Shown one piece after another: positions 1-64,000 of a DNA stretch of 64,000 nucleotides. The notes below the pieces were generated by a model. That model was not told where the DNA came from and did not search any database. It saw nothing but the letters and a program-made list of their open reading frames with translations. How positions within the stretch are numbered: the first letter of the stretch is position 1; the number at the start of each line of letters is the position of its first letter. The position numbers were made by a program, and so were the translations under genes. Source of the DNA: Rhodopseudomonas palustris (GTDB lineage Bacteria > Pseudomonadota > Alphaproteobacteria > Rhizobiales > Xanthobacteraceae); the NCBI GenBank assembly GCA_016215605.1, contig JACRJB010000025.1, positions 62,001 through 126,000 on the forward strand, read 5' to 3'.

Positions 1-46
1 GCGTCTTGTCCAGCCCGATGCTGTAATGGCCTTGCGGAGCACTCAT
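1..46 (-). CDS. N-terminal fragment of a gene cut by the window edge, possibly an acyl-CoA synthetase
   Basis: Only the first 15 codons lie in the window. The ATG at 46 is preceded by a purine-rich stretch (GAGAGGCAGG) at a usable distance. The gene follows the TRAP permease by 52 bp on the same strand, so it is probably cotranscribed with it. The start (MSAPQGHYSIGLDK) resembles the N-termini of AMP-forming fatty acyl-CoA synthetases in this lineage, but that is recall only and too short to prove. If correct, the transporter would import an organic acid that is then activated as a CoA thioester. Confidence 0.4.
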   Translation of the reverse strand, partial: MSAPQGHYSIGLDKT

Positions 47-98
47 GACGACCTGCCTCTCACTTCACGATGGCGGCGCGTCGTGCGACCCGCGCGCC

Positions 99-1982
99 TT
101 ACAAAAATCCGATCGAGATCCACGGCACCGCGGCGACGATGATCAGACCGATCAGCAGCGCCAGCATGTAACCCCAGATCGGGCGAACGCCCTCGGCCGG
201 ATCGACCCGGCCGATCGCACAGGCCGCATAATAGCCGACGCCGAACGGCGGTGCGAACAATCCGATGCCCATCGCCAGGATGATGACCATCGCATAGTGC
301 ACCTCGTGGATGCCGACCGCGCGGGCAATCGGAAACAGCAACGGACCGAACAGCACGATCGCCGGAATACCTTCGAGCACGCTGCCGAGGATGACGAAGG
401 CGACGATCGACACCGCCAGGAAGGTCGGCGGACCGCCGGGCAGGCCGGTCATCGCCGCCGCCAGCGACCGCGAGAAGCCGGACTGCGTCAGGCCCCAGGC
501 CATCCCGGTGGCGGTGCCGATGATCAGCAGGATCGCGCCGGACAGCGCCGCGGTGTCGATCAGCATCGGCATCAGCCGCTTGAAATCGAACTTGCGGTAG
601 ATCAGCAGCCCGGCCAGCACCGCATAGACGATGCCGATGGTCGACACCTCGGTGGCGGTGGCGACGCCTTCGACCACGGCGGCGCGGATCACGAACGGCA
701 GCGCCAATGCGGGCAGGGCGATGATCAGCGTCTTGCCGATCTGGCTGCCGCTGGCGCGCTTGATGTGGCTGAGGTCCTCGCCGCGATAGCGCCACCACAC
801 CAGCGCCGACAGCGTGATCGCCAGCACCACGCCCGGTAACAGGCCACCCGTGAACAGCGCCGAGATCGACACGCCGGTGACCGAGCCGATGGTGATCAGC
901 ACCAGGCTCGGCGGAATGGTTTCGGTCTGCGCGCCGGTGGCGGCGAGCAGGGCGACCAGATCGCCCGGTTTGGCGCCCCGCTCCTTCATTTCCGGAAACA
1001 GCACCGGCGCCACCGCCGCCATGTCGGCGGCCTTCGAGCCGGAAATGCCGGACACCAGATACATCGCGCCGACCAGCACGTAATGCAGGCCGCCGCGGAC
1101 GTGGCCGAGCAGGCTGGCGAGAAACGCCACCATCGCCCGCGCCATCCCGGTCATCTCGATCAACAGGCCGAGAAACACGAACAGCGGCACCGACAGCAGG
1201 ATCAGATGGCTCATGCCCTCGTCCATCCGGCCGACCAGCACCATCAGCGGCGTCCGCGTCGTCAGCGCCAGATAGCCGTAGATCGACAGGCCGAATCCGA
1301 ACGCGATCGGCACGCCGGCAAACACGCAACAGCCCGCGACGCCGACGAAGAAGATCAAGAGATTGATATTGCCGAGCGGCTTCAGCAGCGGCTGCGCCAG
1401 CCAGAACGCGCCGATCAGCACGGCGACGGTGAGGGCGGCCGTCGCCACCAGCCGCCAGTCGCCGAACCGCACCAGCCGCAGCAGCGCGAACATCGCCATC
1501 AGCGCGGTGCCGACCGGCAGCGCCGCGGCCCGCCAGCTGTTCGACAGCGACAGCGCCGGGGTGGTGATGTAGCTCTCCTCATAGGCGTATTCGGCCGCCG
1601 GCGCCGCGATCAGCAAGAGAAACGCCAGCGCAGCGCAGATCGCCACCAGATCGAGAAACGCGCGCAGCCGCGGCGAAGCGCTCGCCACCAGCGCGGTCAT
1701 CCGCATGTGCTCGCCGCGGCGGAACGCCACCGCCGCGCCGAACATCGCCAGCCACAGGAACAGGATCGAGGCGAGCTCGTCCGACCAGATCAGCGGGCTG
1801 TGAAACACGTAGCGCGACACCACGCCGGCAAACAGCACGACGATCTCCGCGACCACCAGAAGCGCCGCGGGGATCTCGACCAGCAGACCCAGCCCGGATT
1901 CCAGCGCGCTCGTCAGCGACTTGCGCGTTGGACCCTCGAGCGGTTCGGCCGCCGCCAGTTGCGGAATGTCGGCGTGAGCCAT
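99..1982 (-). CDS. TRAP transporter fused DctQ-DctM permease
   Basis: Inner-membrane permease of a tripartite ATP-independent periplasmic transporter, driving Na+ or H+ coupled uptake of an organic acid handed over by the binding protein. At 627 residues it is a fusion. The first ~180 residues look like the small DctQ subunit, with membrane spans and the WSDELA-like motif near residue 67. Residues ~200-627 are the large DctM subunit, a string of hydrophobic spans with the conserved region containing GSKAADMAAVAPVL. It starts 9 bp after the stop of the binding-protein gene, so the two form one transcription unit. Fused QM proteins are known in the family. The substrate cannot be read from the sequence. 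Confidence 0.93.
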   Translation of the reverse strand: MAHADIPQLAAAEPLEGPTRKSLTSALESGLGLLVEIPAALLVVAEIVVLFAGVVSRYVFHSPLIWSDELASILFLWLAMFGAAVAFRRGEHMRMTALVASASPRLRAFLDLVAICAALAFLLLIAAPAAEYAYEESYITTPALSLSNSWRAAALPVGTALMAMFALLRLVRFGDWRLVATAALTVAVLIGAFWLAQPLLKPLGNINLLIFFVGVAGCCVFAGVPIAFGFGLSIYGYLALTTRTPLMVLVGRMDEGMSHLILLSVPLFVFLGLLIEMTGMARAMVAFLASLLGHVRGGLHYVLVGAMYLVSGISGSKAADMAAVAPVLFPEMKERGAKPGDLVALLAATGAQTETIPPSLVLITIGSVTGVSISALFTGGLLPGVVLAITLSALVWWRYRGEDLSHIKRASGSQIGKTLIIALPALALPFVIRAAVVEGVATATEVSTIGIVYAVLAGLLIYRKFDFKRLMPMLIDTAALSGAILLIIGTATGMAWGLTQSGFSRSLAAAMTGLPGGPPTFLAVSIVAFVILGSVLEGIPAIVLFGPLLFPIARAVGIHEVHYAMVIILAMGIGLFAPPFGVGYYAACAIGRVDPAEGVRPIWGYMLALLIGLIIVAAVPWISIGFL

Positions 1983-1991
1983 CGCGCTGGA

Positions 1992-3011
1992 TCAGGCCAG
2001 CTTGCCGACGGATTTCTCCAGCAGCGCCCAGGCCTGATCGCCGTATTTGCCCTTCCACTCGGCGTAGAACCCGGCCGACCGCAGCTTGTCGCGGAACGGC
2101 GCCACCGCCGGCTGATTGAAGATCAGGCCCTTGGCGGTCAGTTCTTCCTTCACGGTGGCGTTCAGCTTGGCGGTGTCTTCGCGCTCCTTGACGGCGGCGG
2201 CGTTGATGTTCTTGGCGACGATGTCGCGGATGTCGGCCGGCAGCCGCTCCCACGACCGGCGGTTCGCCAGGAACCAGAAGCCGTCCCACATGTGGTTGGT
2301 CAGCGAGCAGTACTTCTGTACTTCGTACAGCTTGGCGGTCGAGATCAGCACCAGCGGGTTTTCCTGGCCTTCGACCACCTTGGTCTGCAGCGCCGAATAG
2401 ACTTCGCTGAAATTGATCGAGGCGGGCGAGGCGTCGAACGCCTTGAACATCGAGGTCCACAGCGGCGACACCGGCACGCGGATCTTGAAGCCCTTGAAGT
2501 CCTCGGGGCCGTTGATCGGCCGGGTCGACGACGTGGTCTGGCGGAAGCCGTTGTCCCAGATCTTGTCCATCACGATCAGGCCGGCCTTGTTGATCTCGCC
2601 GCGCACATAGGCGCCGAGGTCGCCGTCCATCGCCTTCCAGACCGTGTCGTAGTCCGGGAACGCGAAGCCGATGCCGTTGATCGAGGCCGCCGGCACCAGC
2701 GTCGACAGGATCAGGCCGGACAGCGTGAAGAACTCGACGCCGCCGGAGCGGATCTGGCTCAGCATGTCGGTGTCGGAGCCGAGCTGGTTGTTCGGGAAGA
2801 TCTGCAGGTCGAACCGGCCGTTGGTCTCGGCCTTGATCGCCGCCGACATTTCGCGGGCGCGGACGTTGAGCGGATGGGTGTCGGGCAGGTTGTTGGCGTA
2901 TTTGGCGACGAATTCGGCCTCCGCCGCGCGTGCCACGAACGGCGCTCCGATGCCGCCCAGCGCGGCTGCCGCCGCCGATGCCTTCAACAACGTCCTGCGC
3001 GAAACGCTCAT
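1992..3011 (-). CDS. dctP: TRAP transporter periplasmic solute-binding protein (DctP family)
   Basis: Periplasmic receptor of the TRAP system, 339 residues from the chosen start. That ATG has a strong ribosome site (AGGAGGA, 7 bp spacing); an in-frame codon 18 bp upstream lacks one. The N-terminus reads MSVSRRTLLKAS followed by an Ala-rich hydrophobic core and an ARAA cleavage region, so export is probably through Tat. The mature part has DctP-family features: THPLNVRAREM, the FPNNQLGSD stretch, and the conserved Arg in KIRVP (near residue 176) that in the family binds the substrate carboxylate. It is the first gene of the transporter operon. Its likely control region lies several hundred bases upstream. 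Confidence 0.93.
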   Translation of the reverse strand: MSVSRRTLLKASAAAAALGGIGAPFVARAAEAEFVAKYANNLPDTHPLNVRAREMSAAIKAETNGRFDLQIFPNNQLGSDTDMLSQIRSGGVEFFTLSGLILSTLVPAASINGIGFAFPDYDTVWKAMDGDLGAYVRGEINKAGLIVMDKIWDNGFRQTTSSTRPINGPEDFKGFKIRVPVSPLWTSMFKAFDASPASINFSEVYSALQTKVVEGQENPLVLISTAKLYEVQKYCSLTNHMWDGFWFLANRRSWERLPADIRDIVAKNINAAAVKEREDTAKLNATVKEELTAKGLIFNQPAVAPFRDKLRSAGFYAEWKGKYGDQAWALLEKSVGKLA

Positions 3012-3511
3012 CGAGATTCCTCCTGCCACGTGTTCTTGTTGTCAGAACCGACCCATGTCGACGGTCCTCTGGTCATCATTTCGGCCCGGCGGGGTCAAGC
3101 GATTTCCGGCGGCTACGACCAAAGCACCGCCGCACCGGCGGACGGCCTTGCAGCGATCTGACATCCGAGGACCGAATTCGGAGGCCCGGACCGGTGCGCC
3201 GAGCCACCGCGGCGGACCGCCGGAGCCGCCGACCGGCAAGCTGACCGGAGCATCGGCGGCGGCCGGACGCCGGCAAGGTGTCCAGACGTCCGTTCGAGTC
3301 CACACGACACGGCTCTGGGTTCAGCCGAGACCGCCGACGCACGCCAGAGCGATGACGCCGACGACAGACGGCGCGACAGACGTGCGATGATGCCGTGGCG
3401 CCCAGAGGCAGCCAGCGACAGCAGCTGTGACGCGCGGACAGCGGCAGCAGCCGGACAACAACTGCGGAGGACCGTCGCCGATAGCGCTGCGGCGCCAAAC
3501 AAGTTCTGGAA

Positions 3512-3531
3512 TGCCAGACAACCATCTGGCA
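3512..3531. promoter_or_regulatory. Inverted repeat, candidate operator
   Basis: A perfect inverted repeat with 7-base arms, TGCCAGA and TCTGGCA, separated by 6 bases. It lies 16 bp from a second, AT-rich palindrome. Both are about 500 bp upstream of dctP and about 170 bp downstream of the cytochrome stop codon. The arrangement would suit a dimeric regulator, for example of the GntR type often linked to TRAP operons. No regulator gene is adjacent in the window, so the assignment is inference. Confidence 0.35.
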
Positions 3532-3546
3532 AAACTGGTCTATCTT

Positions 3547-3562
3547 TATATTCCATAATATA
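3547..3562. promoter_or_regulatory. AT-rich palindrome in a promoter-like patch
   Basis: TATATT and AATATA form a perfect inverted repeat around CCAT. It sits in the only markedly AT-rich stretch of this intergenic region, in a genome of about 65% GC. This fits a promoter or operator, but no -35/-10 pair was confidently assigned. Confidence 0.3.
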
Positions 3563-3696
3563 CCTTATGCGAATTACGGATGGCGGCGTGCGGGTTTGAT
3601 TTCGTCGCTGGTCGAAGGTCCCCCGCATCAGATCGACACCTCTCCAGAAGCCAAGCCGAGGCTCACCTTGCTCCGCCGTGCTTCCCGGCACGCTCA

Positions 3697-6252
3697 TCAT
3701 CGCGAGGTCGGTCTGGTCGATTGCCGGCGAAGGTCCTGAACCAGGCGACCGAGGCTGGCGTCGTCCGGGAAAGCGGCTGCGAGGCGTTCGGCGGATGTGA
3801 GCGCCGTCGCCAGATCCCCGGCGGCGCGGCTGTAGGCGACCAGCGCCATCACCGTGTCGCGGTCGCGCGGATGTCGCGCGGCGCTCTGTTTCAGGATGGC
3901 AATCGCATCGGCGACACGGCCGGCCGCGTGCAGAGCGACGGCGTAGACATAAGCGAAACGAGTCCGATCGGGGTCCAGCTCGGCGGCCTGGCGAAGCTCC
4001 GCGATCGCCTCGTCGGGCCGCTTCAGGCGCACCAGGGTCAGCCCCAGACCATGGTGCAGCCCGGCATCCTGCGGCGAGACCGTCAGCGCCTCGCGCAGCA
4101 CCCGTTCGCCGTCGCTGTCGCGGCCGGTTTGCCGATACAGGTCGGCCAGATTGACCGCCGCAGCAGCATCGTGCGGACTGAGGCGCAGCGCCGCCTTGTA
4201 TTCGGTCTCGGCGGCGGCCGCCTGCCCGCGTGCCAGCAGGAAACGTCCCAGCGCCGATCGCGCCTCCGGCCGATCCGCATTGAGACGCTGCGCGGCGACA
4301 AACTCCTCTGCGGCCTGAGCGAACCGCGGCCGGTCGGCCACCGGCTGTTGCTCGGTCGGAACCGCCGCCAGCAGCGACACTGCGCGAAGGCGCACGCCAC
4401 GAACCGCATCCGACAGCAGCGGAGCGGCCGCCGCCCATCGCTGCGGCAGCGGGACGCCTTCGAGCAGATCGAGTGCGCCGATCCGCACCATCGGATCGGG
4501 GTTTGCCAATCCGGCCTTGGCGAGCTCGAGGGCTTGCGGCGACGGAGATGCGCCGAGCTCCGCCAACGCGGTGGCGCGGGCGATCTCCGGCGTCGCCGGA
4601 TCGGCCGCGACCGCAGCGAGCAGGCGGGAGGCATCGGCGCCCTCGCCCCAGGCCGCGGCGAACGCCGGCGCGAAGCTCTGAAAACCCTTGCGGTTCGGTC
4701 CATGCCAGGCCTCGATCGCGTCGGCGGCCCAGCGGGACGACCGGTCGGCATGGCAATCGTTGCAGGCGTTGGGCGTCTGCAGCTGCGCCGACAGATCCGG
4801 GCGCGGGATGCGGAAGCCGTGGTCGTGCCGCTGGTCGACGCCCATGTAGGTCCGCGCCGGCATGTGGCACGCAATGCAAGCAAGCGCCGGCTGTGCCGCG
4901 GCGTGGCGATGATGCGTGGCGCGCGAGAACTTGTCCGCGGCGTGACACTGCAGGCAGACATCGTCTCCGTCGTGGCGCAGCTTGCCGCTGTGCGGATCGT
5001 GGCAGTCGCTGCAGGTCACGCCGGCCGCGAACATCTTGCTCTGTTTGAACGAGCCGTAATTGTAGACCTCGTCACGCATCTGGCCGTCGGCGTGATACAG
5101 GCCGCGGCTCAACGGTGAGACCGCATGCGTGTCGGACAGCCATCGGCCCGGCACCCAGTCCTCTGACAACGGCCCTCGCCTCGCGTGACAAAGCCCGCAG
5201 GATTCGACTTCGGTCCGAAGCGTCGCCGGCGGCGAACTGCGTGCCGGATTTCCGGTCTTCGGGTCGGACGTCCAGGCGATGTCGTTGCGTTCGGCGTAGC
5301 GCACCAGCAGCCCCATCGTGGCGTCGTCCGATGGTCCGAACGGCCACCAGCGCCGTTGCGCATGGGCCCAAGCGACGTGACCGGATCCCTGGCCGTGGCA
5401 GGCTTCGCAGCCGACGCTGATCTCGGCCCATGTCGTCCGGAAGCGATCTGACGCGGCGTCGTAGTTCTTGCGAACGCCGGTCGAATGGCATTCGGCGCAC
5501 ATGAAATTCCAGTTCTGGTTCAGCCGGGTCCAGTGCAGCGCGTCGTCGTGGGCGATGCGCTCGCCCGGGTAGAGGTGAAACCAGCGCTGCCCGCCCTTGT
5601 GCTTCGGCCGCGCATCCCAGGCGACCGACAGCGCCTGCAGGCGCCCGTCCGGAAATTCGACGAGGTATTGCTGGAGCGGATCGATCCCGAACGTGTACTT
5701 GGCTTCGAACGTCGCCAGCTGTCCGTCCGGCCCGTCGGTCTCCACCATGAACTTGCCGTCTTGCCGGAAGAAACGCGACCGAACGCCGAAATGCTCGACC
5801 AACTGATTGTCGAAGTTGCCGAGCACGGAGCCCTCGGTGGCGTGCTGCATCGCGGCCTTGTGCTGCGACTTGGCCCACAGCCGGGCCTCGGTCTGGTGAC
5901 AGCCCGCACAACCGTCACTGCCGACGAAGGAGGCGGCCGACGTCGGCGTTGTCGTCGGCGTCTCTCCACGTCTCTCCAGCCCATGGAAGACGAGGCCCGC
6001 CCCCACCAGCACGGCGAGCGCGGCGACGGCGACCGCCGAAGCTCTCCACCGCGAGCCCCCAGCGGGTCGGCCTGCCCCGACGGCTTGCGGCAGCGGCCGC
6101 GCAGCAGCTTTCGCGGCCGCTGCCGCCTTCGTCGCCTTGCCACCGGCCGTTCGCCGCTTGCGCGCCAATCGCCAAATCCTCGAACGCAACGACCGGACCG
6201 ACGTGCCGACCATCGTCGCGAATGATGGCAGAGCCCCCACGCCGGGGGGCAC
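3697..6252 (-). CDS. Octaheme c-type cytochrome with HEAT-like and TPR repeats
   Basis: Membrane-anchored multiheme protein of 851 residues. A basic, Ala-rich N-terminus is followed by one hydrophobic segment (about 71-90). The periplasmic part then carries eight CXXCH haem sites: CAGCH 115, CAECH 252, CEACH 282, CGLCH 352, CSDCH 414, CLQCH 433, CIACH 459 and CNDCH 497. Residues ~540-620 resemble HEAT-like repeats and ~640-840 are tetratricopeptide repeats. The haem part resembles the multihaem cytochrome c family that includes nitrite and hydroxylamine reductases, but the substrate is unknown and electron transfer is the safest statement. The listed start is GTG; an ATG at 6213 is an alternative, and neither has a clear ribosome site. 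It precedes no close downstream partner. Confidence 0.88.
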   Translation of the reverse strand: MPPGVGALPSFATMVGTSVRSLRSRIWRLARKRRTAGGKATKAAAAAKAAARPLPQAVGAGRPAGGSRWRASAVAVAALAVLVGAGLVFHGLERRGETPTTTPTSAASFVGSDGCAGCHQTEARLWAKSQHKAAMQHATEGSVLGNFDNQLVEHFGVRSRFFRQDGKFMVETDGPDGQLATFEAKYTFGIDPLQQYLVEFPDGRLQALSVAWDARPKHKGGQRWFHLYPGERIAHDDALHWTRLNQNWNFMCAECHSTGVRKNYDAASDRFRTTWAEISVGCEACHGQGSGHVAWAHAQRRWWPFGPSDDATMGLLVRYAERNDIAWTSDPKTGNPARSSPPATLRTEVESCGLCHARRGPLSEDWVPGRWLSDTHAVSPLSRGLYHADGQMRDEVYNYGSFKQSKMFAAGVTCSDCHDPHSGKLRHDGDDVCLQCHAADKFSRATHHRHAAAQPALACIACHMPARTYMGVDQRHDHGFRIPRPDLSAQLQTPNACNDCHADRSSRWAADAIEAWHGPNRKGFQSFAPAFAAAWGEGADASRLLAAVAADPATPEIARATALAELGASPSPQALELAKAGLANPDPMVRIGALDLLEGVPLPQRWAAAAPLLSDAVRGVRLRAVSLLAAVPTEQQPVADRPRFAQAAEEFVAAQRLNADRPEARSALGRFLLARGQAAAAETEYKAALRLSPHDAAAAVNLADLYRQTGRDSDGERVLREALTVSPQDAGLHHGLGLTLVRLKRPDEAIAELRQAAELDPDRTRFAYVYAVALHAAGRVADAIAILKQSAARHPRDRDTVMALVAYSRAAGDLATALTSAERLAAAFPDDASLGRLVQDLRRQSTRPTSR

Positions 6253-6291
6253 CGCCCTACCCCACGGCGGCGCCGGACCTCACTCTCGATG

Positions 6292-7404
6292 TCACTTCGT
6301 GATCGGATGTTTGGTCGGCGCGACGGTGCTTTCCGGCGGCGCCGCGGACACGGCGAATGTCAGCCACGTATTCCAGCCGGACGGCCGGTTGGCCGCAGCG
6401 AACTCGCCGTAGCCTTTGAGATTCAGATAGCCGTGCAGGTCGCCGATCGGAAAGATGTAGCCGATCTGCGGACCGACGCCGACCACACGGGACCGGAAGC
6501 CGCCGAGGATCGGCAGGCCGCCGCTGTCGTCGGAGATCTGCTGATACGCGTAGCCGACAAGGCCGACGAAGACCTGTTTGGACAGGAACTTCGATGCCCC
6601 CCAGTCGAAATGGAAATCGATGCCGCTGCGATATTGCGTGTCCGGATTCTTGAAATTGTAGGTGAAGCCGGCGACGCCGGAGACTTCGTACCCCGCCGCA
6701 GGGTCGAGATAGGTGTAGCCGCCGCCGCCGTCGATCGCGCCGTGACCGATCCCGAGATTGGCGAGACGGCCCGGACTGTAGGCGCCGACCGGAATGTCGC
6801 CGGTCGCATACACCATCCAGTTGTGCACGCCGTTGTGCCACTTCAGCGACATGATCGGGTAGAGATCGCCGACCGAGGTGAGCGAGTCCGAGATGCTTCC
6901 CGTCCGCGTATGCCAGAATTGACCGAACCCAGTCGTCAGCATGCCGTCGATCCCGACGCTGGTGCGGCCGAACATCCCGGTCAGGCCGATCGCCAATTGT
7001 CCGCCCAGCACCGGCGTCGCGAAGGTGTAGGTCGGCGACAGAATCGTCAGATCGCCCTGCGCATTCAGATTCGCGTTCAGGCTGATGTTGACCGTCGGCG
7101 AGAACCTGCCGATCTGAAATTGCTTCGCGGCGGCCACGGACCCCGAGTCCTTGAGCGAGGTGTGATAGTAGACGGCTCCCATCGACCAGCCCGGAGTCTG
7201 TGGAACGGCGGCGAGGCTACCGAACAGTCCGGGCAGCCAGAACGACACGCCGGCCTCGTCGGCGCGCGCGATCTGGGTTGGCATCGCCAACAGAGCGCCC
7301 AGCGCACCGACGCTCAGCCAGCGTCGCCAACAACGAAGTCCATCTTCAGATCCATCGCGCCGCATCGCTTTGCCCTGGCCCCACTGGTGATTCACAAGCT
7401 TCAT
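6292..7404 (-). CDS. Putative outer-membrane beta-barrel protein, SphA/MetA-pathway type
   Basis: Exported protein of 370 residues. An N-terminal signal (WLSVGALGALLAMPTQIARA) is followed by alternating hydrophobic strands and many Gly/Tyr turns typical of an outer-membrane barrel. The pattern matches the family annotated as MetA-pathway of phenol degradation or SphA-like (PF13557), whose members are thought to be channels for hydrophobic compounds. The ATG at 7404 has GGAG nine bases upstream; an ATG at 7365 is also possible. It lies 39 bp before the cytochrome and about 70 bp after the sulfatase on the same strand, so the three may be cotranscribed. Family assignment is from composition and recall. 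Confidence 0.75.
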   Translation of the reverse strand: MKLVNHQWGQGKAMRRDGSEDGLRCWRRWLSVGALGALLAMPTQIARADEAGVSFWLPGLFGSLAAVPQTPGWSMGAVYYHTSLKDSGSVAAAKQFQIGRFSPTVNISLNANLNAQGDLTILSPTYTFATPVLGGQLAIGLTGMFGRTSVGIDGMLTTGFGQFWHTRTGSISDSLTSVGDLYPIMSLKWHNGVHNWMVYATGDIPVGAYSPGRLANLGIGHGAIDGGGGYTYLDPAAGYEVSGVAGFTYNFKNPDTQYRSGIDFHFDWGASKFLSKQVFVGLVGYAYQQISDDSGGLPILGGFRSRVVGVGPQIGYIFPIGDLHGYLNLKGYGEFAAANRPSGWNTWLTFAVSAAPPESTVAPTKHPITK

Positions 7405-7471
7405 TGATCGCAACTCCGCGTCGTCGCACGCCCAGTTCGGACGTCGGCAATCCGGATGTCCGCCGGGTCGA

Positions 7472-9910
7472 TCAGTCCGACAGCCCCTTCTTCACCGCGG
7501 CGGCCTTCCTGGCCTGCGCGGCCTCGTCGGCATCGGCCTTCTTGATGTCCTTGAGGTCGATCGTCACGGCGATGATCTTGCCGGTGAACTTGAACGGCAC
7601 CTTGTAGGCCTCGGTGACGGGCGTGCCCTCGTCGGCACCGACATCGGCGCCTTCGTCCGCGGAGTAGCCGCAGCATTCGGTCCGATCGATCCGGCCGGTG
7701 GCGACGCTCTTGCCGTTGACGAACAGCGTGCCCACCCCGCCCTTGCCGACACCGCCGCCGTCATAGGCGAATTCGAAGCGGATCGTGGACTTGCCGGCCG
7801 GCAGGCTCTGTTTGGCGGCGATCGTGAACCGCTGCAGACCCAGGAAGTTGTAGGTGTAGGTCGGCTTGCCGTCCTTCAGGTACAGGCTCCAGCCGCCAAA
7901 CCGCCCCGCCTGCGCGAGGATCGCCCCGTTGGCGCCGCCCTTCGGGATGTCGACGTCGGCGGTGATGGCGTGCGACCTGTTCTTGGTATTGATGAAGACG
8001 TTCTCGGACATTCCGATCATGCCTTCGTGCACGGTCAGCGACGTGCGACCGGCCATCAGGTCGGGCCGACCGACCATGGCCGGGTTGAGACGCTCCAACG
8101 TCCGGTCGTCGAGCGGCAGCACCGAGTACTTCACGGCTTCCGACAGGAACAGCTCCTGAAGCTGTTTCAGCTTCTCCGGATTCTGTGCGGCCAGATCCTT
8201 GGTCAGGCTGAAGTCGGAGCGGGTGTCGTACAGCTCCCAGATGTCCTGTTCGAGCGGCCTGCGGTTCTTGGTTTCCCAAGCGGCGCGGTGAATGGTGCCG
8301 GCCAGCCAGCCGTCGTTGTAGATCGCGCGGTTGCCGAAGATCTCGAAATACTGGGTCGTGTGCGTGCTCGGCGCATCGGCCGCGGCGAAGCTGTACGCCA
8401 TGCTCACGCCCTCGATCGGCGTCTGCGGCGTTCCATTCACACTGGTCGGCTCGGGAAGCTTGGCCGCTTCGAGGATCGTCGGCACGATGTCGATGACGTG
8501 GTGCCATTGCGGGCGCACCTCGCCTTTGGCCGCAATCCCCTTGGGCCAATGCACCACCATGCCGTTGCGGGTGCCGCCATAGCTCGAGGCGACCTGCTTC
8601 GTCCACGTGAAGGGGGTGTCGCCCGCGACCGCCCAGCCTGCCGCATAGTGGCTGTAGGTCATCGGGCCGCCGAGTTCATCGTAGTGCTTGAGGATGTCCT
8701 GGACGCCCTCCTGCACGCCGTTGAAGTAGGTCATTTCGTTGAACAGCCCGTTCATGCCGCCTTCGGCACTCGCGCCGTTGTCGCCGACGATGTAGAAGAT
8801 CAGCGTGTTGTCGAGCTGGCCGGCCGCCTTGATGGCGCCGATCAGGCGGCCGATCTCGGTGTCGGCATATTCCCCGAATCCGGCGAACACCTCCATCTGC
8901 CGTGCGAACAGTTTCCTTTCGTCCGGGCCGAGCGACGCCCAGTCCTTGATGGCCTCGGGCTTGGGCGCGAGCTTGGTATCCGGCGGGACGACGCCGAGCC
9001 GGATCTGGCGCGCCAGCGTCTCCTCGCGGAGCTTGTCCCAGCCCTGATCGAACTTGCCCTTGTATTTGTCGATCCACATCTTCGGCACATGGTGCGGCGC
9101 ATGCGTGGCGCCGGGCGCGAAGTAGATGAAGAACGGCTTATCGGGCGTCAGCGACTTCTGGTACTGCATCCAGTCGATCGCCTTGTTGGTCATGTCCGTC
9201 ATGAAATTGTAGGCCGGGTCCTTCGACGGCTCGACCTGCGTCATGCCGTCGTAGATCAGCGGCGCCCATTGGTTGGTCTCGCCCCCCATGAAGCCGTAGA
9301 ACTTGTCGAAGCCCTGGCGTGTCGGCCACCGGTCGGTCGGCCCCGAGGGGCTGACTTCCCATGCCGCCGTCTCGTGGTTCTTGCCGAAATGCGCCGTGCT
9401 GTAGCCGTTCAGCCTGAGCATTTCGGCGACCGTGGCGACGCTGTTCGGGCGCTGCCCGGTTTGTCCGGGAAACGTCGTCGCGGTCTCGGCGATCGACCCG
9501 AAATTGTTCATGTGGTGGTTGCGGCCGCTCAGCAGTGCGGACCGGGTCGGTGAGCACAGCGCCGTGGTGTGAAACTGATTGTAGCGCAGCCCGTTGTTGG
9601 CGAGCTGCTCGACGGTCGGCATGGTGATCGGGCCACCGAACGCGCTCGATTGCCCGAAGCCCATGTCGTCGATCAGGACGATCAGCACATTGGGGGCGTT
9701 GGCGGGCGCCTTGACCTCGAACCGCGGCGGCGGCGTCGCATTCCGTGCATCGAACACCGTGCTGTGCGGGTATTTCGGCTCCGGGATCGGCAGCACGCTG
9801 CGGTCGGTCGGAAACACCGTGCCGGGCGCATCAGCCGTCTGAGCGCTCGCAGGCATTGCCAGAACAGCCATGAACGAGAGTGACGCGATCGCAGCAGCTA
9901 GACGCTTCAT
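7472..9910 (-). CDS. Arylsulfatase, type I (formylglycine) sulfatase, exported
   Basis: Hydrolyses sulfate esters in the periplasm. The 812-residue protein has a cleavable signal (MKRLAAAIASLSF to PASAQ), the metal-binding DD pair near residues 81-82 (VLIDDMGFG), and the sulfatase signature CSPTRSALLSGR with Cys119, the residue oxidised to formylglycine in active enzymes. Other family segments are GKNHE, THAPHH and YIVGDNGAS. The last ~200 residues add a beta-rich C-terminal part ending in a charged KKADADEAAQARK tail. The MKRL start has a GAGG site; an upstream in-frame ATG at 9943 would bury the signal peptide. The maturase needed for formylglycine formation is not in this window. Substrate unknown. 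Confidence 0.93.
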   Translation of the reverse strand: MKRLAAAIASLSFMAVLAMPASAQTADAPGTVFPTDRSVLPIPEPKYPHSTVFDARNATPPPRFEVKAPANAPNVLIVLIDDMGFGQSSAFGGPITMPTVEQLANNGLRYNQFHTTALCSPTRSALLSGRNHHMNNFGSIAETATTFPGQTGQRPNSVATVAEMLRLNGYSTAHFGKNHETAAWEVSPSGPTDRWPTRQGFDKFYGFMGGETNQWAPLIYDGMTQVEPSKDPAYNFMTDMTNKAIDWMQYQKSLTPDKPFFIYFAPGATHAPHHVPKMWIDKYKGKFDQGWDKLREETLARQIRLGVVPPDTKLAPKPEAIKDWASLGPDERKLFARQMEVFAGFGEYADTEIGRLIGAIKAAGQLDNTLIFYIVGDNGASAEGGMNGLFNEMTYFNGVQEGVQDILKHYDELGGPMTYSHYAAGWAVAGDTPFTWTKQVASSYGGTRNGMVVHWPKGIAAKGEVRPQWHHVIDIVPTILEAAKLPEPTSVNGTPQTPIEGVSMAYSFAAADAPSTHTTQYFEIFGNRAIYNDGWLAGTIHRAAWETKNRRPLEQDIWELYDTRSDFSLTKDLAAQNPEKLKQLQELFLSEAVKYSVLPLDDRTLERLNPAMVGRPDLMAGRTSLTVHEGMIGMSENVFINTKNRSHAITADVDIPKGGANGAILAQAGRFGGWSLYLKDGKPTYTYNFLGLQRFTIAAKQSLPAGKSTIRFEFAYDGGGVGKGGVGTLFVNGKSVATGRIDRTECCGYSADEGADVGADEGTPVTEAYKVPFKFTGKIIAVTIDLKDIKKADADEAAQARKAAAVKKGLSD

Positions 9911-10092
9911 GGTAACGACCTCGGTACGAAACGAACAGGACACAGGCTGCTAGCAACCTGTCTGGACCATCTTGTCGGCGCAACGCATGTATCGAGACGA
10001 CGAAATCTGGAACATCGGTCGCGCAAAAGGCATGATCCAGATCAACAACCAGCCGGGTCGATCGCAGCTACACGCTGCCCCTCGCCGCGGTC

Positions 10093-11589
10093 CTACAACT
10101 CCTCGATCTCACCGGGGCGCCACGTCTTGTCGAACCACGGCTGCAGCGGACCATAGAGGCGGAATAGCGTATTCCAGCCTTTGCCCGGCACCGTCTGGAT
10201 CCAGTTGCTCTCCTTGCCGGCCGGCGCCTTAGGGCCGAAATAGACATCGACCGATCCGTCCGGGTTGGCTGCAAGCTTCGGGTCCTGACTGGTCGCCGCC
10301 GGCCAGCGCTGGTCGGTCTGCAGCATCGATCGGGTCTGGTTGTCGTAGACGATTACCGACCAGAATTGCTTGACCGGAATGTTCGGAGGCAAATGGAGCC
10401 GGTAGGTCTTGCCGCCGTCGAGCGGGCGGCTCTTGCTGTCGACGAACGCCCCCATGTACTGCGACCCCTCGCCGACCGTCTTGGAGTCCATCGCCGGGGT
10501 CACGCCGGTGGCGTAGAAGAAGAACGCCGAATAGGCGTCGAGAATGCGGGCGCCGTTGTCTTCGAATTTGTAGCCGCCGAAGAACCCGGTGCGCCAGGCG
10601 CTGTTGGGATAGTAGTAGCTCTCCTTGATCCGCAGCCGGCTGTTGATCGCCCGCGCGCTCGCGTCGCCCACCAGCGCCGCCTCCGTCAGGATCGCCTTCA
10701 TCCGCGCATCCGGCGCGAACGGCTTGCCCTTCTGGATGCCGATCGACGCGTACAGGCCGAGCGTGACCGGATCGACCGGGTCGGTCGGCTCCTCCTGCAC
10801 GACCTGGTTCAGATACTCCCAGAACGTGAAATCAGCCGGCGCCAGCGTGCTGAACGCCTTGCCGGAGACGTGCACGAAGTCGAGTTTCGGCGGATTGGCG
10901 GCATCCTTCAGGTGATAGATCCGGGTGTGCTGTTCGACCAGATCGACGCCCGGCTTCGGATCGCCGTCGACCAGGAACGAGCGCCACGGCACCCAGACAC
11001 TGAAGGTCGCAGGCCTGACGATGAAGTAGCCGGCGGGAATGTCGCCCTTGTAGCCCGGTGGCACCAGCAGATACTTGCCGCCCTGCCCCTTGTCGGGACC
11101 GGAAAATCCCAGATCGATTACATAATTGTACCACATGTCGTCGATCGCGCCGAGCACCTTGGGCGGCACTTCGAGCACCAGCGGTCCGTCGCGCAGATCG
11201 AGCCAGAACCACGTGTAGGGCGTGTTGTTGTTCGGGGTCAGGAACAGCGACTTCGAATCCATCCGGTCCTGGAAGATCGGCACCGTGCGATTGATCGGTC
11301 CGAGGCCGGCAATGCCCTTTCGGTTCGCCACTTGGCTGACCGGCGCCAGTGCCAGCAGATAGGCTTGCACGGCGCGCTGGAAATCCAGATTGTCGTACAG
11401 CTTCTCGACCGTGGCATCGTCGGGAAAGCCATCGAAGAACTTCAACGTCCCGAGTCGCGTATCCACCTTATCGGGAATAGCGATGCCCGGAGGGATCGGC
11501 GTCTGCATCTTGTACTGCTGCGCATCGACCGATTGCGAGGCGCTAGCAATCAGCAGGATCGTTGCGAGACATAGCCGAGCGGATGTCAT
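10093..11589 (-). CDS. DUF1254/DUF1214 domain protein, exported
   Basis: Secreted protein of 498 residues of unknown biochemical role. A typical signal peptide (MTSARLCLATILLIASA, cleavage near VDAQ) is followed by a DUF1254 domain (about 50-190, containing TPNNNTPYTWFWLDLRDGP) and a DUF1214 domain (about 350-480, with YRLHLPPNIPVKQFWS and SMLQTDQRWP). Such two-domain proteins are common in proteobacteria. The start was set at the ATG with AGAGG upstream; a longer frame begins at 11655. It lies about 180 bp upstream of the arylsulfatase gene in the same direction, a common pairing in accessory envelope gene sets, but nothing shows a joint function. Confidence 0.88.
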   Translation of the reverse strand: MTSARLCLATILLIASASQSVDAQQYKMQTPIPPGIAIPDKVDTRLGTLKFFDGFPDDATVEKLYDNLDFQRAVQAYLLALAPVSQVANRKGIAGLGPINRTVPIFQDRMDSKSLFLTPNNNTPYTWFWLDLRDGPLVLEVPPKVLGAIDDMWYNYVIDLGFSGPDKGQGGKYLLVPPGYKGDIPAGYFIVRPATFSVWVPWRSFLVDGDPKPGVDLVEQHTRIYHLKDAANPPKLDFVHVSGKAFSTLAPADFTFWEYLNQVVQEEPTDPVDPVTLGLYASIGIQKGKPFAPDARMKAILTEAALVGDASARAINSRLRIKESYYYPNSAWRTGFFGGYKFEDNGARILDAYSAFFFYATGVTPAMDSKTVGEGSQYMGAFVDSKSRPLDGGKTYRLHLPPNIPVKQFWSVIVYDNQTRSMLQTDQRWPAATSQDPKLAANPDGSVDVYFGPKAPAGKESNWIQTVPGKGWNTLFRLYGPLQPWFDKTWRPGEIEEL

Positions 11590-11706
11590 GACATGTCGCC
11601 TCTTGATGATAGTCAGGTTGATCATAGTCGCGGGGACGATGGTCGACCGGCACAAGCGAACGACGCGCCCGGATGATTGGACGGCCGAACCCAGCGCAAA
11701 TGCCGA

Positions 11707-11964
11707 TCAGCGGCGGCCGACGCGGTTGACCGGACCGCCCCGGTTGGCGGGCGTTCCGCGACGCACGCCCACGCCGGGCGCCCCGACCCCTGGCGTCACG
11801 ACGGCACGGACCGCTGGTCGTGGACGCAGCACCACGCCCGGCCTGACCACGCAGCCCACCGGATAGCCGACATACTGGCAATACACCGCGGCCGCGGCCG
11901 GCTCGGTCGCCATGGCCGCAAAGCCGGCGACCAGCAACGAAGATAGCGTGAGCGAGTGTTTCAT
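11707..11964 (-). CDS. Small secreted Pro/Val/Arg-rich protein
   Basis: 85-residue protein with a clear signal peptide (MKHSLTLSSLLVAGFAAMA, cleavage near EPAAAA). The mature part is short and basic: two Cys in VYCQYVGYPVGCVV and then a low-complexity run rich in Arg, Pro, Gly and Val ending RVGRR. The start has AGGA upstream and fits the signal; the frame extends further upstream but without sense. It is the first gene of the minus-strand exported set and faces the AraC-type regulator across 351 bp. I do not recognise a family beyond general resemblance to small envelope proteins of this group. Confidence 0.7.
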   Translation of the reverse strand: MKHSLTLSSLLVAGFAAMATEPAAAAVYCQYVGYPVGCVVRPGVVLRPRPAVRAVVTPGVGAPGVGVRRGTPANRGGPVNRVGRR

Positions 11965-12315
11965 GGCGATATCCTGGTTTGCAAATCGTCGTCGAGGAGC
12001 GTCGCGGCGTCGACACGTTGCGCGGTCGCCGCCCCGGCGAGCGCCGTGCATCCGATCCAAGATGTGCCGATCAGGATGCGAACCTGTCGCAATAACAATG
12101 AATGGCGTGGCGTCATCGTCGTCCCCCACCCGATACGTCAGCAATCGTGACTGGTATCGCCGCGCAGCCGCAGCTAATCGCCGTGGCGGCTCACGATAGG
12201 ATCAAACACATTCGTCAACTATCCGAATTCTGCAAAACGTGAAAATGACTATCCACTTTCTGCAGCATGACCGTCATACTACCCGCGAGGCCATCGTCGG
12301 TCGGAGTGATTGTCC
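11965..12315. other. Divergent control region between exported set and AraC-type regulator
   Basis: 351 bases separate the starts of the small secreted protein (minus) and the AraC-type regulator (plus). It holds no believable gene. The half nearest the regulator is less GC-rich and carries the paired 17-bp direct repeats at 12218 and 12248, described separately. Confidence 0.6.
12218..12264. promoter_or_regulatory. Two 17-bp direct repeats, candidate AraC-type operator
   Basis: ACTATCCGAATTCTGCA at 12218-12234 recurs as ACTATCCACTTTCTGCA at 12248-12264; 14 of 17 bases match, the changes being confined to the three central bases. The repeats are in the same orientation and start 30 bp apart, about three helical turns, so they would lie on one face of the DNA. 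This is the classic arrangement of AraC/XylS-family binding sites. They end 51 bp before the start codon of the AraC-family gene. Confidence 0.55.
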
Positions 12316-13272
12316 ATGTCGCCGCAATTGCCTGCACCGGTCGCTCGCATCGAAACCGCGTTCGACGATGTCGACGCCATGGCGGTCGGCCCGATCGCCT
12401 GGAATCAGCACTACGAACAGATCGGGCGCGGTCGTTTCCACGGCCGGTTGACACAGCTGGTGTTCGACCAGTTTCAGTTTGCGCGCGTGTCATACTCGCT
12501 CGGCGTGCTGCAGAGCGGCTGTGCGCCTGCCGGGACATGGGTGTTCGGACTGCCTCTGTCGGCGGAAGGTTCACTGCACGTGCGCAGAAGGCCGGTCTCG
12601 CGGGGAGAGTTGATGGCCGCGACCTGTCGCGACGACATCGGCTTCGCCACAACGGGTCGTGCCGACATGATGGTCGCCGTGCTGCCGGTACACGCGATCG
12701 AGCAGTGGATGCAGGCGCGCCGTGGCAGGGACGACTTCAACGTCCATCTGCCGTCGCCGCGTTGGTATGTCCCCGCCGAAGACCAGAGCCGTCGTGCGCA
12801 CGCGCTGGCAACTCTGCTCGAGCGGTTTGCGTCCTACTCGGAAAGTGCACTGCGTCGCGCAGCACCGCAGCTTCAGGAGCGTATCTTTCAGATCATCCTC
12901 GGCATGATTCCGTCGGCCGAGATCATCGAGCCGCTGCACAGCCGCGCTCGGATCGCCCGCCAGATTCTGGCAATTCTGCACGACAGATTGGACGATCCCC
13001 CCGATATCGCCGAGCTCTGCGTTGCAGTCGGCACGCGAGAGCGGACGCTGCATTCGAGCTGCATCGAAGCGTTCGGCCGATCACCGATGGCGCTGATGGC
13101 GGAGTTGCGGCTCAACGCCACCCGCCGCGCGCTGTTGTGGCCCGACGCCACGACGAGCGTGACCGGCGTTGCGGAGAGATACGCGTTCACGCATCTCGGA
13201 CGGTTTTCCAACATCTACCGAAGAAAGTTCGGGGAGCTGCCATCCGTCACGCTGTCGAACGCGCGCGGCTGA
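12316..13272 (+). CDS. AraC-family transcriptional regulator
   Basis: Probable DNA-binding regulator of 318 residues. The C-terminal ~100 residues carry the AraC/XylS helix-turn-helix pair: a first helix set around LDDPPDIAELCVAVGTRERTL, and a second with VAERYAFTHLGRFSNIYRRKFGE, the standard family signature. The N-terminal two-thirds resembles the sensing region of regulators that often sit next to inducible catabolic genes; its ligand is unknown. The GGAG at 12303 favours the ATG at 12316 over a TTG at 12310, which would be too close. It is transcribed away from the exported gene set and has paired direct repeats upstream, so it may control itself and the divergent genes. Confidence 0.9.
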   Translation: MSPQLPAPVARIETAFDDVDAMAVGPIAWNQHYEQIGRGRFHGRLTQLVFDQFQFARVSYSLGVLQSGCAPAGTWVFGLPLSAEGSLHVRRRPVSRGELMAATCRDDIGFATTGRADMMVAVLPVHAIEQWMQARRGRDDFNVHLPSPRWYVPAEDQSRRAHALATLLERFASYSESALRRAAPQLQERIFQIILGMIPSAEIIEPLHSRARIARQILAILHDRLDDPPDIAELCVAVGTRERTLHSSCIEAFGRSPMALMAELRLNATRRALLWPDATTSVTGVAERYAFTHLGRFSNIYRRKFGELPSVTLSNARG

Positions 13273-13346
13273 TCCGGCGGGACGCTGCTTTGCCTGGCGC
13301 TACGCGGCGCGGTCGGCGCACGCATTGGCGGCGCCGCATGCGAAAG

Positions 13347-13380
13347 ATCGCCGGCGCCACCTCGCGTGGTCGCCGGCGAT
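13347..13380. terminator. Long hairpin between convergent genes
   Basis: ATCGCCGGCGCCAC pairs with GTGG(T)CGCCGGCGAT around CTCGC, giving a stem of 14 pairs with one bulge. It lies between the convergent regulator and collagen-like genes and could end transcription from either side, although there is no long T-run. Confidence 0.5.
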
Positions 13381-13401
13381 TGGAGCATCACGGATCGTGA
13401 C

Positions 13402-13425
13402 GCCGGGGCCTGGTCGGGCCCCGGC
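13402..13425. terminator. GC-rich hairpin just after the collagen-like gene
   Basis: GCCGGGGCC and GGCCCCGGC form a perfect 9-bp stem around TGGTCG, 7 bp past the stop codon of the minus-strand collagen-like gene. No U-tract follows, so termination is inferred from position and strength only. Confidence 0.45.
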
Positions 13426-13432
13426 CGTCGCC

Positions 13433-13939
13433 TCAGTTCTTCGGGGCGGCCTCGCCCGGCTCGCCCTTGGCGCCGGCGGGGCCTGCGGGCCCGGCCGAAC
13501 CGGCAGGACCAGCCGGACCGGCGGGGCCGGTGTCGCCCTTCGGGCCTGCCGGACCGGTGGGGCCCGCGGGACCGGCGGGACCAGCCGGACCCGCAGGGCC
13601 GGCCGGACCGGCGGCGCCGGCCGCGCCCGCCTCGCCCTTGGGTCCGCGGGTGCCGCAATTGGCGACCACGCGGTCCTTCAGCGTCTCGTCGCCCGATTTG
13701 AGGTCGAGCTTGCAGGTCTCCGGCAGATACGACAGCGAGAACCGGAAGCGCCGCGAGGACGAGCTCTTGACCTTGTCACCGGTGGCGACGACTTCGACTT
13801 CCTGATTGGGTTTGCTGGTCTTGCCGGTGATCACCAGCTGGCCACTCGTGATCGACAGCGTGTCGAGTTCGAGCGCCATCGCCGTACCCGAGGTCATGAC
13901 CAGAACTGCGGTCCCAACGAGAATGGATCGTCTTGCCAT
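13433..13939 (-). CDS. Exported collagen-like (Gly-X-Y repeat) protein
   Basis: 168-residue protein with a signal peptide ([18 protein letters not shown], cleavage after AMA). A ~75-residue N-terminal domain with two Cys follows ([10 protein letters not shown] and VVANCGTRG), then about 22 uninterrupted Gly-X-Y triplets, mostly GPA with GPK, GDT and GEP. Such runs can form a collagen-like triple helix in bacteria even without hydroxyproline. The N-terminal domain may trimerise or anchor the protein, but I do not recognise it. The ATG at 13939 is preceded by GGGGG. Opposite-strand frames across the repeat also give Gly/Pro-rich translations, which are shadows. Two hairpins follow the stop codon. 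Confidence 0.85.
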
Positions 13940-14195
13940 CAAGCTTACCCCCATGCGTGTTCGACCGGCGCGATGCGCCCACTGCTTTGCCTGGCGACCG
14001 CGGCTCATCCGCGACCGCCGCTGGCGAGGATAGCCGAACGCTCGCGCCAGCATAGCCACGGCAGCGCGACATTTTCGATACGGGTGCCCGAGTTCCGTGG
14101 ATGACGCGCCCATGCGCGCCCCGCGGCGTGATCGGCGTTGCGAACAAAGCAGGAATCGTGGAGCGTCCGGACTTCATCCCGACAGGCGCTGATTC

Positions 14196-16256
14196 GTGTC
14201 CTTGCCCGCAACCTATCTCGACGGCCTCAATCCGGAGCAGCGCTGCGCCGTCGAGCACGGCGTGGGGGCGGGTCCCTGCCCGCCGCTGCTGGTGATCGCC
14301 GGCGCCGGTTCCGGCAAGACCAACACGCTGGCGCACCGCGTCGCGCATCTGGTGGTGAACGGCGCCGATCCGCACCGCATCCTGCTGATGACGTTTTCGC
14401 GGAGAGCCGCCGCCGAGATGACCCGCCGGGTCGAGCGGATCGCCCGCCGGGTGATGGGCGATGCCGCCGGCGCGCGCGGCGGCGCGCTGAACTGGGCCGG
14501 GACCTTCCACGGCATCGGCGCGCGGCTGCTGCGCGAACATTCCGAGCTGATCGGGCTCGATCCGTCGTTCACGATCCACGACCGCGAGGATTCCGCCGAC
14601 CTGATGAATCTGGTCCGGCACGATCTCGGCTTCTCGAAAACCGAAAGCCGGTTTCCCGCCAAGGCGACCTGCCTGTCGATCTATTCGCGCTGCGTCAATG
14701 CCGGACTTGCGCTCGAAGTCGTGCTCGGCGCGCATTATCCGTGGTGCGCTGGCTGGGCCGCGGAGCTGAAGCAGCTGTTCGCCTCCTATGTCGACGCCAA
14801 GCAGCGCCACAACGTGCTCGATTACGACGATCTGCTGCTGTACTGGGCGCAGACCATGACCGAGCCGGCGCTGGCCGACGAGATCGGCAGCCGCTTCGAC
14901 CACGTGCTGGTCGACGAATATCAAGACACCAACGCGCTGCAGGCGCAGGTGCTGCTCGGGCTCAAGCCCGACGGACGCGGCCTCACCGTGGTCGGCGACG
15001 ACGCGCAGTCGATCTATTCGTTTCGTGCCGCCACGGTGCGCAACATTCTCGACTTCCCGAAGGCGTTCAGCCCGCCCGCCCGCATCGTCACGCTCGACCG
15101 CAACTATCGCTCCACGCAAGCCATCCTCGGCGCCGCCAACGGCGTGATCGATCTCGCCGCCGAGCGCTTCACCAAGAATCTGTGGACCGACCGCGCCACC
15201 GGATCGCCGCCGCAGCTGGTCGCCGTCCGCGACGAGGCCGATCAGGCGCGCTACATCGTCGAACGCGTGCTCGAACACCGCGAGAGCGGCACCACGCTGA
15301 AGCAGCAGGCGGTGCTGTTCCGCACCTCGTCGCATTCGGCGCCGCTCGAACTCGAACTGACCCGCCGCAACATCCCGTTCGTCAAGTTCGGCGGCCTGAA
15401 GTTTCTCGACGCCGCGCACGTCAAGGACATGCTGGCGCTGCTGCGCTTCGTGCAGAACCCGCGCGACCGCGTCGCCGGCTTCCGCGTGCTGCTGCTGATG
15501 CCGGGCGTCGGCCCGGCCTCGGCGCAGAAGACGCTCGACGCGATCGGCTCCGCCGCCGATCCGCTCACCGCCCTCGCCCATTTGCCCGCGCCGCCGCGCG
15601 CGCCCGACTGGGGCGACTTCGTCGACGCGGTCGGCGAGCTGCGCGATGGCACCGCAGGCTGGCCGGCCGAGATCGAACGCGCGCGGCTGTGGTACGAGCC
15701 GCATCTCGACCGGATTCACGACGACGCGGTGACGCGGCGCGCCGATCTGGTGCAACTCGCACAGATCGCCTCGGGCTATCCGTCGCGCGAACGCTTCCTC
15801 ACCGAACTGACGCTGGATCCGCCGGACGCCACCTCCGATCAGGCCGGCGTGCCGATGCTCGACGAGGACTATCTGATCCTGTCGACGATCCATTCCGCCA
15901 AGGGCCAGGAATGGAAGTCGGTGTTCGTGCTCAACGTCGTCGACGGCTGCATGCCGTCCGATCTCGGCACCGGCACCTCGGCGGAGATCGAGGAGGAGCG
16001 CCGCCTGCTCTACGTGGCGATGACGCGGGCGAAGGACGACCTGCATCTCGTGGTGCCGCAGCGCTTCTTCACCCACGGCCAGAACGCGATGGGCGACCGC
16101 CACGTCTACGCGGCGCGCAGCCGCTTCATTCCCGACCGGCTGCTCGGCCTGTTCGAACGCGCGAGCTGGCCGAAAGCCGCCGCCTCGCCCGGCTATCCGA
16201 CCCGGCAGGCGCCGCCGATCGACATCGGCGCACGGATGCGCGGGATGTGGCGGTAG
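14196..16256 (+). CDS. UvrD/Rep-family ATP-dependent DNA helicase
   Basis: Superfamily 1A helicase, 686 residues, presumably unwinding DNA 3' to 5' in repair or replication restart. Motifs in order: Walker A AGAGSGKT (about residues 35-42), TFSRRAAAEM (Ia), VLVDEYQDTN (II), VGDDAQSIYSFRAA (III), LDRNYRST (IV), STIHSAKGQEWKSVF (V) and RRLLYVAMTRAKDDL (VI). All helicase motifs are intact. It is slightly shorter than UvrD and lacks the long UvrD C-terminal tail, so it is a paralogue, not the main uvrD. The start is GTG; the ribosome site is weak. An alternative frame overlapping it on the same strand is a shadow. Confidence 0.93.
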   Translation: MSLPATYLDGLNPEQRCAVEHGVGAGPCPPLLVIAGAGSGKTNTLAHRVAHLVVNGADPHRILLMTFSRRAAAEMTRRVERIARRVMGDAAGARGGALNWAGTFHGIGARLLREHSELIGLDPSFTIHDREDSADLMNLVRHDLGFSKTESRFPAKATCLSIYSRCVNAGLALEVVLGAHYPWCAGWAAELKQLFASYVDAKQRHNVLDYDDLLLYWAQTMTEPALADEIGSRFDHVLVDEYQDTNALQAQVLLGLKPDGRGLTVVGDDAQSIYSFRAATVRNILDFPKAFSPPARIVTLDRNYRSTQAILGAANGVIDLAAERFTKNLWTDRATGSPPQLVAVRDEADQARYIVERVLEHRESGTTLKQQAVLFRTSSHSAPLELELTRRNIPFVKFGGLKFLDAAHVKDMLALLRFVQNPRDRVAGFRVLLLMPGVGPASAQKTLDAIGSAADPLTALAHLPAPPRAPDWGDFVDAVGELRDGTAGWPAEIERARLWYEPHLDRIHDDAVTRRADLVQLAQIASGYPSRERFLTELTLDPPDATSDQAGVPMLDEDYLILSTIHSAKGQEWKSVFVLNVVDGCMPSDLGTGTSAEIEEERRLLYVAMTRAKDDLHLVVPQRFFTHGQNAMGDRHVYAARSRFIPDRLLGLFERASWPKAAASPGYPTRQAPPIDIGARMRGMWR

Positions 16257-16440
16257 AGCTTAACAGTTGCAATCATCGAATTGTCATGAAAGCCGAAGCG
16301 ACACGTGAAAGTCCGCTGCGATCGCCGACCTCACGTGCAGCGACCTTCAACTACTCGGAACACAACGAATTGATCGAGCTTCGATGTTCGCGCATCATCC
16401 GCGCCCGACCCGATCGATTCCGAGAGACAAGAACCAGACA

Positions 16441-16662
16441 ATGGCAGGCATTTTCATATTCGCAGCCGTGGTGCTGGGCACGGCCGCGGCGACGTTCTTC
16501 ACTGCCCATCAGCAGATCTACAACGGCACAGCCTGGGCGGTCAGCGCCTGCGGGGCATCGCCGCTATTCTGCAACCACCCGGAATATCTCGCTTACGCCG
16601 CGGGCGGCTGTCTCGTGATCGGCATCGGCGCTGCGCTCGGTTCGTCGTTCAGCGGCAACTAA
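16441..16662 (+). CDS. Small membrane protein of unknown function
   Basis: 73-residue protein with two predicted membrane spans: residues 3-22 (IFIFAAVVLGTAAATFFTA) and about 48-68 (YLAYAAGGCLVIGIGAALGS). The loop between them has two Cys (SACGASPLFCNH). The ATG follows a purine-rich leader without a strong ribosome site; an upstream in-frame ATG at 16384 would add 19 residues that spoil the first span. It stands alone between a helicase gene and a convergent gene. No family was recognised. Confidence 0.6.
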   Translation: MAGIFIFAAVVLGTAAATFFTAHQQIYNGTAWAVSACGASPLFCNHPEYLAYAAGGCLVIGIGAALGSSFSGN

Positions 16663-16679
16663 TCGCCGACAGTGACGCG

Positions 16680-16997
16680 TCACGCCGCGGCGGTGATTGC
16701 GCCGCCGGAGGCGTTGTCGACGATCACCGGGCTGTCGAACCACGAGATCACCGGCTCGGCGCCGTAGAGCTGCGCCACCCGCGCCCGCCATTCGCCGGCA
16801 TAGACCCGCTCCGCGGCTTCGCGCGACTCCCACAGATACACGCCGCCCGCGGTGCTGCCGTCCTCGGAGCGGATGTAGTACTTGCGGATCAGCCCGGGCA
16901 TCTTCTGATATTTCGGCGCGCTGCTGCGAAACCGCTTGGCCGCCTCCTCCAGGCTGATCGGCTCGGACAGTGCGAACTGCACGATCGTGGTGATCAT
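16680..16997 (-). CDS. YdhR-like dimeric alpha-beta barrel protein
   Basis: 105-residue cytoplasmic protein. Its start MITTIVQFALSEPISLEEA and the core PGLIRKYYIRSEDGSTAGGVYLW resemble the YdhR-type monooxygenase-like dimeric ferredoxin-fold family, small proteins without a firmly known substrate. The start codon has an excellent ribosome site (GGGAGGG). It follows the enoyl-CoA hydratase gene by about 55 bp on the same strand, so the two are probably cotranscribed. Function in catabolism is inferred from that neighbour only. Confidence 0.7.
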   Translation of the reverse strand: MITTIVQFALSEPISLEEAAKRFRSSAPKYQKMPGLIRKYYIRSEDGSTAGGVYLWESREAAERVYAGEWRARVAQLYGAEPVISWFDSPVIVDNASGGAITAAA

Positions 16998-17053
16998 CGA
17001 ACCCTCCCGTTTCGTTTGAACGCATCCTAGCGCGGCGGCCGCGCCGGCGCTGC

Positions 17054-17860
17054 TCACTTTCCGTGAAATCTCGGCTTGCGGCGCTGCAAAAAAGCGGCGA
17101 CGCCTTCGCGGTGATCTTCGCTCATGCCAGTCAATGCGAACTGGTCGAGATCCATGTGGCTGGCGAGATCGTCCAGCGCATGCGCCAGGCGGTTGACGGT
17201 CAGCTTGGTCATCGTCACCGACATCGGCGGTTGCGCCGCGACCTTGTCGGCGAACGCCCGCGCGACGGCCGCCGCCTGCCCCGGCTCGGCCAGATGCTCG
17301 ACCAGGCCCCATTCGTAGGCCGCGTCGGCGCCGATCCTGTCGTCGGCGAGGATCACCGCCTGCTTGGTACGCGCCGGGCCGATCAGATGCAGCATCCGCG
17401 GCACGCTCTGCCAGCTCATGTTCATGCCGAGCCCGATCTCCGGCACGCGCAGATGCGCGTCGCGTGCCATCACCCTGAAATCCAGCGCGACCGCCAGCGC
17501 CACGCCGCCGCCGATGCAGAAGCCCTCGATCGCCGCGATGGTGATCTGCTCCATCTCCTGCCAGGCCCGGGTCAGCCGTGGCCCGAGCTTGAGATGCCGG
17601 CGCAGCGCGCCGAGATCCATCTCGGCGCGGCGACGGCCTTCCGGGTCCTTCAGATCGAAGCCGGCGCTGAACGCCTTGGCGCCGCCGGTGAGCACGACGA
17701 CGGAGGTGTCGCCGTCGTCCTCGAAGCTGCGCGCGGCGTCGGTCAATTGCCGCATCGCCTCCGGCGACAGCGCGTTGATGCCGTCGCCGCGGTCGAACCG
17801 CACCATGGCGACGCGCCCCTCCGGCCCGAGCCCCCGCTCGATGGTCACGAACTCCGTCAA
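17054..17860 (-). CDS. Enoyl-CoA hydratase/isomerase family protein
   Basis: Crotonase-fold enzyme of 268 residues acting on CoA thioesters. Family features are GGAKAFSAGFDLKD near residue 60 (first oxyanion-hole strand), IEGFCIGGGVALAVALDFR near 110 (second oxyanion-hole Gly), and the pattern ARDAHLRVPEIGLGMNMSW. The second catalytic Glu position holds PEIGLG, as in hydratases. The start chosen is TTG because GGGAGGG lies 5 bp upstream and the next in-frame candidate is GTG without such a site. It shares a strand with the downstream YdhR-like gene. Substrate unknown; beta-oxidation or aromatic catabolism are both possible. Confidence 0.88.
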   Translation of the reverse strand: MTEFVTIERGLGPEGRVAMVRFDRGDGINALSPEAMRQLTDAARSFEDDGDTSVVVLTGGAKAFSAGFDLKDPEGRRRAEMDLGALRRHLKLGPRLTRAWQEMEQITIAAIEGFCIGGGVALAVALDFRVMARDAHLRVPEIGLGMNMSWQSVPRMLHLIGPARTKQAVILADDRIGADAAYEWGLVEHLAEPGQAAAVARAFADKVAAQPPMSVTMTKLTVNRLAHALDDLASHMDLDQFALTGMSEDHREGVAAFLQRRKPRFHGK

Positions 17861-17934
17861 TTCGCCCTCCCCATGTTGTTTCGGAGATGGTGGGACATTT
17901 TGCGGAGAGCGCCAAGCGTCCGATCGGCAAAACT

Positions 17935-18669
17935 CTATCGGAACGCCTCGGGAAACCGCACGGTGGTGCCGAGCGTGATCCAGCGCGCGTTCTCGCCGGT
18001 GATGTTGTGGCCGACGATCAGGTCGACCGAAAAGATTTCGTTCGGCCGATAGCGCAGGCCGGCCTGGGCGCGCGGCCGGACCTTGCCGACGGTGTCGGAC
18101 GCGCCCGACAGGCCGAACGCTTCCAGCGTCAGTTGCAGCGTGTCGGTGAACTTCCAGTCGAAGCCGACGCCGTAGCTGAAATAATGCTGATCGATGACGC
18201 GGTCCCAGAACCAGCCGCTGTTGATGTTGACCCGCATCGTCTCCGACAGCCGGTAGGTCGCCGGCACCACCGCGAACACCACGGTGTTGGCGCCGGTCAG
18301 CGCATCGAACGAGCCGCCGCCCTCGATCGACACGCCGAACCGGCCGATCGCGGTCGGAACGATCACGGTCTTGGCCTTGGGCGACAGCGTCGTGCCCCAC
18401 TCGCCGTCGCTGCGGCCGCGATTGGCCTGCAGCGTAAGCTCGACCGGCTTGCCGAGACCGACCACGCAGGACGGGTTGGCGACGGCCGAGAAGTCCGTAT
18501 TCGTCGCGCTCGACAGCCAGCTTTCCAGCTTGCAGGAGCCGAGTTCCGAGATGTCGGCGGCGTCGACCGAATACGGCCCGTTGGCGGCCCACAATTCGCC
18601 CGTCATCAGCACGACGATGCCGATCAGAACCAGGCCGAGGACAGCGATGGCGCGCGGGAGCGAGAGCAT
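17935..18669 (-). CDS. Exported protein, probable beta-barrel, unknown function
   Basis: 244-residue protein with an N-terminal hydrophobic signal (LPRAIAVLGLVLIGIVVLMTG, cleavage near LWAANG). The rest is rich in alternating strands and aromatic residues (SGWFWDRVIDQHYFSYGVGF) and ends in Phe-Arg, consistent with an outer-membrane or transporter-like barrel. Two Cys (GSCKLESW, NPSCVVGL) may form a disulfide. It is divergent from the nitrile hydratase operon with only 61 bp between the start codons, so the two promoters must overlap or lie close. I do not recognise a named family. Confidence 0.7.
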   Translation of the reverse strand: MLSLPRAIAVLGLVLIGIVVLMTGELWAANGPYSVDAADISELGSCKLESWLSSATNTDFSAVANPSCVVGLGKPVELTLQANRGRSDGEWGTTLSPKAKTVIVPTAIGRFGVSIEGGGSFDALTGANTVVFAVVPATYRLSETMRVNINSGWFWDRVIDQHYFSYGVGFDWKFTDTLQLTLEAFGLSGASDTVGKVRPRAQAGLRYRPNEIFSVDLIVGHNITGENARWITLGTTVRFPEAFR

Positions 18670-18730
18670 GCGGCGAGGTTAGCAGAGTCCCGGCTCGACA
18701 GCTCGCGCGACTTCCGCCTATCCTCAGCCC

Positions 18731-19366
18731 ATGTCAGACCATCATCATCACGACCACCACCACGATCACGACCATTCCGAGCTGTCGGAGACCGAGCTGC
18801 GGGTCCGCGCGCTCGAGACCATCCTCACCGAGAAGGGCTATGTCGATCCGGCCGCGCTCGACCTGTTGATCGAGACCTACGAAACCAAGGTCGGGCCGCG
18901 CAACGGCGCCCGGGTGGTGGCGAAGGCGTGGAGCGATCCGGCCTATCGCGAGCGGCTGCTGCAGGACGCCACCGCCGCGATCGCCGAGCTCGGCTATTCC
19001 GGCCGCCAGGGCGAACACATCGTCGCGGTCGAGAACACGCCGGCGACCCACAACATGGTCGTGTGCACGCTGTGCTCCTGCTATCCGTGGTCGGTGCTCG
19101 GCCTGCCGCCGGTCTGGTACAAATCCGCGCCGTACCGGTCGCGGACCGTCAAGGAACCGCGCGCGGTGCTGGCCGATTTCGGCGTCACGCTGCCGGACGA
19201 CACCGCGATCCGGGTGTGGGATTCGACCGCGGAGATCCGCTATCTGGTGATCCCGATGCGGCCCGCCGGCAGCGAGGGCCTCAGCGAGGAGCGCCTCGCC
19301 GATCTCGTCACCCGCGACAGCATGATCGGCACCGGGCTCGCTTGCGCGCCGACGGAGGTGGCGTGA
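18731..19366 (+). CDS. nthA: Nitrile hydratase alpha subunit, cobalt type
   Basis: Catalytic subunit of nitrile hydratase, which hydrates nitriles to amides in the cytoplasm. The metal claw is VCTLCSC at residues 111-117: Cys112, Cys115, Ser116 and Cys117 bind the metal. Thr at 113 marks the cobalt type, whereas iron enzymes have Ser there. The 211-residue length is normal. The N-terminus is unusual: residues 4-15 are almost all His and Asp, nine His in all, which could bind metal. The gene begins a tight operon with beta and accessory genes (stop/start overlaps), so dosage is coupled. No amidase or cobalt transporter gene is in the window. Confidence 0.97.
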
Positions 19367-20022
19367 TGGACGGCGCGCACGACATGGGCGGGATGGACGG
19401 CTTCGGCCCGGTCGTCCCCGAACCGAACGAGCCGGCGTTCCACGCGCCATGGGAGCGGCGCGCCTTCGCGCTGACGCTGGCGATGGCGCGGCCCGGCGGC
19501 TGGAACATCGACATGTCGCGGTTCGCCCGCGAGAACCGCTCGCCGGCCGAACATCTGTCGAAGAGCTACTACCAGATCTGGCTCGCCGGGCTCGAACAGC
19601 TGATGGCCGAACGCGGGCTGGTGACGGCGGACGAGATCGCGGCGGGCCAGCCGCTGCATCCGCGCCGCGAGGTCGCCGCGCTGCCGCCCGCCGACGTCGC
19701 GCCGATGCTGGCGCGCGGCGGCCCGACCGACCGGCCCTCCGCCGCGCCGGCCCGGTTCAAGATCGGCGACCGCGTCCGCACCAGAACCATCCACCCGCGC
19801 GGCCACACGAGGCTGCCGCGCTACGTCCGCGGCCATGTCGGCGTGATCGAACTGCTGCACGGCGCGCACGTCTTCCCCGACAGCAACGCGCGCGGCGCCG
19901 GCGAGCAGCCGCAATTTCTGTACACCGTGACATTCGACGGCCGCGAGATCTGGGGCGACGATGCCGAGCCGGGGCTGCGCGTCTCGGTCGATGCCTGGGA
20001 CAGCTATCTGGAGCCGGCCTGA
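19366..20022 (+). CDS. nthB: Nitrile hydratase beta subunit
   Basis: Beta subunit that forms the alpha-beta heterodimer and supplies Arg residues near the active-site metal. 218 residues; the start [16 protein letters not shown] is the family N-terminus, and the C-terminal half (FKIGDRVRTRTIHPRGHTRLPRY) is the SH3-like barrel seen in the family. Its ATG overlaps the alpha stop codon (TGATG) and is preceded by GGAGGTG. The stop codon overlaps the ATG of the accessory gene in the same way. Confidence 0.97.
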   Translation: MDGAHDMGGMDGFGPVVPEPNEPAFHAPWERRAFALTLAMARPGGWNIDMSRFARENRSPAEHLSKSYYQIWLAGLEQLMAERGLVTADEIAAGQPLHPRREVAALPPADVAPMLARGGPTDRPSAAPARFKIGDRVRTRTIHPRGHTRLPRYVRGHVGVIELLHGAHVFPDSNARGAGEQPQFLYTVTFDGREIWGDDAEPGLRVSVDAWDSYLEPA

Positions 20023-20411
20023 TGAGCGTCGATGCCCGCGCCGCGGCGCTCGCCGCCGACGCCGTCCCCGGCCTGCCGCGCGACGATGACGGCCCGGTGT
20101 TTCGCGAGCCGTGGGAAGCGCACGCCTTCGCGATGGCGGTGACGCTGCACGCGCGCGGCCTGTTCAGCTGGCCGGAATGGGCGGCGGCGCTCGCCGACGA
20201 GATCAAACGCGCGCAGCAGCGCGGCGATCCGGACAGCGGCGACACCTACTACCGGCATTGGCTGGCGACGTTGGAGCGGATGGTCGCCGACAAGGGCGTC
20301 GCCAGCGCGGCGACCCAGCTGCGTTATCGCGCGGCGTGGGACCACGCCGCCGATCGCACCCCGCATGGCCGCCCGATCGAACTGCGCCCCGACGATTTCG
20401 AACCGGCGTGA
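20022..20411 (+). CDS. Nitrile hydratase accessory (activator) protein
   Basis: 129-residue protein that in cobalt nitrile hydratase operons helps insert cobalt into, and exchange, the alpha subunit. Its sequence resembles the N-terminal half of the beta subunit (REPWEAHAFAMAVTLHARGLFSWPEW compared with the beta APWERRAFALTLAMARPGGW region), which is the known hallmark of these activators. It overlaps the beta gene by one base (TGATG). The presence of this gene type supports the cobalt assignment of the enzyme. Confidence 0.9.
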   Translation: MSVDARAAALAADAVPGLPRDDDGPVFREPWEAHAFAMAVTLHARGLFSWPEWAAALADEIKRAQQRGDPDSGDTYYRHWLATLERMVADKGVASAATQLRYRAAWDHAADRTPHGRPIELRPDDFEPA

Positions 20412-20627
20412 TCCGTCGAAGCATCGGCCCTCGATACCGCGCTTAACCCTGTTCCGCCCGGCTCGGCGGGCGATGGGCCGCGGTGTCGTGCAATCGGCAC
20501 AAGCCTCGTTAACGTTGCCATCCGAAAACCGCTCCAGAACTGAACGCGATCAACGAATAAGGGCGAAATCTCCGTCATTCTGCCGCTTTGGTCGGACATC
20601 GAGTTTCCGGCGGTTGCAGCGAGTTGA

Positions 20628-21779
20628 GTGTCGATGTTGCAGATCGAAGCCTGCGAACGAACCATCGGATGGGCGGCCGACGCGACCGACCGTTACGTCG
20701 CCGAATCCACCCGCGATGTCGGGCGCTTTCTCAGCCGCGCCGCGGCGCTCGGTCCGCAGGCGGCGGTGACGCCGTTCCAATCCGCCAACTGGCTGGCGCC
20801 CTGGCTCAAAGTGCTGGCGCCCTCCGCCGACGTCGAACCGCTGCTGATCACCGTGCGCGACAGCGTCCGCGGCGAGATCGCGATGCTGCTGCCGCTGGTG
20901 CTGCGCCGGTTCTTCGGCCTGACGCTGGTGGAATTCGCCGACCTGTCCGTGTCCGACTACGGCTTTCCGCTGCTCGGCCCGGCGGCGCCCGCGACGCCGG
21001 CCGCGGCCGCCGAGGCTTTCGACGCGGTGCTCGCCGCGCTTCCGCCGGTCGACGTGATCCGGCTGTGCAACCTGCCCCGCTTCATCAACGGCCGCGCCAA
21101 TCCGCTGGCGATGCTACCCGGCACCTCGCCGGGCTCGGTGCGCAACGTCACCGCGCTGCCGGCGAGCTGGGACGACTATCTCGCCGCGCGCCCGCGCAAA
21201 TTCCGCAAGGCGCTGCGCCAGCATCATCGCGCGCTCGACGCGCTCGGCGGCGCCACCGCCCGGATGATCACCGACGACGTCGAGGCCAGCCATCTGCTCG
21301 ACCGGCTCGACCGCTTCCAGCGCGCGCGGATCTGCGCGCGCGGCAAGCGCTACGTGCTCGACCAGCCGGCCTATTCGAATTTCTACCGCGAAGTGTTCGA
21401 GCGCGGCGTCGCGCATCGCTTCGCGATGTTGTCGGTGCTGGAGTCGGGCGACACCGTGGTGGCGATCGCCTACAGCCTGCTGCATCAGCAGACCTGCACC
21501 ACGGTGCGGCTCGCCCATCTCGGCGAGCAATGGAATCGCTGCTCGCCCGGCATCGTGCTGGCGAGCGAGATCATCCGTTGGCTGATCGAGAACGGCGTGC
21601 GCAAATTCGATCTCGGCGCCGGCGGCTACGACTACAAAAAGCGGCTCGGCTGCGAGCCGGAGCCGCTGCTGACGCTGGAACGGGCGATGAGCATCAAGGG
21701 CCGGATGGCGCTGTCGGCGTGGACCACCTTCGCCGGCCGGCGCTCGCTGATTCAGTCGCTGGCGGCCAAGCCGTCGTAG
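20628..21779 (+). CDS. GNAT-like acyltransferase of the CelD/BioF2 type
   Basis: 383-residue protein with the CelD-like (PF13480) acetyltransferase fold. The N-terminal part is variable. The C-terminal domain (about 165-335) has KFRKALRQHHRALD followed by the acetyl-CoA-site region with YSLLHQQTCTTVRLAHLGE and a C-terminal DLGAGGYDYKKRLG signature. In related systems such proteins act in cellulose, exopolysaccharide or peptidoglycan-related modification; the substrate here is unknown. The start may be GTG at 20628 or ATG at 20634. The gene's 3' end overlaps the convergent hydrolase gene by 28 bp, so the pair may affect each other through antisense transcription. Confidence 0.75.
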   Translation: MSMLQIEACERTIGWAADATDRYVAESTRDVGRFLSRAAALGPQAAVTPFQSANWLAPWLKVLAPSADVEPLLITVRDSVRGEIAMLLPLVLRRFFGLTLVEFADLSVSDYGFPLLGPAAPATPAAAAEAFDAVLAALPPVDVIRLCNLPRFINGRANPLAMLPGTSPGSVRNVTALPASWDDYLAARPRKFRKALRQHHRALDALGGATARMITDDVEASHLLDRLDRFQRARICARGKRYVLDQPAYSNFYREVFERGVAHRFAMLSVLESGDTVVAIAYSLLHQQTCTTVRLAHLGEQWNRCSPGIVLASEIIRWLIENGVRKFDLGAGGYDYKKRLGCEPEPLLTLERAMSIKGRMALSAWTTFAGRRSLIQSLAAKPS

Positions 21780-23047
21780 ACGCGCTTTTTGAACGCCGGC
21801 ACGATCCGCCCGCGTTCCTGCTCGGTCTGCTGCATCAGGATGGTGATCACGCCGAGCTTCGGGTCGACGCCGAAATAGGTGCCGCTGCCGCCGTCCCATT
21901 TCAACTCGCCGATCGAGCCCGGCGGCGGCGGTTTCGCCTCGCCCGGATCGGTGCGGACGGCGATGCCGTAGCCGTAACCGAAGCCGTCGCCTGGGAAATA
22001 GAAGTAGTCGCGCTCGACGCCCGACCCCGGCCCGATCTGGTCGGTGGTCATCGCCTTGAACGCCGCCGCGCTCAGATAGCGCCGACCGTCGAGCTCGCCG
22101 CCGCTGAGGATCATCCGGGCGAAGCGCGCATAGTCGGTGATGGTCGAGACCAGGCCGCCGCCGCCGGACTGCCATTCCGGATGGGCGCGGCGCTTGCGCT
22201 CGGACACCACCAGAACCGTATCGCCCGGCAGCGGCTCCGCCATCCGGGCGCGTTCGTCGTCGCTGTCGAGCACGTACTTCGTGCTGGTCATGCCGAGCGG
22301 ATCGAAGATCCGCTGCTTCTCGAACGCGTACAGCGACTGGCCGGAGACGATCTCGATGATCCGCCCGAGCACATCGGTGGAATGGCCGTAGCGCCACAGC
22401 GTGCCGGGCTGCCGCGCCAGCGGCAACCGCGCGATCCGCTCGGCGAACACCGCATTGTCGAACGCCCCGGCGAAGATGCCGGCGTCGCGATAGGCTTGCC
22501 GGATCAGCGGCCCGCCGATGTAGCTGTAGGTGATGCCCGACGTGTGCCGCATCAGATCCGCGATCGTCGGCGGCCGGCGCGGCGGCACGCGTTCGAGCAC
22601 GGGCCTGCCATTGTCCGCGACGGATTCGACGCCGACCATGACATCGGCGAAGGCCGGAATGTATTTCGACACCGGATCGTCGAGCGACAAGCGGCCGGCG
22701 TCGATCAGCATCATCGCCGCGACGCTGGTGATCGGCTTGGTCATCGAATGCAGCGCGAAGATCGTGTCCGGCGTCATCGGACTGCGCCGCGTCGTGTCGC
22801 GGACGCCGAAGCAGCGCAGATAGCCCGGCTTGCCGCGCTGCTCGATCAGCACCACCGCACCGGGAATCTTTCCGGTGGCAATCTCGTGGTCGAACAACGC
22901 CGTCACCGCCGCAAAGCGTTCGTCGGCGGGCGACGCCTCGGTCGCGCAACCGGCCGCCGCTGCCGGCACGATCGCCAGAAAGACGAGCGCGAGCGCCCAG
23001 CGCCCGAGGCGCATCGCGGCGCGCAGATTCAGTCGGGTGTGGGACAC
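21752..23047 (-). CDS. Exported beta-lactamase-fold serine hydrolase (class C / esterase type)
   Basis: 431-residue periplasmic hydrolase. The signal peptide is long and hydrophobic (WALALVFLAIVPAAAAGC), with a Cys that could be a lipobox, though the -3 residue is not ideal. The serine motif SMTK lies at residues 101-104 (nucleophile S101, base K104). The tyrosine motif is YGHST (near 225), as in EstB-like esterases and D-aminopeptidases rather than true class C lactamases, where it is YxN. A GGSGTYFG stretch follows near the C-terminus. Substrate unknown: ester or D-amino-acid peptide are both possible. It is convergent with the acyltransferase gene. Confidence 0.85.
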   Translation of the reverse strand: MSHTRLNLRAAMRLGRWALALVFLAIVPAAAAGCATEASPADERFAAVTALFDHEIATGKIPGAVVLIEQRGKPGYLRCFGVRDTTRRSPMTPDTIFALHSMTKPITSVAAMMLIDAGRLSLDDPVSKYIPAFADVMVGVESVADNGRPVLERVPPRRPPTIADLMRHTSGITYSYIGGPLIRQAYRDAGIFAGAFDNAVFAERIARLPLARQPGTLWRYGHSTDVLGRIIEIVSGQSLYAFEKQRIFDPLGMTSTKYVLDSDDERARMAEPLPGDTVLVVSERKRRAHPEWQSGGGGLVSTITDYARFARMILSGGELDGRRYLSAAAFKAMTTDQIGPGSGVERDYFYFPGDGFGYGYGIAVRTDPGEAKPPPPGSIGELKWDGGSGTYFGVDPKLGVITILMQQTEQERGRIVPAFKKRVYDGLAASD

Positions 23048-23143
23048 GTCGTTCGCCGGGTTGTCGATCTCGGCCGATGATCGCGACGGCCGCGGCGGAA
23101 GTCTATCATACGCCGGGATGGTTCGGATGACGGCGCCGCGACG

Positions 23144-23860
23144 CTAGCCCGCGCGCGCCTGATATTCGCGCCAGCCTTTGGCGCGCAGCGCGCAGGCCGG
23201 GCATTCGCCGCAGCCATAGCCCCAGTCGTGCCGCGCGCCGCGTTCGCCGAGATAGCAGGTGTGCGAATGCTCGCGGATCAGATCGACCAAAGCGGCGCCG
23301 CCGAGATCGTGCGCGAGCTGCCAGGTATCGGCCTTGTCCAGCCACATCAGCGGCGTGTGCAAGTTGACGTCGCGCGCCATGCCGAGGCTGATCGCAGTCT
23401 GCAGCGCCTTGATGGTGTCGTCGCGGCAGTCGGGATAGCCGGAGTAATCGGTCTCGCACATCCCGCCGACGATGTCGGCGATGCCGCGGCGATAGGCCAG
23501 CGCTGCCGCGAAGGTCAGGAAGATCAGGTTGCGGCCCGGCACGAAGGTGTTCGGCAGGCCGTCGGCGCCCATCGCGATCGCGACGTCGCGGGTCAGCGCG
23601 GTGTCGGAGATCGCGCTCAGCGTCGGGATTTCGAGCGTGTGGCTGTCGCCGAGCTTCGCCGCCCATTCGGACTTGAGCGCGCGGAAGCCGTCGAGCAGCT
23701 TGTCGCGGCAACCCAGTTCGATGGCGTGGCGCTGGCCGTAGTCGAAGCCGATCATCTCGACGCGGGCGTAGCGCGACAGCGCCCAGGCGAGGCAGGTTGC
23801 GGAATCCTGCCCACCGGAGAACAGCACCAGCGCGGTCTGATCTGAACAAGGTTCGGTCAT
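23144..23860 (-). CDS. queC: 7-cyano-7-deazaguanine synthase (preQ0 synthase)
   Basis: Makes preQ0 from 7-carboxy-7-deazaguanine with ATP and ammonia, in queuosine tRNA modification. The N-terminal PP-loop is [11 protein letters not shown], near residues 14-24. The zinc site is Cys-rich near the C-terminus ([27 protein letters not shown]), with CYLG, CGEC and PAC positions intact. 238 residues, the expected size. The start ATG at 23860 matches the family start. It is divergent from mazG with about 115 bp between them, so both promoters lie there. Other queuosine genes are not in the window. Confidence 0.97.
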
Positions 23861-23975
23861 GCGGCTGGCTCTAGCACCGCCCGCCGCTGCCGCCAAATCA
23901 CGGTGATTTTCGCTGGGCCGCCGCGCCCGCTTGCGGCATAGGAAGCGGACCGCTCCTCCCGCCCGGATCCGCCTG

Positions 23976-24812
23976 ATGACCCCTTCCCGCGACATCGCCC
24001 GCCTGATCGAGATCATGGCCGCGCTCCGCACCCCCGGGACCGGCTGCCCGTGGGATCTGGAGCAGGATTTCGCGACGATCGCGCCCTACACCATCGAGGA
24101 AGCGTTCGAGGTGGTCGAGGCGATCGCCCGCAACGATCTCGACGATCTGCGCGAGGAGCTCGGCGACCTGTTGCTGCAGGTGGTGTTTCATGCGCGGATC
24201 GCCGAGGAGCGCGGCGCCTTCGCGTTCGGCGATGTGGTCGAGGCGGTCACCCGCAAGATGATCCGCCGCCATCCGCACGTGTTCGCCGACGCCGACGGCA
24301 ACATCGCCCCGTCGCATGTCGAGGGCGTCTGGGACCGGATCAAGGCCGAGGAGAAGGCCGAACGCGCCGCCCGCCGCGGCCACACCGAGACGCCGCCGGA
24401 TTCGGTGCTGGCCGGCGTCAAGCCCGGTCAGCCGGCGCTGTCGCGGGCGATGGAACTGCAGCGCAAGGCGTCCAAGGTCGGGTTCGACTGGAACGACCCG
24501 CGCGAGGTGCTGAAGAAGATCCGCGAGGAAGCCGACGAGATCGAAGCCGCGCTCGACCATGGCGACAAGGATCAGATCGCCGAGGAGACCGGCGATCTGA
24601 TGTTCGCTTTGGTCAATCTCGCCCGCCACACCGGCGCCGATCCGGAGATGGCGCTGCGCGGCACCAACGCCAAATTCGAGCGCCGCTTCGGCTATATCGA
24701 ACGGGCGCTGGCGGCGCGCGGGCGTTCGCCGGACACGGCGAGCCTCGCCGAGATGGACGCGCTGTGGGACGAGGCCAAGCTGGCCGAAACGCCCGGCGAC
24801 GACCGGCGATAA
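23976..24812 (+). CDS. mazG: Nucleoside triphosphate pyrophosphohydrolase MazG
   Basis: Housecleaning enzyme hydrolysing NTPs and dNTPs to monophosphate and pyrophosphate. The 278-residue, two-domain length is normal. The first MazG domain has [12 protein letters not shown] and [19 protein letters not shown], with the Glu residues that bind magnesium; the second has [14 protein letters not shown] and [16 protein letters not shown] linker with Arg/Lys ([13 protein letters not shown]) connects them. The start is the second Met of a longer frame and matches family N-termini ([10 protein letters not shown]). It is divergent from queC. Confidence 0.96.
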
Positions 24813-24896
24813 AGCGGGTCGAGCCAGTTCCGCTGCGGCCTGCGCATCCCTATCTGTTCAGGCGGTGTAACCAGCAGAGGGGGCGGCGCTAGCGCC

Positions 24897-26192
24897 ATGC
24901 TATCGGTGGAACTGGCAATCGTTTTGGGACTGATCGTCGCCAACGGATTGCTGTCGATGTCTGAGCTGGCGATCGTGTCGTCGCGTCCGGCCCGGCTGGC
25001 GCTGCTGGCTCAGAAGAAGGTGCGCGGCGCCCGCCAGGCGATGGCGCTGGCCGACGATCCCGGCAAATTCCTGTCCACCGTCCAGATCGGCATCACTCTC
25101 GTCGGCGTGCTGTCCGGCGCGTTCTCCGGCGCCACGCTCGGCCAGCGCCTCAGCGAAAAGCTCAGCGACCTCGCGGTGCCGTTCCCCGATATCATCGGCT
25201 TCGGCCTGGTGGTGACGCTGATCACCTATGCGACGCTGATCGTCGGCGAGCTGGTGCCGAAGCAGGTCGCGCTGCGCGACCCGGAGGCGGTCGCCGTCAA
25301 GGTCGCCCCGGCGATGACGCTGATCGCCAAGGTGTCGCGGCCGGTGGTGTTCGTGCTCGATCTGTCCGGCAAGGCGATCCTCAAGCTGCTCGGCCAGGGC
25401 GGCGCCGCCGAAGAGAAGATCTCCGAGGAAGAGATCCACAATCTGGTGATGGAAGCCGAAACCGCCGGCGTGCTCGAGCCCGGCGAGCGCGAGATGATCG
25501 CCGGGGTGATGCGGCTCGGCGACCGGCCGGTCGGCGCGGTGATGACGCCGCGGCCGGAGGTCGATTCGATCGATCTGGCCGATCCGGCCGAGACCATCCG
25601 CGACGCCTTCCTCGGCAGCCCGCATTCGCGGCTGCCGGTGACCGACGGCGACCGTGACAACCCGATCGGCATCATCCAGGCCAAGGACATGCTGGAGGTC
25701 TATCTGCGCGGCGACAAGCCGGATCTGCGCGCGCTGGTGCGCGACGCGCCGGTGATTCCGTCCTCGGCCGACGCCCGCGACGTGCTGGCGACGCTGCGGC
25801 AGTCGGCGGTGCACATGGCGCTGGTCTACGACGAATTCGGCGCCTTCGAGGGCGTCGTCACCACCGCCGACATTCTCGAATCGATCGTCGGCGCGTTCGG
25901 CTCGGAAGACGGCCCGCCCGAGCCCGCCGCGGTGCGCCGCGACGACGGCTCGTATCTGATCGCGGGCTGGATGCCGGTCGACGAATTCGGCGACCTGCTG
26001 CCGGTGCCGATTCCCGACCATCGCGACTATCACACCGTCGCGGGCCTGATTCTGCAGCATCTCGGCGCGCTGCCCGCGGTCGGCGACCGGTTCGACTATC
26101 AGGGCTGGCAGATCGAGATTCTCGATCTCGACGGCCGGCGGATCGACAAGATCATGGCGACCCGCAGCGCCGCCGAAGAGGCGGCGGCGTGA
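24897..26192 (+). CDS. CNNM/CorC-family membrane protein with CBS domains
   Basis: 431-residue protein with the CNNM transmembrane domain (about 1-180, four hydrophobic spans, GELVPKQVALR), a CBS pair (about 200-325, with VMTPRPEVDSIDL and VYDEFGAFEGVVT), and a C-terminal CorC/HlyC domain (about 345-425). Members are linked to divalent cation export or efflux (CorC, TlyC); the names hemolysin C and CorC are historical. It is followed without gap by a small membrane gene: the stop of one and the start of the next overlap by 4 bp. Cation specificity cannot be told. Confidence 0.93.
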   Translation: MLSVELAIVLGLIVANGLLSMSELAIVSSRPARLALLAQKKVRGARQAMALADDPGKFLSTVQIGITLVGVLSGAFSGATLGQRLSEKLSDLAVPFPDIIGFGLVVTLITYATLIVGELVPKQVALRDPEAVAVKVAPAMTLIAKVSRPVVFVLDLSGKAILKLLGQGGAAEEKISEEEIHNLVMEAETAGVLEPGEREMIAGVMRLGDRPVGAVMTPRPEVDSIDLADPAETIRDAFLGSPHSRLPVTDGDRDNPIGIIQAKDMLEVYLRGDKPDLRALVRDAPVIPSSADARDVLATLRQSAVHMALVYDEFGAFEGVVTTADILESIVGAFGSEDGPPEPAAVRRDDGSYLIAGWMPVDEFGDLLPVPIPDHRDYHTVAGLILQHLGALPAVGDRFDYQGWQIEILDLDGRRIDKIMATRSAAEEAAA

Positions 26193-26557
26193 CGCCCTCG
26201 TCCGGCACCGGCACGGCCGACGGCCGCGCCCGGGCGCTGACCGCGGTGCGCGCGGCGCACACCGCGATCTGGGCGTTCTTCGCCGCGTCGATCGTGCTGA
26301 TTCCGATCGCCATTTGGCTCGGCCAGCTCACCGCGGCGCTGTGGACCAGCCTGTTCGTCTGGGGCGAAGTGGTGGTGCTGCTGCTCAACGGCATGTGCTG
26401 CCCGCTGACCGCGGTGGCGGCGCGCTACACCGACGACCGCGCCGACAATTTCGACATCTGGCTGCCGCTCTGGCTGGCCCGCCACAACCAGCGCATCTTC
26501 GGCACACTGTTCGCCGCCGGCCAGGTGGCGCTTGGCTATGCGCTGCTGGCGGACTGA
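26189..26557 (+). CDS. Small integral membrane protein of unknown function
   Basis: 122 residues with about three predicted membrane spans: IWAFFAASIVLIPIAIWLG (28-46), LWTSLFVWGEVVVLLLNG (51-68) and the C-terminal GTLFAAGQVALGYALLA. Its GTG start overlaps the corC-like stop by 4 bp (GTGA), so translation is probably coupled and it may help or regulate the cation transporter. Two Cys (GMCCPLT) follow the second span. No family recognised beyond similar small membrane proteins. Confidence 0.7.
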   Translation: MTPSSGTGTADGRARALTAVRAAHTAIWAFFAASIVLIPIAIWLGQLTAALWTSLFVWGEVVVLLLNGMCCPLTAVAARYTDDRADNFDIWLPLWLARHNQRIFGTLFAAGQVALGYALLAD

Positions 26558-26694
26558 TCTGCGCCGTCGCGCCCGCCCCCTGAAACGCAGCGCGATCGCA
26601 TAACAGCAAACGCCGGGCGACCGCATAATGCCGGGCGTTCGCATAAGCGCTCGCGCCCGCTGCCGACGCCGCGGCTCGGCCATGCCTATCCTTT

Positions 26695-26814
26695 GTCGTC
26701 CCCGCGCAGGCGGGGACCCATACGCCGCAGCCTCTCGATTGAACCCCTGCGGCAGAGGCCTTTCTTCACTTTGAGAAGCCAGGGGGTATGGGTCCCCGCC
26801 TTCGCGGGGACGAC
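26695..26814. repeat. 120-bp palindromic interspersed repeat, copy 1
   Basis: A 120-bp element whose ends, GTCGTCCCCGC and GCGGGGACGAC, are near-perfect inverted copies; each end can fold alone as CCCCGC/GCGGGG. A second copy of exactly the same length lies at 54071-54190, the first ~48 bases being identical and the middle divergent. It is non-coding and lies between the small membrane gene and ssb. Same family size and structure suggest a mobile palindromic element or extragenic repeat. Confidence 0.9.
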
Positions 26815-26876
26815 TCGTTGTTGATACAGCGACTGAACATTCGATTCAGACGCGATGGCCCTGCCCCAAAACGGCA

Positions 26877-26904
26877 ACGGCCGCCCGGTTGCCCGGACGG
26901 CCGT
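26877..26904 (-). terminator. Rho-independent terminator of ssb
   Basis: ACGGCCGCCCGG and CCGGACGGCCGT pair around a short loop, with one mismatch. On the ssb strand the hairpin is followed by a GTTTTGG run. It lies just past the ssb stop codon, so it probably ends that transcript. Confidence 0.75.
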
Positions 26905-26928
26905 GCACAGTCCATTCGCCGGAACGGC

Positions 26929-27435
26929 TCAGAACGGGATATCGTCGTCCATGTCGCTGCCGCGGCCACCGCCGCCGCCGCTCGCCGCCACCGGACGGCG
27001 CGGGGCGCTGCTCGACACGCCGCTGGAGCCGAAGTCGCCGCCCGACGAGTCGTCGCCGTAGCCGCCGCCGCTCCCGCCGCCGGCGCGGCCGTCGAGCATC
27101 GTCAGCACCGAGTTGAAGTTCTGCAGCACGACTTCCGTGCTGTAGCGCTCGGCGCCGCTCTGATCGGTCCATTTGCGTGTCTGCAGTTGACCTTCGAGGT
27201 AAATCTTCGAGCCCTTCTTGAGGTACTGTTCGGCGATCTTGCACAGCCCCTCGCTGAAGATCACCACGCGGTGCCACTCGGTCTTTTCCTTGCGCTCGCC
27301 GGTGGCGCGGTCGCGCCAGCTTTCCGAGGTCGCGATTCGCAGATTGGCGATCGGCCGCCCGTCCTGCGTCCGCTTGATCTCCGGATCAGCGCCGAGATTC
27401 CCAACCAGGATCACCTTGTTCACGCTTCCCGCCAT
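26929..27435 (-). CDS. ssb: Single-stranded DNA-binding protein
   Basis: 168-residue SSB that coats single-stranded DNA in replication and repair. The OB-fold (1-110) starts [20 protein letters not shown] Gly/Ser-rich linker follows ([11 protein letters not shown]), and the acidic tip MDDDIPF recruits partner proteins. The start codon has AAGGAGA upstream. A LexA box 176 bp before the start links it to the SOS response. It is divergent from the Omp25-like gene and from uvrA further on, as in many alphaproteobacteria where ssb and uvrA are close. A strong terminator follows. Confidence 0.97.
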
Positions 27436-27610
27436 CGCCGTCTCCTTCGAATCGAACCCAACTACCATCACACCAGCCGGAGCCGCGCCGCGCGCTGTGC
27501 TCCCTGGATTTGTCCCGATAGCGCTTACGCTGTCCGCCGCGCGCCGCCCATCCTCTGAGGGCCGCAAACGCCGTGGCCGCCCCCGTTATCCACCGGGATC
27601 ACGTCAGTAT

Positions 27611-27625
27611 GTTCCATTTTTGTTC
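27611..27625. promoter_or_regulatory. LexA (SOS) box upstream of ssb
   Basis: GTTCCATTTTTGTTC is an exact match to the alphaproteobacterial LexA operator GTTC-N7-GTTC. It lies 176 bp upstream of the ssb start codon and about 295 bp before the divergent Omp25-like gene. Confidence 0.8.
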
Positions 27626-27919
27626 TCGACAAAAGACTAAACCGCGAGACTCACGGCGATTTTCGGCGAACCGCCCGTCCCGACCCGTCCCCCGACTGTT
27701 CAAATTGGTACTTAAATGCCGGGCGGGGCCGAATTGTCCCATAGATATCATCGCGTTCCCGACCTGCACTTCGTCCGCGACTGTTGCTTTTCGGAGACGG
27801 CATTTTCTGCGGAGACTTGTATAGTTCCTCCATGGAATCGAGAAGGCGCTCGCGCCGGAAGCTTCTGCAGCGGGGACAAAGCAGAAGCTGAACACAGACG
27901 GACAACCGGGGGTATTACG

Positions 27920-28645
27920 ATGAAAAAGTTTTTGCTGGGCAGCGTTGCTCTGATCGCTCTGGGTGCGGCGCCGGCGATGGCTGCCGATCTGGCCGCCCGC
28001 CCCTACACCAAGGCTCCGCCGATGATCGCCGCGGTCTACGACTGGTCGGGCTTCTACATCGGCGCCAACGGCGGTTGGGGCACCAGCCGCAAGAGCTGGG
28101 ACTATCTCGGCCCGCTGGCCGCCCGTCCGGAAGGTTCGCATGACGCGTCCGGCGCCGTCGCCGGTGGCCAGATCGGCTACAACTGGCAGGTGTCGAGCTG
28201 GGTGTTCGGCCTCGAAGCCCAGGGCAACTGGGCCGACCTGAAGGGCTCGAACGCCAGCATCGGCTTCGCCGGCGTCACCAACCGCTCGAAGATAGAAGCG
28301 TTCGGCCTGTTCACCGGCCGCATCGGCTACGCCTGGAACAACGCCCTGCTGTACGCCCGTGGCGGCGCCGCGGTGGTCAGCGACAAGTACACCTACTATC
28401 CGACCGCGACCGGCATCGTCACCGGCTCGGGCTCGGAGACCCGCTGGGGCGCGGCGGTCGGCGCCGGCTTCGAATACGGCTTCACCCCGAACTGGTCGGT
28501 GGCGGTCGCCTACGACCATCTGTTCCTGGACAGCAAGGACGTCACCTTCAGCACCGGCGTGGTCGATCGGATCAAGCAGGACGCCGACATCGTCACCGCC
28601 CGCATCAACTATCGCTGGGGTGGCCCGGTCGTCGCGAAGTACTGA
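27920..28645 (+). CDS. Omp25/RopB-family outer-membrane protein
   Basis: 241-residue outer-membrane beta-barrel. The signal peptide [21 protein letters not shown] is cleaved before [13 protein letters not shown], the usual N-terminus of these porin-like proteins in Rhizobiales. The rest has eight-strand barrel features ([27 protein letters not shown]) and ends with [14 protein letters not shown], terminating in an aromatic residue. The ATG has GGGGG upstream. It stands alone between ssb and uvrA with its own terminator. Such proteins are abundant structural outer-membrane proteins. Confidence 0.93.
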
Positions 28646-28669
28646 TCTTCGCCTGATCTGACAGTTTCG

Positions 28670-28694
28670 AAAGGCCGGCCTCGCGCCGGCCTTT
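28670..28694 (+). terminator. Rho-independent terminator of the Omp25-like gene
   Basis: AAAGGCCGGC and GCCGGCCTTT form a perfect 10-bp stem around CTCGC, 25 bp past the stop codon. A T-rich stretch (CTGCGTTTG) follows. Confidence 0.85.
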
Positions 28695-28872
28695 CTGCGT
28701 TTGGGGGCGCGGCGCACCGGACGCCTTGCCCGACAGGCGAGCCTGCCGGGCGCGGTCGATTCGCGGCGTCGGCCGCCGAAGCCGGCGGAACGGCGCGGCC
28801 CAGGGCGGCGTTGGTACGGCGGCCAGCAACAATCGGTTGATGACCGCGCCGCGGCTCTGGAAATCGCTTCGC

Positions 28873-28887
28873 GTTCTTCCTATGTTC
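28873..28887. promoter_or_regulatory. LexA (SOS) box upstream of uvrA
   Basis: GTTCTTCCTATGTTC matches the alphaproteobacterial LexA operator GTTC-N7-GTTC exactly. It is centred about 90 bp upstream of the uvrA start codon, so it should give SOS control of uvrA. Confidence 0.85.
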
Positions 28888-28969
28888 CAGGCTCAGCCCA
28901 ACTGGCGTCGGCCCGGATGATCCCGGTTGCCCGCCCCAACCGGCGCGTCGTCGCGTCTGGACACCCTGC

Positions 28970-32047
<3,078 letters not shown>

Positions 32048-32126
32048 ATTAGCTTTGTCAATCGTGCGTTGCCGTTTGCAAAGTCTCGACTCGACCGCGT
32101 ATGCGGCTATGCGGGGATAGCTTGTG

Positions 32127-32873
32127 ATGGTCGCCAACGAATTTAAGGGCCGCAGGAATGCCTACCTAGGTGTTCGGTCCGTAGATGGGCGCCGCTCCGG
32201 CATTCTTCACATTTGGACTCGTCGTGCCCAAGTATATGTTGCTAGCAAAGGCCGCGGGGGTGTCGATAAGATTAGCTTCCATTCTCCAACGTATTGTCAA
32301 CACGCGTACAATGAGAATTTGCCACTGCCACCGGAAATGCCAATCCGTCAGTCCGTGATTTGGCATCGTATGCCGACGCCTCCTTCAGGCACATTGGGAG
32401 CTTCCTGTGCATTTACTTGGCAAATTCCAACCGATACCTTGTCCGAAATGAAAATTAGTCCGCCAGACAATGTTCAATGGATATTGGCCGCTCCCGCTGG
32501 CCAAGTAACTATTCTAGACATGGCCTTCACAGCAGAAAGCGAGGCTATCGTGAGATCGCACTATCCTGACAATGCCTTGAGCTTGTTTTGGCGACTGTCA
32601 GCGAATGAGTCATTTTTTGTGAATAGGCGCTTGGGTATCTGGGACAGAGAGACGATAACGGTGCCCGCGAGCCACCATGCGAAACAGCATCTCGTCATGT
32701 CTCCCAATGATCCCGAGAATACAGGTCGTCCGGTAAGGTTTTCGATGTTCAACCACCCAACGGATGGGCAGGCTTTGGTCGGTTGGGAACTTGGTGGGTA
32801 TTGGACCGATAGAGAACCAGATTCTTCTTCGTCCACCCTGAAGCGCACAACTGTTGTGGCCAAAAGTCCCTAA
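32127..32873 (+). CDS. Orphan protein of low GC content, unknown function
   Basis: 248-residue protein with no signal peptide and no recognised motif. The sequence looks like a globular, Trp-rich protein (WRLSANESFFVNRRLGIWDRE, GWELGGYWTDRE). The start may be ATG 32127 or GTG 32124. Its gene is conspicuously less GC-rich (near 50% by eye, against about 65% in its neighbours), and codon choice is different, so recent transfer is likely. It lies 79 bp after uvrA on the same strand, but it lacks a clear promoter or ribosome site, and its expression is uncertain. A palindromic repeat follows it. Confidence 0.6.
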   Translation: MVANEFKGRRNAYLGVRSVDGRRSGILHIWTRRAQVYVASKGRGGVDKISFHSPTYCQHAYNENLPLPPEMPIRQSVIWHRMPTPPSGTLGASCAFTWQIPTDTLSEMKISPPDNVQWILAAPAGQVTILDMAFTAESEAIVRSHYPDNALSLFWRLSANESFFVNRRLGIWDRETITVPASHHAKQHLVMSPNDPENTGRPVRFSMFNHPTDGQALVGWELGGYWTDREPDSSSSTLKRTTVVAKSP

Positions 32874-32940
32874 GGTCAACGACGATATCCATTTTATCAA
32901 TCTATTTTCCGAGCCCGAAGCGTAGGTTCGAATGGCAAGC

Positions 32941-33020
32941 GTAGCCCGCATGAGCGCAGCGATATGCGGGGTATGGTGGCGCGACGCGGTCCCGCAATTC
33001 GCTGCGCTCATGCGGGCTAC
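32941..33020. repeat. 80-bp interspersed palindromic repeat
   Basis: Perfect 20-base terminal inverted repeat (GTAGCCCGCATGAGCGCAGC and its complement at 33001-33020) around 40 bases. It sits in the gap between the orphan gene and a 69-residue gene. The inner part of the arms, GAGCGCAGC, is close to that of the element at 52704-52784. Confidence 0.85.
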
Positions 33021-33057
33021 CGGCAATCGAAATCCTTTTGATGTGGAAGGCATCGCA

Positions 33058-33267
33058 ATGCCCCGAACACGAATCGAACTGATCCACGAAGGCCGCTACG
33101 CGGCCGAGGTGACGGCCGAGCGCGGCGAGAAAGGCGCATGGGAGACCTATCTTTCGCCCGACGATGCACGCAAGCTCGAAGCGGTTCGGCTGGCGCTGCA
33201 TCGGGGCGACATTGCTGAGGCGGCGAAGCACGGCCGCATCTTCGAACTGACGCCGATCTCCACCTGA
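33058..33267 (+). CDS. Small conserved-looking protein next to a toxin-antitoxin pair
   Basis: 69-residue protein, MPRTRIELIHEGRYAAEVTA at the start and a charged helical part (SPDDARKLEAVRLALHRGDIAEAA) after it. No membrane span or signal. GGAAGG lies 8 bp before the ATG, which fixes the start; upstream frame sequence belongs to the palindromic repeat. It is convergent with the DUF5615 toxin-like gene, its stop meeting the toxin stop without a gap. I recall similar small proteins in Rhizobiales but no known role. It could be unrelated to the toxin pair. Confidence 0.6.
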   Translation: MPRTRIELIHEGRYAAEVTAERGEKGAWETYLSPDDARKLEAVRLALHRGDIAEAAKHGRIFELTPIST

Positions 33268-33612
33268 TCAGCGACGAGCCGCCACCTCGATCACTGCCTC
33301 TTGCCGTTCGATTGCTGCGAGGATCGCCGGCAGCGCTCCGGTGACCTGATCGATCAGGCCGCGATTGCCTACATTTCCCGACCTGATCCAGATGATGGTA
33401 GGACCGCTATCAGAGGCCGCCCGGATCATCAGGAAGTCCCGATCTTTTGTCACCAGAGCCGCGGACTGTTCGACCGCCGCGCTCCAAATCTGACGATCGG
33501 TGGCGGAGAGCAGGCCGAGATCCGCGACGTGAACGGCATCGAAACCGGCATGCCTGAATGCCTCCGCCAGCGCCGGTGGAAGTTGGGCATCGATCAGGAA
33601 CCGCGGACTCAT
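33268..33612 (-). CDS. DUF5615 PIN-like protein, probable toxin
   Basis: 114-residue protein of the DUF5615 family, PIN-like nuclease fold. MSPRFLIDAQLPPALAEA has the first acidic residue (Asp8) and VTKDRDFLMI the second conserved acidic part (KDRDF), as in PIN nucleases. It is cotranscribed with a DUF433 gene, whose stop overlaps its start codon by 4 bp (ATGA). That pairing is common and is regarded as a toxin-antitoxin module, although few examples were tested. Targets are unknown. Confidence 0.85.
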   Translation of the reverse strand: MSPRFLIDAQLPPALAEAFRHAGFDAVHVADLGLLSATDRQIWSAAVEQSAALVTKDRDFLMIRAASDSGPTIIWIRSGNVGNRGLIDQVTGALPAILAAIERQEAVIEVAARR

Positions 33613-33836
33613 TCCGCCGCGATGATCGGGTGATCCGCTTGCTTTGCTGCGAAGGCCAGCACCGCGTCAATATCCGCGTCTTCCAGGTACGGATAGTCGC
33701 GCAGGATATCATCACGTGACGCACCCGTGGAGAGCTGCGCCAACACGTCGGCGACGCTAATCCGCATGCCGCGGATGCAAGGGCGACCGTGCAACACGTC
33801 CGGATCGATGGTGATGCGTGCGAGAAGGTCCGACAT
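33609..33836 (-). CDS. DUF433 protein, probable antitoxin
   Basis: 75-residue DUF433 protein with a compact DNA-binding (winged-helix-like) fold in this family. MSDLLARITIDPDVLHGRPCIRGMRISVADVL is the family pattern (HGRPCIRGMRI). TGAGG lies upstream of the ATG. It is the first gene of the pair and its 3' end overlaps the DUF5615 start, so the two are translated together. It likely neutralises the partner and may bind the promoter. Confidence 0.87.
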   Translation of the reverse strand: MSDLLARITIDPDVLHGRPCIRGMRISVADVLAQLSTGASRDDILRDYPYLEDADIDAVLAFAAKQADHPIIAAE

Positions 33837-33954
33837 CGAATACCTCAGTGTGAACCATAGCATCGGCAGGGGCTTCTGTCAGCGTGATCGGCGGATCACC
33901 CGTCGCCCCCGAATGTGTCTCGCCCTCCCGCCCCCGCCCGTCTACACTCCCGCC

Positions 33955-34323
33955 ATGACCCGCCTCACCGCCCTCACGCTCGCCATCACAATCGCCCTCC
34001 TCCCCGCCACCGCCTCGGCGGCGTCTTCCAAGAAGGCCAAGCGGGCGCAGAGCAGCGGCCTGCCGGGCTATGTGCAGCCGCCGAGCAATTCGGTGCCGCT
34101 GTTCATGCAGAAGCTGTCGCGCGAGCAGCTCGCGCTGCTGCACAGGCCGCGGCCGTGGTACATCGACCGAACCCCGGAATATTATCGCTGGAACGGCGGC
34201 TGGTCCGGCGAGTGGCGCTATCTCGGCCGGCCGGGCTTCTACCGCGGCCGCTACAATGGCGGCAGCCTCGGGCCGTGCTGGACGCAGACGCCGATCGGGC
34301 CGGTGTGGAATTGCGGGCGGTGA
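33955..34323 (+). CDS. Small exported protein of unknown function
   Basis: 122-residue protein with a signal peptide (MTRLTALTLAITIALLPATASA). The mature part begins basic (SSKKAKRAQSSG) and goes on with a Pro/Tyr/Trp-rich sequence (RPRPWYIDRTPEYYRWNGGW, GRPGFYRGRYNGG) and one Cys pair near the end (GPCWTQTPIGPVWNCGR). The start fits the signal but lacks a strong ribosome site. No family recognised; similar Tyr-rich small envelope proteins occur in the group. It is single, between the toxin pair and a long non-coding stretch. Confidence 0.65.
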   Translation: MTRLTALTLAITIALLPATASAASSKKAKRAQSSGLPGYVQPPSNSVPLFMQKLSREQLALLHRPRPWYIDRTPEYYRWNGGWSGEWRYLGRPGFYRGRYNGGSLGPCWTQTPIGPVWNCGR

Positions 34324-34665
34324 GCGGGTCCGGCGCGTGCGATCCCCGCGCCTGACAAGGACGCTGCACTGGGTGTGAAAGCAAAGTCCCTCCACGCGTG
34401 ATGGCCGGGCTTGTCCCGGCCTGCCGCACACGCCGTCATTCCGGACGGTGCGCGGAGCGCGCCGATCCGGAATCCCGAGATGTCGGCCGACTGAGCGGCG
34501 CCGAGATTCCGGGTTCGCCCGCCGCTGCGCGGCGGCCGCCCCGGAATGACTCGGGGAGAGGTTGTCGCGTCCGCTTCGCGCGTCGAACGAGGTCTATTCA
34601 AGAGCAGCTCGTCGCGACAGAGACGACCCAGACATCCAGCCTTTCATCCGCCCGAAACAATCCGC
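34324..34665. other. Intergenic stretch with interspersed repeats
   Basis: 342 bases with no believable gene. It holds a GATGGCCGGG-CTTGT-CCCGGCC hairpin near 34400, the inverted-repeat element at 34435-34550, and then about 115 bases of unremarkable sequence before the promoter of the structured RNA element. Confidence 0.6.
34435..34550. repeat. Interspersed palindromic repeat with GTCATTCCGG ends
   Basis: 116-bp element with terminal inverted repeats GTCATTCCGG (34435-34444) and CCGGAATGAC (34541-34550), plus internal hairpins such as GCCGCTGCGCGGC. Typical of the palindromic repeats of Bradyrhizobium-like genomes (recall). Confidence 0.7.
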
Positions 34666-34695
34666 TTGACAGGACTTTAAACCTGTGATTATAGT
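34666..34695 (+). promoter_or_regulatory. Strong housekeeping-type promoter
   Basis: TTGACA at 34666-34671 and TATAGT at 34690-34695 with an 18-bp spacer (or TTATAG with 17 bp). The -35 is perfect and the -10 differs from TATAAT at one place. It points into the folded region that follows, and the first start codon of the next gene is nearly 700 bp away. Confidence 0.65.
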
Positions 34696-34699
34696 CCGC

Positions 34700-35217
34700 T
34701 CGTCCCGCCTCGCTGCGAGGGGCGTTCGCGATCGTCACGGACGCGGGGTGGGATGCGGTGGACGGGAGCGGCGTTCTGGCCTCCGATCGCGCCACGGGTA
34801 ACCGTGGCGCGTGAGCAGGGGTCGACGACCCGCGCGGCTCCCGGACGGCCAAAGTCGCGATATCCCGGCGCATCGCCTTGCGCAGGGAGCAGCGCCAAGC
34901 CGTGCCGACCACCGGGGGACGAGCGCCGGCCCACAAGGCGGCGGTCGAAACCCACCGGTCGGCAAGGACGGTGCGTCAGCCTCCCGCAATGGTGGATTAC
35001 TCAGGGCCGCCCACCAGGGGTCTTCGCGAACCAAGCCGTTAAAACCGCCGCGTGCGGAACGCCGGGCGTTTCCGGTGTGACCGTGGTGACTACGCTCGTG
35101 TGCTTTTGTTTGTTGCACACGAGGCCGCGGGTGCATCGGGCACCCGGCGTTCCGCGCGCCCTCGTGATCCCGAGGGCGGAACGTTCACCGCAAACCCCGG
35201 GCGCTTCGCGCCGCGGG
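34700..35217 (+). ncRNA. Structured non-coding RNA candidate, about 520 nt
   Basis: No coding sequence fits, but the strand folds richly. There is a perfect 9-bp stem GCGCCACGG/CCGTGGCGC closed by a GTAA (GNRA-class) tetraloop at 34789-34810, and GGGTC-GAC-GACCC at 34819-34831. A long-range 13-bp perfect pairing GCGGAACGCCGGG (35054-35066) with CCCGGCGTTCCGC (35143-35155) encloses CTCGTGTGC/GCACACGAG (35095-35123) and GGGTGC/GCACCC. GCCCTC/GAGGGC follows, and a final GGCGC-TTC-GCGCC hairpin ends near 35217. A strong promoter precedes. I associate similar sequences with multicopy intergenic elements in Bradyrhizobium-like genomes, from memory only. The ends given are inferred from the promoter and the last hairpin. 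Confidence 0.55.
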
Positions 35218-35362
35218 ATCGGAGATCCGTGGGTGGCGACCGCCGAGCACGATCGCGACGCGCCGCCGGCGAAGCCGGTGCGCAGAGGCGCGGGAGCGGC
35301 ACCGTCCCGGCCCATAAGCGGCCCCATTGCCTGCCCGCCCGTCCCGGTCCAAGACTGACGCC

Positions 35363-36139
35363 ATGACCCTGCACGATGTCCGCGCCACCATCCGCGAACT
35401 CTACGACGGCGTCACGCCGCGCGGCGTGGTGTTTCGCTACGCGCTGCTGGCGTTCGACATCGCCACCATCGCGTTCATCGTCGGCACCTCGTTCCTGCCG
35501 GCGAACCCGATCGTCGAGACGCTCGACATCGGCTTCGGCGCGCTGATCCTGATCGACTTTTTCGCGCGGCTCTATGCCAGCCGCCGTCCGCTGCGCGAAT
35601 TCGCCCGGCTGGCGACCTGGACGGATCTCGTCGCCATCCTGTCGTTCCTGGCGCCGCTGCAGGGCGAAGGCGCCGGCTTCCTGCGCATCCTGCGCACGCT
35701 GCGGGCGTTTCAGGACTATCAGATGCTGACGCGGCTGCGCAGCGACAGCGCCTTCTTCCGCCGCCACGAGGAGGTGGTGATCGCGGTGGCGCGCCTCGCG
35801 GTGTTCATCTTCGTGATGACGGCGATCGTGTTCGAGACGCAGAAATTCAGCAATCCGCAGATCGCCAACTACGCCGACGCGCTGTACTTCACCGTCACCG
35901 CGCTGACCACCACCGGGTTCGGCGACATCACGCTGCCCGGCACCACCGGGCGGCTGATCAGCGTCGTGATCATGATCTTCGGCGTCACGCTGTTCTTCAA
36001 TCTGGCGCGCGCGCTGATCAGCCCGAACAAGGTGCGCTTCCCCTGCCCGGTCTGCGCGCTGCAGCGCCACGACGCCGACGCGGTGCATTGCAAGGCTTGC
36101 GGCACGGTGCTGAACATTCCCGACGAGGGGCTGAGCTAG
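35363..36139 (+). CDS. Voltage-gated-type potassium channel with C-terminal zinc ribbon
   Basis: 258-residue membrane protein with six predicted spans like a small voltage-gated channel. The fourth segment is RILRTLRAFQDYQMLTRLR, with regularly spaced Arg, and the pore loop TALTTTGFGDI is a variant of the K+ filter TxxTVGYGD. After the last span comes a short tail with two CXXC pairs (CPVCALQ...HCKACG), a zinc ribbon that could sense redox or metal. Start at ATG 35363 without a strong ribosome site. It follows the non-coding element and precedes a convergent gene. Ion selectivity is inferred. Confidence 0.85.
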   Translation: MTLHDVRATIRELYDGVTPRGVVFRYALLAFDIATIAFIVGTSFLPANPIVETLDIGFGALILIDFFARLYASRRPLREFARLATWTDLVAILSFLAPLQGEGAGFLRILRTLRAFQDYQMLTRLRSDSAFFRRHEEVVIAVARLAVFIFVMTAIVFETQKFSNPQIANYADALYFTVTALTTTGFGDITLPGTTGRLISVVIMIFGVTLFFNLARALISPNKVRFPCPVCALQRHDADAVHCKACGTVLNIPDEGLS

Positions 36140-36192
36140 CGCATGAGGCCGTCCGACACACGATATCCACTGTTCGGGGTCGCGGGCGCGGA

Positions 36193-36321
36193 TCAGCGCA
36201 GCCCGGTGCCCTTGCAGCGCTGGCAGGTCACCACCTTGTCGCCCTTCTTCAGCGTGCCCTTGCCTTCGCAGTTCTTGCACTTCTGCTTCTTCTTGACGTT
36301 CGGGCCCTTTTCATTGGCCAT
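36193..36321 (-). CDS. Tiny zinc-knuckle protein, DnaJ-type CXXCXGXG motifs
   Basis: 42-residue protein MANEKGPNVKKKQKCKNC followed by EGKGTLKKGDKVVTCQRCKGTGLR. It carries two CXXCXGXG motifs (CKNCEGKG and CQRCKGTG), the zinc-binding repeat of DnaJ. The start is fixed by GAGGAG 7 bp upstream; the longer frame to 36387 has no such site. There is no signal or membrane span, and the lysine-rich N-terminus suggests nucleic acid or protein binding. It is convergent with the ion-channel gene. Function unknown; a metal-bound helper of a chaperone or RNA-binding protein is possible. Confidence 0.75.
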   Translation of the reverse strand: MANEKGPNVKKKQKCKNCEGKGTLKKGDKVVTCQRCKGTGLR

Positions 36322-36441
36322 GGCGCTCTCCTCGATGCTGGCCCGCTGCATAGCACCGATCGGCGCCGCCCGGCGGGATATCGACATCGCGCCGCGCTTT
36401 TGCGCTATAAGCGCCGCGCGTCATCCGTTCCGAGGTCGCTC

Positions 36442-36963
36442 ATGCTCAGCCGCCGCTCGCTTCTGATCTTCACCGCGTCGCTCGCCGCACTCGCCGCTCC
36501 CGCGGCCGCCTCGGCGCAGGCCGCGCCGCCGGCCAACGATCCGGTGGCGCTGCTCACCGCGCTGTACACCAAGGCGGCAAAGGCCAACGCCGGCGGCGAT
36601 TTCGTCAACGCGCCGAAGAGCCGGGCCAAGGTGCTGTCGAAATCCTTCGCCGCGCTGTGGAGCAAGGCCGAGTCGAAGACCGCCAAGGGCGACATCGGGC
36701 CGATCGATTTCGATCCGGTCAGCAACTCGCAGGATCCCGACATCAAGTCGTTCGCCATCAAGGTCGAGCAGCAGGATTCCGGCAGCGCCACCCTCGCCGT
36801 CACTCTCACCGGCAGCCAAAAGCGCAGCAAGCCGGCCGACGGCGTGATCCGCTACGACTTCGTCCGCGACGGCGGCCACTGGCGGATCGACGACATTCGC
36901 GGCGCGGTCGACGGCGAGCCATGGTCGGTGCGCAAGCTGCTGACCGACTCGCTCAAGGGCTGA
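36442..36963 (+). CDS. Exported DUF3828-like protein with a twin-arginine-type signal
   Basis: 173-residue protein. MLSRRSLLIFTASLAALAAPAAASA is a Tat-type signal (SRRSLL) with a hydrophobic core. The mature domain (DPVALLTALYTKAAKANAGG...GPIDFDPVSNSQDPDIK) resembles the DUF3828 family, small periplasmic proteins of unknown function. The ATG has GAGGT 6 bp upstream. It is divergent from the 42-residue gene and convergent with the TPR protein gene, with 25 bp between their stop codons. Export by Tat is predicted from the motif alone; tatABC is in this same window. Confidence 0.75.
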   Translation: MLSRRSLLIFTASLAALAAPAAASAQAAPPANDPVALLTALYTKAAKANAGGDFVNAPKSRAKVLSKSFAALWSKAESKTAKGDIGPIDFDPVSNSQDPDIKSFAIKVEQQDSGSATLAVTLTGSQKRSKPADGVIRYDFVRDGGHWRIDDIRGAVDGEPWSVRKLLTDSLKG

Positions 36964-36988
36964 GCGCGGGGAGCCCGCGATGCGCCGC

Positions 36989-37930
36989 TCAGTTCACCGC
37001 GACGCCGAGCCGCTTCAGCGCATCCCGCGCGGTCTGCAGGCCCGGCCGCAGTTCCAGCGCCTTGCGAAAATCCGCGATCGCGCCGCTGCGGTCGCCGATC
37101 CGCATCTTGGCCTGGCCGCGATTATTCCAGGAGAACACGTCGGCCGGATCGTAGCGCAGCGCGTTGTCGTAGTCGGCGAGACCGCCTTTGTTGTCGCCCT
37201 GATACAGCCGGATCAGCGCGCGGTTGCGCCAGCCCCGTGCATCCTCCGGCGCCAGCCGGATCACCTCGGCGTAGTCGGCCGCGGCGCGGTCGAGCTGTTC
37301 GCTGTCGCGATGGGCGTTGCCGCGGTTGATGTAAGCGAGGACGTTCGGTTCGAGCGCGATCTCGGCGTCGAAATCGGCGATCGCCCGGGCCATGTCGCGC
37401 TGCTGATAATAGAGATGGCCGCGATTGCCGTAGGCGATCGCGAGCTTGGGGTCGGCGTCGATCGCCGCGGTCAGATCGGCGAGCGCATGGTCGGTGTCAC
37501 GCTTGGCGATCCACACCATCGCCCGGTTGTTGTAGGCCAGCGCGAAGGTCGGATCGAGCCGGATCGCCTCGTTGTAATCGGCGAGCGCGCGGTCGGCCTC
37601 GTGCCTGAACGCGTAGACGCGGCCGCGATTGTTGTAGGCGCAGACATAGGACGGATCGAGCTGCAGCGCATGGTCGAGATCGGCCAGCGCTTCGTCGAGC
37701 TTGCGCAGTTCGGTCAGGCCGTGGCCGCGGTTGCAATAGGCCGACGCCAGCCGCCGTCCGGTTTCGGCATTCGACTCGATCACCCTGGTGCAGGTCTCGA
37801 CGCGCTGCTGCAGCGACGTCGACGCGCCGACGCAGCTTTGCCAGGGCGTCTCGTCGGCCGTCGCCGGTTGCGCCAGCAGTGCGAACAGCGCCGCGCCGAG
37901 GACGTTCGACAGGATCGTGTGAGGTCGCAT
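36989..37930 (-). CDS. Exported tetratricopeptide-repeat protein
   Basis: 313 residues. A signal peptide (ILSNVLGAALFALLAQPATA) is followed by a short Cys-containing region (SCVGASTSLQQRVETCTRVIES) and about six to seven TPR units from residue ~60 to 300, each with the AYNNRGRVYAFRHEADRALADY-type pattern. TPRs make a protein-binding superhelix; a scaffold role in the periplasm is likely. It is convergent with the DUF3828-like gene. No promoter or ribosome site of note. Confidence 0.85.
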   Translation of the reverse strand: MRPHTILSNVLGAALFALLAQPATADETPWQSCVGASTSLQQRVETCTRVIESNAETGRRLASAYCNRGHGLTELRKLDEALADLDHALQLDPSYVCAYNNRGRVYAFRHEADRALADYNEAIRLDPTFALAYNNRAMVWIAKRDTDHALADLTAAIDADPKLAIAYGNRGHLYYQQRDMARAIADFDAEIALEPNVLAYINRGNAHRDSEQLDRAAADYAEVIRLAPEDARGWRNRALIRLYQGDNKGGLADYDNALRYDPADVFSWNNRGQAKMRIGDRSGAIADFRKALELRPGLQTARDALKRLGVAVN

Positions 37931-38228
37931 GCGGGTCTCCCTCTGCCACGGCTTTGTCGGGGGCAGCGCGAGCGGGGTTCACGACTCCCGCTCGCGCACG
38001 GCCGACACGCGCCGGCGCGCGCTGTGGACTTAGGGATTTCCCGGATTGCGTCCGGCATTTCGCCATGGCTTATGCGAACCACTTCCATCGGCCGCGGCGC
38101 CCGCCGCACCGCCGTCGCGCCGTGCGTCCCGCACAACCCTTGACATCGACCGACGCGACTCCACCTCAAGGCCATCGGCGCTGCCGGTTTGGCAGACGAC
38201 CCATCAACCAAAAAAAAGGGGAGACGAC

Positions 38229-38519
38229 ATGAACGGCACCACGATCGCAGCCAGCGTGCGCGACAACAGGGCGCAGAACCGCTTCGAGCTGGATGCCCAT
38301 GGCGAGATCGCGTTTGCGAATTATCGCCGTGCGGGTGGCCGCGTCGTCATCACCCACACCGAGACGCCGCCGCCGCTGCGCGGCCGCGGCATCGCCTCGA
38401 ACCTGGTTCGCGGCGCGCTCGATCTGATCCGCGCCGAGGGACTCAAGGTCACCGCCGGCTGCGGCTTCGTCGCCGATTATCTCGACGCCCATCCGGAATA
38501 TGCCGACCTGACGCGATAG
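38229..38519 (+). CDS. Small GNAT-family N-acetyltransferase
   Basis: 96-residue, single-domain acetyltransferase of the small GCN5-like class (PF14542). The acetyl-CoA loop is PPPLRGRGIASNLV (residues 48-61). The C-terminal CGFVADYLDAHPEYADL is the conserved end of this family. GGGGAG precedes the ATG. It is followed about 80 bp later by a thioesterase-like gene on the same strand, maybe cotranscribed. Substrate unknown. Confidence 0.9.
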   Translation: MNGTTIAASVRDNRAQNRFELDAHGEIAFANYRRAGGRVVITHTETPPPLRGRGIASNLVRGALDLIRAEGLKVTAGCGFVADYLDAHPEYADLTR

Positions 38520-38602
38520 TCCGCGCGCCTTCGCCTCCCGGGTCGTTGCCCGCCGCGCGGCGCTGTGGCATCGCTGGGCGGGCATCGCTCGGGGGCAGCA
38601 TC

Positions 38603-39010
38603 ATGACGACCAATCCGCCGGACGGCTTTCAGCCGTTCGCCGTCCAGGACGGCTATATCGGCCACAACGGGCCCTACTACTGGCGGCAGAACGCCGACGG
38701 CCAGCCCGAATTCGGTTTTCTCAGCGACGAGCGCCACGGCAATCCGAATGGCGTGCTGCACGGCGGCGCGATCGTCGCGTTTCTCGACACCATCCTCGGC
38801 TTCGCCGTGGTGCTGGCGGCGCAGCGCCGCTGTGCCACGGTGTCGCTCGACAGCCGCTTCCTCGCCACCACCCAGCCCGGCGGCTGGATCACCGGCCGCA
38901 CCACGCTGAAGAAGCTCAGCCGCAGCCTCGCCTTCATCGACGCCGAGGCGTTCGCCGACGAAAAGTTGCTGGTGACCACCAGCGCGGTGTTCCGGATCTT
39001 CGAGGCATAG
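38603..39010 (+). CDS. Hotdog-fold thioesterase (PaaI type)
   Basis: 135-residue acyl-CoA thioesterase-like protein. The fold is recognised from HGGAIVAFLDTILGFA (residues 53-68, the PaaI-type helix with the HGG motif and its catalytic-region acidic residue) and CATVSLDSRFLATTQPGG, a beta strand. It hydrolyses a CoA thioester, type unknown. GGGGG lies 11 bp before the ATG. It is convergent with the FAH-family gene, whose stop is only 17 bp away. Confidence 0.9.
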   Translation: MTTNPPDGFQPFAVQDGYIGHNGPYYWRQNADGQPEFGFLSDERHGNPNGVLHGGAIVAFLDTILGFAVVLAAQRRCATVSLDSRFLATTQPGGWITGRTTLKKLSRSLAFIDAEAFADEKLLVTTSAVFRIFEA

Positions 39011-39027
39011 CGCGCCGCAGCGTTCGA

Positions 39028-39819
39028 TCAGACGATCTTGATCGACAGGTCCGGCAGACCGTCGAGCTTGGCGAGCAGCACGTCGCCCTTCACCACCGGG
39101 CCGACATTCTCCGGCGTACCCGAATAGATGATGTCGCCGGCCTTGAGCTCGAACGCTTCGGACAGTTTGGCGATCTGCTCGGCGACGCTCCAGATCATCT
39201 TCGACAGGTCCGAGTTCTGCCGCACGGTGCCGTTCACCGCCAGCGAGATCGCACCCTTCTCGAAATGCCCGGTCTTGCCGACCGGATGGATCGGACCGAT
39301 CACCGCGGCGTGGTCGAAGCTCTTGCCGATCTCCCACGGCTTCTTCTGCGCCGACATCCCGTTCTGCAGATCGCGCCGTGTCATGTCGAGCCCGAGCGCA
39401 TAGCCGTAGACGTGCTCGAGCGCCTTGTCGGCCGCAATGTTGGTGCCGCCGGATTTCAGCGCGGCGACCAGTTCGACTTCGTGGTGATAATTCTGCGTCA
39501 ACGACGGATACGGATGCTCCGCGGTCTGCCCGATCGCGACGTTCTGGATCGCGTCGGTCGGCTTCTGGAAGAAGAACGGCGGCTCGCGGGTCGGGTCCGA
39601 GCCGCGCTCGATCGCGTGCGCCGCGTAGTTGCGGCCGATGCAATAGATCCGCCGCACCGGGAACACGCCGCTGTCGCCGGCGATCGGAATCGTGATTGTC
39701 TCGACGGTGAAGATCGGTTGCGCGGCGGGCGCGGCGGCGGCGGGCCGGCTGTCGATCGCGGCGCCCGCGAGCGCGAGCGCGCCGCTGGCCAATACGGTTC
39801 GGCGGTCGAGCGTCGTCAT
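39028..39819 (-). CDS. Fumarylacetoacetate hydrolase family protein with a Tat-type signal
   Basis: 263 residues. The first ~30 form a twin-arginine-like signal (MTTLDRRTVLASGALALAGAA), cleaved near AAA-APAA. The rest is the FAH fold with IYCIGRNYAAHA, then EVELVAALKSGG with the metal-binding Glu, and the C-terminal GDIIYSGTPENVGP signature. FAH proteins hydrolyse or decarboxylate beta-keto acids and are normally cytoplasmic; a folded metal enzyme exported by Tat makes sense but is rare. GGGAGG lies before the ATG, fixing the start. The substrate is unknown. Confidence 0.88.
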   Translation of the reverse strand: MTTLDRRTVLASGALALAGAAIDSRPAAAAPAAQPIFTVETITIPIAGDSGVFPVRRIYCIGRNYAAHAIERGSDPTREPPFFFQKPTDAIQNVAIGQTAEHPYPSLTQNYHHEVELVAALKSGGTNIAADKALEHVYGYALGLDMTRRDLQNGMSAQKKPWEIGKSFDHAAVIGPIHPVGKTGHFEKGAISLAVNGTVRQNSDLSKMIWSVAEQIAKLSEAFELKAGDIIYSGTPENVGPVVKGDVLLAKLDGLPDLSIKIV

Positions 39820-40028
39820 GCAAGTCCTCCCAGGCGTCGTTGTTGTGGCGCCCGGCTTCTTGATCGTCCGAGCGGCGCCAACACAGCATCAAACCCCGCG
39901 GCTTTCCAGATCTTCCGATCGCGCCGGCAAAGATTTTTCCGCGGTTCGCCGGGCACTGCGCCGGCCAGGGGCGCGCATGAAAAGGCCCGCCGAAGCGGGC
40001 CTTCCGAAATCGCGCGGACGTGGCGCAA

Positions 40029-40409
40029 TCAGTGCTTGATGTCGGCCGGCAGTTTGCCGCCATTGGCGGCGAGCTTGGTCATCACCTGCTTGTGCAGCCA
40101 GATGTTCATGCTGGCGCTGTCGTTGGTGTCGCCGGTGTAGCCGAGTTCCTTGGCGAGCTCCTTACGCGCCGACAGGCTGGAGTCGATGTCGAGCGCCTTC
40201 ATCAGGTCGACGATCGAGGTCCGCCATTCCAGCTTTTCGCCCTTGGCCTTGACCGCCTGGTCGAGGATCGGGGCGACGTCGACGGTCGGGCCCGCGGCCG
40301 GCGCCGATGCGGTTCCCCCCGCCGCAGGCGTCGTGCCTGCGCTGCCGCCGGGCGCCGCGTCCGCGCTGCTGCCGAAAATCGCGCTCATGATCTTGCCGAA
40401 AATGCTCAT
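40029..40409 (-). CDS. DUF3597 protein
   Basis: 126-residue protein of the DUF3597 family, unknown function. A short amphipathic start (MSIFGKIMSAIFGSS) is followed by a Pro/Ala/Gly-rich linker (about 17-42). The folded domain spans residues 50-126, with LDIDSSLSARKELAKELGY and the terminal MNIWLHKQVMTKLAANGGKLP. In related proteins this domain looks like a small helical module. The start has GGAGAG upstream; an earlier frame start at 40526 is unlikely. It is divergent from the DUF2189 gene about 450 bp away. Confidence 0.88.
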   Translation of the reverse strand: MSIFGKIMSAIFGSSADAAPGGSAGTTPAAGGTASAPAAGPTVDVAPILDQAVKAKGEKLEWRTSIVDLMKALDIDSSLSARKELAKELGYTGDTNDSASMNIWLHKQVMTKLAANGGKLPADIKH

Positions 40410-40862
40410 TCGTCTCTCCAGATGTGGACTCTTGGCCGGGTCATGCCGACCCGTCGGCGCGCCCTGCAACGGGAAGCTACCGCGTCGCAGTGATCTTGCC
40501 AAATATGGCAACGCGATGAAGCCCAACGATGCTGCGGCGCCAACCGACTAATTGTTTGTTCGCAGCTGCACGCGAAAGATGTGTGACCTCGTGGAACTAA
40601 TCGTCGACAACTAATCCGGCGCGACGCCGCAAATCACGTTCTCACCGAAGCGTGAGCAACCGCAGACGGTGAATGGCGTTAGGCTACCGTCACAGGTCGC
40701 GGCAAGCTCGGGTCACAAGACCAGTTGGTTTGATTGCTCTCGCGTGTGGTCGAAATGCTCCTGATCGTTTCCGCGCAACAACAAGGCCCGGCCCGCCAGC
40801 GATGGTGAAGGACCCGGTTCGCGACATGTCCTGACAACATGTGCCCCATGGGAGAAACGAAC
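40410..40862. other. Divergent control region between DUF3597 and DUF2189 genes
   Basis: 453 bases with no gene seen. It holds a 6-base-arm inverted repeat TTGCCA-AATA-TGGCAA at 40496-40511 and two direct copies of AACTAATC at 40595 and 40609, 14 bp apart. These could be regulatory, but no -35/-10 pair was confidently found. No terminator was noted. Confidence 0.5.
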
Positions 40863-41765
40863 ATGGCCACCATTCATCCTGCCGATGCTCCGAATGTCCA
40901 AACGCGCGGCGCCGCCGCGACGCCCGCAGTCCGCCGCATCACGTTCGCCGATCTGCACGACGCGCTGCGGCGCGGCTGGGACGACTTCAAGGCGGTGCCG
41001 AGCCATGCGGTCATGCTGTGCGTGATCTATCCGGTGCTCGGTCTGGTGCTGGCGCGCCTGGTGCTCGGCTATTCGGTGCTGCCGCTGCTGTTTCCGCTCG
41101 CCGCCGGCTTCGCACTGATCGGTCCGTTCGCCGCGCTCGGGCTGTATGAATTGAGCCGCCGCCGCGAGGCCGGCGAGGACGCGTCCGCCTGGCACGCCTT
41201 CGACGTGCTGCGCTCGCCGTCGTTCGGCGCCATGCTCGGGCTCGGCGCGATCCTGCTCGCTGTGTTCGTGGTGTGGCTGGCGACCGCGCAGGCGATCTAC
41301 GTCGCGACCTTCGGCTATGCACCGGCCGCGGCGATCCCGGACTTCGTCGGCCGCATTCTCGGCACGCCGCAAGGCTGGACGCTGATCATGGTCGGCTGCG
41401 GCGTCGGCTTCCTGTTCGCGGTGGCGGCGCTGTGCGTCAGCGTGGTGTCGTTTCCGATGATGCTGGATCGGCATGCCGGCGTCGGCGAGGCCGTCGCGAC
41501 CTCGCTGCGCGTCGTCGCCCGCAATCCGCTGGAGATCGCGGCCTGGGGCCTGATCGTCGCCGCGCTGCTGGTGCTGGGCTCGCTGCCGGCGTTCCTCGGG
41601 CTGGCGGTGGTGATCCCCCTGCTCGGCCACGCCACCTGGCACCTCTATCGCAAGGTGGTCGAGCCGAACCCGCATCCGTCGCAGATTCGCCGGCCGAGCC
41701 CGATCAAGCGCTCCGCGGCCGACTTCCCGGCGACGCTGCTGCAATGGCGTCGGCACCAGCCCTGA
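40863..41765 (+). CDS. DUF2189 integral membrane protein
   Basis: 300-residue inner-membrane protein of the DUF2189 family, about six membrane spans between residues 48 and 270. A soluble N-terminus has RRITFADLHDALRRGWDDF, the conserved family start (DL...AL..GW.DF). After the last span comes a basic tail (RRPSPIKRSAADFPATLLQWRRHQ). The ATG at 40863 has GGGAGAAAC before it and is preferred to upstream ATGs at 40839 and 40848. Function of the family is unknown. A hairpin follows the stop. Confidence 0.9.
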   Translation: MATIHPADAPNVQTRGAAATPAVRRITFADLHDALRRGWDDFKAVPSHAVMLCVIYPVLGLVLARLVLGYSVLPLLFPLAAGFALIGPFAALGLYELSRRREAGEDASAWHAFDVLRSPSFGAMLGLGAILLAVFVVWLATAQAIYVATFGYAPAAAIPDFVGRILGTPQGWTLIMVGCGVGFLFAVAALCVSVVSFPMMLDRHAGVGEAVATSLRVVARNPLEIAAWGLIVAALLVLGSLPAFLGLAVVIPLLGHATWHLYRKVVEPNPHPSQIRRPSPIKRSAADFPATLLQWRRHQP

Positions 41766-42240
41766 GTTCCCCGAGGGGAAGCTCCAGACTGGGCCACCGG
41801 CCTTCTCGGAGGTCGGTGGCCACTTCGTGTTGTGCATTGCGATACATCAAATCGGTCCGGGCCGTGAATACCCGTTCATTATGCGTTTAACGCATGCGTT
41901 ATCCGGAGATTGTTCCGGCGGGTTAACCCGGTCACGGGCAATCCAGTGCATGTCGCCCGACCGCGACGCATCTAAATCGCGTCAAAATCACCAAATTCTG
42001 CACTATATTGCTGCTAGGATACTCACGAGGCTGTGTTTTCAGGTCCGGGAGCTCTGCCGTCAGCTCCGGCCGGTCCGCATAGGTCTGCGCAGAAGGGTTA
42101 ATCATTCCTTCCCAAAGGTATACGCGTATCGCCTAGCTGCAGTGCAGCATTTACGCTGCTGGTTTTGCCGACTCTCCCCTATATTCCTTTCAACGGTTCG
42201 GGTTTCGAAAGACTGAACCGTGGAATAAGGAGATCATCCC
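41766..42240. other. Intergenic region between DUF2189 and DUF1127 genes
   Basis: 475 bases. The first part has the hairpin at 41792-41821; the rest is somewhat AT-richer than its surroundings and probably carries the promoter of the DUF1127 gene. I found no other structure or gene. Confidence 0.5.
41792..41821 (+). terminator. Hairpin after the DUF2189 gene
   Basis: GGCCACCG and CGGTGGCC pair as an 8-bp stem, extended by CCT/AGG inside the loop. It begins 27 bp after the stop. No U-tract follows, so termination is less certain. Confidence 0.55.
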
Positions 42241-42393
42241 ATGCTGCTTTCGCTCATTCGCGCCCTTCGGGCGTTCCGGGACTATCAGCGCAATCTCGCT
42301 GAACTCTCCCAGCTCAGCGATCGCGAACTGGCCGATATCGGACTCGACCGCTCGGACATCCCGCGCGTGGCGTCCGGCCACTACAACGGCTGA
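42241..42393 (+). CDS. DUF1127 small protein
   Basis: 50-residue basic protein with the DUF1127 (YjiS-like) pattern: MLLSLIRALRAFRDYQRNL then ELSQLSDRELADIGLDRSDIP. AAGGAG lies 9 bp before the ATG. Proteins of this family are short, often stress-regulated, and some members act on RNA turnover and metabolism, probably by binding other proteins. This one is monocistronic with its own terminator. No membrane span. Confidence 0.92.
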   Translation: MLLSLIRALRAFRDYQRNLAELSQLSDRELADIGLDRSDIPRVASGHYNG

Positions 42394-42419
42394 CCGTCCG
42401 ACCCGACCCGTTCACGGAT

Positions 42420-42443
42420 AACGCCCGCATCAATGCGGGCGTT
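42420..42443 (+). terminator. Rho-independent terminator of the DUF1127 gene
   Basis: AACGCCCGC and GCGGGCGTT form a perfect 9-bp stem around ATCAAT, followed by GTCGTATC. It lies 27 bp after the stop codon and 82 bp before trmFO. Confidence 0.82.
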
Positions 42444-42524
42444 GTCGTATCGGACCCCGCGATCCGCCTGCCCGGCGGGCCGAAACGGATTTGACCGGCC
42501 GCTGAAACGCGCTAGCTGTAGCGC

Positions 42525-43961
42525 ATGACCAGCGCTGTTCTCCCCACCCACCCCGTTCACGTCATTGGCGCCGGCCTCGCCGGCTCGGAAGCCGCCTGGC
42601 AGGTGGCGCGCGCTGGCGTGCGCGTCGTGCTGCACGAGATGCGGCCGCATCGCTCGACCGAGGCACACAAGACAGACGGCCTCGCCGAACTGGTCTGCTC
42701 CAATTCCTTCCGCTCCGACGACGCCGCCAACAACGCGGTCGGCCTGCTGCATGCTGAGATGCGCCGGCTCGGCTCGCTGGTGATGCGTGCGGCCGACGCC
42801 AACCAGGTCCCGGCCGGCGGCGCGCTGGCGGTCGATCGCGACGGCTTCTCCGCCGCGGTGACCAAAGCGCTTCACGAGCACCCGCTGATCGAGATTCGCC
42901 GCGAGGAGATCGCCGGCCTGCCGCCGGACGACTGGGGCAACGTCATCGTCGCCACCGGCCCGCTGACCTCGGCGCCGCTCGCCGATGCGATCCGGGCGCT
43001 GACCGACGAATCGGCGCTGGCGTTCTTCGACGCGATCGCGCCGATCGTGCATCGCGATTCGATCGACATGTCGGTCGCGTGGTTTCAGTCGCGCTACGAC
43101 AAGGCCGGTCCCGGCGGCACCGGCGCCGACTATCTCAACTGCCCGATGACCCGCGAGCAGTACGACGCCTTCGTCGACGCGCTGATCTCGGGCGAGAAGG
43201 TCGACTTCAAGGATTGGGAAAAGGACACCCCGTATTTCGACGGCTGCCTGCCGATCGAAGTGATGGCCGAGCGCGGCCGCGAGACGCTGCGCCACGGCCC
43301 GATGAAGCCGGTCGGCCTGACCAATCCGCACAACCCCACGGTGAAGCCCTACGCCATCGTCCAGCTCCGCCAGGACAACAAGCTCGGCACGCTGTTCAAC
43401 ATGGTCGGCTTCCAGACCAAGCTGAATTACGGCGCGCAGCAGCGCGTCTTCCGCACCATCCCGGGGCTGGAAAATGCTGAATTCGCAAGGCTTGGCGGGC
43501 TGCATCGCAACACGTTTCTGAACTCGCCGAAATTGCTCGACGAGAGCCTGCGGCTGCACGCCGCGCCGCGGCTGCGCTTCGCCGGCCAGATGACCGGCTG
43601 CGAGGGCTATGTCGAATCCGCCGCCGTCGGCCTGTTCGCCGGCCTCGCCGCCGCGGCCGACGCGCTCGGTCAGTCGGTGGTGACGCCGCCGCCGACCACG
43701 GCGCTCGGCGCCCTGCTCGGCCACATCACCGGCGGCCACATCGAGACCATCGACGCCGGCCCGCGCTCGTTTCAGCCGATGAACGTCAATTTCGGCCTGT
43801 TCCCGCCGCTGGCGTCCGCGCCGACCCACGGCCCCGACGGCAAGAAGCTGCGCGGCCCGGACAAGTCGGTTGCCAAGAAGCAGGCGCTCAGCGCCCGTGC
43901 GCTGGCCGATATGGATAGTTGGATCGCCGAAGTGCTGCCGGGAGCAGCTGCAGCGGCTTAA
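42525..43961 (+). CDS. trmFO: tRNA (uracil-5-)-methyltransferase TrmFO, folate-dependent
   Basis: Makes m5U54 in tRNA using methylenetetrahydrofolate and FADH2. 478 residues. FAD-binding [11 protein letters not shown] lies at the N-terminus (residues 15-25). The Cys-containing segment [12 protein letters not shown] (near residue 58) and a second Cys in [15 protein letters not shown] are the family positions that bind and catalyse. HGPMKPVGL and the C-terminal [18 protein letters not shown] segment are typical. The gene is monocistronic. In many Alphaproteobacteria trmFO replaces TrmA. Start at 42525 lies after a terminator and has no strong ribosome site. Confidence 0.97.
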
Positions 43962-43982
43962 CTTCACTCGATCAGCTCCCCC

Positions 43983-44148
43983 GTGTCCCGGACAAGGCGC
44001 CGCGCGCAGCGCGTCGCCGCAGATCCGGGACCCCGGTTCGGCGCCGCAAGACCGCACGCGCAACGATTTGCGGCGAGCCCGAAGAAAACCGGGGCCCCGG
44101 ATCGGCGACGCACCGCCGCGAGCGGCGGCTGCGCCTTGTCCGGGGCAC
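43983..44148. repeat. Palindromic repeat with GTGTCCCGGACAAGG ends
   Basis: 166-bp non-coding element between the convergent trmFO and phytoene-synthase-like genes. The ends, GTGTCCCGGACAAGGCGC and GCGCCTTGTCCGGGGCAC, are near-perfect inverted repeats with one mismatch. It also has internal hairpins. A related end (CGCGTCTTGTCCGGGACAC) occurs near 49842-49860. Confidence 0.8.
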
Positions 44149-44166
44149 GGCTTATTCCGAAGCGCC

Positions 44167-45018
44167 TCAGCGAAACGCCTTCGTCCGCAACGCCTTCCAC
44201 AGCGTCCACAGCGTCGTCAGGCGTGAGCGGTCGAACGGGCCGAACAGGTCGGTGTCGGCCTGGGCCATCAGGTCGAGATCGCGGCGCGCGAGCGCGAGCG
44301 GCAGGAAGGCGCGCCGGGCGGGCGGAGGCGCTTCGGCGAGCAGCTGTTGCGCGGCGTCGAGGTGGCGCAGCGCGACGGCGATCAGGTCGTTGAGCGCCTG
44401 GCGGAGCGCCGGCGTCTCCTTGCCCGCATAGGCGTCCGCTTCATTGCTGCCGTGGCGCGCGAGCAGTTCGAGCGGCAGAAACAGCTGCCGCCGCGCCGCA
44501 TCGAACGGTAGCCGCGCGATCGCGCGGGTGATCCCCATCGCCATCCCGGCGTGACGCGCCAGATGATCGATGGCCTCCGAGCCCTGGTCGACGATCCGCG
44601 CCGCCAGCGCCAGCAGTGTCCCGTCGGTGTCGGCCGCGTAGGTTTCCAGCGCGGTCACGTCCGGCATCGGATCGTTGTAGAGATCGAACAGATGCGCGTC
44701 GATCAGCTGCGACAGCGCCGCGACCGGCAACGCATACTGGCCGACGGCACGCAGCAATTCGGCGGCGACGGGATTGCCCTCGACGCCGCCATGCGCGGTG
44801 CCGGCCAGCGTGTCCGTCCACCATTGCAGCCGGATCTCGCCCGGCAGCGGCTGGCTGACCTGGTCGCGGACACGGACGATCTCGGCGTTGAACGCATACA
44901 GCGCCAGCAGCGCGCGGCGGCTGTCCGGTTCGACGAACAGCGTCGCGGCGTAGCGGTCGAAATCGGCGCTGCGCACCAGCTCGGCGCAGAACGCCGCGTC
45001 GGCGTCGCCGCCGCTCAT
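44167..45018 (-). CDS. Squalene/phytoene synthase-family protein, NDUFAF6-like
   Basis: 283-residue protein of the squalene/phytoene synthase fold. The first aspartate-rich DXXXD motif of true synthases is absent at its expected place (ALYAFNAEIVRVRDQVSQ), and IRLQWWTD follows. This is the pattern of NDUFAF6, a complex I assembly factor, rather than of an enzyme making squalene or phytoene. It is translationally coupled to the DUF498 (NDUFAF3-like) gene by a 4-bp ATGA overlap. The role in complex I assembly is inferred from homology; a carotenoid or hopanoid role is less likely. Confidence 0.8.
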   Translation of the reverse strand: MSGGDADAAFCAELVRSADFDRYAATLFVEPDSRRALLALYAFNAEIVRVRDQVSQPLPGEIRLQWWTDTLAGTAHGGVEGNPVAAELLRAVGQYALPVAALSQLIDAHLFDLYNDPMPDVTALETYAADTDGTLLALAARIVDQGSEAIDHLARHAGMAMGITRAIARLPFDAARRQLFLPLELLARHGSNEADAYAGKETPALRQALNDLIAVALRHLDAAQQLLAEAPPPARRAFLPLALARRDLDLMAQADTDLFGPFDRSRLTTLWTLWKALRTKAFR

Positions 45019-45398
45019 GGCACCGCGATCAGCGCCGCGGCGACGCGGCGGCGTTCGCCGATCATGATGTTGTAGGTGCGCACCGCCGGCCCGGTCTGCA
45101 TCGTATCCAGAACCACGCCGACGCCGCGGAGCTGATCGCGCAGTTGCCGCGGCGCGATCCAGACGTCGGTTCCGGTGCCGACGATCAGCGTGTCGATCGC
45201 ATTGGCGTTGTCGAACACGCGCTTCAGCGCAGTGCGGTCGATCTGATCCGGGCGCGTGACGTCCCAGCCCCACACCGCGTCGGGCAGGAATAGCAGCGAA
45301 CCCTGATGCGACATGTCGGCGAAGTAGAACCCGCCCTTGCCGTAGGCGTCGACCGACGCCGTTCGCGGAAAGTGCGGGATCTCGGAGCGCTCCGCCAA
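45015..45398 (-). CDS. DUF498/Mth938-like protein, NDUFAF3 homologue
   Basis: 127-residue DUF498 (Mth938) protein. Family core: FYFADMSHQGSLLFLPDAVWG near residue 25 and IDTLIVGTGTD (a nucleotide-like loop). It is the bacterial counterpart of NDUFAF3, which helps assemble mitochondrial complex I. Its stop overlaps the start of the NDUFAF6-like gene (ATGA), and its own start lies 3 bp from the secF stop, so the set is cotranscribed with secDF-yajC. The link to SecDF, with complex I subunits inserted by the Sec/Oxa machinery, is a reasonable inference. Confidence 0.9.
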   Translation of the reverse strand: MAERSEIPHFPRTASVDAYGKGGFYFADMSHQGSLLFLPDAVWGWDVTRPDQIDRTALKRVFDNANAIDTLIVGTGTDVWIAPRQLRDQLRGVGVVLDTMQTGPAVRTYNIMIGERRRVAAALIAVP

Positions 45399-45401
45399 AT
45401 C

Positions 45402-46544
45402 TCAGCGCTTCTTCGGTTTGCCGCCGGCCTTGGCCGGCTTGGCCGCCTTCGCAGGCGCCGCCGCCGGCACTGGCGCTGCGGCGTCGGCGAACTGCGCCGG
45501 GATCTCATCGGGCACCGGCGGAGCGACCGGCTCGGCCTTGGCCGGCTTGTCGTCCGGATCGTCGAGCCGGTGGGTGCCGACGCCGAGATAGATCAGGATC
45601 GGCGCCGCGATGAAGATCGAGGTGTAGGTGCCGACCAGCACCACGCCGAACATCATCACCGCGGTGAAGGAGTGGATCGCGTTGCCGCCGAACAGCAGTA
45701 GCGCCAGCAGCGCCAGCGTCACGGTGACGTGGGTGATGATCGAGCGCGACAGCGTCGAATTGATCGACTCGTTCAAGAGCTGCGGCATCGGCATCTTCTT
45801 GTAGCGCCGCAGCATCTCGCGGATCCGGTCGTAGATCACGACGGTGTCGTTGAGCGAGTAGCCGAGAATGGTGAGCAGCGCGGCGATCGAGGTCAGGTCG
45901 AAATCGACCTGGCTGATCGACATGAAGCCGATCGTCAGCACGATGTCGTGGACGTTGGCGATCATCGCGCCGAGCGCGAACTGCCATTCGAAGCGGAACC
46001 ACAGATAGATCAGGATGCCGAGGATCGCCAGCATCAAGCCGAGCATGCCGTAGGCCAGCAGCTCACTGGAGACGCGCGGTCCGACCACCTCGACGCGGCG
46101 ATAGTCGACCGAATTGCCGAGCGCGGCGCGCACCTTCTGCACCGCCTCCTGCTGCGCCTGGTCACCGCCGGGCTGTTCGGCGACGCGGATCAGCACTTCG
46201 GACGGACCGCCGAACTGCTGCAGCTGCACCTCGCCGAGCCCGAGCTTGCCGAGCGTCTCGCGCATCCCCGCAATGTCGGCCGCGCCCGAATGCGCCCTGA
46301 CTTCGAGCAGCGTACCGCCCTTGAAGTCGATGCCGAAATTCAGCCCGTGGGTGAAGAACAGCGTGATCGCCGCGATCGACAGCACCGCCGAGATCGGGAA
46401 GCTGATCCGCCGAAACTGGGTGAAGTCGAAATGGGTGTCGTCGGGGACGATCCGCAGCGACGGCAGCCAGCCCATGATGCTGACGAAGGTCAGCACCGTG
46501 ATCAGCACGCCCAGCCCGATCAAAATCCACTGTGTCGATGTCAC
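45402..46544 (-). CDS. secF: Protein translocase subunit SecF
   Basis: Part of the SecDF complex that uses the proton gradient to pull secreted proteins across the inner membrane. 380 residues with an extra N-terminal span (1-25), then the SecF pattern: GLNFGIDFKGGTLLEV (residues ~70-85) and the membrane part with DFDLTSIAALLTILGYSLNDTVVIYDRIRE. A Lys/Ala/Pro-rich tail (AAPAKAAKPAKAGGKPKKR) follows the last span. Start is GTG. 25 bp separate it from the upstream secD stop; downstream the NDUFAF3-like gene is only 3 bp away. Confidence 0.97.
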   Translation of the reverse strand: MTSTQWILIGLGVLITVLTFVSIMGWLPSLRIVPDDTHFDFTQFRRISFPISAVLSIAAITLFFTHGLNFGIDFKGGTLLEVRAHSGAADIAGMRETLGKLGLGEVQLQQFGGPSEVLIRVAEQPGGDQAQQEAVQKVRAALGNSVDYRRVEVVGPRVSSELLAYGMLGLMLAILGILIYLWFRFEWQFALGAMIANVHDIVLTIGFMSISQVDFDLTSIAALLTILGYSLNDTVVIYDRIREMLRRYKKMPMPQLLNESINSTLSRSIITHVTVTLALLALLLFGGNAIHSFTAVMMFGVVLVGTYTSIFIAAPILIYLGVGTHRLDDPDDKPAKAEPVAPPVPDEIPAQFADAAAPVPAAAPAKAAKPAKAGGKPKKR

Positions 46545-46569
46545 TTGCAGCTCTTTCGGATGGGAGACG

Positions 46570-48171
46570 TCAGATCGGCACGACCTGCGGCCGCTTCCAG
46601 CGGACCCAGGTGGCGACGATCAGCCGGGTCACGGTGAAGGCGGTGAACACGGTGGTGATGATGCCGATGCCGAGCGTCACCGCGAAACCGCGCACCGGGC
46701 CGGTGCCGATGTAGAACAGCACGGCGGCGGCGATGAAGGTGGTGATGTTGGAATCGAGAATCGTCGCCAGCGCCCGCTTGAAGCCGGCGTCGATCGCCGA
46801 GATCGCGTTGCGGCCGGCGCGCAGTTCCTCACGGATGCGCTCGTAGATCAGCACGTTGGAGTCGACCGCGATGCCGACGGTGAGCACCACGCCGGCGATG
46901 CCGGGCAGCGTCAGCGTCGCGTTGAGCAGCGACAGCACGCCGAAGATCATCGCCACGTTGACCGCCACGGCGATGTTGGCGAACACGCCGAACAGCCGGT
47001 AGGTCAGCAGCATGAAGATGATGACGAGGATCGACCCGACATAGGCGGCGAGTTCGCCCTTGGCGATCGAGTCCGCGCCGAGGCCGGGACCGACGGTGCG
47101 CTCCTCGATGATCGTCAGCGGCGCCGGCAGCGCGCCGGCGCGCAGCAGGATCGCGAGGTCGTTGGCCTGCTGCACCGTGAAGCTGCCGGAGATCTGGCCG
47201 GAGCCGCCGGTGATCGGCTCGCGGATCACCGGCGCCGAGATCACCTCGTTGTCGAGCACGATGGCGAACGGCTGGCCGACATTCTCGGTGGTGGCGCGGG
47301 CGAATTTGCGTGCGCCGTTGGTGTTGAAGCGGAAGCTGACGATCGGCTCGCTGGTGCGCTGATCGAAGCCCGGCTGCGCGTCGGTCAGATCGGCGCCGGA
47401 CACCAGCACCTGCTTCTTGATCACGTAAGGTTGCTTCGGCGACTGCGCGCTCAGCAGCACGTCGGAATCCGGCGGCGCGCGGCCGGCCTGCGCCTGCTCC
47501 GGCGACACCGAGGAATCGACCATGCGGAAATCGAGCTTGGCGGTCTTGCCGAGCAGTTCCTTCAGTCGGGTCGGATCCTGCAGGCCCGGCACCTGCACCA
47601 GAATGCGGTCGGCGCCCTGGCGCTGGATCAGCGGCTCGACGGTGCCGAGTTCGTTGACGCGGCGCTCGACGATCTGGATCGACTGATCGACCGACTGGCG
47701 CACGCGGTCGGCGATCGCCGCCGGCGGCACCGTCAGCCGGATCACGCCGCTGCCGGCGTCGGTGACCTCGAGGCTGCGCTGGCCGTTGGAGCCGAGCAGC
47801 CCGCCGAGCGGCTGCGACAGCTCGCGCAGCTTGGTGAGCGCGGTCGGAACCTCGTTGTCCTTGCTGATCTTGACCTCGACCGAGTCGCCCTTCAGGGCGA
47901 GACCGGTGTAGGCGATGCGCGCCTCACGCAGCACCCGGCGCGCGTCGTCGCGCACCGATTCGAGCTTGTCCTTCTTGACCGAGTTGGCATCGACCTCGAG
48001 CAGGATGTGCGATCCGCCCTGCAGATCGAGGCCCAGCACCAGATGGCGCTGCGCCCATTTCGGCCAGGTCTTGACGGTGTGATCGGCGAAGAAGTTCGGA
48101 ACGGCGCAAAGGCAAACCACCAGCGCCGTCAGAATGACCGCCAGCGCCTTCCACCGTGTGAAATACAGCAT
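46570..48171 (-). CDS. secD: Protein translocase subunit SecD
   Basis: Partner of SecF, 533 residues. N-terminal span MLYFTRWKALAVILTALVVC, then the P1 periplasmic domain (LVLGLDLQGGSHILLEVDAN marks its start), and the C-terminal transmembrane block with GIAVDSNVLIYERIREELRAG. DLQGGSH and the DSNVLIYERI segments are the known functional motifs. 41 bp lie between the yajC stop and this gene's start. It is cotranscribed with yajC and secF. Confidence 0.98.
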   Translation of the reverse strand: MLYFTRWKALAVILTALVVCLCAVPNFFADHTVKTWPKWAQRHLVLGLDLQGGSHILLEVDANSVKKDKLESVRDDARRVLREARIAYTGLALKGDSVEVKISKDNEVPTALTKLRELSQPLGGLLGSNGQRSLEVTDAGSGVIRLTVPPAAIADRVRQSVDQSIQIVERRVNELGTVEPLIQRQGADRILVQVPGLQDPTRLKELLGKTAKLDFRMVDSSVSPEQAQAGRAPPDSDVLLSAQSPKQPYVIKKQVLVSGADLTDAQPGFDQRTSEPIVSFRFNTNGARKFARATTENVGQPFAIVLDNEVISAPVIREPITGGSGQISGSFTVQQANDLAILLRAGALPAPLTIIEERTVGPGLGADSIAKGELAAYVGSILVIIFMLLTYRLFGVFANIAVAVNVAMIFGVLSLLNATLTLPGIAGVVLTVGIAVDSNVLIYERIREELRAGRNAISAIDAGFKRALATILDSNITTFIAAAVLFYIGTGPVRGFAVTLGIGIITTVFTAFTVTRLIVATWVRWKRPQVVPI

Positions 48172-48212
48172 CGAGTTGTCCCGTCAGAAACCGAAGAGGC
48201 GCAGCGTCCGCG

Positions 48213-48629
48213 TCAGCTCGACGCGGTGTCGTCCTTGGCCGGTTCGGTCTTCGCCTCACCGTCCTTGTCCTTGGTCTTGCCTTTGCCCTTGTCGGCAACG
48301 TCCTTGACCGGCTCGCCCTTGGTGCGGACGCCGGTGATCATCTGGCGCATCTGCCGCACGCGGACGCCGTCGGCGACCTCGAACTCGATCTGGTCGTCGT
48401 CGACCACCTTGGTGACCTTGCCGACCAGGCCGCCGGACGTGATGATGGTGTCGCCGCGGCGAACGTTCTTCACCAGCTCAGCGTGCTCCTTCACCTTGCG
48501 CTGCTGCGGACGCAGGATCAGGAAATACATGATGACGAAAATCAGCGCGAACGGCAGCAGCGACATCAGCATGCTGTTGGCGTCGCCGCCGGCGGCAGCG
48601 GCCTGAGCAAACGCAGGAGTAACAAACAT
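48213..48629 (-). CDS. yajC: Sec translocon accessory protein YajC
   Basis: 138-residue accessory protein of the Sec channel. One membrane span (SLLPFALIFVIMYFLILRPQ, about 23-42) with the family mark RPQQRKVKEHAELVKNVRRGD following. The C-terminal part is unusually charged and long (EPVKDVADKGKGKTKDKDGE). First gene of the yajC-secD-secF-DUF498 set. The divergent DUF815 ATPase gene starts 189 bp away, so a shared control region is likely. Confidence 0.96.
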   Translation of the reverse strand: MFVTPAFAQAAAAGGDANSMLMSLLPFALIFVIMYFLILRPQQRKVKEHAELVKNVRRGDTIITSGGLVGKVTKVVDDDQIEFEVADGVRVRQMRQMITGVRTKGEPVKDVADKGKGKTKDKDGEAKTEPAKDDTASS

Positions 48630-48818
48630 CCGGAATCCCCGTGAAAAGAAGCGAGCCGGCGCGGCGCGGGGGCGACGTCCGGGGGGCGCAAATTCGCGCG
48701 GACTATAGCGGCCGCGGTCCCAATTGCAACGCTGCCAACCCTCTCATTTGCCCTCCGTTTCCGCCGCTTGCCGGCCTTGCCACAGCCCGATATGGCTGCC
48801 GCAACAGGAAGTGCAAGC

Positions 48819-49796
48819 ATGGCCAAGACAACCAAATCCAAGCCGTCCCGCCCCGCCCGTCGCACCGCGACGAAAGCGCCCGCCAGGCGCCGCAGTGCCG
48901 CCGCCAAGGCGGCCACGCCGACTCAGGATCCGGCCGTGCTGGAGCGCATTGCGCGCGCCCTTGAAGGCATTTCCGCGCATTTGGCCGGGACTTCCGCATC
49001 GCCCGCCGGCGACGTTCTGGCCGCCGCGGAGGCGTTCATCTGGCATCCGGAAGGACGATTGGCGCCGGTTCCCAAGGTCAGCCGGGTCGATCTCGAGCTG
49101 CTGCAGGGCATCGACCGGATGCGCGATACCCTGATCGAAAATACCGAGCGGTTCGCGACCGGCCTGCCCGCCAATAACGCTTTGTTGTGGGGCGCGCGCG
49201 GCATGGGCAAATCGTCGCTGGTCAAAGCCGCTCACGCTCATGTCAACGCCCGCCCCGACGTCGCCGGCACGCTGAAGCTGATCGAGATTCACCGCGAGGA
49301 CATCGAAAGCCTGCCGGCGCTGATGACGCTGCTGCGCGCGTCCGATTTCCGCTTCATCGTGTTCTGCGACGACCTGTCGTTCGACGGCAACGACGCCTCG
49401 TACAAATCGCTCAAGGCGGTGCTCGAAGGCGGCATCGAGGGCCGACCCGACAACGTGATTCTCTACGCCACCTCCAATCGCCGGCATCTGCTGCCGCGCG
49501 ACATGATGGAGAACGAGCGCTCGACCGCGATCAACCCGGGCGAAGCGGTCGAAGAGAAGGTGTCGCTGTCGGACCGCTTCGGGCTGTGGCTCGGCTTCCA
49601 CAAATGCAGCCAGGATGAATTCCTGGCGATGGTGCGTGGCTATTGCGCGCATTTCGGCATCGGCATCGACGACGAGACGCTGAAGCGCGAAGCGCTGGAA
49701 TGGTCGACCACCCGCGGCTCCCGCTCCGGCCGCGTCGCCTGGCAATTCACGCAGGACCTCGCCGGCCGCCTCAAGGTGCGGCTCGGCGCGAAGTAA
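48819..49796 (+). CDS. DUF815-family AAA ATPase
   Basis: 325-residue predicted ATPase of the DUF815 group. Walker A is ARGMGKSSLVKAAH (about 126-139), the Walker B region is FIVFCDDLSFD, and an Arg in YATSNRRHLLPRDMM is the likely finger. The basic N-terminus (KTTKSKPSRPARRTATKAP) is disordered. Family members have unknown cellular roles. The start at 48819 is supported by AGGAAGT. It is divergent from yajC. A bidirectional terminator follows. Confidence 0.92.
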   Translation: MAKTTKSKPSRPARRTATKAPARRRSAAAKAATPTQDPAVLERIARALEGISAHLAGTSASPAGDVLAAAEAFIWHPEGRLAPVPKVSRVDLELLQGIDRMRDTLIENTERFATGLPANNALLWGARGMGKSSLVKAAHAHVNARPDVAGTLKLIEIHREDIESLPALMTLLRASDFRFIVFCDDLSFDGNDASYKSLKAVLEGGIEGRPDNVILYATSNRRHLLPRDMMENERSTAINPGEAVEEKVSLSDRFGLWLGFHKCSQDEFLAMVRGYCAHFGIGIDDETLKREALEWSTTRGSRSGRVAWQFTQDLAGRLKVRLGAK

Positions 49797-49883
49797 TCAA
49801 TCATCACTTGCCCAGGATCGGCGACGCGACGCTGCGCGCCGCGTCTTGTCCGGGACACGAAACGAGAGCATGCGGCAAACAAA

Positions 49884-49910
49884 AAATGCCCGGCCTTTGG
49901 CCGGGCATTT
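49884..49910. terminator. Bidirectional terminator
   Basis: AAATGCCCGGCC and GGCCGGGCATTT form a perfect 12-bp stem around TTT, with A-runs before and T-rich sequence after. It lies between the convergent DUF815 and LysM/LytM genes and should serve both. Confidence 0.92.
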
Positions 49911-49942
49911 CGCTTGTCAGGCACTTCCCTCGACGGCGTTGC

Positions 49943-51352
49943 TCAGGCGCCGTTGAGGAACTTGAGCGGATCGACCGGGGATGATCCCTTGCGGATCTCG
50001 AAGTGCAGCTGCGGGGAGCCGACTTCACCCGACTGTCCGGATTTCGCGATGGTCTGGCCGCGCTTGATGGTCTCGCCGCGCTTGACCATCAGTTCGCTGG
50101 CATGGGCGTAAGCGGTGACGTAGCCGTTGGAGTGCCGCACCAGCACCAGATTGCCGTAGCCCTTCAGCTCGCTGCCCGAATAGGCGACGACGCCGTCCTC
50201 GGCCGCCTTGATCGGGGTGCCTTCCGGCACCGCGAGGTTGATGCCGTCATTGGACTTGCCGTTGGTCTTGGCGCCGTAGGCGGTGATGACACGGCCGCGC
50301 ACCGGCCAGCGGAAGCTCGGCAGCGCGCCAGTCGCCTCGGCCGACTTCACCGGCGACGCTTCGGCGGGCTCGGCCGCAGCCGGCGTTTCGGTCGGCGCAA
50401 CCAGCCGCGCCTTCTGCACCGGATCGGCGGGCTGCGCGGTGGCCATCCGCACCGGCGGCGCGGCGACGGGCGCGGCCACCGGGGCGGCGGCGACCTGAGC
50501 GGGAGCAGCGGCCGGCACCGCCGACGCGGTCGCCCGAGTCCCCGGCACGTTGATCTTCATGCCGGGCTTCAGCTTGGTGGTGGCGTCGAGGCGATTGTAG
50601 CGCGCCAGCTCGTTCAGCGAGATGTTGTTGCGGCGCGCGATGTTCATCAGCGTGTCGCCGTTGTTGACGTAGTGCACCCGCGGCGGCGCAGCGGCCGCCA
50701 CCGGTGCCGGCGCGGGCACGGCGGCCGCAGCGACGGGACGCGCGACCGGCGGCTGCGCTGCGGCGACACGGCTCGGGATCACAAGCGACTGGCCGGGCTG
50801 CAGGCGGCGCGGCCCCTTGTAGCCGTTGGCGTGCAGGATGTCGGCGGTCGACACGTTGTAGCGCCGCGACAGGCCTTCCAGCGTGTCGCTGGTGCCGACG
50901 ATGATGGTGGTGCCGCTCGGTGCGACAGCCGCCGGGGCCGGCGCAGCTGCCGGACGGGCAGCGGCGACCGAGCGCGGCGCGACGGTGCCGGTGGTTTCGA
51001 TCGGCGCACGCGGCGGCGGTTCGTACGAGCCGACGCCGCGTCCGCCACCCGACACGCCGCCTCCGGCCACCGGATAGGACGGCGGCGCCGAGATCGGCGG
51101 CAGCGCCTGGGACTGGTATTGCGGCTGGGCCGGCTGATATTGCGGGCGGGCGTATTGCGGCAGCTCGCGCCGCTCACCATACCCCTGCGGCTGCTGGCGC
51201 ACCGACCCGGTCGTTTCGACCGGCCCGAACGGGGCCTGCTGAAACCGGGTCTGCATGTCCGCGCTGCACGCGCTGAAGCCGACCGAAACAAACGCCAGCA
51301 CCGCCATCTGCGGGGCGCGGCGCGAGCAAAGCAACTCGACTACGCGGGACAT
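49943..51352 (-). CDS. LysM/degenerate LytM lipoprotein, NlpD/DipM-like amidase activator
   Basis: 469-residue envelope protein that probably activates a cell-wall amidase during division. Signal with lipobox (VGFSAC, Cys29), then a Gln/Pro-rich linker, two LysM domains (about 145-195, containing SDTLEGLSRRYNVSTADIL, and 228-272), another Ala/Pro linker, and a C-terminal LytM (M23) domain. LytM is degenerate: the first motif reads NDGINL instead of HxxxD and the second QLHFE instead of HLH, as in NlpD of E. coli, so it does not itself cut peptidoglycan. Downstream of pcm on the same strand. Confidence 0.92.
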   Translation of the reverse strand: MSRVVELLCSRRAPQMAVLAFVSVGFSACSADMQTRFQQAPFGPVETTGSVRQQPQGYGERRELPQYARPQYQPAQPQYQSQALPPISAPPSYPVAGGGVSGGGRGVGSYEPPPRAPIETTGTVAPRSVAAARPAAAPAPAAVAPSGTTIIVGTSDTLEGLSRRYNVSTADILHANGYKGPRRLQPGQSLVIPSRVAAAQPPVARPVAAAAVPAPAPVAAAAPPRVHYVNNGDTLMNIARRNNISLNELARYNRLDATTKLKPGMKINVPGTRATASAVPAAAPAQVAAAPVAAPVAAPPVRMATAQPADPVQKARLVAPTETPAAAEPAEASPVKSAEATGALPSFRWPVRGRVITAYGAKTNGKSNDGINLAVPEGTPIKAAEDGVVAYSGSELKGYGNLVLVRHSNGYVTAYAHASELMVKRGETIKRGQTIAKSGQSGEVGSPQLHFEIRKGSSPVDPLKFLNGA

Positions 51353-51451
51353 GGTTACTCACTCATACGCAACTCAAGGTAAATTGAGTAAACACGTCGG
51401 CAGTAAACAAGCGTTTAACCCTGCGGCACGACGGGTATTGACGTGCCCTCG

Positions 51452-52105
51452 TCAGAGCTCGCGCGCGATGCCGGGCAAAGCCGGCACGAACCGCACATCG
51501 ACCAGCGGCTTGCGGACGAAATCATCGTCCTTGCGCTGCACCCGGATCAGCGTCTGCCGTCCGTGCGGCGGCCCGATCGGCGCGATCAGGATGCCGTCGG
51601 GGTCGAGCAGATCGAGCAGCGGCTGCGGCAGCGCCGCCATCGCCGCGGTCACCAGGATGCGGTCGAACGTGCCCTGCCCCTCCGGCAGCGCGAAGCCGTC
51701 GCCGAGCAGCACCTCGACATTGGCGTAGTTCAGCTCCTTCAGCCGGGCACGGGCGCGGTCGGCCAGCGTCTTGAAGCGCTCGACGCTGACGACGTCGCGC
51801 GCCAGCCGCGACAGCACCGCCGCATGGTATCCGGAGCCGGTGCCGATCTCGAGCACGCGATGGCCGGGCTGCAGCTGGAGCTGCTCGGTCATATAGGCGA
51901 TCACGAACGGCTGGCTGATGGTCTGGCCGCAGGCGATCGGCAGCGCGGTGTCACGCCAGGCGCTGTCGCGGTGGATCGGATCGACGAAACGGTCGCGCGG
52001 CACCGCTTCCATCGCCTGCAGCACGCCGCGCTCGCTGATGCCGCGGCGGCGCAGGCTCAATTGAAACATCATCTTTTCCGGCGGCGCCGCCACGGAATTG
52101 ATCAT
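51452..52105 (-). CDS. pcm: Protein-L-isoaspartate O-methyltransferase
   Basis: Repairs isoaspartyl damage in proteins with S-adenosylmethionine, 217 residues. The AdoMet motif is VLEIGTGSGYHAAVLSRLA (about 85-103); IACGQTISQPFVIAYM and VTAAMAALPQPLLDLLDPDG are the other family blocks. It lies about 100 bp before the amidase-activator gene on the same strand. In relatives surE sits directly upstream of pcm; here a response-regulator gene on the other strand and a repeat stand between them. Confidence 0.96.
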   Translation of the reverse strand: MINSVAAPPEKMMFQLSLRRRGISERGVLQAMEAVPRDRFVDPIHRDSAWRDTALPIACGQTISQPFVIAYMTEQLQLQPGHRVLEIGTGSGYHAAVLSRLARDVVSVERFKTLADRARARLKELNYANVEVLLGDGFALPEGQGTFDRILVTAAMAALPQPLLDLLDPDGILIAPIGPPHGRQTLIRVQRKDDDFVRKPLVDVRFVPALPGIAREL

Positions 52106-52320
52106 CGCCCCTCGCTCGGCCGGTACGGGACCGCAGCGGCCCGAGTTCCATCGCCGAATCCCCCGATTCGATCAAATTGTTGGATGGCCAAGGGATTTCT
52201 GGCAAGCCTGTAGGCTGACGATGGTCCCGCGGCGACAGGTTGCGATTGCTTTGCACCGCGGTTTTTGCGAATTTGAGCTGAAGTCGACCCAGATTGCGGG
52301 CGGCTCCAAGGGGATCTTCG

Positions 52321-52692
52321 ATGACGATCGACAAGCCGGCCGGCACCGTCTTCCTGGTGGAAGACGAGGCCATGATCAGGATGATGGTCGTCGACATGCT
52401 GGAGGAGCTCGGCTTCACGGTCGCGGCCGAGACCGGCGAGATCAACGAAGCCGTCAAATTGGCCGGCAGCACCGAATTCGACATCGCGATCCTCGACGTC
52501 AACGTCAACGGCAAGGTGATTTCGCCGGTCGCCGAAGTGCTGAAGGCGCGCAACCGCCCCTTCATCTTCGCCACCGGCTACGGCACCCAGGGCGTGCCCG
52601 AGGATTATCGCGATCGCCCGGCGCTGCAGAAGCCGTTCCAGCTCGAATCGCTGAAGCAGGCCCTCGACACCACGCTGCGCGGCGCGGCGTAG
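52321..52692 (+). CDS. Receiver-only response regulator
   Basis: 123-residue single-domain CheY-like regulator. Acidic pocket VEDEA (residues 14-18), phospho-acceptor Asp59 in IAILDVNVNG, and Lys104 in LQKPF complete the site. There is no output domain, so it signals through partners. Start at ATG 52321 with AAGGGG upstream. It lies on the plus strand between pcm and surE, interrupting what is normally a single operon. The kinase is not in the window. Confidence 0.92.
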   Translation: MTIDKPAGTVFLVEDEAMIRMMVVDMLEELGFTVAAETGEINEAVKLAGSTEFDIAILDVNVNGKVISPVAEVLKARNRPFIFATGYGTQGVPEDYRDRPALQKPFQLESLKQALDTTLRGAA

Positions 52693-52703
52693 GTCACAGC
52701 GTC

Positions 52704-52784
52704 GTAGGATGGGTTGAGCGTCAGCGAAACCCATCGGCCACATGCGTGCGTTTGATGGGTTTCGCTGCGCTCAACCCATCCTAC
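52704..52784. repeat. Interspersed palindromic repeat with GTAGGATGGGTT ends
   Basis: 81-bp inverted repeat: GTAGGATGGGTTGAGCG...GAAACCCATC at one end and GATGGGTTTC...CGCTCAACCCATCCTAC at the other, with a short loop. It separates the convergent response-regulator and surE genes and may act as their terminator. It resembles a widespread palindromic repeat of many bacteria. The inner arm GAGCG..AGCG is like that of the element at 32941-33020. Confidence 0.85.
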
Positions 52785-52788
52785 AGAC

Positions 52789-53556
52789 TCATCCCAGCGT
52801 CTTCGCCAGTGTCGCGGAAAACGCTTCGTCGGTGCGGTCGAGCCGCAGCGGCGTGACCGAGACGTATTTCGCCGCGAGCGCGGCGAGATCGGTGCCTTCC
52901 GCCGGCATGTCGACCACGGCGATGCGCTCGAACCCGATCCAGAAATACGGATTGCCACGGCCGTCGTGGCGCTCGTCGATCTTCAGGAAGCCCTGGTTGC
53001 GCTTGCCCTGCCGCGTCACCTGCACGCCCTGCACCTCGTTCGCGAGGCACGCCGGGAAGTTGATGTTGATCACCGTGTTCTTCGGCACGCCGGCCTTGAT
53101 CGCCTTGCGCAGGATGTCGGGACCGTGAGCCTTCGCGGTGTCCCACAGCGGCGCGTTGCGCGTCTCGATCGAGAACTCCTGCGACAGCGCGAACGACGGG
53201 AAGCCCAGAATGGTGCCTTCCAGCGCACCGGCGATGGTGCCGGAATAGACCACGTCCTCGGCGACGTTGCGGCCCTTGTTGACGCCCGACAGCACCAGAT
53301 CCGGCGCCTTGTCGCCGAGAATGTGCCGCGCCCCCATGATCACGCAATCGGTCGGCGTGCCGCGCACCGCGAAATGCCGCGGACCGACTTCGCGCAGCCG
53401 CAGCGGATCGTTCAGCGACAGCGAATGCGACACGCCCGACTGGTCGAGCTCCGGCGCCACCACCCAGACGTCGTCCGACAGCGCGCGCGCGATGTCCTCG
53501 ACGACCTTGAGCCCGGGCGCGTGGATGCCGTCGTCATTGGTGCACAGAATCCGCAT
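52789..53556 (-). CDS. surE: 5'/3'-nucleotidase SurE
   Basis: 255-residue stationary-phase survival phosphatase acting on nucleoside monophosphates. The N-terminal metal site is MRILCTNDDGIHAPG (Asp8, Asp9), and VVAPELDQSGVSHSLSL, DCVIMG and SGVNKGRNVAEDVVYSGTI are the family blocks. The gene ends just beside the palindromic repeat. Ribosome site before the ATG is weak. In relatives serS-surE-pcm are adjacent; here the serS side has been separated by a TonB receptor and repeats. Confidence 0.97.
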   Translation of the reverse strand: MRILCTNDDGIHAPGLKVVEDIARALSDDVWVVAPELDQSGVSHSLSLNDPLRLREVGPRHFAVRGTPTDCVIMGARHILGDKAPDLVLSGVNKGRNVAEDVVYSGTIAGALEGTILGFPSFALSQEFSIETRNAPLWDTAKAHGPDILRKAIKAGVPKNTVININFPACLANEVQGVQVTRQGKRNQGFLKIDERHDGRGNPYFWIGFERIAVVDMPAEGTDLAALAAKYVSVTPLRLDRTDEAFSATLAKTLG

Positions 53557-53685
53557 GTCGCTGGGGCGCCTTTCAGGTCGTTGATCTGGGGGCCGTCTTA
53601 TCCGCACCGCGACGCAGAGGCAAATACCGGCCGCCGAGCCGGCGACGCCGGCCTGCGCCTGCAAAAATGCGCCGTCCGCCACCAG

Positions 53686-53701
53686 TGTGACTACCGTCAC
53701 A
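53686..53701. promoter_or_regulatory. CRP/FNR-type palindrome
   Basis: TGTGACTACCGTCACA is an exact TGTGA-N6-TCACA palindrome, the textbook CRP consensus. It lies 75 bp upstream of the start codon of the small Cys-repeat protein gene and 130 bp upstream of the divergent surE start, so it could control either. Confidence 0.5.
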
Positions 53702-53775
53702 GTCGCAAAATACCGCTCGTGGGAAGCTCTGCCATCAACAGCCGCACAGGGCGGCCGAGCACAGGGACAGCGACC

Positions 53776-54054
53776 ATGACCATCACCCGCACCAGCCTGA
53801 TCCGCCGCATCGCGTTGTCGCTGATTGTCGCTGCCATGGTCCCGGCGGCCTCGACCGCGAGCTTCGCCTACAGCTCGGAAGCGGCGCAGATGTGCACCGA
53901 CGACGCCTTCAAGCTGTGCGCCTCGGAGATCCCGAGCATCCCGAAGATCACCGCCTGCATGCGCAGCAACCGCCTGAAGCTGTCGACCGGCTGCCGCGCC
54001 GTGATGGACCGCGACCTCGCCGCCGCGAAGGCCCACAAGGTCGCGGCGGAGTAA
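53776..54054 (+). CDS. Small exported Cys-repeat protein
   Basis: 92-residue protein with a signal peptide (IRRIALSLIVAAMVPAAS, cleavage near FAYSS). The mature part has four Cys spaced as MCTDDAFKLC then ACMRSNRLKLSTGC, matching the short cysteine-rich repeat seen in small alphaproteobacterial periplasmic proteins. Two disulfides are expected. A CRP-like palindrome lies 75 bp upstream. The ATG has no strong ribosome site (CAGGGACAGCGACC). Function unknown. Confidence 0.75.
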   Translation: MTITRTSLIRRIALSLIVAAMVPAASTASFAYSSEAAQMCTDDAFKLCASEIPSIPKITACMRSNRLKLSTGCRAVMDRDLAAAKAHKVAAE

Positions 54055-54070
54055 CCCCACCTCTCCGCAT

Positions 54071-54190
54071 GTCGTCCCCGCGCAGGCGGGGACCCATACG
54101 CCGCAGCCTCTCGATTGAGGCGCCACGATAGAGGCCATTCTTCAACGTGAAACGCAAGGGGATATGGGTCCCCGCCTGCGCGGGGACGAC
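54071..54190. repeat. 120-bp palindromic interspersed repeat, copy 2
   Basis: Same length and orientation as the copy at 26695-26814. The outer ~48 bases on the left and ~25 on the right are nearly identical (GTCGTCCCCGC.../...GCGGGGACGAC), while the centre has diverged. It lies between the convergent Cys-repeat protein and TonB-receptor genes. Confidence 0.9.
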
Positions 54191-54255
54191 TCGTGGCGGA
54201 TGCGGCGGCAATTCGTGCCGCGGCCGCGGCCGCGCCGCGGGAAAACGTCAGGCGA

Positions 54256-56499
54256 TCACCAGCGCGCGGTGACGCTGCCGAGCACGGTGCGGCCTTGGGT
54301 GAAGGTGCAGTTGCCGCCGTTGCAGATGCCGACCCGCTCGTCGGCAAGATTGCGCGCGTTGACGGCGAGCCGCATGCCGCGGAAATCGTAGTGCACGCCG
54401 GCGTCGAACGCGGTGATCGCCGGATTGCGCACGGTGTTGAGCGAATCCGCCCAGGTCCGGTCGATCCAGCGCACGCCCGCGCCGAGGCCGAAGCCGGCCA
54501 GCGCGCCGGTCTGCCAAGTGTAATCCATGAAGATCGCCGCCTGCTGGCTCGGCACGCCGATCGGCACCTTGCCGAGATCGGCGTCGTTGCTGCGCGTCAC
54601 CTCGGCGCTGGTGGTGCTGTAGGACGCGATCCCCTTGAGACCTTCCGCCAGCGACAGCACGGCCTCCAGCTCGGCGCCGCGGGTGCGGATCTGACCCGTC
54701 TGCACCGAATACATCGCACCGAACACCGGATCGACCGTCAGCACATTGTCCTTGGTCAGGTTGAACCAGGTCGCGGTGAAGTAGCTGTTCCAGCCGCGCG
54801 GCTGATACTTGATACCCGCCTCGATCGACTCGCCGGTGGTCGGCGCGAACGGCGACGAGCCCCGCCCCGGCGCCGTGGTGCCGGCCTGCGGCAGGAACGA
54901 GGTCGCGTAGTTGACGTAAGGCGCGATCCCGCTGTCGAACAGATACAGCAACCCGGCACGGCCGGTGAAGCGATCCGGCTTGCTGTCGGTGGTGGTGCTC
55001 GACAATTCGTTGTACTGCGACAGCTCGGAGAAATCCTGCCGGCCGCCGATCGTCAGGCGCCAACCGCCGAGCGCCAGCTGATCCTGCACATAGAGGCCGA
55101 GTTGCCCGAGGGTCTGCCGATTGGCCGCCATCAGCGACAGCTCGGACGTCGGGAACGCGACGCCGATCACCGGATTTGTCAGATCGAGCGACGGCGCCGT
55201 TCCGACCGAGTAGCCGAAATTCGTCGCCTGCCGGAAGTAATCGACGCCCGCCAGCACGGTGTGCCGGACCGGTCCGGTCACCAGCTTGGCTTCGATCTGG
55301 CTGTCGATGGCGAACGTCTTCAAGGTTTCCTTGAAGTTGGACGCATAGCGGTCGAGCGTGCGTCCATCGGCCGACAGCCCGAGCCCGTCGATCATGTCGC
55401 CGTCGAGCCGCGCATGGCCGATGCGCACGTTCTGCCGGAACGTCAGCGCCGGATTGAAGCGATGCTCCAGCCGGTAGCCGATCGAGGCCTGCGAGATCTT
55501 CAGCACGTCGAACGCGGGATCGCCGAGCCGGATATTGGTGGCCTGCCCGGTGGTCGGGTTCGGCATGTAATACGGCCACATCGAGGCCTTGCTGCGCGTG
55601 TACTCGGACAGAATGGTGAGGGTCGTATCGTCGCCCAGTTTCGCCGTGACGCTCGGCGCGAGGTAGACGCGGTCGTCCCAGGTGCCCGGAATTTGCGTGC
55701 CGCTGTCGCGCACCAAGCCGGTGAAGCGATACAAGAGATCGTCGTGGCCGGGCACCGGCCCGCTGAAATCGAACCGCCCCTGATAACGGTTGAAATTGCC
55801 GACGTCGAAGCCGGCTTCGTTCAGGCGATACGGCAGCGGCATCTTGCTGACGTAGTTCACCAGCCCGCCGGCGTCGTTGGCACCGTACAGCACAGAAGAC
55901 GGACCGCGCAGCACCTCGATGCGTTCGGCGCCGTAGGGTTCGTTGCGGAAGTACACGTAGAGGCCGTTGCCCTGGCGCAGGCCGTCGCGATAATTGCCGA
56001 ACTGGGTCGACGAGAAGCCGCGGATCGTGAACTGGTCGTAGCGCGCGTCGTAGCCGTACGGCTGGGTGTAGACGCCCGCCGTATAGGCCAGCGCCTCGCC
56101 GACCGTACGGGCGCCGGTGTCGCGGATCTGGTCCTGGGTCACGACCGAGACCGACTGCGAACTTTCGATCAGCGGCGTGTTGGTCTTGGTGCCGGTGGCG
56201 CTGCCGGATGCGACGAAGCCGTTGACCGGTCCGGTCGCGCTCGACAGCGTGGTGGTGGACGCCGGCACGATCGCGGCCGGCGGCTGAACCGGCGTCGCGC
56301 GCTGCGTCGTCCGGCGCGGCTGCGTGGCGGTCGACCGGCGATCGGACCGCACGGTCCTCGCCTGCACCGGCTTCGGCGCATCGACCGTGACCGACGGCAA
56401 CGCCGTCTGGGCATGGCCCTGCGGGCTCCAGCCCGCACCGACGACAAACAAACTGCAGCTCGCGAGCGCGATGCGTCGCGAGACTTTCCATCCCGGCAT
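54256..56499 (-). CDS. TonB-dependent siderophore receptor
   Basis: 747-residue outer-membrane receptor. A signal peptide (SRRIALASCSLFVVGAGW, cleaved near GHAQ) is followed by a Pro/Thr-rich stretch. The TonB-box region and plug domain (about 100-230) include ESSQSVSVVTQDQI, IRGFSSTQFGNYRDGLRQGNG and YGAERIEVLRGPSSVLYG, the family marks. The barrel has 22-strand character and ends with GSVTARW, an aromatic last residue. It resembles the FhuA/FoxA hydroxamate receptor group by recall; the ligand is unproved. GGGGG precedes the ATG. No Fur or Irr box was found. Confidence 0.95.
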   Translation of the reverse strand: MPGWKVSRRIALASCSLFVVGAGWSPQGHAQTALPSVTVDAPKPVQARTVRSDRRSTATQPRRTTQRATPVQPPAAIVPASTTTLSSATGPVNGFVASGSATGTKTNTPLIESSQSVSVVTQDQIRDTGARTVGEALAYTAGVYTQPYGYDARYDQFTIRGFSSTQFGNYRDGLRQGNGLYVYFRNEPYGAERIEVLRGPSSVLYGANDAGGLVNYVSKMPLPYRLNEAGFDVGNFNRYQGRFDFSGPVPGHDDLLYRFTGLVRDSGTQIPGTWDDRVYLAPSVTAKLGDDTTLTILSEYTRSKASMWPYYMPNPTTGQATNIRLGDPAFDVLKISQASIGYRLEHRFNPALTFRQNVRIGHARLDGDMIDGLGLSADGRTLDRYASNFKETLKTFAIDSQIEAKLVTGPVRHTVLAGVDYFRQATNFGYSVGTAPSLDLTNPVIGVAFPTSELSLMAANRQTLGQLGLYVQDQLALGGWRLTIGGRQDFSELSQYNELSSTTTDSKPDRFTGRAGLLYLFDSGIAPYVNYATSFLPQAGTTAPGRGSSPFAPTTGESIEAGIKYQPRGWNSYFTATWFNLTKDNVLTVDPVFGAMYSVQTGQIRTRGAELEAVLSLAEGLKGIASYSTTSAEVTRSNDADLGKVPIGVPSQQAAIFMDYTWQTGALAGFGLGAGVRWIDRTWADSLNTVRNPAITAFDAGVHYDFRGMRLAVNARNLADERVGICNGGNCTFTQGRTVLGSVTARW

Positions 56500-56969
56500 T
56501 CCAAGTCCCCCAGCAGCAACAACTGAGCGGGCTTATGCGTGGGCGGCTGATCGGAAACAATTTGAATGGGTCGAGAAACAAGCTGCGACATTCGCCCGCA
56601 TTGCAGTGAAAAGCCCGCACGAAATCGACCTCGTCAGGCTCGTGCGAGCTTTGCGCCGACGCACGCCTGGAACGATTCCAGGTGATGGCGATCGGAGAAC
56701 CGCGCCGTCGACACGAACAAGTAGCAAGCGGCCGGCCACGCAACGCGACCAGAGTGCCTCATCGTTTGACTGAAGCAAGATCGCCCTGTCCACCTTGCAC
56801 TGAGTCGTCATCCTGAAGAGCCCGGCGAAGCTGGGCGTCTCGAAGGATGGGGCAACGCATTCCCTGCGTCACATGGTTCGAGACGGCGCTTTGCGCCTCC
56901 TCACCATGAGGTTGTGCGTGTGGCGATCACCGGATCGCTCGCTCTGATTTCACAACAAGCAGAGCCGCT
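56500..56969. other. Intergenic region upstream of the TonB receptor
   Basis: 470 bases. It holds the receptor promoter presumably near its start, but no consensus was identified, and then an interspersed repeat at 56807-56911. The rest shows nothing I can assign. Confidence 0.5.
56807..56911. repeat. Interspersed repeat with GTCATCCTGA and CACCATGAGG ends
   Basis: A ~105-bp element beginning GTCATCCTGAAGAGCC and ending CCTCCTCACCATGAGG. It contains GTCTCGAAGGATGGG and GGTTCGAGACGGCGC, the complementary pieces typical of this repeat in Bradyrhizobium-like genomes (recall). Non-coding. Confidence 0.7.
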
Positions 56970-57665
56970 TTAGAAGCATAGCCCGAGCATCTTGATCGTG
57001 CAGTCGCGTCGTGCCGGCTTCGCCGGCGCGGGCTTGGCGGTCGCAGGCTTGTTGTCCTTGGCCGGCTTGGCCGTACCCTTGGCGACCTGCGCGGGTCTTG
57101 CGGGCTGCTTGGCCGGCGGCTTGGCTTTCGGCTTCTCGTAATCGCCGGCGATCACCATCGCCCAATAGGTCCGGCCGCTGGCGCTCTTGGCGTTGGCGAT
57201 GCCGACTTTCGACGCGCCTTTCAGCAGCAGGTTGCGGCGGTGGCCCGACGAGTTGATCCACTGCCCGAGCGTGCGCGGAAAATCGGCGTAGCCATAGGCG
57301 ATGTTCTCGGCCGCACTGCCGGCTTTGGACGGCGCGACCCGATTGTTGAAATTGCCGACGACGTCGTGATCGAGCACGTCCTTCGCCGCCATCCCGGTCG
57401 CCTGCTGCTGCGCGATCGCGTTCAGCGTCGCATCCAGCGTCACCGCGCCCTCGCCGTTCTTGGCGCGGAACTGCGAGATCATCTCGGCGGGCGCCTGCGC
57501 CAAGGCGGGTGTACTCATCGCCGCCAGTATCACCGTCATTGCGAGGAGCGCAGCGACGAAGCAATCCAGCGCCGAGCACGGCGCTTCTGGATTGCTTCGC
57601 CGGAGCTTGCCATCGGGCGGCGCGGAGCGCCGACCCGTTGGGCTCGCAATGACGGGGAGAGTCAT
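56970..57665 (-). CDS. CAP/SCP-domain exported protein
   Basis: 231-residue protein with a CAP (cysteine-rich secretory) domain in residues ~60-170: AAENIAYGYADFPRTLGQWINSSGHRRNLLL, with the expected His and Asn. It ends in a Lys/Pro/Ala-rich tail and CTIKMLGLCF. The N-terminus is odd: from ATG 57665 the first 50 codons come from a 121-bp interspersed palindromic repeat, which encodes the basic head and most of the hydrophobic core (CFVAALLAMTVILAAM) before PALAQA. A start at ATG 57539 would leave a short signal (MTVILAAMSTPALAQA). It follows serS by 5 bp. Confidence 0.8.
   Translation of the reverse strand: MTLPVIASPTGRRSAPPDGKLRRSNPEAPCSALDCFVAALLAMTVILAAMSTPALAQAPAEMISQFRAKNGEGAVTLDATLNAIAQQQATGMAAKDVLDHDVVGNFNNRVAPSKAGSAAENIAYGYADFPRTLGQWINSSGHRRNLLLKGASKVGIANAKSASGRTYWAMVIAGDYEKPKAKPPAKQPARPAQVAKGTAKPAKDNKPATAKPAPAKPARRDCTIKMLGLCF
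57534..57654. repeat. 121-bp interspersed palindromic repeat overlapping the CAP gene start
   Basis: Terminal inverted repeats CGTCATTGCGAG (57534-57545) and CTCGCAATGACG (57643-57654), with internal partners such as GAAGCAATCCAG and CTGGATTGCTTC. Typical of GTCATTGCGAGGAGCG repeats in this lineage (recall). It overlaps the 5' part of the CAP-protein gene and runs to just beyond the serS stop. Confidence 0.9.
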
Positions 57666-57670
57666 CAGAC

Positions 57671-59161
<1,491 letters not shown>

Positions 59162-59163
59162 TC

Positions 59164-59186
59164 ATGGCCGGGCTCGTCCCGGCCAT
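59164..59186. repeat. Short hairpin repeat, same type as in uvrA
   Basis: ATGGCCGGG-CTCGT-CCCGGCCAT, a perfect 9-bp stem preceded by GTC and followed by CCACGTC. It lies 15 bp upstream of the serS start codon. Its arms are identical to one hairpin of the uvrA insert. Confidence 0.75.
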
Positions 59187-59280
59187 CCACGTCTTTGCGG
59201 ATCAGGGTCTGTAGAAGAGGTGGTTGCCGCGCACAAGGCCGTGCATCGCGGAGCGATCCCCGGCCAACCGAACCGTCGAC

Positions 59281-59538
59281 TCAGTGTGCACGGAGCAATG
59301 CGGCCGCGATACCGACAGCAGCGGCCAACATGCCGAAGCCCGCAGCCACGATCCCGCCCAACCGAACCGTCAGCCGCAATGTTTGCGTCTCCATGGCAGC
59401 CTGCAAATCGGTCTTTGTCACCAGTTCTGTCATGATGAACTCGCGCGCCGCTTCGGCATGAGCCTCGGCCTGTTCATTGGGAACCCCTGCGCCACGCAAG
59501 CGCTTGGCGTACCCCAAGGTATCGAACGCAAATGCCAC
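59281..59538 (-). CDS. DUF1640/CCDC90-like small membrane protein
   Basis: 85-residue protein: a start near AFAFDTLGYAKRLRGAGVP, a charged helical stretch (AEAHAEAAREFIMTELVTKTDLQAAMETQT), and a C-terminal membrane span (GGIVAAGFGMLAAAVGIAAALL). This is the short coiled-coil plus C-terminal anchor pattern of the DUF1640 family, related to the mitochondrial CCDC90/MCUR1 proteins. The GTG at 59538 is the best start; GTG at 59544 is the alternative. It lies between tatC and serS on the same strand. Function unknown. Confidence 0.75.
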   Translation of the reverse strand: MAFAFDTLGYAKRLRGAGVPNEQAEAHAEAAREFIMTELVTKTDLQAAMETQTLRLTVRLGGIVAAGFGMLAAAVGIAAALLRAH

Positions 59539-59618
59539 GAACACCGCCCCGGCTCGATCGATACAACCTATGATAGGCGTTCCCTCGGCGGACGCAAGGC
59601 GATCCGCGGCCGGTATCT

Positions 59619-60437
59619 CTACTCCGCCGGCTTGGAGTCGCTCGCGTCGGCGGTGGCGGCAGCGTCTGCCGCCGCTTTGGCCTTGAGGTTCTTCTCGACC
59701 ATCGCCACCGCGACGATCGAGCCCTCGTAGAGGATCAGCAGCGGGATCGCGAGCGAGGCCTGGCTGATGACGTCGGGCGGCGTCAGCACCGCGGCGATCA
59801 CGAACGCGCCGACGATGAAATAGCGCCGCTTTTCGCGCAGCTGCTTCGAGGTCAGCACGCCGATGCGGCCGAGCAGCGTCAGGATCACCGGGAGCTGGAA
59901 CGCCAGGCCGAAGGCGAAGATCAGCGACATCATCAGCGACAGATATTCGCCGACCTTGGGCAGCAGCTGAATCTGCGCGGTCTCGGTGCCGCCCATCTGC
60001 TGCATGCCGAGCGAGAACCGCACCAGCATCGGCAGCACGATGAAATACACCAGCAGCGAGCCGAGCAGGAAGAACACCGGCGTCGCCACCAGATACGGCA
60101 GGAAGGCGTTCTTCTCGTGCTTGTAGAGGCCGGGCGCGACGAATTTGTAGATCTGCGTCGCGATGATCGGGAACGAGATGAAGCCGGCGCCGAACATCGC
60201 CAGCTTGAGCTGGGTGAGGAAATATTCGAGCAGCGCGGTGTAGATGAATTTCGAATTCTCCGCGCCGGCGACCCAGACGAACGGCCACACCAGCACGTTG
60301 TAGATCTGCTTGGCGAAGAAGAAGCAGAAGATGAAGGCCACGCCGAACGCCAGCAGCGCCTTGATCAGCCGCGAGCGCAGCTCGACCAGGTGATCCATCA
60401 ACGGCGCCTTGGAGGCTTCGATGTCCTCGGCGCTCAT
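59619..60437 (-). CDS. tatC: Twin-arginine translocase subunit TatC
   Basis: Receptor for twin-arginine signals, 272 residues with six membrane spans. N-terminal [11 protein letters not shown] and the loop after the second span with [10 protein letters not shown] are family marks; the Glu in ELRSRL and the FAPGL segment matter for signal binding. The C-terminus has an Ala/Lys extension ([19 protein letters not shown]). Its ATG overlaps the tatB stop by 4 bp (ATGA). The gene order tatA-tatB-tatC is normal. Confidence 0.98.
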
Positions 60438-60982
60438 GAGGCTTTGGCGTCCTTGGCGGGTTCGGAATGGGTGACGTCAGGATGGGCGAGATCGGGCGGC
60501 GCCAGATCCGGCGTCGCGAGCGCGTGGGTCTCGGCCGGCACCGGCAGATGCTCGCCGCTCGCCTGCGCTTCGCTGACGATCGCCAGCGGCTCGCTGGTGA
60601 CGGCTTCGTGGGTCGTTGCTTCGATGAAAGTCTCGGCTGTCGGCGGCACCGGCGTGGTCGGCTCGACCGGGGGCGTATCGATGGTGGCGACCTTGTCGAT
60701 CGCCGCCGCCTCGGACAGCTCGCTGCCGAGCTTGGTCAGCATGTTGTTGGTCGACAGACCGGCGGTGGCTTCCTTGACCTCGTCGAACGACTTCTTGAGG
60801 TCGGCCATTTCGGCCTCGCGCATCGCCTCCTGGAACTGGCCCTGGAATTCGGAGGCGAGCTTGCGCGCCTTCCCCATCCACTGCCCGACCATGCGCAGCA
60901 CGCCGGGCAATTCCTTCGGGCCGATCGCGACCAGCGCGACGACTCCGATCACGACCAGTTCACTCCATCCGATGTCGAACAT
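60434..60982 (-). CDS. tatB: Twin-arginine translocase subunit TatB
   Basis: 182-residue signal-binding partner of TatC. N-terminal span [22 protein letters not shown], then the [10 protein letters not shown] elbow and an amphipathic helix ([19 protein letters not shown]). The C-terminal half is acidic and Pro/Thr-rich ([13 protein letters not shown]...). It is followed without a gap by tatC. Start at 60982 matches the family; an upstream in-frame ATG at 61003 adds seven residues. Confidence 0.97.
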
Positions 60983-61146
60983 GGGAAACGCCGAACATGC
61001 CAAACTTGCGCTTGCGGGCCGACATCGGCAGCCGCCTCAGCGATCACTCCTGCCCGAGGCGGCCTGCGACCACAAGCGCCTTCGGTTTGCCACCGGTTTG
61101 CCGCAAGCGAATCCGGCTGGCGGCAACGTCGGCAAACCGTCCTGCG

Positions 61147-61386
61147 TCAGACCGCCTTGCTGCCGACGTCGGTGCGATTTGGCGCGCTGGTGGTCGTCGC
61201 GTTGTGGTCGAGCGACTTCACCGCGTCGGGCTTTTCGGCAGTCTTTTCATCGTCCTGCAAGCCCTTCTTGAAGGATTTGATACCCTGGGCGACGTCGCCC
61301 ATCAGGTCGGAAATCTTGCCGCGACCGAACAGCAGCAGGACGACCGCGATAACGACGATCCAGTGCCAGATACTGAGTGAACCCAT
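61147..61386 (-). CDS. tatA: Twin-arginine translocase subunit TatA
   Basis: 79-residue pore-forming subunit. Short span [21 protein letters not shown] with the [12 protein letters not shown] hinge, amphipathic helix [12 protein letters not shown] and a charged disordered tail. The gene starts about 150 bp after the scpB stop and is followed by tatB. Confidence 0.97.
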
Positions 61387-61537
61387 CCTGCAATCTCCCG
61401 AAACGCGACCGGCGCACCAGCCCTTGCCCTGTCTCAGAAACTAGGGGCAAAGGCCGCCAAAAACAAGGATTTAAGCCGCGACAACGGCGACGTGATTGCT
61501 GCCGATGCAGTGTTGCTGTTGTCGCAGGTGGCGCCGC

Positions 61538-62671
61538 TCAGCCGGGCTCGTGGCCGTCCTTGCGCGCGCCGTCCTCGTCCTCCGCCGCATCAGCCTCCGG
61601 CTCGGCGGTATCGAGCTCCGCGGTTTCGACGTCAGTGACCTCGGAATCGGCGGTTTCGTCCGCGAACTGATCGTCCTCGGCCGATTCCAGCGCCGCCTCT
61701 TCCGCTTCGCCGAGCTCCGCGGCCTCCACCGATTCGACAAGCTCGACCTCGACGAAGCCGATTTCGACCTCGGCAGGCTGATCGTCGGACACTTCGGCCA
61801 AGCCGATTTCGGCTTCGCTGATCTCGACATCGCCGATTTCAGCGCCGCTCGCGGCTTCCGGATCGGGCACTTCAGCGGTCCCGACCGCTGCGGTTTCGGC
61901 CTCGGTCTGCCCGGCTTCGGCCGACGCCGCGGCATTCGGCTCGTCGAATTCAGGGTCGGCGATCGGCGCCAGCGCCAGTTCGAGGTCGCCGGATTCCAGC
62001 GGGTCTTCGTCCTCACGCAGCGTCGGATCGTCCGACGGCGTCGGCACGTTGAAGCCGGTCGGCAGGCGGGTGTCGAGCAGGCCCGACCCCTTCAGCTCTT
62101 CGAGACCCGGCAGATCGCTCAACGCCTCGAGGCTGAACTGCGACAGGAAGCTTTCGGTGGTGCCGAAGGTCAGCGGACGGCCGGGCGTCTTGCGGCGGCC
62201 GCGCGGGCGAATCCAGCCGGTCTCCAGCAGCACGTCGAGCGTGCCCTTCGACGTCACCACGCCGCGGATCTCTTCGATCTCGGCGCGGGTGATCGGCTGG
62301 TGATAGGCGATGATCGCCAGCATCTCGATTGCGGCGCGCGACAGTTTACGAGTCTCGGTGGTCTCGCGCGTCATCAGCCAGGCAAGATCGCCGGCGGTGC
62401 GGAACGTCCATTTGTTGGCGATGCGGACCAGATTGACGCCGCGATGGGCGTAGTCCGCCTGCAACTGCGCCAGCGCCACTTTGACGTCGACGCCGTCGGG
62501 CAGCTTCTTGGCGAGCGCCGACTGATCGAGCGGCTCGGTCGAGGCGAACAGCAGGGCTTCGAGAAGGCGCAGTTCCTCGGGCCGGGTTTGCGGCTGCTGC
62601 TCGGCGCTGACCTCGTCGCGTTCGATCTTGGGTTCGAACTCCACGATGCGCTTCTCCGCCAGACTTGCCAT
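61538..62671 (-). CDS. scpB: Segregation and condensation protein B with long acidic tail
   Basis: ScpB joins ScpA and Smc in the chromosome condensin. Residues ~30-200 are the paired winged-helix domain (LRLLEALLFASTEPLD, AAIEMLAIIAYHQPITRAEIEEIRG). Beyond residue ~205 it has about 170 residues of Ala/Glu/Asp-rich, low-complexity sequence (ending GARKDGHEPG), far longer than in typical ScpB of ~200-250 residues. The start at 62671 has AAGGAGAG upstream. 20 bp separate it from the scpA stop, in one operon with nagZ. Confidence 0.95.
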   Translation of the reverse strand: MASLAEKRIVEFEPKIERDEVSAEQQPQTRPEELRLLEALLFASTEPLDQSALAKKLPDGVDVKVALAQLQADYAHRGVNLVRIANKWTFRTAGDLAWLMTRETTETRKLSRAAIEMLAIIAYHQPITRAEIEEIRGVVTSKGTLDVLLETGWIRPRGRRKTPGRPLTFGTTESFLSQFSLEALSDLPGLEELKGSGLLDTRLPTGFNVPTPSDDPTLREDEDPLESGDLELALAPIADPEFDEPNAAASAEAGQTEAETAAVGTAEVPDPEAASGAEIGDVEISEAEIGLAEVSDDQPAEVEIGFVEVELVESVEAAELGEAEEAALESAEDDQFADETADSEVTDVETAELDTAEPEADAAEDEDGARKDGHEPG

Positions 62672-62691
62672 GGCTCGCTCTCCTTCTTCCA

Positions 62692-63522
62692 CTACCCGGC
62701 CGGAACGTCCGGCACGGCCGCCGCTTCCATCGCTGGAGACGGCGGACGCTTACGAAAATACAAGGGCGCCAACGGCCCGGCCTGGTGCAGTTCGACCTCG
62801 CCTTCGCGCACCAGTTCCAGCGCGGCGGCGAAACTCGACGCCAGCACGGTCGCCTTCTGCGCAGGATCGGCCAGATAGCGGAGCAGATATTCGTCGAGCC
62901 GGCTCCAGTCTTCGGCGAGGCCGACCAGCCGCTCCAGCGAGGCGCGCGCCTCGCTCAGCGACCACACCGTGCGCCGCGCGAGATGCACGCTGGCGAGCAC
63001 GCGCGACTGGCGCTGCGTGGCGTAGGCGCTGAGCAGATCGTACAGCGTCGCCGTGAACTTCGGATGTTTGATCTCGTCGATCGCTTCCGCCATGCCGCGC
63101 GGAAAGATGTCGCGCTGCAATTGCGGGCGCGTCATCAGCCGGTTCGCGGCCTCGCGGATCGCCTCGAGCCGGCGCAGCCGGTTGGCGAGCGCGGTCGCCA
63201 TGTCCTCTGCGCTCGGCCCTTCGGCCGCCGGCGGCTCCGGCAGCAGCAATCGCGATTTCAGGAACGCCAGCCACGCCGCCATCACCAGATAGTCGGCGGC
63301 AAGCTCGAGGCGGATCTTCCGCGCTTCCTCGATGAACAGCAGATACTGGTCGGCGAGCGCCAGGATCGAGATCTTGTGCAGATCGACCTTCTGCTGCCGC
63401 GCCAGCGTCAGCAGCAGATCGAGCGGGCCTTCGTAGCCCTCGACGTCGATGACGAGCGCGTCTTCCTGGTCGACCTGTTCGGTGGGTCGGCCAGTGTCGA
63501 ATTGCAGAATTTCAGCGGTCAT
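62692..63522 (-). CDS. scpA: Segregation and condensation protein A
   Basis: Kleisin that bridges the Smc heads, 276 residues. The N-terminal part has VEGYEGPLDLLLTLARQQKVDL, the family start that binds the Smc neck; the C-terminal winged helix is near 200-250. The start codon overlaps the nagZ stop codon (ATGA, 4 bp), so the genes are translationally coupled. AGGGATGAG precedes the ATG. Confidence 0.96.
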   Translation of the reverse strand: MTAEILQFDTGRPTEQVDQEDALVIDVEGYEGPLDLLLTLARQQKVDLHKISILALADQYLLFIEEARKIRLELAADYLVMAAWLAFLKSRLLLPEPPAAEGPSAEDMATALANRLRRLEAIREAANRLMTRPQLQRDIFPRGMAEAIDEIKHPKFTATLYDLLSAYATQRQSRVLASVHLARRTVWSLSEARASLERLVGLAEDWSRLDEYLLRYLADPAQKATVLASSFAAALELVREGEVELHQAGPLAPLYFRKRPPSPAMEAAAVPDVPAG

Positions 63523-64000
63523 GCGCTCATCCCTGCGCGGCCGATCAAGGCTTCGAGTTCGGCGCGCGCGGCGGCGCGGTCGAACGGTTGCGGCGGCTTG
63601 CGCGACGCCAGCGCCGCCTCGGCGCGCTGCAGCGCCCTGCCCGCCAGCTCCGGCGTCTCGGCGGCAACCTGACGCATCTCGTCGAGCTTGCCGTTGCAGT
63701 GCAGGACGACGTCGCATCCCGCCGCGACGATCGCGCGGGTGCGTTCGGCGATCGTGCCGTCCAGCGCATTCATCGAGACGTCGTCGCTCATGAGCAATCC
63801 TTGGAACCCGATTCGCTGGCGAATCACCTGGTCGATGATTGTCGCAGAAGTCGTCGCGGGTTGGGCGGGATCGAGGGCGCTAAACACAACATGTGCAGTC
63901 ATCGCCATCGGCAGATCGGCGAGCGGCTGGAACGCGGCGAAATCGGTGCGTTCGAGCTCGTCCCGTGATGTGTCGACTTGCGGCAGACGGAAATGGCTGT
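63519..64000 (-). CDS. nagZ: Beta-N-acetylhexosaminidase NagZ, 3' part
   Basis: Cell-wall recycling glycosidase releasing GlcNAc from anhydromuropeptides, cut by the window edge. The visible 160 residues include DLPMAMTAHVVFSALDP (substrate and active-site neighbourhood of the family), FQGLLMSDDVSMNAL with the nucleophile Asp, and AGCDVVLHCNGK. The stop overlaps scpA. nagZ-scpA-scpB is a conserved order in this group. Confidence 0.95.
   Translation of the reverse strand, partial: SHFRLPQVDTSRDELERTDFAAFQPLADLPMAMTAHVVFSALDPAQPATTSATIIDQVIRQRIGFQGLLMSDDVSMNALDGTIAERTRAIVAAGCDVVLHCNGKLDEMRQVAAETPELAGRALQRAEAALASRKPPQPFDRAAARAELEALIGRAGMSA

Follow-up and report, generated by a model that had tools for sequence, protein, structure and literature searches.

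The window, the whole stretch of 64,000 nucleotides of Rhodopseudomonas palustris DNA that was analysed, carries from 34666 to about 35225 of its + strand a copy of an element which, judging from comparison of its relatives, is likely a member of a multigene family of structured non-coding RNAs of roughly 380-650 nt that would have their own sigma-70-type promoters and act as RNA. The copy belongs to family A, which together with a sister family B makes up a superfamily of large structured RNAs that is real and for which no earlier description was found. A sequence-only reading of the same DNA had proposed a multicopy structured RNA of ~520 nt with its own promoter, and the comparison supports this through recurring promoter hexamers, a conserved fold and dispersed copies; that reading did not extend to the sister family, to a boxA-like tail or to the probable exchange of bodies between promoters that stay in place. 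The parts of the window copy are as follows, the GTAA-loop hairpin, the inner hairpins of the 3′ core and the last two hairpins being read from the letters themselves.

34666-34695, + strand: promoter, with -35 TTGACA at 34666-34671, an 18-nt spacer and -10 TATAGT at 34690-34695
34702-35225, + strand: predicted RNA body of family A, with its start near 34702 and its 3′ end at about 35217-35225
34703-34753, + strand: 5′ domain, in which the closing stem 34703-34711/34745-34753 encloses the conserved TCGCGATCGTCACG at 34726-34739
34788-34811, + strand: GTAA-loop hairpin of 10 bp, subtype-specific
35050-35159, + strand: 3′ core, a 14-pair helix 35050-35063/35146-35159 (one pair G-U) around hairpins 35095-35123 and 35129-35145
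35095-35103/35115-35123 (9 bp) and 35129-35134/35140-35145, + strand: inner hairpins of the 3′ core
35159-35176, + strand: hairpin CCCTC...GAGGG, inverted repeat I9
35196-35217, + strand: GC-rich 3′ terminal hairpin, resembling in form that of sister family B

The element lies between a small secreted-protein-like gene on one side and a channel-like gene with two transmembrane segments (2TM) on the other, both named by their translations. Elsewhere in the window, at 29732-29842, a UvrA-like gene seems to hold what we take to be an in-frame insert (about amino acids 255-291), a peptide resembling translated repeats of the lineage.

Conserved structure, strand and coding potential

Both promoter hexamers claimed by the sequence-only reading are in place, and promoter hexamers also stand upstream of relatives at unrelated loci. 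The start of the RNA is predicted near 34702, close to where homology starts in copies with diverged promoters. In the 5′ domain, the arms pair with their own partners better than in all 200 of 200 shuffles (152 unique arm pairs). The GTAA stem is present as proposed, but it has 10 bp rather than 9 and is rare among the relatives, being found in just 8 of the 184 5′ regions of family A, which carry 7 different stems between them. The proposed long-range pairing likewise exists and encloses the 9-bp hairpin, with 14 pairs including one G-U instead of the 13 originally counted, and the further hairpins up to the final GC-rich one were also recovered. The predicted RNA has a minimum free energy of -310.7 kcal/mol against a shuffled mean of -267.5 (z -6.8, 0 of 100 shuffles as low), so that the density of pairing is indeed beyond chance.

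Compensatory changes in the stems, which had been named beforehand as the point at which the RNA proposal could fail, are present. In alignment A5 of the 3′ core (70 matches from 71 selected loci, with the E-value tightened so that antisense matches fall out), which is fitted to the structure model and thereby biased towards that structure, 99.0% of the cells are paired and 17 of the 29 pairs are changed on both sides, compared with a shuffled mean of 9.7; none of 500 shuffles reaches this number, and slid versions give at most 8. An independent RNAalifold fold of 71 copies has double changes in 14 of 24 pairs, alignment A1 comprising 71 of the 119 distinct 3′ domains. Double changes occur among the pairs of the terminal hairpin in family A and in family B. 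The covariance model of the 3′ core, R1 (120 positions), and alignment A3 were built from 24 sequences, Bradyrhizobium-type rows misaligned by MAFFT being left out, and in this model-building set 99.9% of the cells are paired. When scored in the same loci, R1 gives 51-139 bits in the sense and at most 47 bits in the antisense orientation, and the one-sided changes in A5 are mostly G-U, which together indicate the + strand.

A protein-coding reading was rejected, since only 21 of the 371 gap runs in the 3′ domain of 71 copies are multiples of three and an open reading frame is shared by at most 25 of the 71 copies in any frame, in agreement with the earlier statement that the region has no believable reading frame. 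The window copy hence probably belongs to a group of large structured, non-coding RNAs with compensatory changes, as far as alignments can tell.

Sister family B, the boxA-like tail and the promoters

Family B resembles family A in its promoter, first ~20 nt and 3′ hairpin, has the same tail, and differs from it in the body. A tail resembling GGCTGTTTGACAATTGAATC is present behind many copies, in 39 of the 148 distinct downstream stretches. A search for it in three genomes gave 11 places, 3 behind family A, 7 behind family B and 1 alone; at this last locus (L221, G005 C1:770147) the tail motif reads GGCTGTTTGACAATCGAATC and no element signature is seen within 800 nt upstream. With up to 2 mismatches the tail has 12 sites in the window's own genome (G000) and 22 in G066 and is present in 12 of 14 genomes, while the reversed pattern, used as control, matched once in total over the 14. 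All 20 tails next fetched from three genomes proved to be those of B elements, the promoter being visible in 14 and cut off by a contig end in 6, and an A or B-like element precedes each of the 15 further tails examined, among which the L334 copy recurs.

The fold of family B has a z of -3.7. In three of its hairpins 96.1% of the cells are paired and the double-changed cells exceed those of 500 of 500 shuffles, whereas the number of double-changed pairs, 3, is reached by 168 of 500; alignment A7 holds 27 of the 38 tail-bearing sequences found, and those dropped include one family-A copy. The B-type 5′ stem has in 47 copies a mean of 6.02 of 7 pairs, with a shuffle maximum of 5.85 (30 shuffles), and 4 perfect stems, equal to the best shuffle, and is thus weakly supported.

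The first 13 bases of the tail, GGCTGTTTGACAA, are identical to a stretch in the 16S rRNA leaders of G149 and G108, the gene having been found in these two genomes and not in the draft G000. We take this stretch to be boxA. A boxA-like core occurs in the tails of many copies; many B copies differ from it at one base, and most of those in G000 depart from GGCTGTTTGACAA in at least one base (GATAA or GATAG). In the window copy no boxA-like tail can be recognised.

A promoter pattern made up of TTGACA, a spacer with TTCCTA, and TATA matches 58 times, in 9 of the 14 genomes, and not at all when reversed. Thirty loci fetched from the 58 matches all front an RNA of the A/B superfamily, 29 being recognised by the 5′ motif and L368 by its core and tail, as established on a recheck after 28 had been recognised by script and two by eye; 27 of the 30 also have a core or tail within 760 nt, and three show the 5′ start only. 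From these pattern matches, the extended TTCCTA promoter looks dedicated to these RNAs. The window copy keeps the hexamers and is without the TTCCTA motif that many relatives have, and the Bradyrhizobium-type copies mostly have other upstream sequence instead of TTGACA. A second promoter type was seen before L024, L045, L307 and L314, in which TTGACA/TATA give way to TCTTAT and a palindrome similar to GGGGATACGTATCCCC, which is perfect in L045.

Distribution and the probable exchange of bodies between loci

Of 149 genomes from the family that were sampled, 59 have relatives by BLAST, these belonging to 21 of 47 genera, and a pattern scan of named genomes gave at least 120 stretches, the matches listed including Bradyrhizobium, Tardiphaga, Afipia, Rhodopseudomonas and several MAGs. 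This bears out the suggestion in the sequence-only reading that similar sequences are multicopy in Bradyrhizobium-like genomes. R1 matches 16 of 61 genomes, among them G000, and has no match in the 24 genomes from other families of the order under stricter filters; such filters were used in the searches across more than 40 genomes, where weak copies may be missed. Counted as sense matches only, with antisense matches excluded, the family-A 3′ core occurs 3 times in G000, which agrees with the predicted repetition in the own genome, 9 times in G141, where contig ends truncate two of the copies, 3 times in G149, twice in G108, 10 times in G016 and 17 times in G024. R1 finds no family-A copy in the complete, one-contig relative G125, and the element is thus dispensable. 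Several assemblies have contigs ending inside copies and that of G000 breaks at many; as read mapping also often drops repeats, the copies are easily overlooked. In G024 (L251-L267), all 8 family-A copies at 1.83-4.17 Mb are on the + strand and 6 of the 9 at 5.41-7.37 Mb on the - strand, a regional bias that might reflect the direction of replication.

The clearest insight into how the copies are maintained comes from a comparison of orthologous and paralogous loci. The orthologues L174 (G149) and L285 (G108) are 96.0% identical in the 200 nt upstream and 97.4% in the promoter, but only 65.4% in the body, whereas the paralogues L174 and L159 of G149 are 99.0% identical in the body, 69.2% in the promoter and 45.8% upstream, their flanks differing at about 46% identity. 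A shared promoter in front of unlike bodies in the first pair and identity of the bodies in the second suggest that bodies have changed places while the promoters stayed resident, homologous recombination (gene conversion) between the loci being the probable means. The 5′ breakpoint between L174 and L285 falls within the first ~10 nt of the predicted RNA. The 3′ core is nearly unchanged between the two and the next 200 nt downstream are 41.0% identical, G149 having about 1 kb downstream of L174 that G108 is without, and the exchanged stretch is therefore bounded on the 5′ side only.

Similar relations are seen in other genomes. In G066, four copies have near-identical bodies and diverged promoters, and among 78 within-genome pairs 11, from 7 genomes and 5 of them from G066, have at least 90% identity at +76 to +300. 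The mean identity of these 11 pairs is 52.9% at -100 to -41, 74.1% at -40 to -1, 97.4% at +1 to +75 and 94.7% at +76 to +300, with +1 placed by pattern and in some pairs displaced by a few bases, so that the L159/L174 promoter appears at 52.2% instead of 69.2%. In other pairs, such as L277/L283, the 5′ 75 nt are about 92% identical and the next 225 nt below 30% (gaps counted), which makes these copies mosaics. The breakpoint near +1 could simply be the end of the paralogue homology, and in a pair from G152 homology extends upstream past the promoter; both points count against the proposed reading. Overall, the alignments are best read as showing RNA genes that are multicopy and dispensable, evolve in concert and exchange their bodies under resident promoters.

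A different account, possible though in our estimate doubtful, is that the element is a non-autonomous mobile repeat (a MITE, REP-derived or other) which is incidentally transcribed and strongly folded. Within one genus the sense copies of family A vary from 9 in G141 to 3, 2 and 0 in G149, G108 and G125, and few sites are shared between genomes: 17 usable family-B upstream flanks from three genomes yielded one clear cross-genome orthologous pair (L320/L331, 93% over 498 nt), and there is one family-B downstream flank pair (L327/L220, 77% over 303 nt). The L159 site in G108 has neither the element nor the adjoining REP-like DNA, the junctions of this empty site not being clean, and the same flank in G000 is adjoined by a family-B element at a contig end. 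REP-like motifs are found upstream of 29, downstream of 48 and on both sides of 8 of 148 copies, compared with 11 of 280 control windows; with both-sided motifs at so few copies, REPs were rejected as the ends of a mobile unit. However, near-identical bodies with diverging promoters and flanks are the opposite of what fresh transposition of a single unit would leave. The window copy has no bounding terminal inverted repeats, queries of families A and B had no match in plasmids or phages, and two exact patterns searched in viral contigs gave none; two short weak plasmid matches of a Bradyrhizobium-type copy, one inside an annotated hypothetical protein, were not accepted as elements.

The mobility enzymes likewise speak against such a repeat. 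The searches covered RVT_1 and the Y1 transposase (Y1_Tnp) in 16 genomes. RVT_1 has no match in 9 of them (G000, G108, G141, G125, G150, G066, G065, G016 and G005), several being high-copy, so that the element was not placed among retro-elements; the 7 genomes with matches include G149 and G152 with one each and the high-copy G024 with ten. Y1_Tnp is without a match in 11 and has one match each in G152, G154, G089, G024 and G016, of which G016 and G024 are high-copy, and with this and a length of ~500 nt the element was not assigned to REP/RAYT systems. Reverse transcription and Y1 transposition are consequently disfavoured as mechanisms of spread, and the exchange is most simply explained by homologous recombination between copies.

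It is also conceivable, if unlikely, that the element is a DNA-level structure or recombination hot spot without RNA function. Its strong inverted repeats, the exchange of bodies between loci and the intergenic location would suit this: the genes on either side converge at 31 of 80 copies, the most frequent arrangement, are in tandem at 21 and 17 and diverge at 11 (genes called by a simple script, orthologous loci included). It is contradicted by the G-U pairs, which favour one strand, by a sense model score far above the antisense one and by promoter hexamers at a fixed place 5′ of the structure. Quite unlikely, in turn, is an RNA-templated, reverse-transcribed conversion of resident copies that would put the breakpoint at +1. 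The breakpoints do lie no more than about 10 nt from the predicted start, and G149, with the clearest exchange, and G152 each have one RVT_1 match, but six genomes rich in A or B (G000, G141, G066, G065, G016 and G005) have none, and gene conversion at the DNA level would give this boundary too, homology ending at that point.

Finally, it is very improbable that the element acts in cis as leader or riboswitch for the gene that follows it, in the window the co-oriented channel-like gene that begins at 35363, about 140 nt downstream. This reading was rejected on gene orientation and neighbours, as the downstream gene is co-oriented in just 32 of the 80 copies, the 160 flanking proteins fall into 134 clusters with no fixed neighbour, and at the channel locus the element is present in G000, G152 and G155, decayed in G067 and not found in 11 of 16 genomes (in G151 the locus is not visible, the contig ending there). 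In relatives, stretches similar to window positions 33268-33863 lie, antisense, seemingly upstream of the channel gene; in the window this region holds on the - strand two small overlapping genes, presumably a DUF5615 (PIN-like) and DUF433 pair in a toxin-antitoxin-like arrangement.

Possible mode of action and comparison with known systems

In the mechanism proposed for the structured RNA family, the predicted RNA would be transcribed from its own sigma-70-type promoter and would work in trans, and the copies would be homogenised, their bodies exchanged via homologous recombination (gene conversion) between loci. Tentatively, this may be pictured as an RNA cassette system, in which resident dedicated promoter loci dispersed across the chromosome carry interchangeable bodies, exchanged among them with the breakpoint at the transcription start, giving a strain-specific repertoire with common ends (the 5′ stem and a Nus-recruiting, boxA-bearing 3′ tail) and variable middles. 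As for the action itself, the foremost candidate, which we hold weakly, is that the RNAs bind one and the same partner through the 5′ and 3′ ends they have in common, and that the exchangeable middle varies between copies; the boxA-like tail hints at the Nus transcription machinery as that partner. If true, a chromosomal family of large RNAs with its own promoter type and swapped bodies would represent an unusual upkeep of an RNA repertoire, and the exchange and the covariation model give concrete, testable predictions in easily grown bacteria.

Among the covariance models of Rfam 15, which holds OLE, GOLLD and ROOL, none matches the window at the gathering threshold, the best sub-threshold score being 21.3 bits compared with 43, and in 11 loci (A, B and other-genus copies) the sole match at the cut-off is a tRNA beside one copy; sub-threshold hairpin matches at permissive thresholds were rejected. 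A literature search found no description of the element in titles and abstracts, which does not establish absence from print; Madhugiri et al. 2012, known by reference alone, reportedly deals with small RNAs of this lineage.

Several known systems share single traits with the element. The rRNA operon leaders have GGCTGTTTGACAA in common with the element tails, as G149 and G108 show in their 16S leaders, but in the element the motif is at the 3′ end and not in a 5′ leader, and it is often varied or absent. The Bradyrhizobium small RNAs BjsR1-10 differ in their reported copy numbers, which are lower than that of the element in the available part of the source (PMC5082802). Br-REP1 and Br-REP2, said in the same part to occur in Bradyrhizobium and Rhodopseudomonas, are repeated palindromes of the same lineage as the element, and a cluster of REP-like palindromes resembling them lies in the window at about 34434-34550, ~115 nt 5′ of the promoter; they are, however, tens of bases long, and their consensus sequences as printed there differ from the element (PMC5082802). 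There is also a likeness in kind to OLE, GOLLD and ROOL, which, as portrayed in the accessible portion of the source, are like the element long and highly structured bacterial RNAs (PMC12286853). In contrast to these, the element reaches no Rfam cut-off and is multicopy, with a common promoter type and exchangeable bodies.

Follow-up and report, generated by a model that had tools for sequence, protein, structure and literature searches.

The window, a stretch of 64,000 nucleotides of the Rhodopseudomonas palustris genome, carries an element between positions 34666 and 35217, in which a promoter of the sigma-70 type directly precedes a region predicted to give a highly structured RNA (Table 1). 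Transcription would start near 34702 and give an RNA of ~515 nt. The two promoter boxes, TTGACA (34666-34671) and TATAGT (34690-34695), are separated by a spacer of 18 bases and match 11 of the 12 consensus bases; the promoter noted in a preliminary description of this DNA is indeed present, and is the sole promoter-like site on either strand of the 1.1 kb from 34400 to 35500 (0.0 expected from 50 shuffles). No intrinsic terminator was found at the window copy and no U-tract follows P10, so the 3' end of the RNA is placed by inference. Immediately before the element, at 34504-34549, there is a sequence resembling the published repeat Br-REP2, and other repeat-like sequences follow many of the copies discussed below.

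Table 1. Features of the window copy (positions in the window).
Feature	Position	Strand	Basis
Inferred RNA	34702..35217	+	27 other full copies homologous, covarying consensus fold; start from promoter, end at last conserved hairpin
Sigma-70 type promoter, TTGACA-18-TATAGT	34666..34695	+	Site search and alignment of copies
P1, 5' domain	TCCCGCC 34703-34709 with GGTGGGA 34747-34753	+	11 compensatory cells at one pair
P2, long-range helix closing multibranch domain	GCGGTGG 34755-34761 with CCGCCGC 35045-35051	+	3 compensatory cells
Hairpin with GTAA loop and perfect 10-bp stem, CGCGCCACGG-GTAA-CCGTGGCGCG	34788..34811	+	Fold and sequence
P4/P5, strands ~34845-34866 and 35017-35039	34845..35039	+	Consensus columns 161-182 with 290-311; placement in window by eye
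P7 hairpin, GGTGG / CCACC	34991..35015	+	20 compensatory cells at one pair
P8, long 3' hairpin with 13-bp base and inner 9-bp stem	35054..35155	+	Fold and covariation; core of model R1
P9 hairpin, CGCCCTCG / CGAGGGCG	35157..35178	+	Weakly supported across the family: each of its six pairs has 3-19 non-standard cells
P10, terminal GC hairpin	35196..35217	+	Fold and family alignment

The element and about 120 further bases (34701-35340) were folded, and the z-score was -5.3 on the forward strand and -3.9 on the reverse; on neither strand did any of 20 shuffles reach the stability of the real sequence. The 13-bp long-range pairing enclosing a 9-bp hairpin, which had been picked out from the sequence earlier, corresponds to P8: its base pairs GCGGAACGCCGGG (35054-35066) with CCCGGCGTTCCGC (35143-35155) around an inner stem formed by CTCGTGTGC (35095-35103) and GCACACGAG (35115-35123). 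The run of hairpins was likewise found up to a final GC-rich one, which ends at 35217. The perfect stem capped by a GTAA loop is also there, with 10 bp and not the 9 bp first given; it lies in a variable domain of the window lineage and is not conserved across the family. P2 is mostly invariant and is for that reason supported more by conservation than by covariation. At P4/P5 most copies have CGTGTGGTCC opposite GGGGAGAGCACGA, and the window copy has its own variant.

The stretch had been described as lacking a believable reading frame. Open frames of up to 201 aa do exist, the longest being an ATG frame at 34753-35358; none of the five frames tested is intact in the closest orthologues, loci L054 and L060. 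Over the aligned part covered by this comparison (34699-35220), frameshifting gaps interrupt all but two of the ten frame-orthologue pairs, and both of these contain a stop. The 201-aa frame has no NCBIfam match, and a protein-coding gene was rejected on these grounds.

A DNA search of the own genome returned six matches, made up of the window copy, a piece on each of contigs C61 and C43, two pieces on C67 and one on C33. The C61 and C43 pieces lie at two contig ends and together would make one copy, and the two C67 pieces represent a copy more distant from that in the window. The short C33 match is located in coding-like sequence and was taken as chance. Among 41 genomes drawn from the own genome, the genus, the family and the order, DNA searches matched 15, in two of 26 genera, and even within the genus the distribution is patchy (two of 16 genomes have no match and one more has only a 35-nt match). 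Twenty-eight full copies including that of the window were cut out and fall into class I (19 copies, among them the window copy) and class II (nine copies, with a longer core and a different 3' end). Two models were also built, R1 for the 3' hairpin and R2 for the 5' domain. R1 matched 86 of 198 sampled family genomes in 21 of 47 genera, with at most 17 candidates scored per genome; a deeper search of eight genomes gave 4-22 matches before antisense echoes of the same hairpin were struck out, and 11, 3, 12, 17, 16, 9, 4 and 9 distinct places when counted by hand. R2 gave 2-50 matches per genome in eight complete genomes. Twenty R2 regions were fetched from three genomes, one of them incompletely, and by eye 18 of the other 19 are full copies and one is truncated. 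The repetition that had been suspected in this genome and its relatives is thus supported at the level of sequence.

At the level of the order, 11 of 297 sampled genomes matched, ten of which belong to the same family. The eleventh, G328, belongs to the same order and contains the sole match outside the family (C17:175513-175644, locus L159), a near-complete copy by eye whose presence may possibly reflect horizontal transfer. In a class-level sample searched with R2 under strict filters, one of 289 genomes matched, namely the own genome. The window element had no match in phage and plasmid records, in collections that may omit records very near the window's genome, and an exact hairpin pattern had no match in a viral collection. 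For the association with Bradyrhizobium-like genomes made in the preliminary description, the only named support is a 51-base match of a divergent copy to a plasmid of Bradyrhizobium sp. Ash2021. Decayed or truncated copies also exist (L043:7305-7362 on the reverse strand, L065 from 5880, and L273), which is evidence for turnover of copies. Taken at the level of sequence, the element appears to specify an apparently uncatalogued structured RNA of ~520 bases, which many genomes of the family hold in numbers from a few copies to about fifty.

A TTGACA-like box followed by a TATA-like box stands directly before the RNA in 25 of the 28 full copies as counted by eye in the alignment (an automatic count of 23 of 28 anchored L038 and L040 wrongly), and in the remaining three, all from genome G020, TTATCC takes the place of the TTGACA-like box. 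Further upstream, beyond the promoter, the 28 copies are mostly unrelated. More distant copies differ in promoter type. Loci L157, L171 and L178 have a different type of promoter, with a GGGGATANNAATCCCC-type palindrome at the expected -35 position. The copies of genus g41 (L263-L271) carry repeated CGTCGGGCAAATCA-type boxes and a AAAAATATTCC box in the promoter region, upstream of the RNA, which suggests that a dedicated regulator may act on them.

Evidence for a conserved RNA fold comes from covariation. Fifty-nine copies were aligned, including 31 of 39 divergent loci, and 42 were retained at less than 88% identity. Their consensus fold has 111 pairs, with standard pairs in 90.6% of cells, and 301 compensatory cells are found at 63 of the pairs. 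Shuffled controls (200) gave a mean of 86 compensatory cells (maximum 108) at a mean of 34 pairs (maximum 46), with the proviso that shuffles ignore relatedness, and sliding one strand by 1-3 columns gave 47-78 cells at 25-42 pairs, a comparison in which the real fold is favoured since it was drawn from the same alignment. Despite these caveats the excess in the alignment is large, and it bears out the long structured non-coding RNA that had been proposed from the window alone; a lack of compensatory changes among homologues, named beforehand as a result that would refute this proposal, was not what the alignment showed. Double changes occur in P1, P4-P8 and P10, with poor support for P9 and parts of P3; at the base of P8, for example, the window copy has GCGGAACGCCGG/CCGGCGTTCCGC where some g41 copies have GCAGGGAAGGCCGG/CCGGCCTTCCCTGC. 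The element is thus long, non-coding and endowed with a complex, covariation-supported fold, the features that mark a large ornate non-coding RNA, and we regard it as nearly certain that it represents a conserved family of structured RNA genes with promoters of their own.

No known RNA family was recognised in the element. At the gathering score Rfam 15 gave no match for the window and, for fourteen loci with divergent copies, only a tRNA (L160) and a glycine riboswitch (L159), both outside the element coordinates. Rfam searches by E-value covered 4 kb of the window and six loci with sister element B, described below; they returned sub-threshold matches and a tRNA in L250, and a tRNA search of the window found none. 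Models for retrons, group II introns and HEARO had no match in the window or in the fourteen divergent-copy loci. The same was true at the Rfam gathering score of OLE, GOLLD and ROOL, presumably all included in Rfam. Like these, the window family would be a large bacterial RNA with an elaborate fold; however, OLE, GOLLD and ROOL mostly occur once per genome and are often linked to phages or operons, whereas the window family has many copies scattered over each chromosome. All three count among the large ornate bacterial RNAs (PMC12286853).

In what is probably the same bacterial lineage as that of the element, the sRNAs BjsR1-10 and the repeats Br-REP1 and Br-REP2 have been described from Bradyrhizobium (Hahn et al. 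2016, PMC5082802). In the relevant sections of that paper BjsR5, 6, 7 and 10 have 2-4 imperfect copies, the REPs are intergenic and common to Rhodopseudomonas with a consensus of about 20-40 nt, and the Northern size markers span 60-160 nt; in contrast to the element, those sections do not mention an RNA of ~500 nt that occurs in tens of copies. It is by description and not by sequence that the element is set apart from the BjsR RNAs, and some BjsR may be a fragment of the element RNA. MITE-, CREE- and RU-type elements are dispersed, intergenic and non-coding, and are present or absent at individual loci. The element too is dispersed, non-coding and present or absent at loci, but it differs from them in having its own promoter and a covarying fold of ~500 nt, and inspection by eye showed neither terminal inverted repeats nor target duplications. 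No description of the element was recognised among the papers brought up by searches of the open full-text literature.

Copies occupy unrelated intergenic places. Genes around them were called with a simple GC3 rule; 43 of 62 placed upstream neighbours and 38 of 66 downstream neighbours share the strand of the element. No gene family is a regular neighbour among the 122 of 128 neighbours scanned, the commonest Pfam family being found in four of the 122, and neither RT nor HNH is among the 25 commonest of their families, 137 others being rarer. Among the loci read no ORF-carrying version of the element was noticed. IS110-like transposases adjoin the element in three genomes (L140:3458-4432, L168:1222-2214 and L174:1110-2306). 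At the window locus itself, among the loci compared, which lay on one strand, the element is present in genomes G000, G008 and G011, with a piece at a contig end in G013, and in G002, G003, G005, G010, G012 and G015, where both flanking genes are readable, there is no match to it; these element-free versions are too diverged to define an exact junction. Terminal inverted repeats or a target-site duplication were not seen by eye in the flanks of nine copies.

Six pairs of copies from the same genome are 95-97% identical over the RNA and different beyond the shared body. The right end of the shared stretch lies 16-57 bases beyond P10. The left end coincides with the -35 box in two pairs, precedes that box by 175 bases in a third, and in the other three falls within the promoter or where the RNA starts. 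Three copies in genome G007 (L050, L051 and L052) have RNA bodies that are 95-97% identical and promoter spacers that have diverged, with sharing that starts at or near the RNA start, a pattern that RNA-limited conversion or copying through RNA would give. In a tree of the 28 full copies, those at the SDR, FAH and MlaD loci group by genome, while window-locus copies and class II copies group by locus. At the FAH locus the flank and the first ~77 bases of the element are 93% identical between two species; the middle differs between them and resembles the other copy within each one's own genome, a pattern of sequence that fits gene conversion. For the shared loci other than FAH, repeated insertion at hot spots is possible. 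The class II copies, which come from nine genomes, form one clade, and among the matches listed at least eight of the nine loci are linked by shared flanks, so that one copy of the element has evidently kept its place for a long time. A RpoD-like protein was recognised by eye upstream of the class II copy in two loci.

Many copies end in a further motif. The sequence GGCTGTTTGA lies within 160 bases of 14 of the 22 class I pieces that have a 3' end, and 14 of its 15 occurrences in 0.84 Mb of strand-bases adjoin an element; it is absent from the window copy, from class II copies and from the other eight class I pieces. The 16S leaders inspected (L285, L286 and L287, one in G012 and two in G211) all carry the motif, or a variant of it that differs at one base, in the form of GGCTGTTTGACAAG or GGTTGTTTGACAAG, placed about 190-212 bases before 16S, and the GGCTGTTTGACAA-type tails seen on L038, L043, L050 and others are of the same type as the motif of these leaders, which we take to be boxA. 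Many copies of the element thus resemble the boxB-boxA signals of rRNA leaders in that GGCTGTTTGACAA-type sequence comes after a GC hairpin, but they carry the motif at the 3' end, and the window copy does not have it.

The tail motif also led to a second multicopy element, B, on which GGCTGTTTGA is found as well (for example G000:C66:33989-34534, L233:975-1520). Profiles of B and of the window family (A) match at the promoter and 5' domain and again at the 3' module and tail, with only E = 3.3 for the middle, or core. The A profile matched all 15 B loci; the B profile matched six of ten A sequences, the window stretch not being one of them. Element B has a predicted fold of 155 pairs, 92.9% of them standard; across 15 copies, 29 of the pairs show 79 compensatory cells, figures that are raw counts without shuffle control from unthinned copies. 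In the own genome 27 matching pieces of B lie at about 26 places, nine being near full length and several others at contig ends; none is inside the window, and three of 14 genomes had no match to the B query.

Of the ways to account for the family, we favour a large, structured non-coding RNA encoded by an autonomous gene that has multiplied into a dispersed family, with a role in trans, a reading that on the sequence evidence we hold with belief and doubt in equal measure. A trans-acting RNA is favoured because the promoters and the fold are kept across genera and because one class has a long-kept place; patchy presence, decayed remnants, the lack of a regular neighbour and of an intrinsic terminator, and a tail that is missing from many copies and placed unlike that of rRNA leaders count against it, and action in trans taken by itself appears to us evenly poised. 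The chief rival is a selfish, non-autonomous mobile element whose transcript would be needed for its spread, guiding an enzyme that comes from elsewhere or serving it as scaffold or copying template, with the fold being kept for mobility and not for the host. It is the chief rival because of the copy number, which reaches 50 matches in one genome, the presence or absence at loci, exemplified by the six genomes in which the window locus is readable on both sides and has no match, and the RNA body shared in unrelated surroundings, as in the six pairs, where the right ends lie so close to P10. The three pairs whose shared stretch starts within the promoter or where the RNA begins are what copying through RNA predicts, sister element B has both ends in common with A and not the core, and IS110 transposases are three of the 122 neighbours. 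However, in the other three pairs the promoter is shared too, and so can travel; the nine copies showed by eye neither a target-site duplication nor terminal inverted repeats, no transposase or reverse transcriptase is regularly adjacent, some loci are common to several species, and the sharing between pairs may reflect gene conversion and not movement. We judge such an element a serious but distinctly less probable account.

The remaining explanations fare worse. A cis-acting intergenic module that insulates transcripts, stabilises a 3' end or provides antitermination for a neighbouring gene would be in keeping with the strand of the upstream neighbour, to the extent that the simple GC3 rule can be relied upon, and with a boxA-like tail, which would act on transcription downstream of itself; but only 38 of 66 downstream neighbours share the element's strand, and they belong to no fixed family, and an insulator would have no need of its own promoter, which makes this improbable. 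Repeats acting at the level of DNA alone, REP- or MITE-like palindromes for which RNA folding is a by-product, might be expected from the REP-like repeats around many copies, including the Br-REP2-like sequence just upstream in the window, and a P8-like hairpin would also persist as a DNA palindrome. Against this, compensatory changes occur in the long-range helices P4 and P5 and a one-strand promoter is kept in place, so that we consider it very unlikely. A protein-coding gene, for which the 201-aa ATG frame is the sole candidate put forward, has practically no claim given the frameshifting gaps or stops in L054 and L060 and the missing NCBIfam match.

According to the favoured model of a trans-acting RNA gene, RNA polymerase would start near 34702 and make the ~515-nt RNA, which would fold into a scaffold and work in trans, probably as an RNA-protein particle. 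Dosage would be supplied by the many copies, which would arise by duplication and some of which would be homogenised by gene conversion. The Nus/S10 antitermination machinery is proposed as partner because GGCTGTTTGA is found in 14 of 22 class I pieces and on B and also in the 16S leaders read, and the RNA might then most simply be a decoy or competitor coupled to rRNA synthesis. This step is weak because the window copy and the class II copies are without the tail, and we look on the link to Nus and boxA as doubtful. Also speculative, and in our estimation rather unlikely, is a superfamily in which exchangeable cores are set in a common chassis made up of the promoter, the 5' helix, the 3' hairpins and a boxA tail of rRNA type. 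Its members would be dispersed in tens of copies, held similar by gene conversion in the manner of rRNA genes, and would act via the rRNA antitermination machinery. We know of no counterpart among bacterial RNAs for such an arrangement of chassis and core.

If transcribed, the RNA would be among the highest-copy large structured bacterial RNAs known to us, yet it has no match in Rfam 15. The lineage that carries it probably includes model photosynthetic bacteria and soybean symbionts. The covarying copies provide a ready set for structure work, and the family offers an apparent case of bacterial gene conversion outside rRNA, together with a possible connection, one that can be put to the test, of a repeated RNA to antitermination of the rRNA type.
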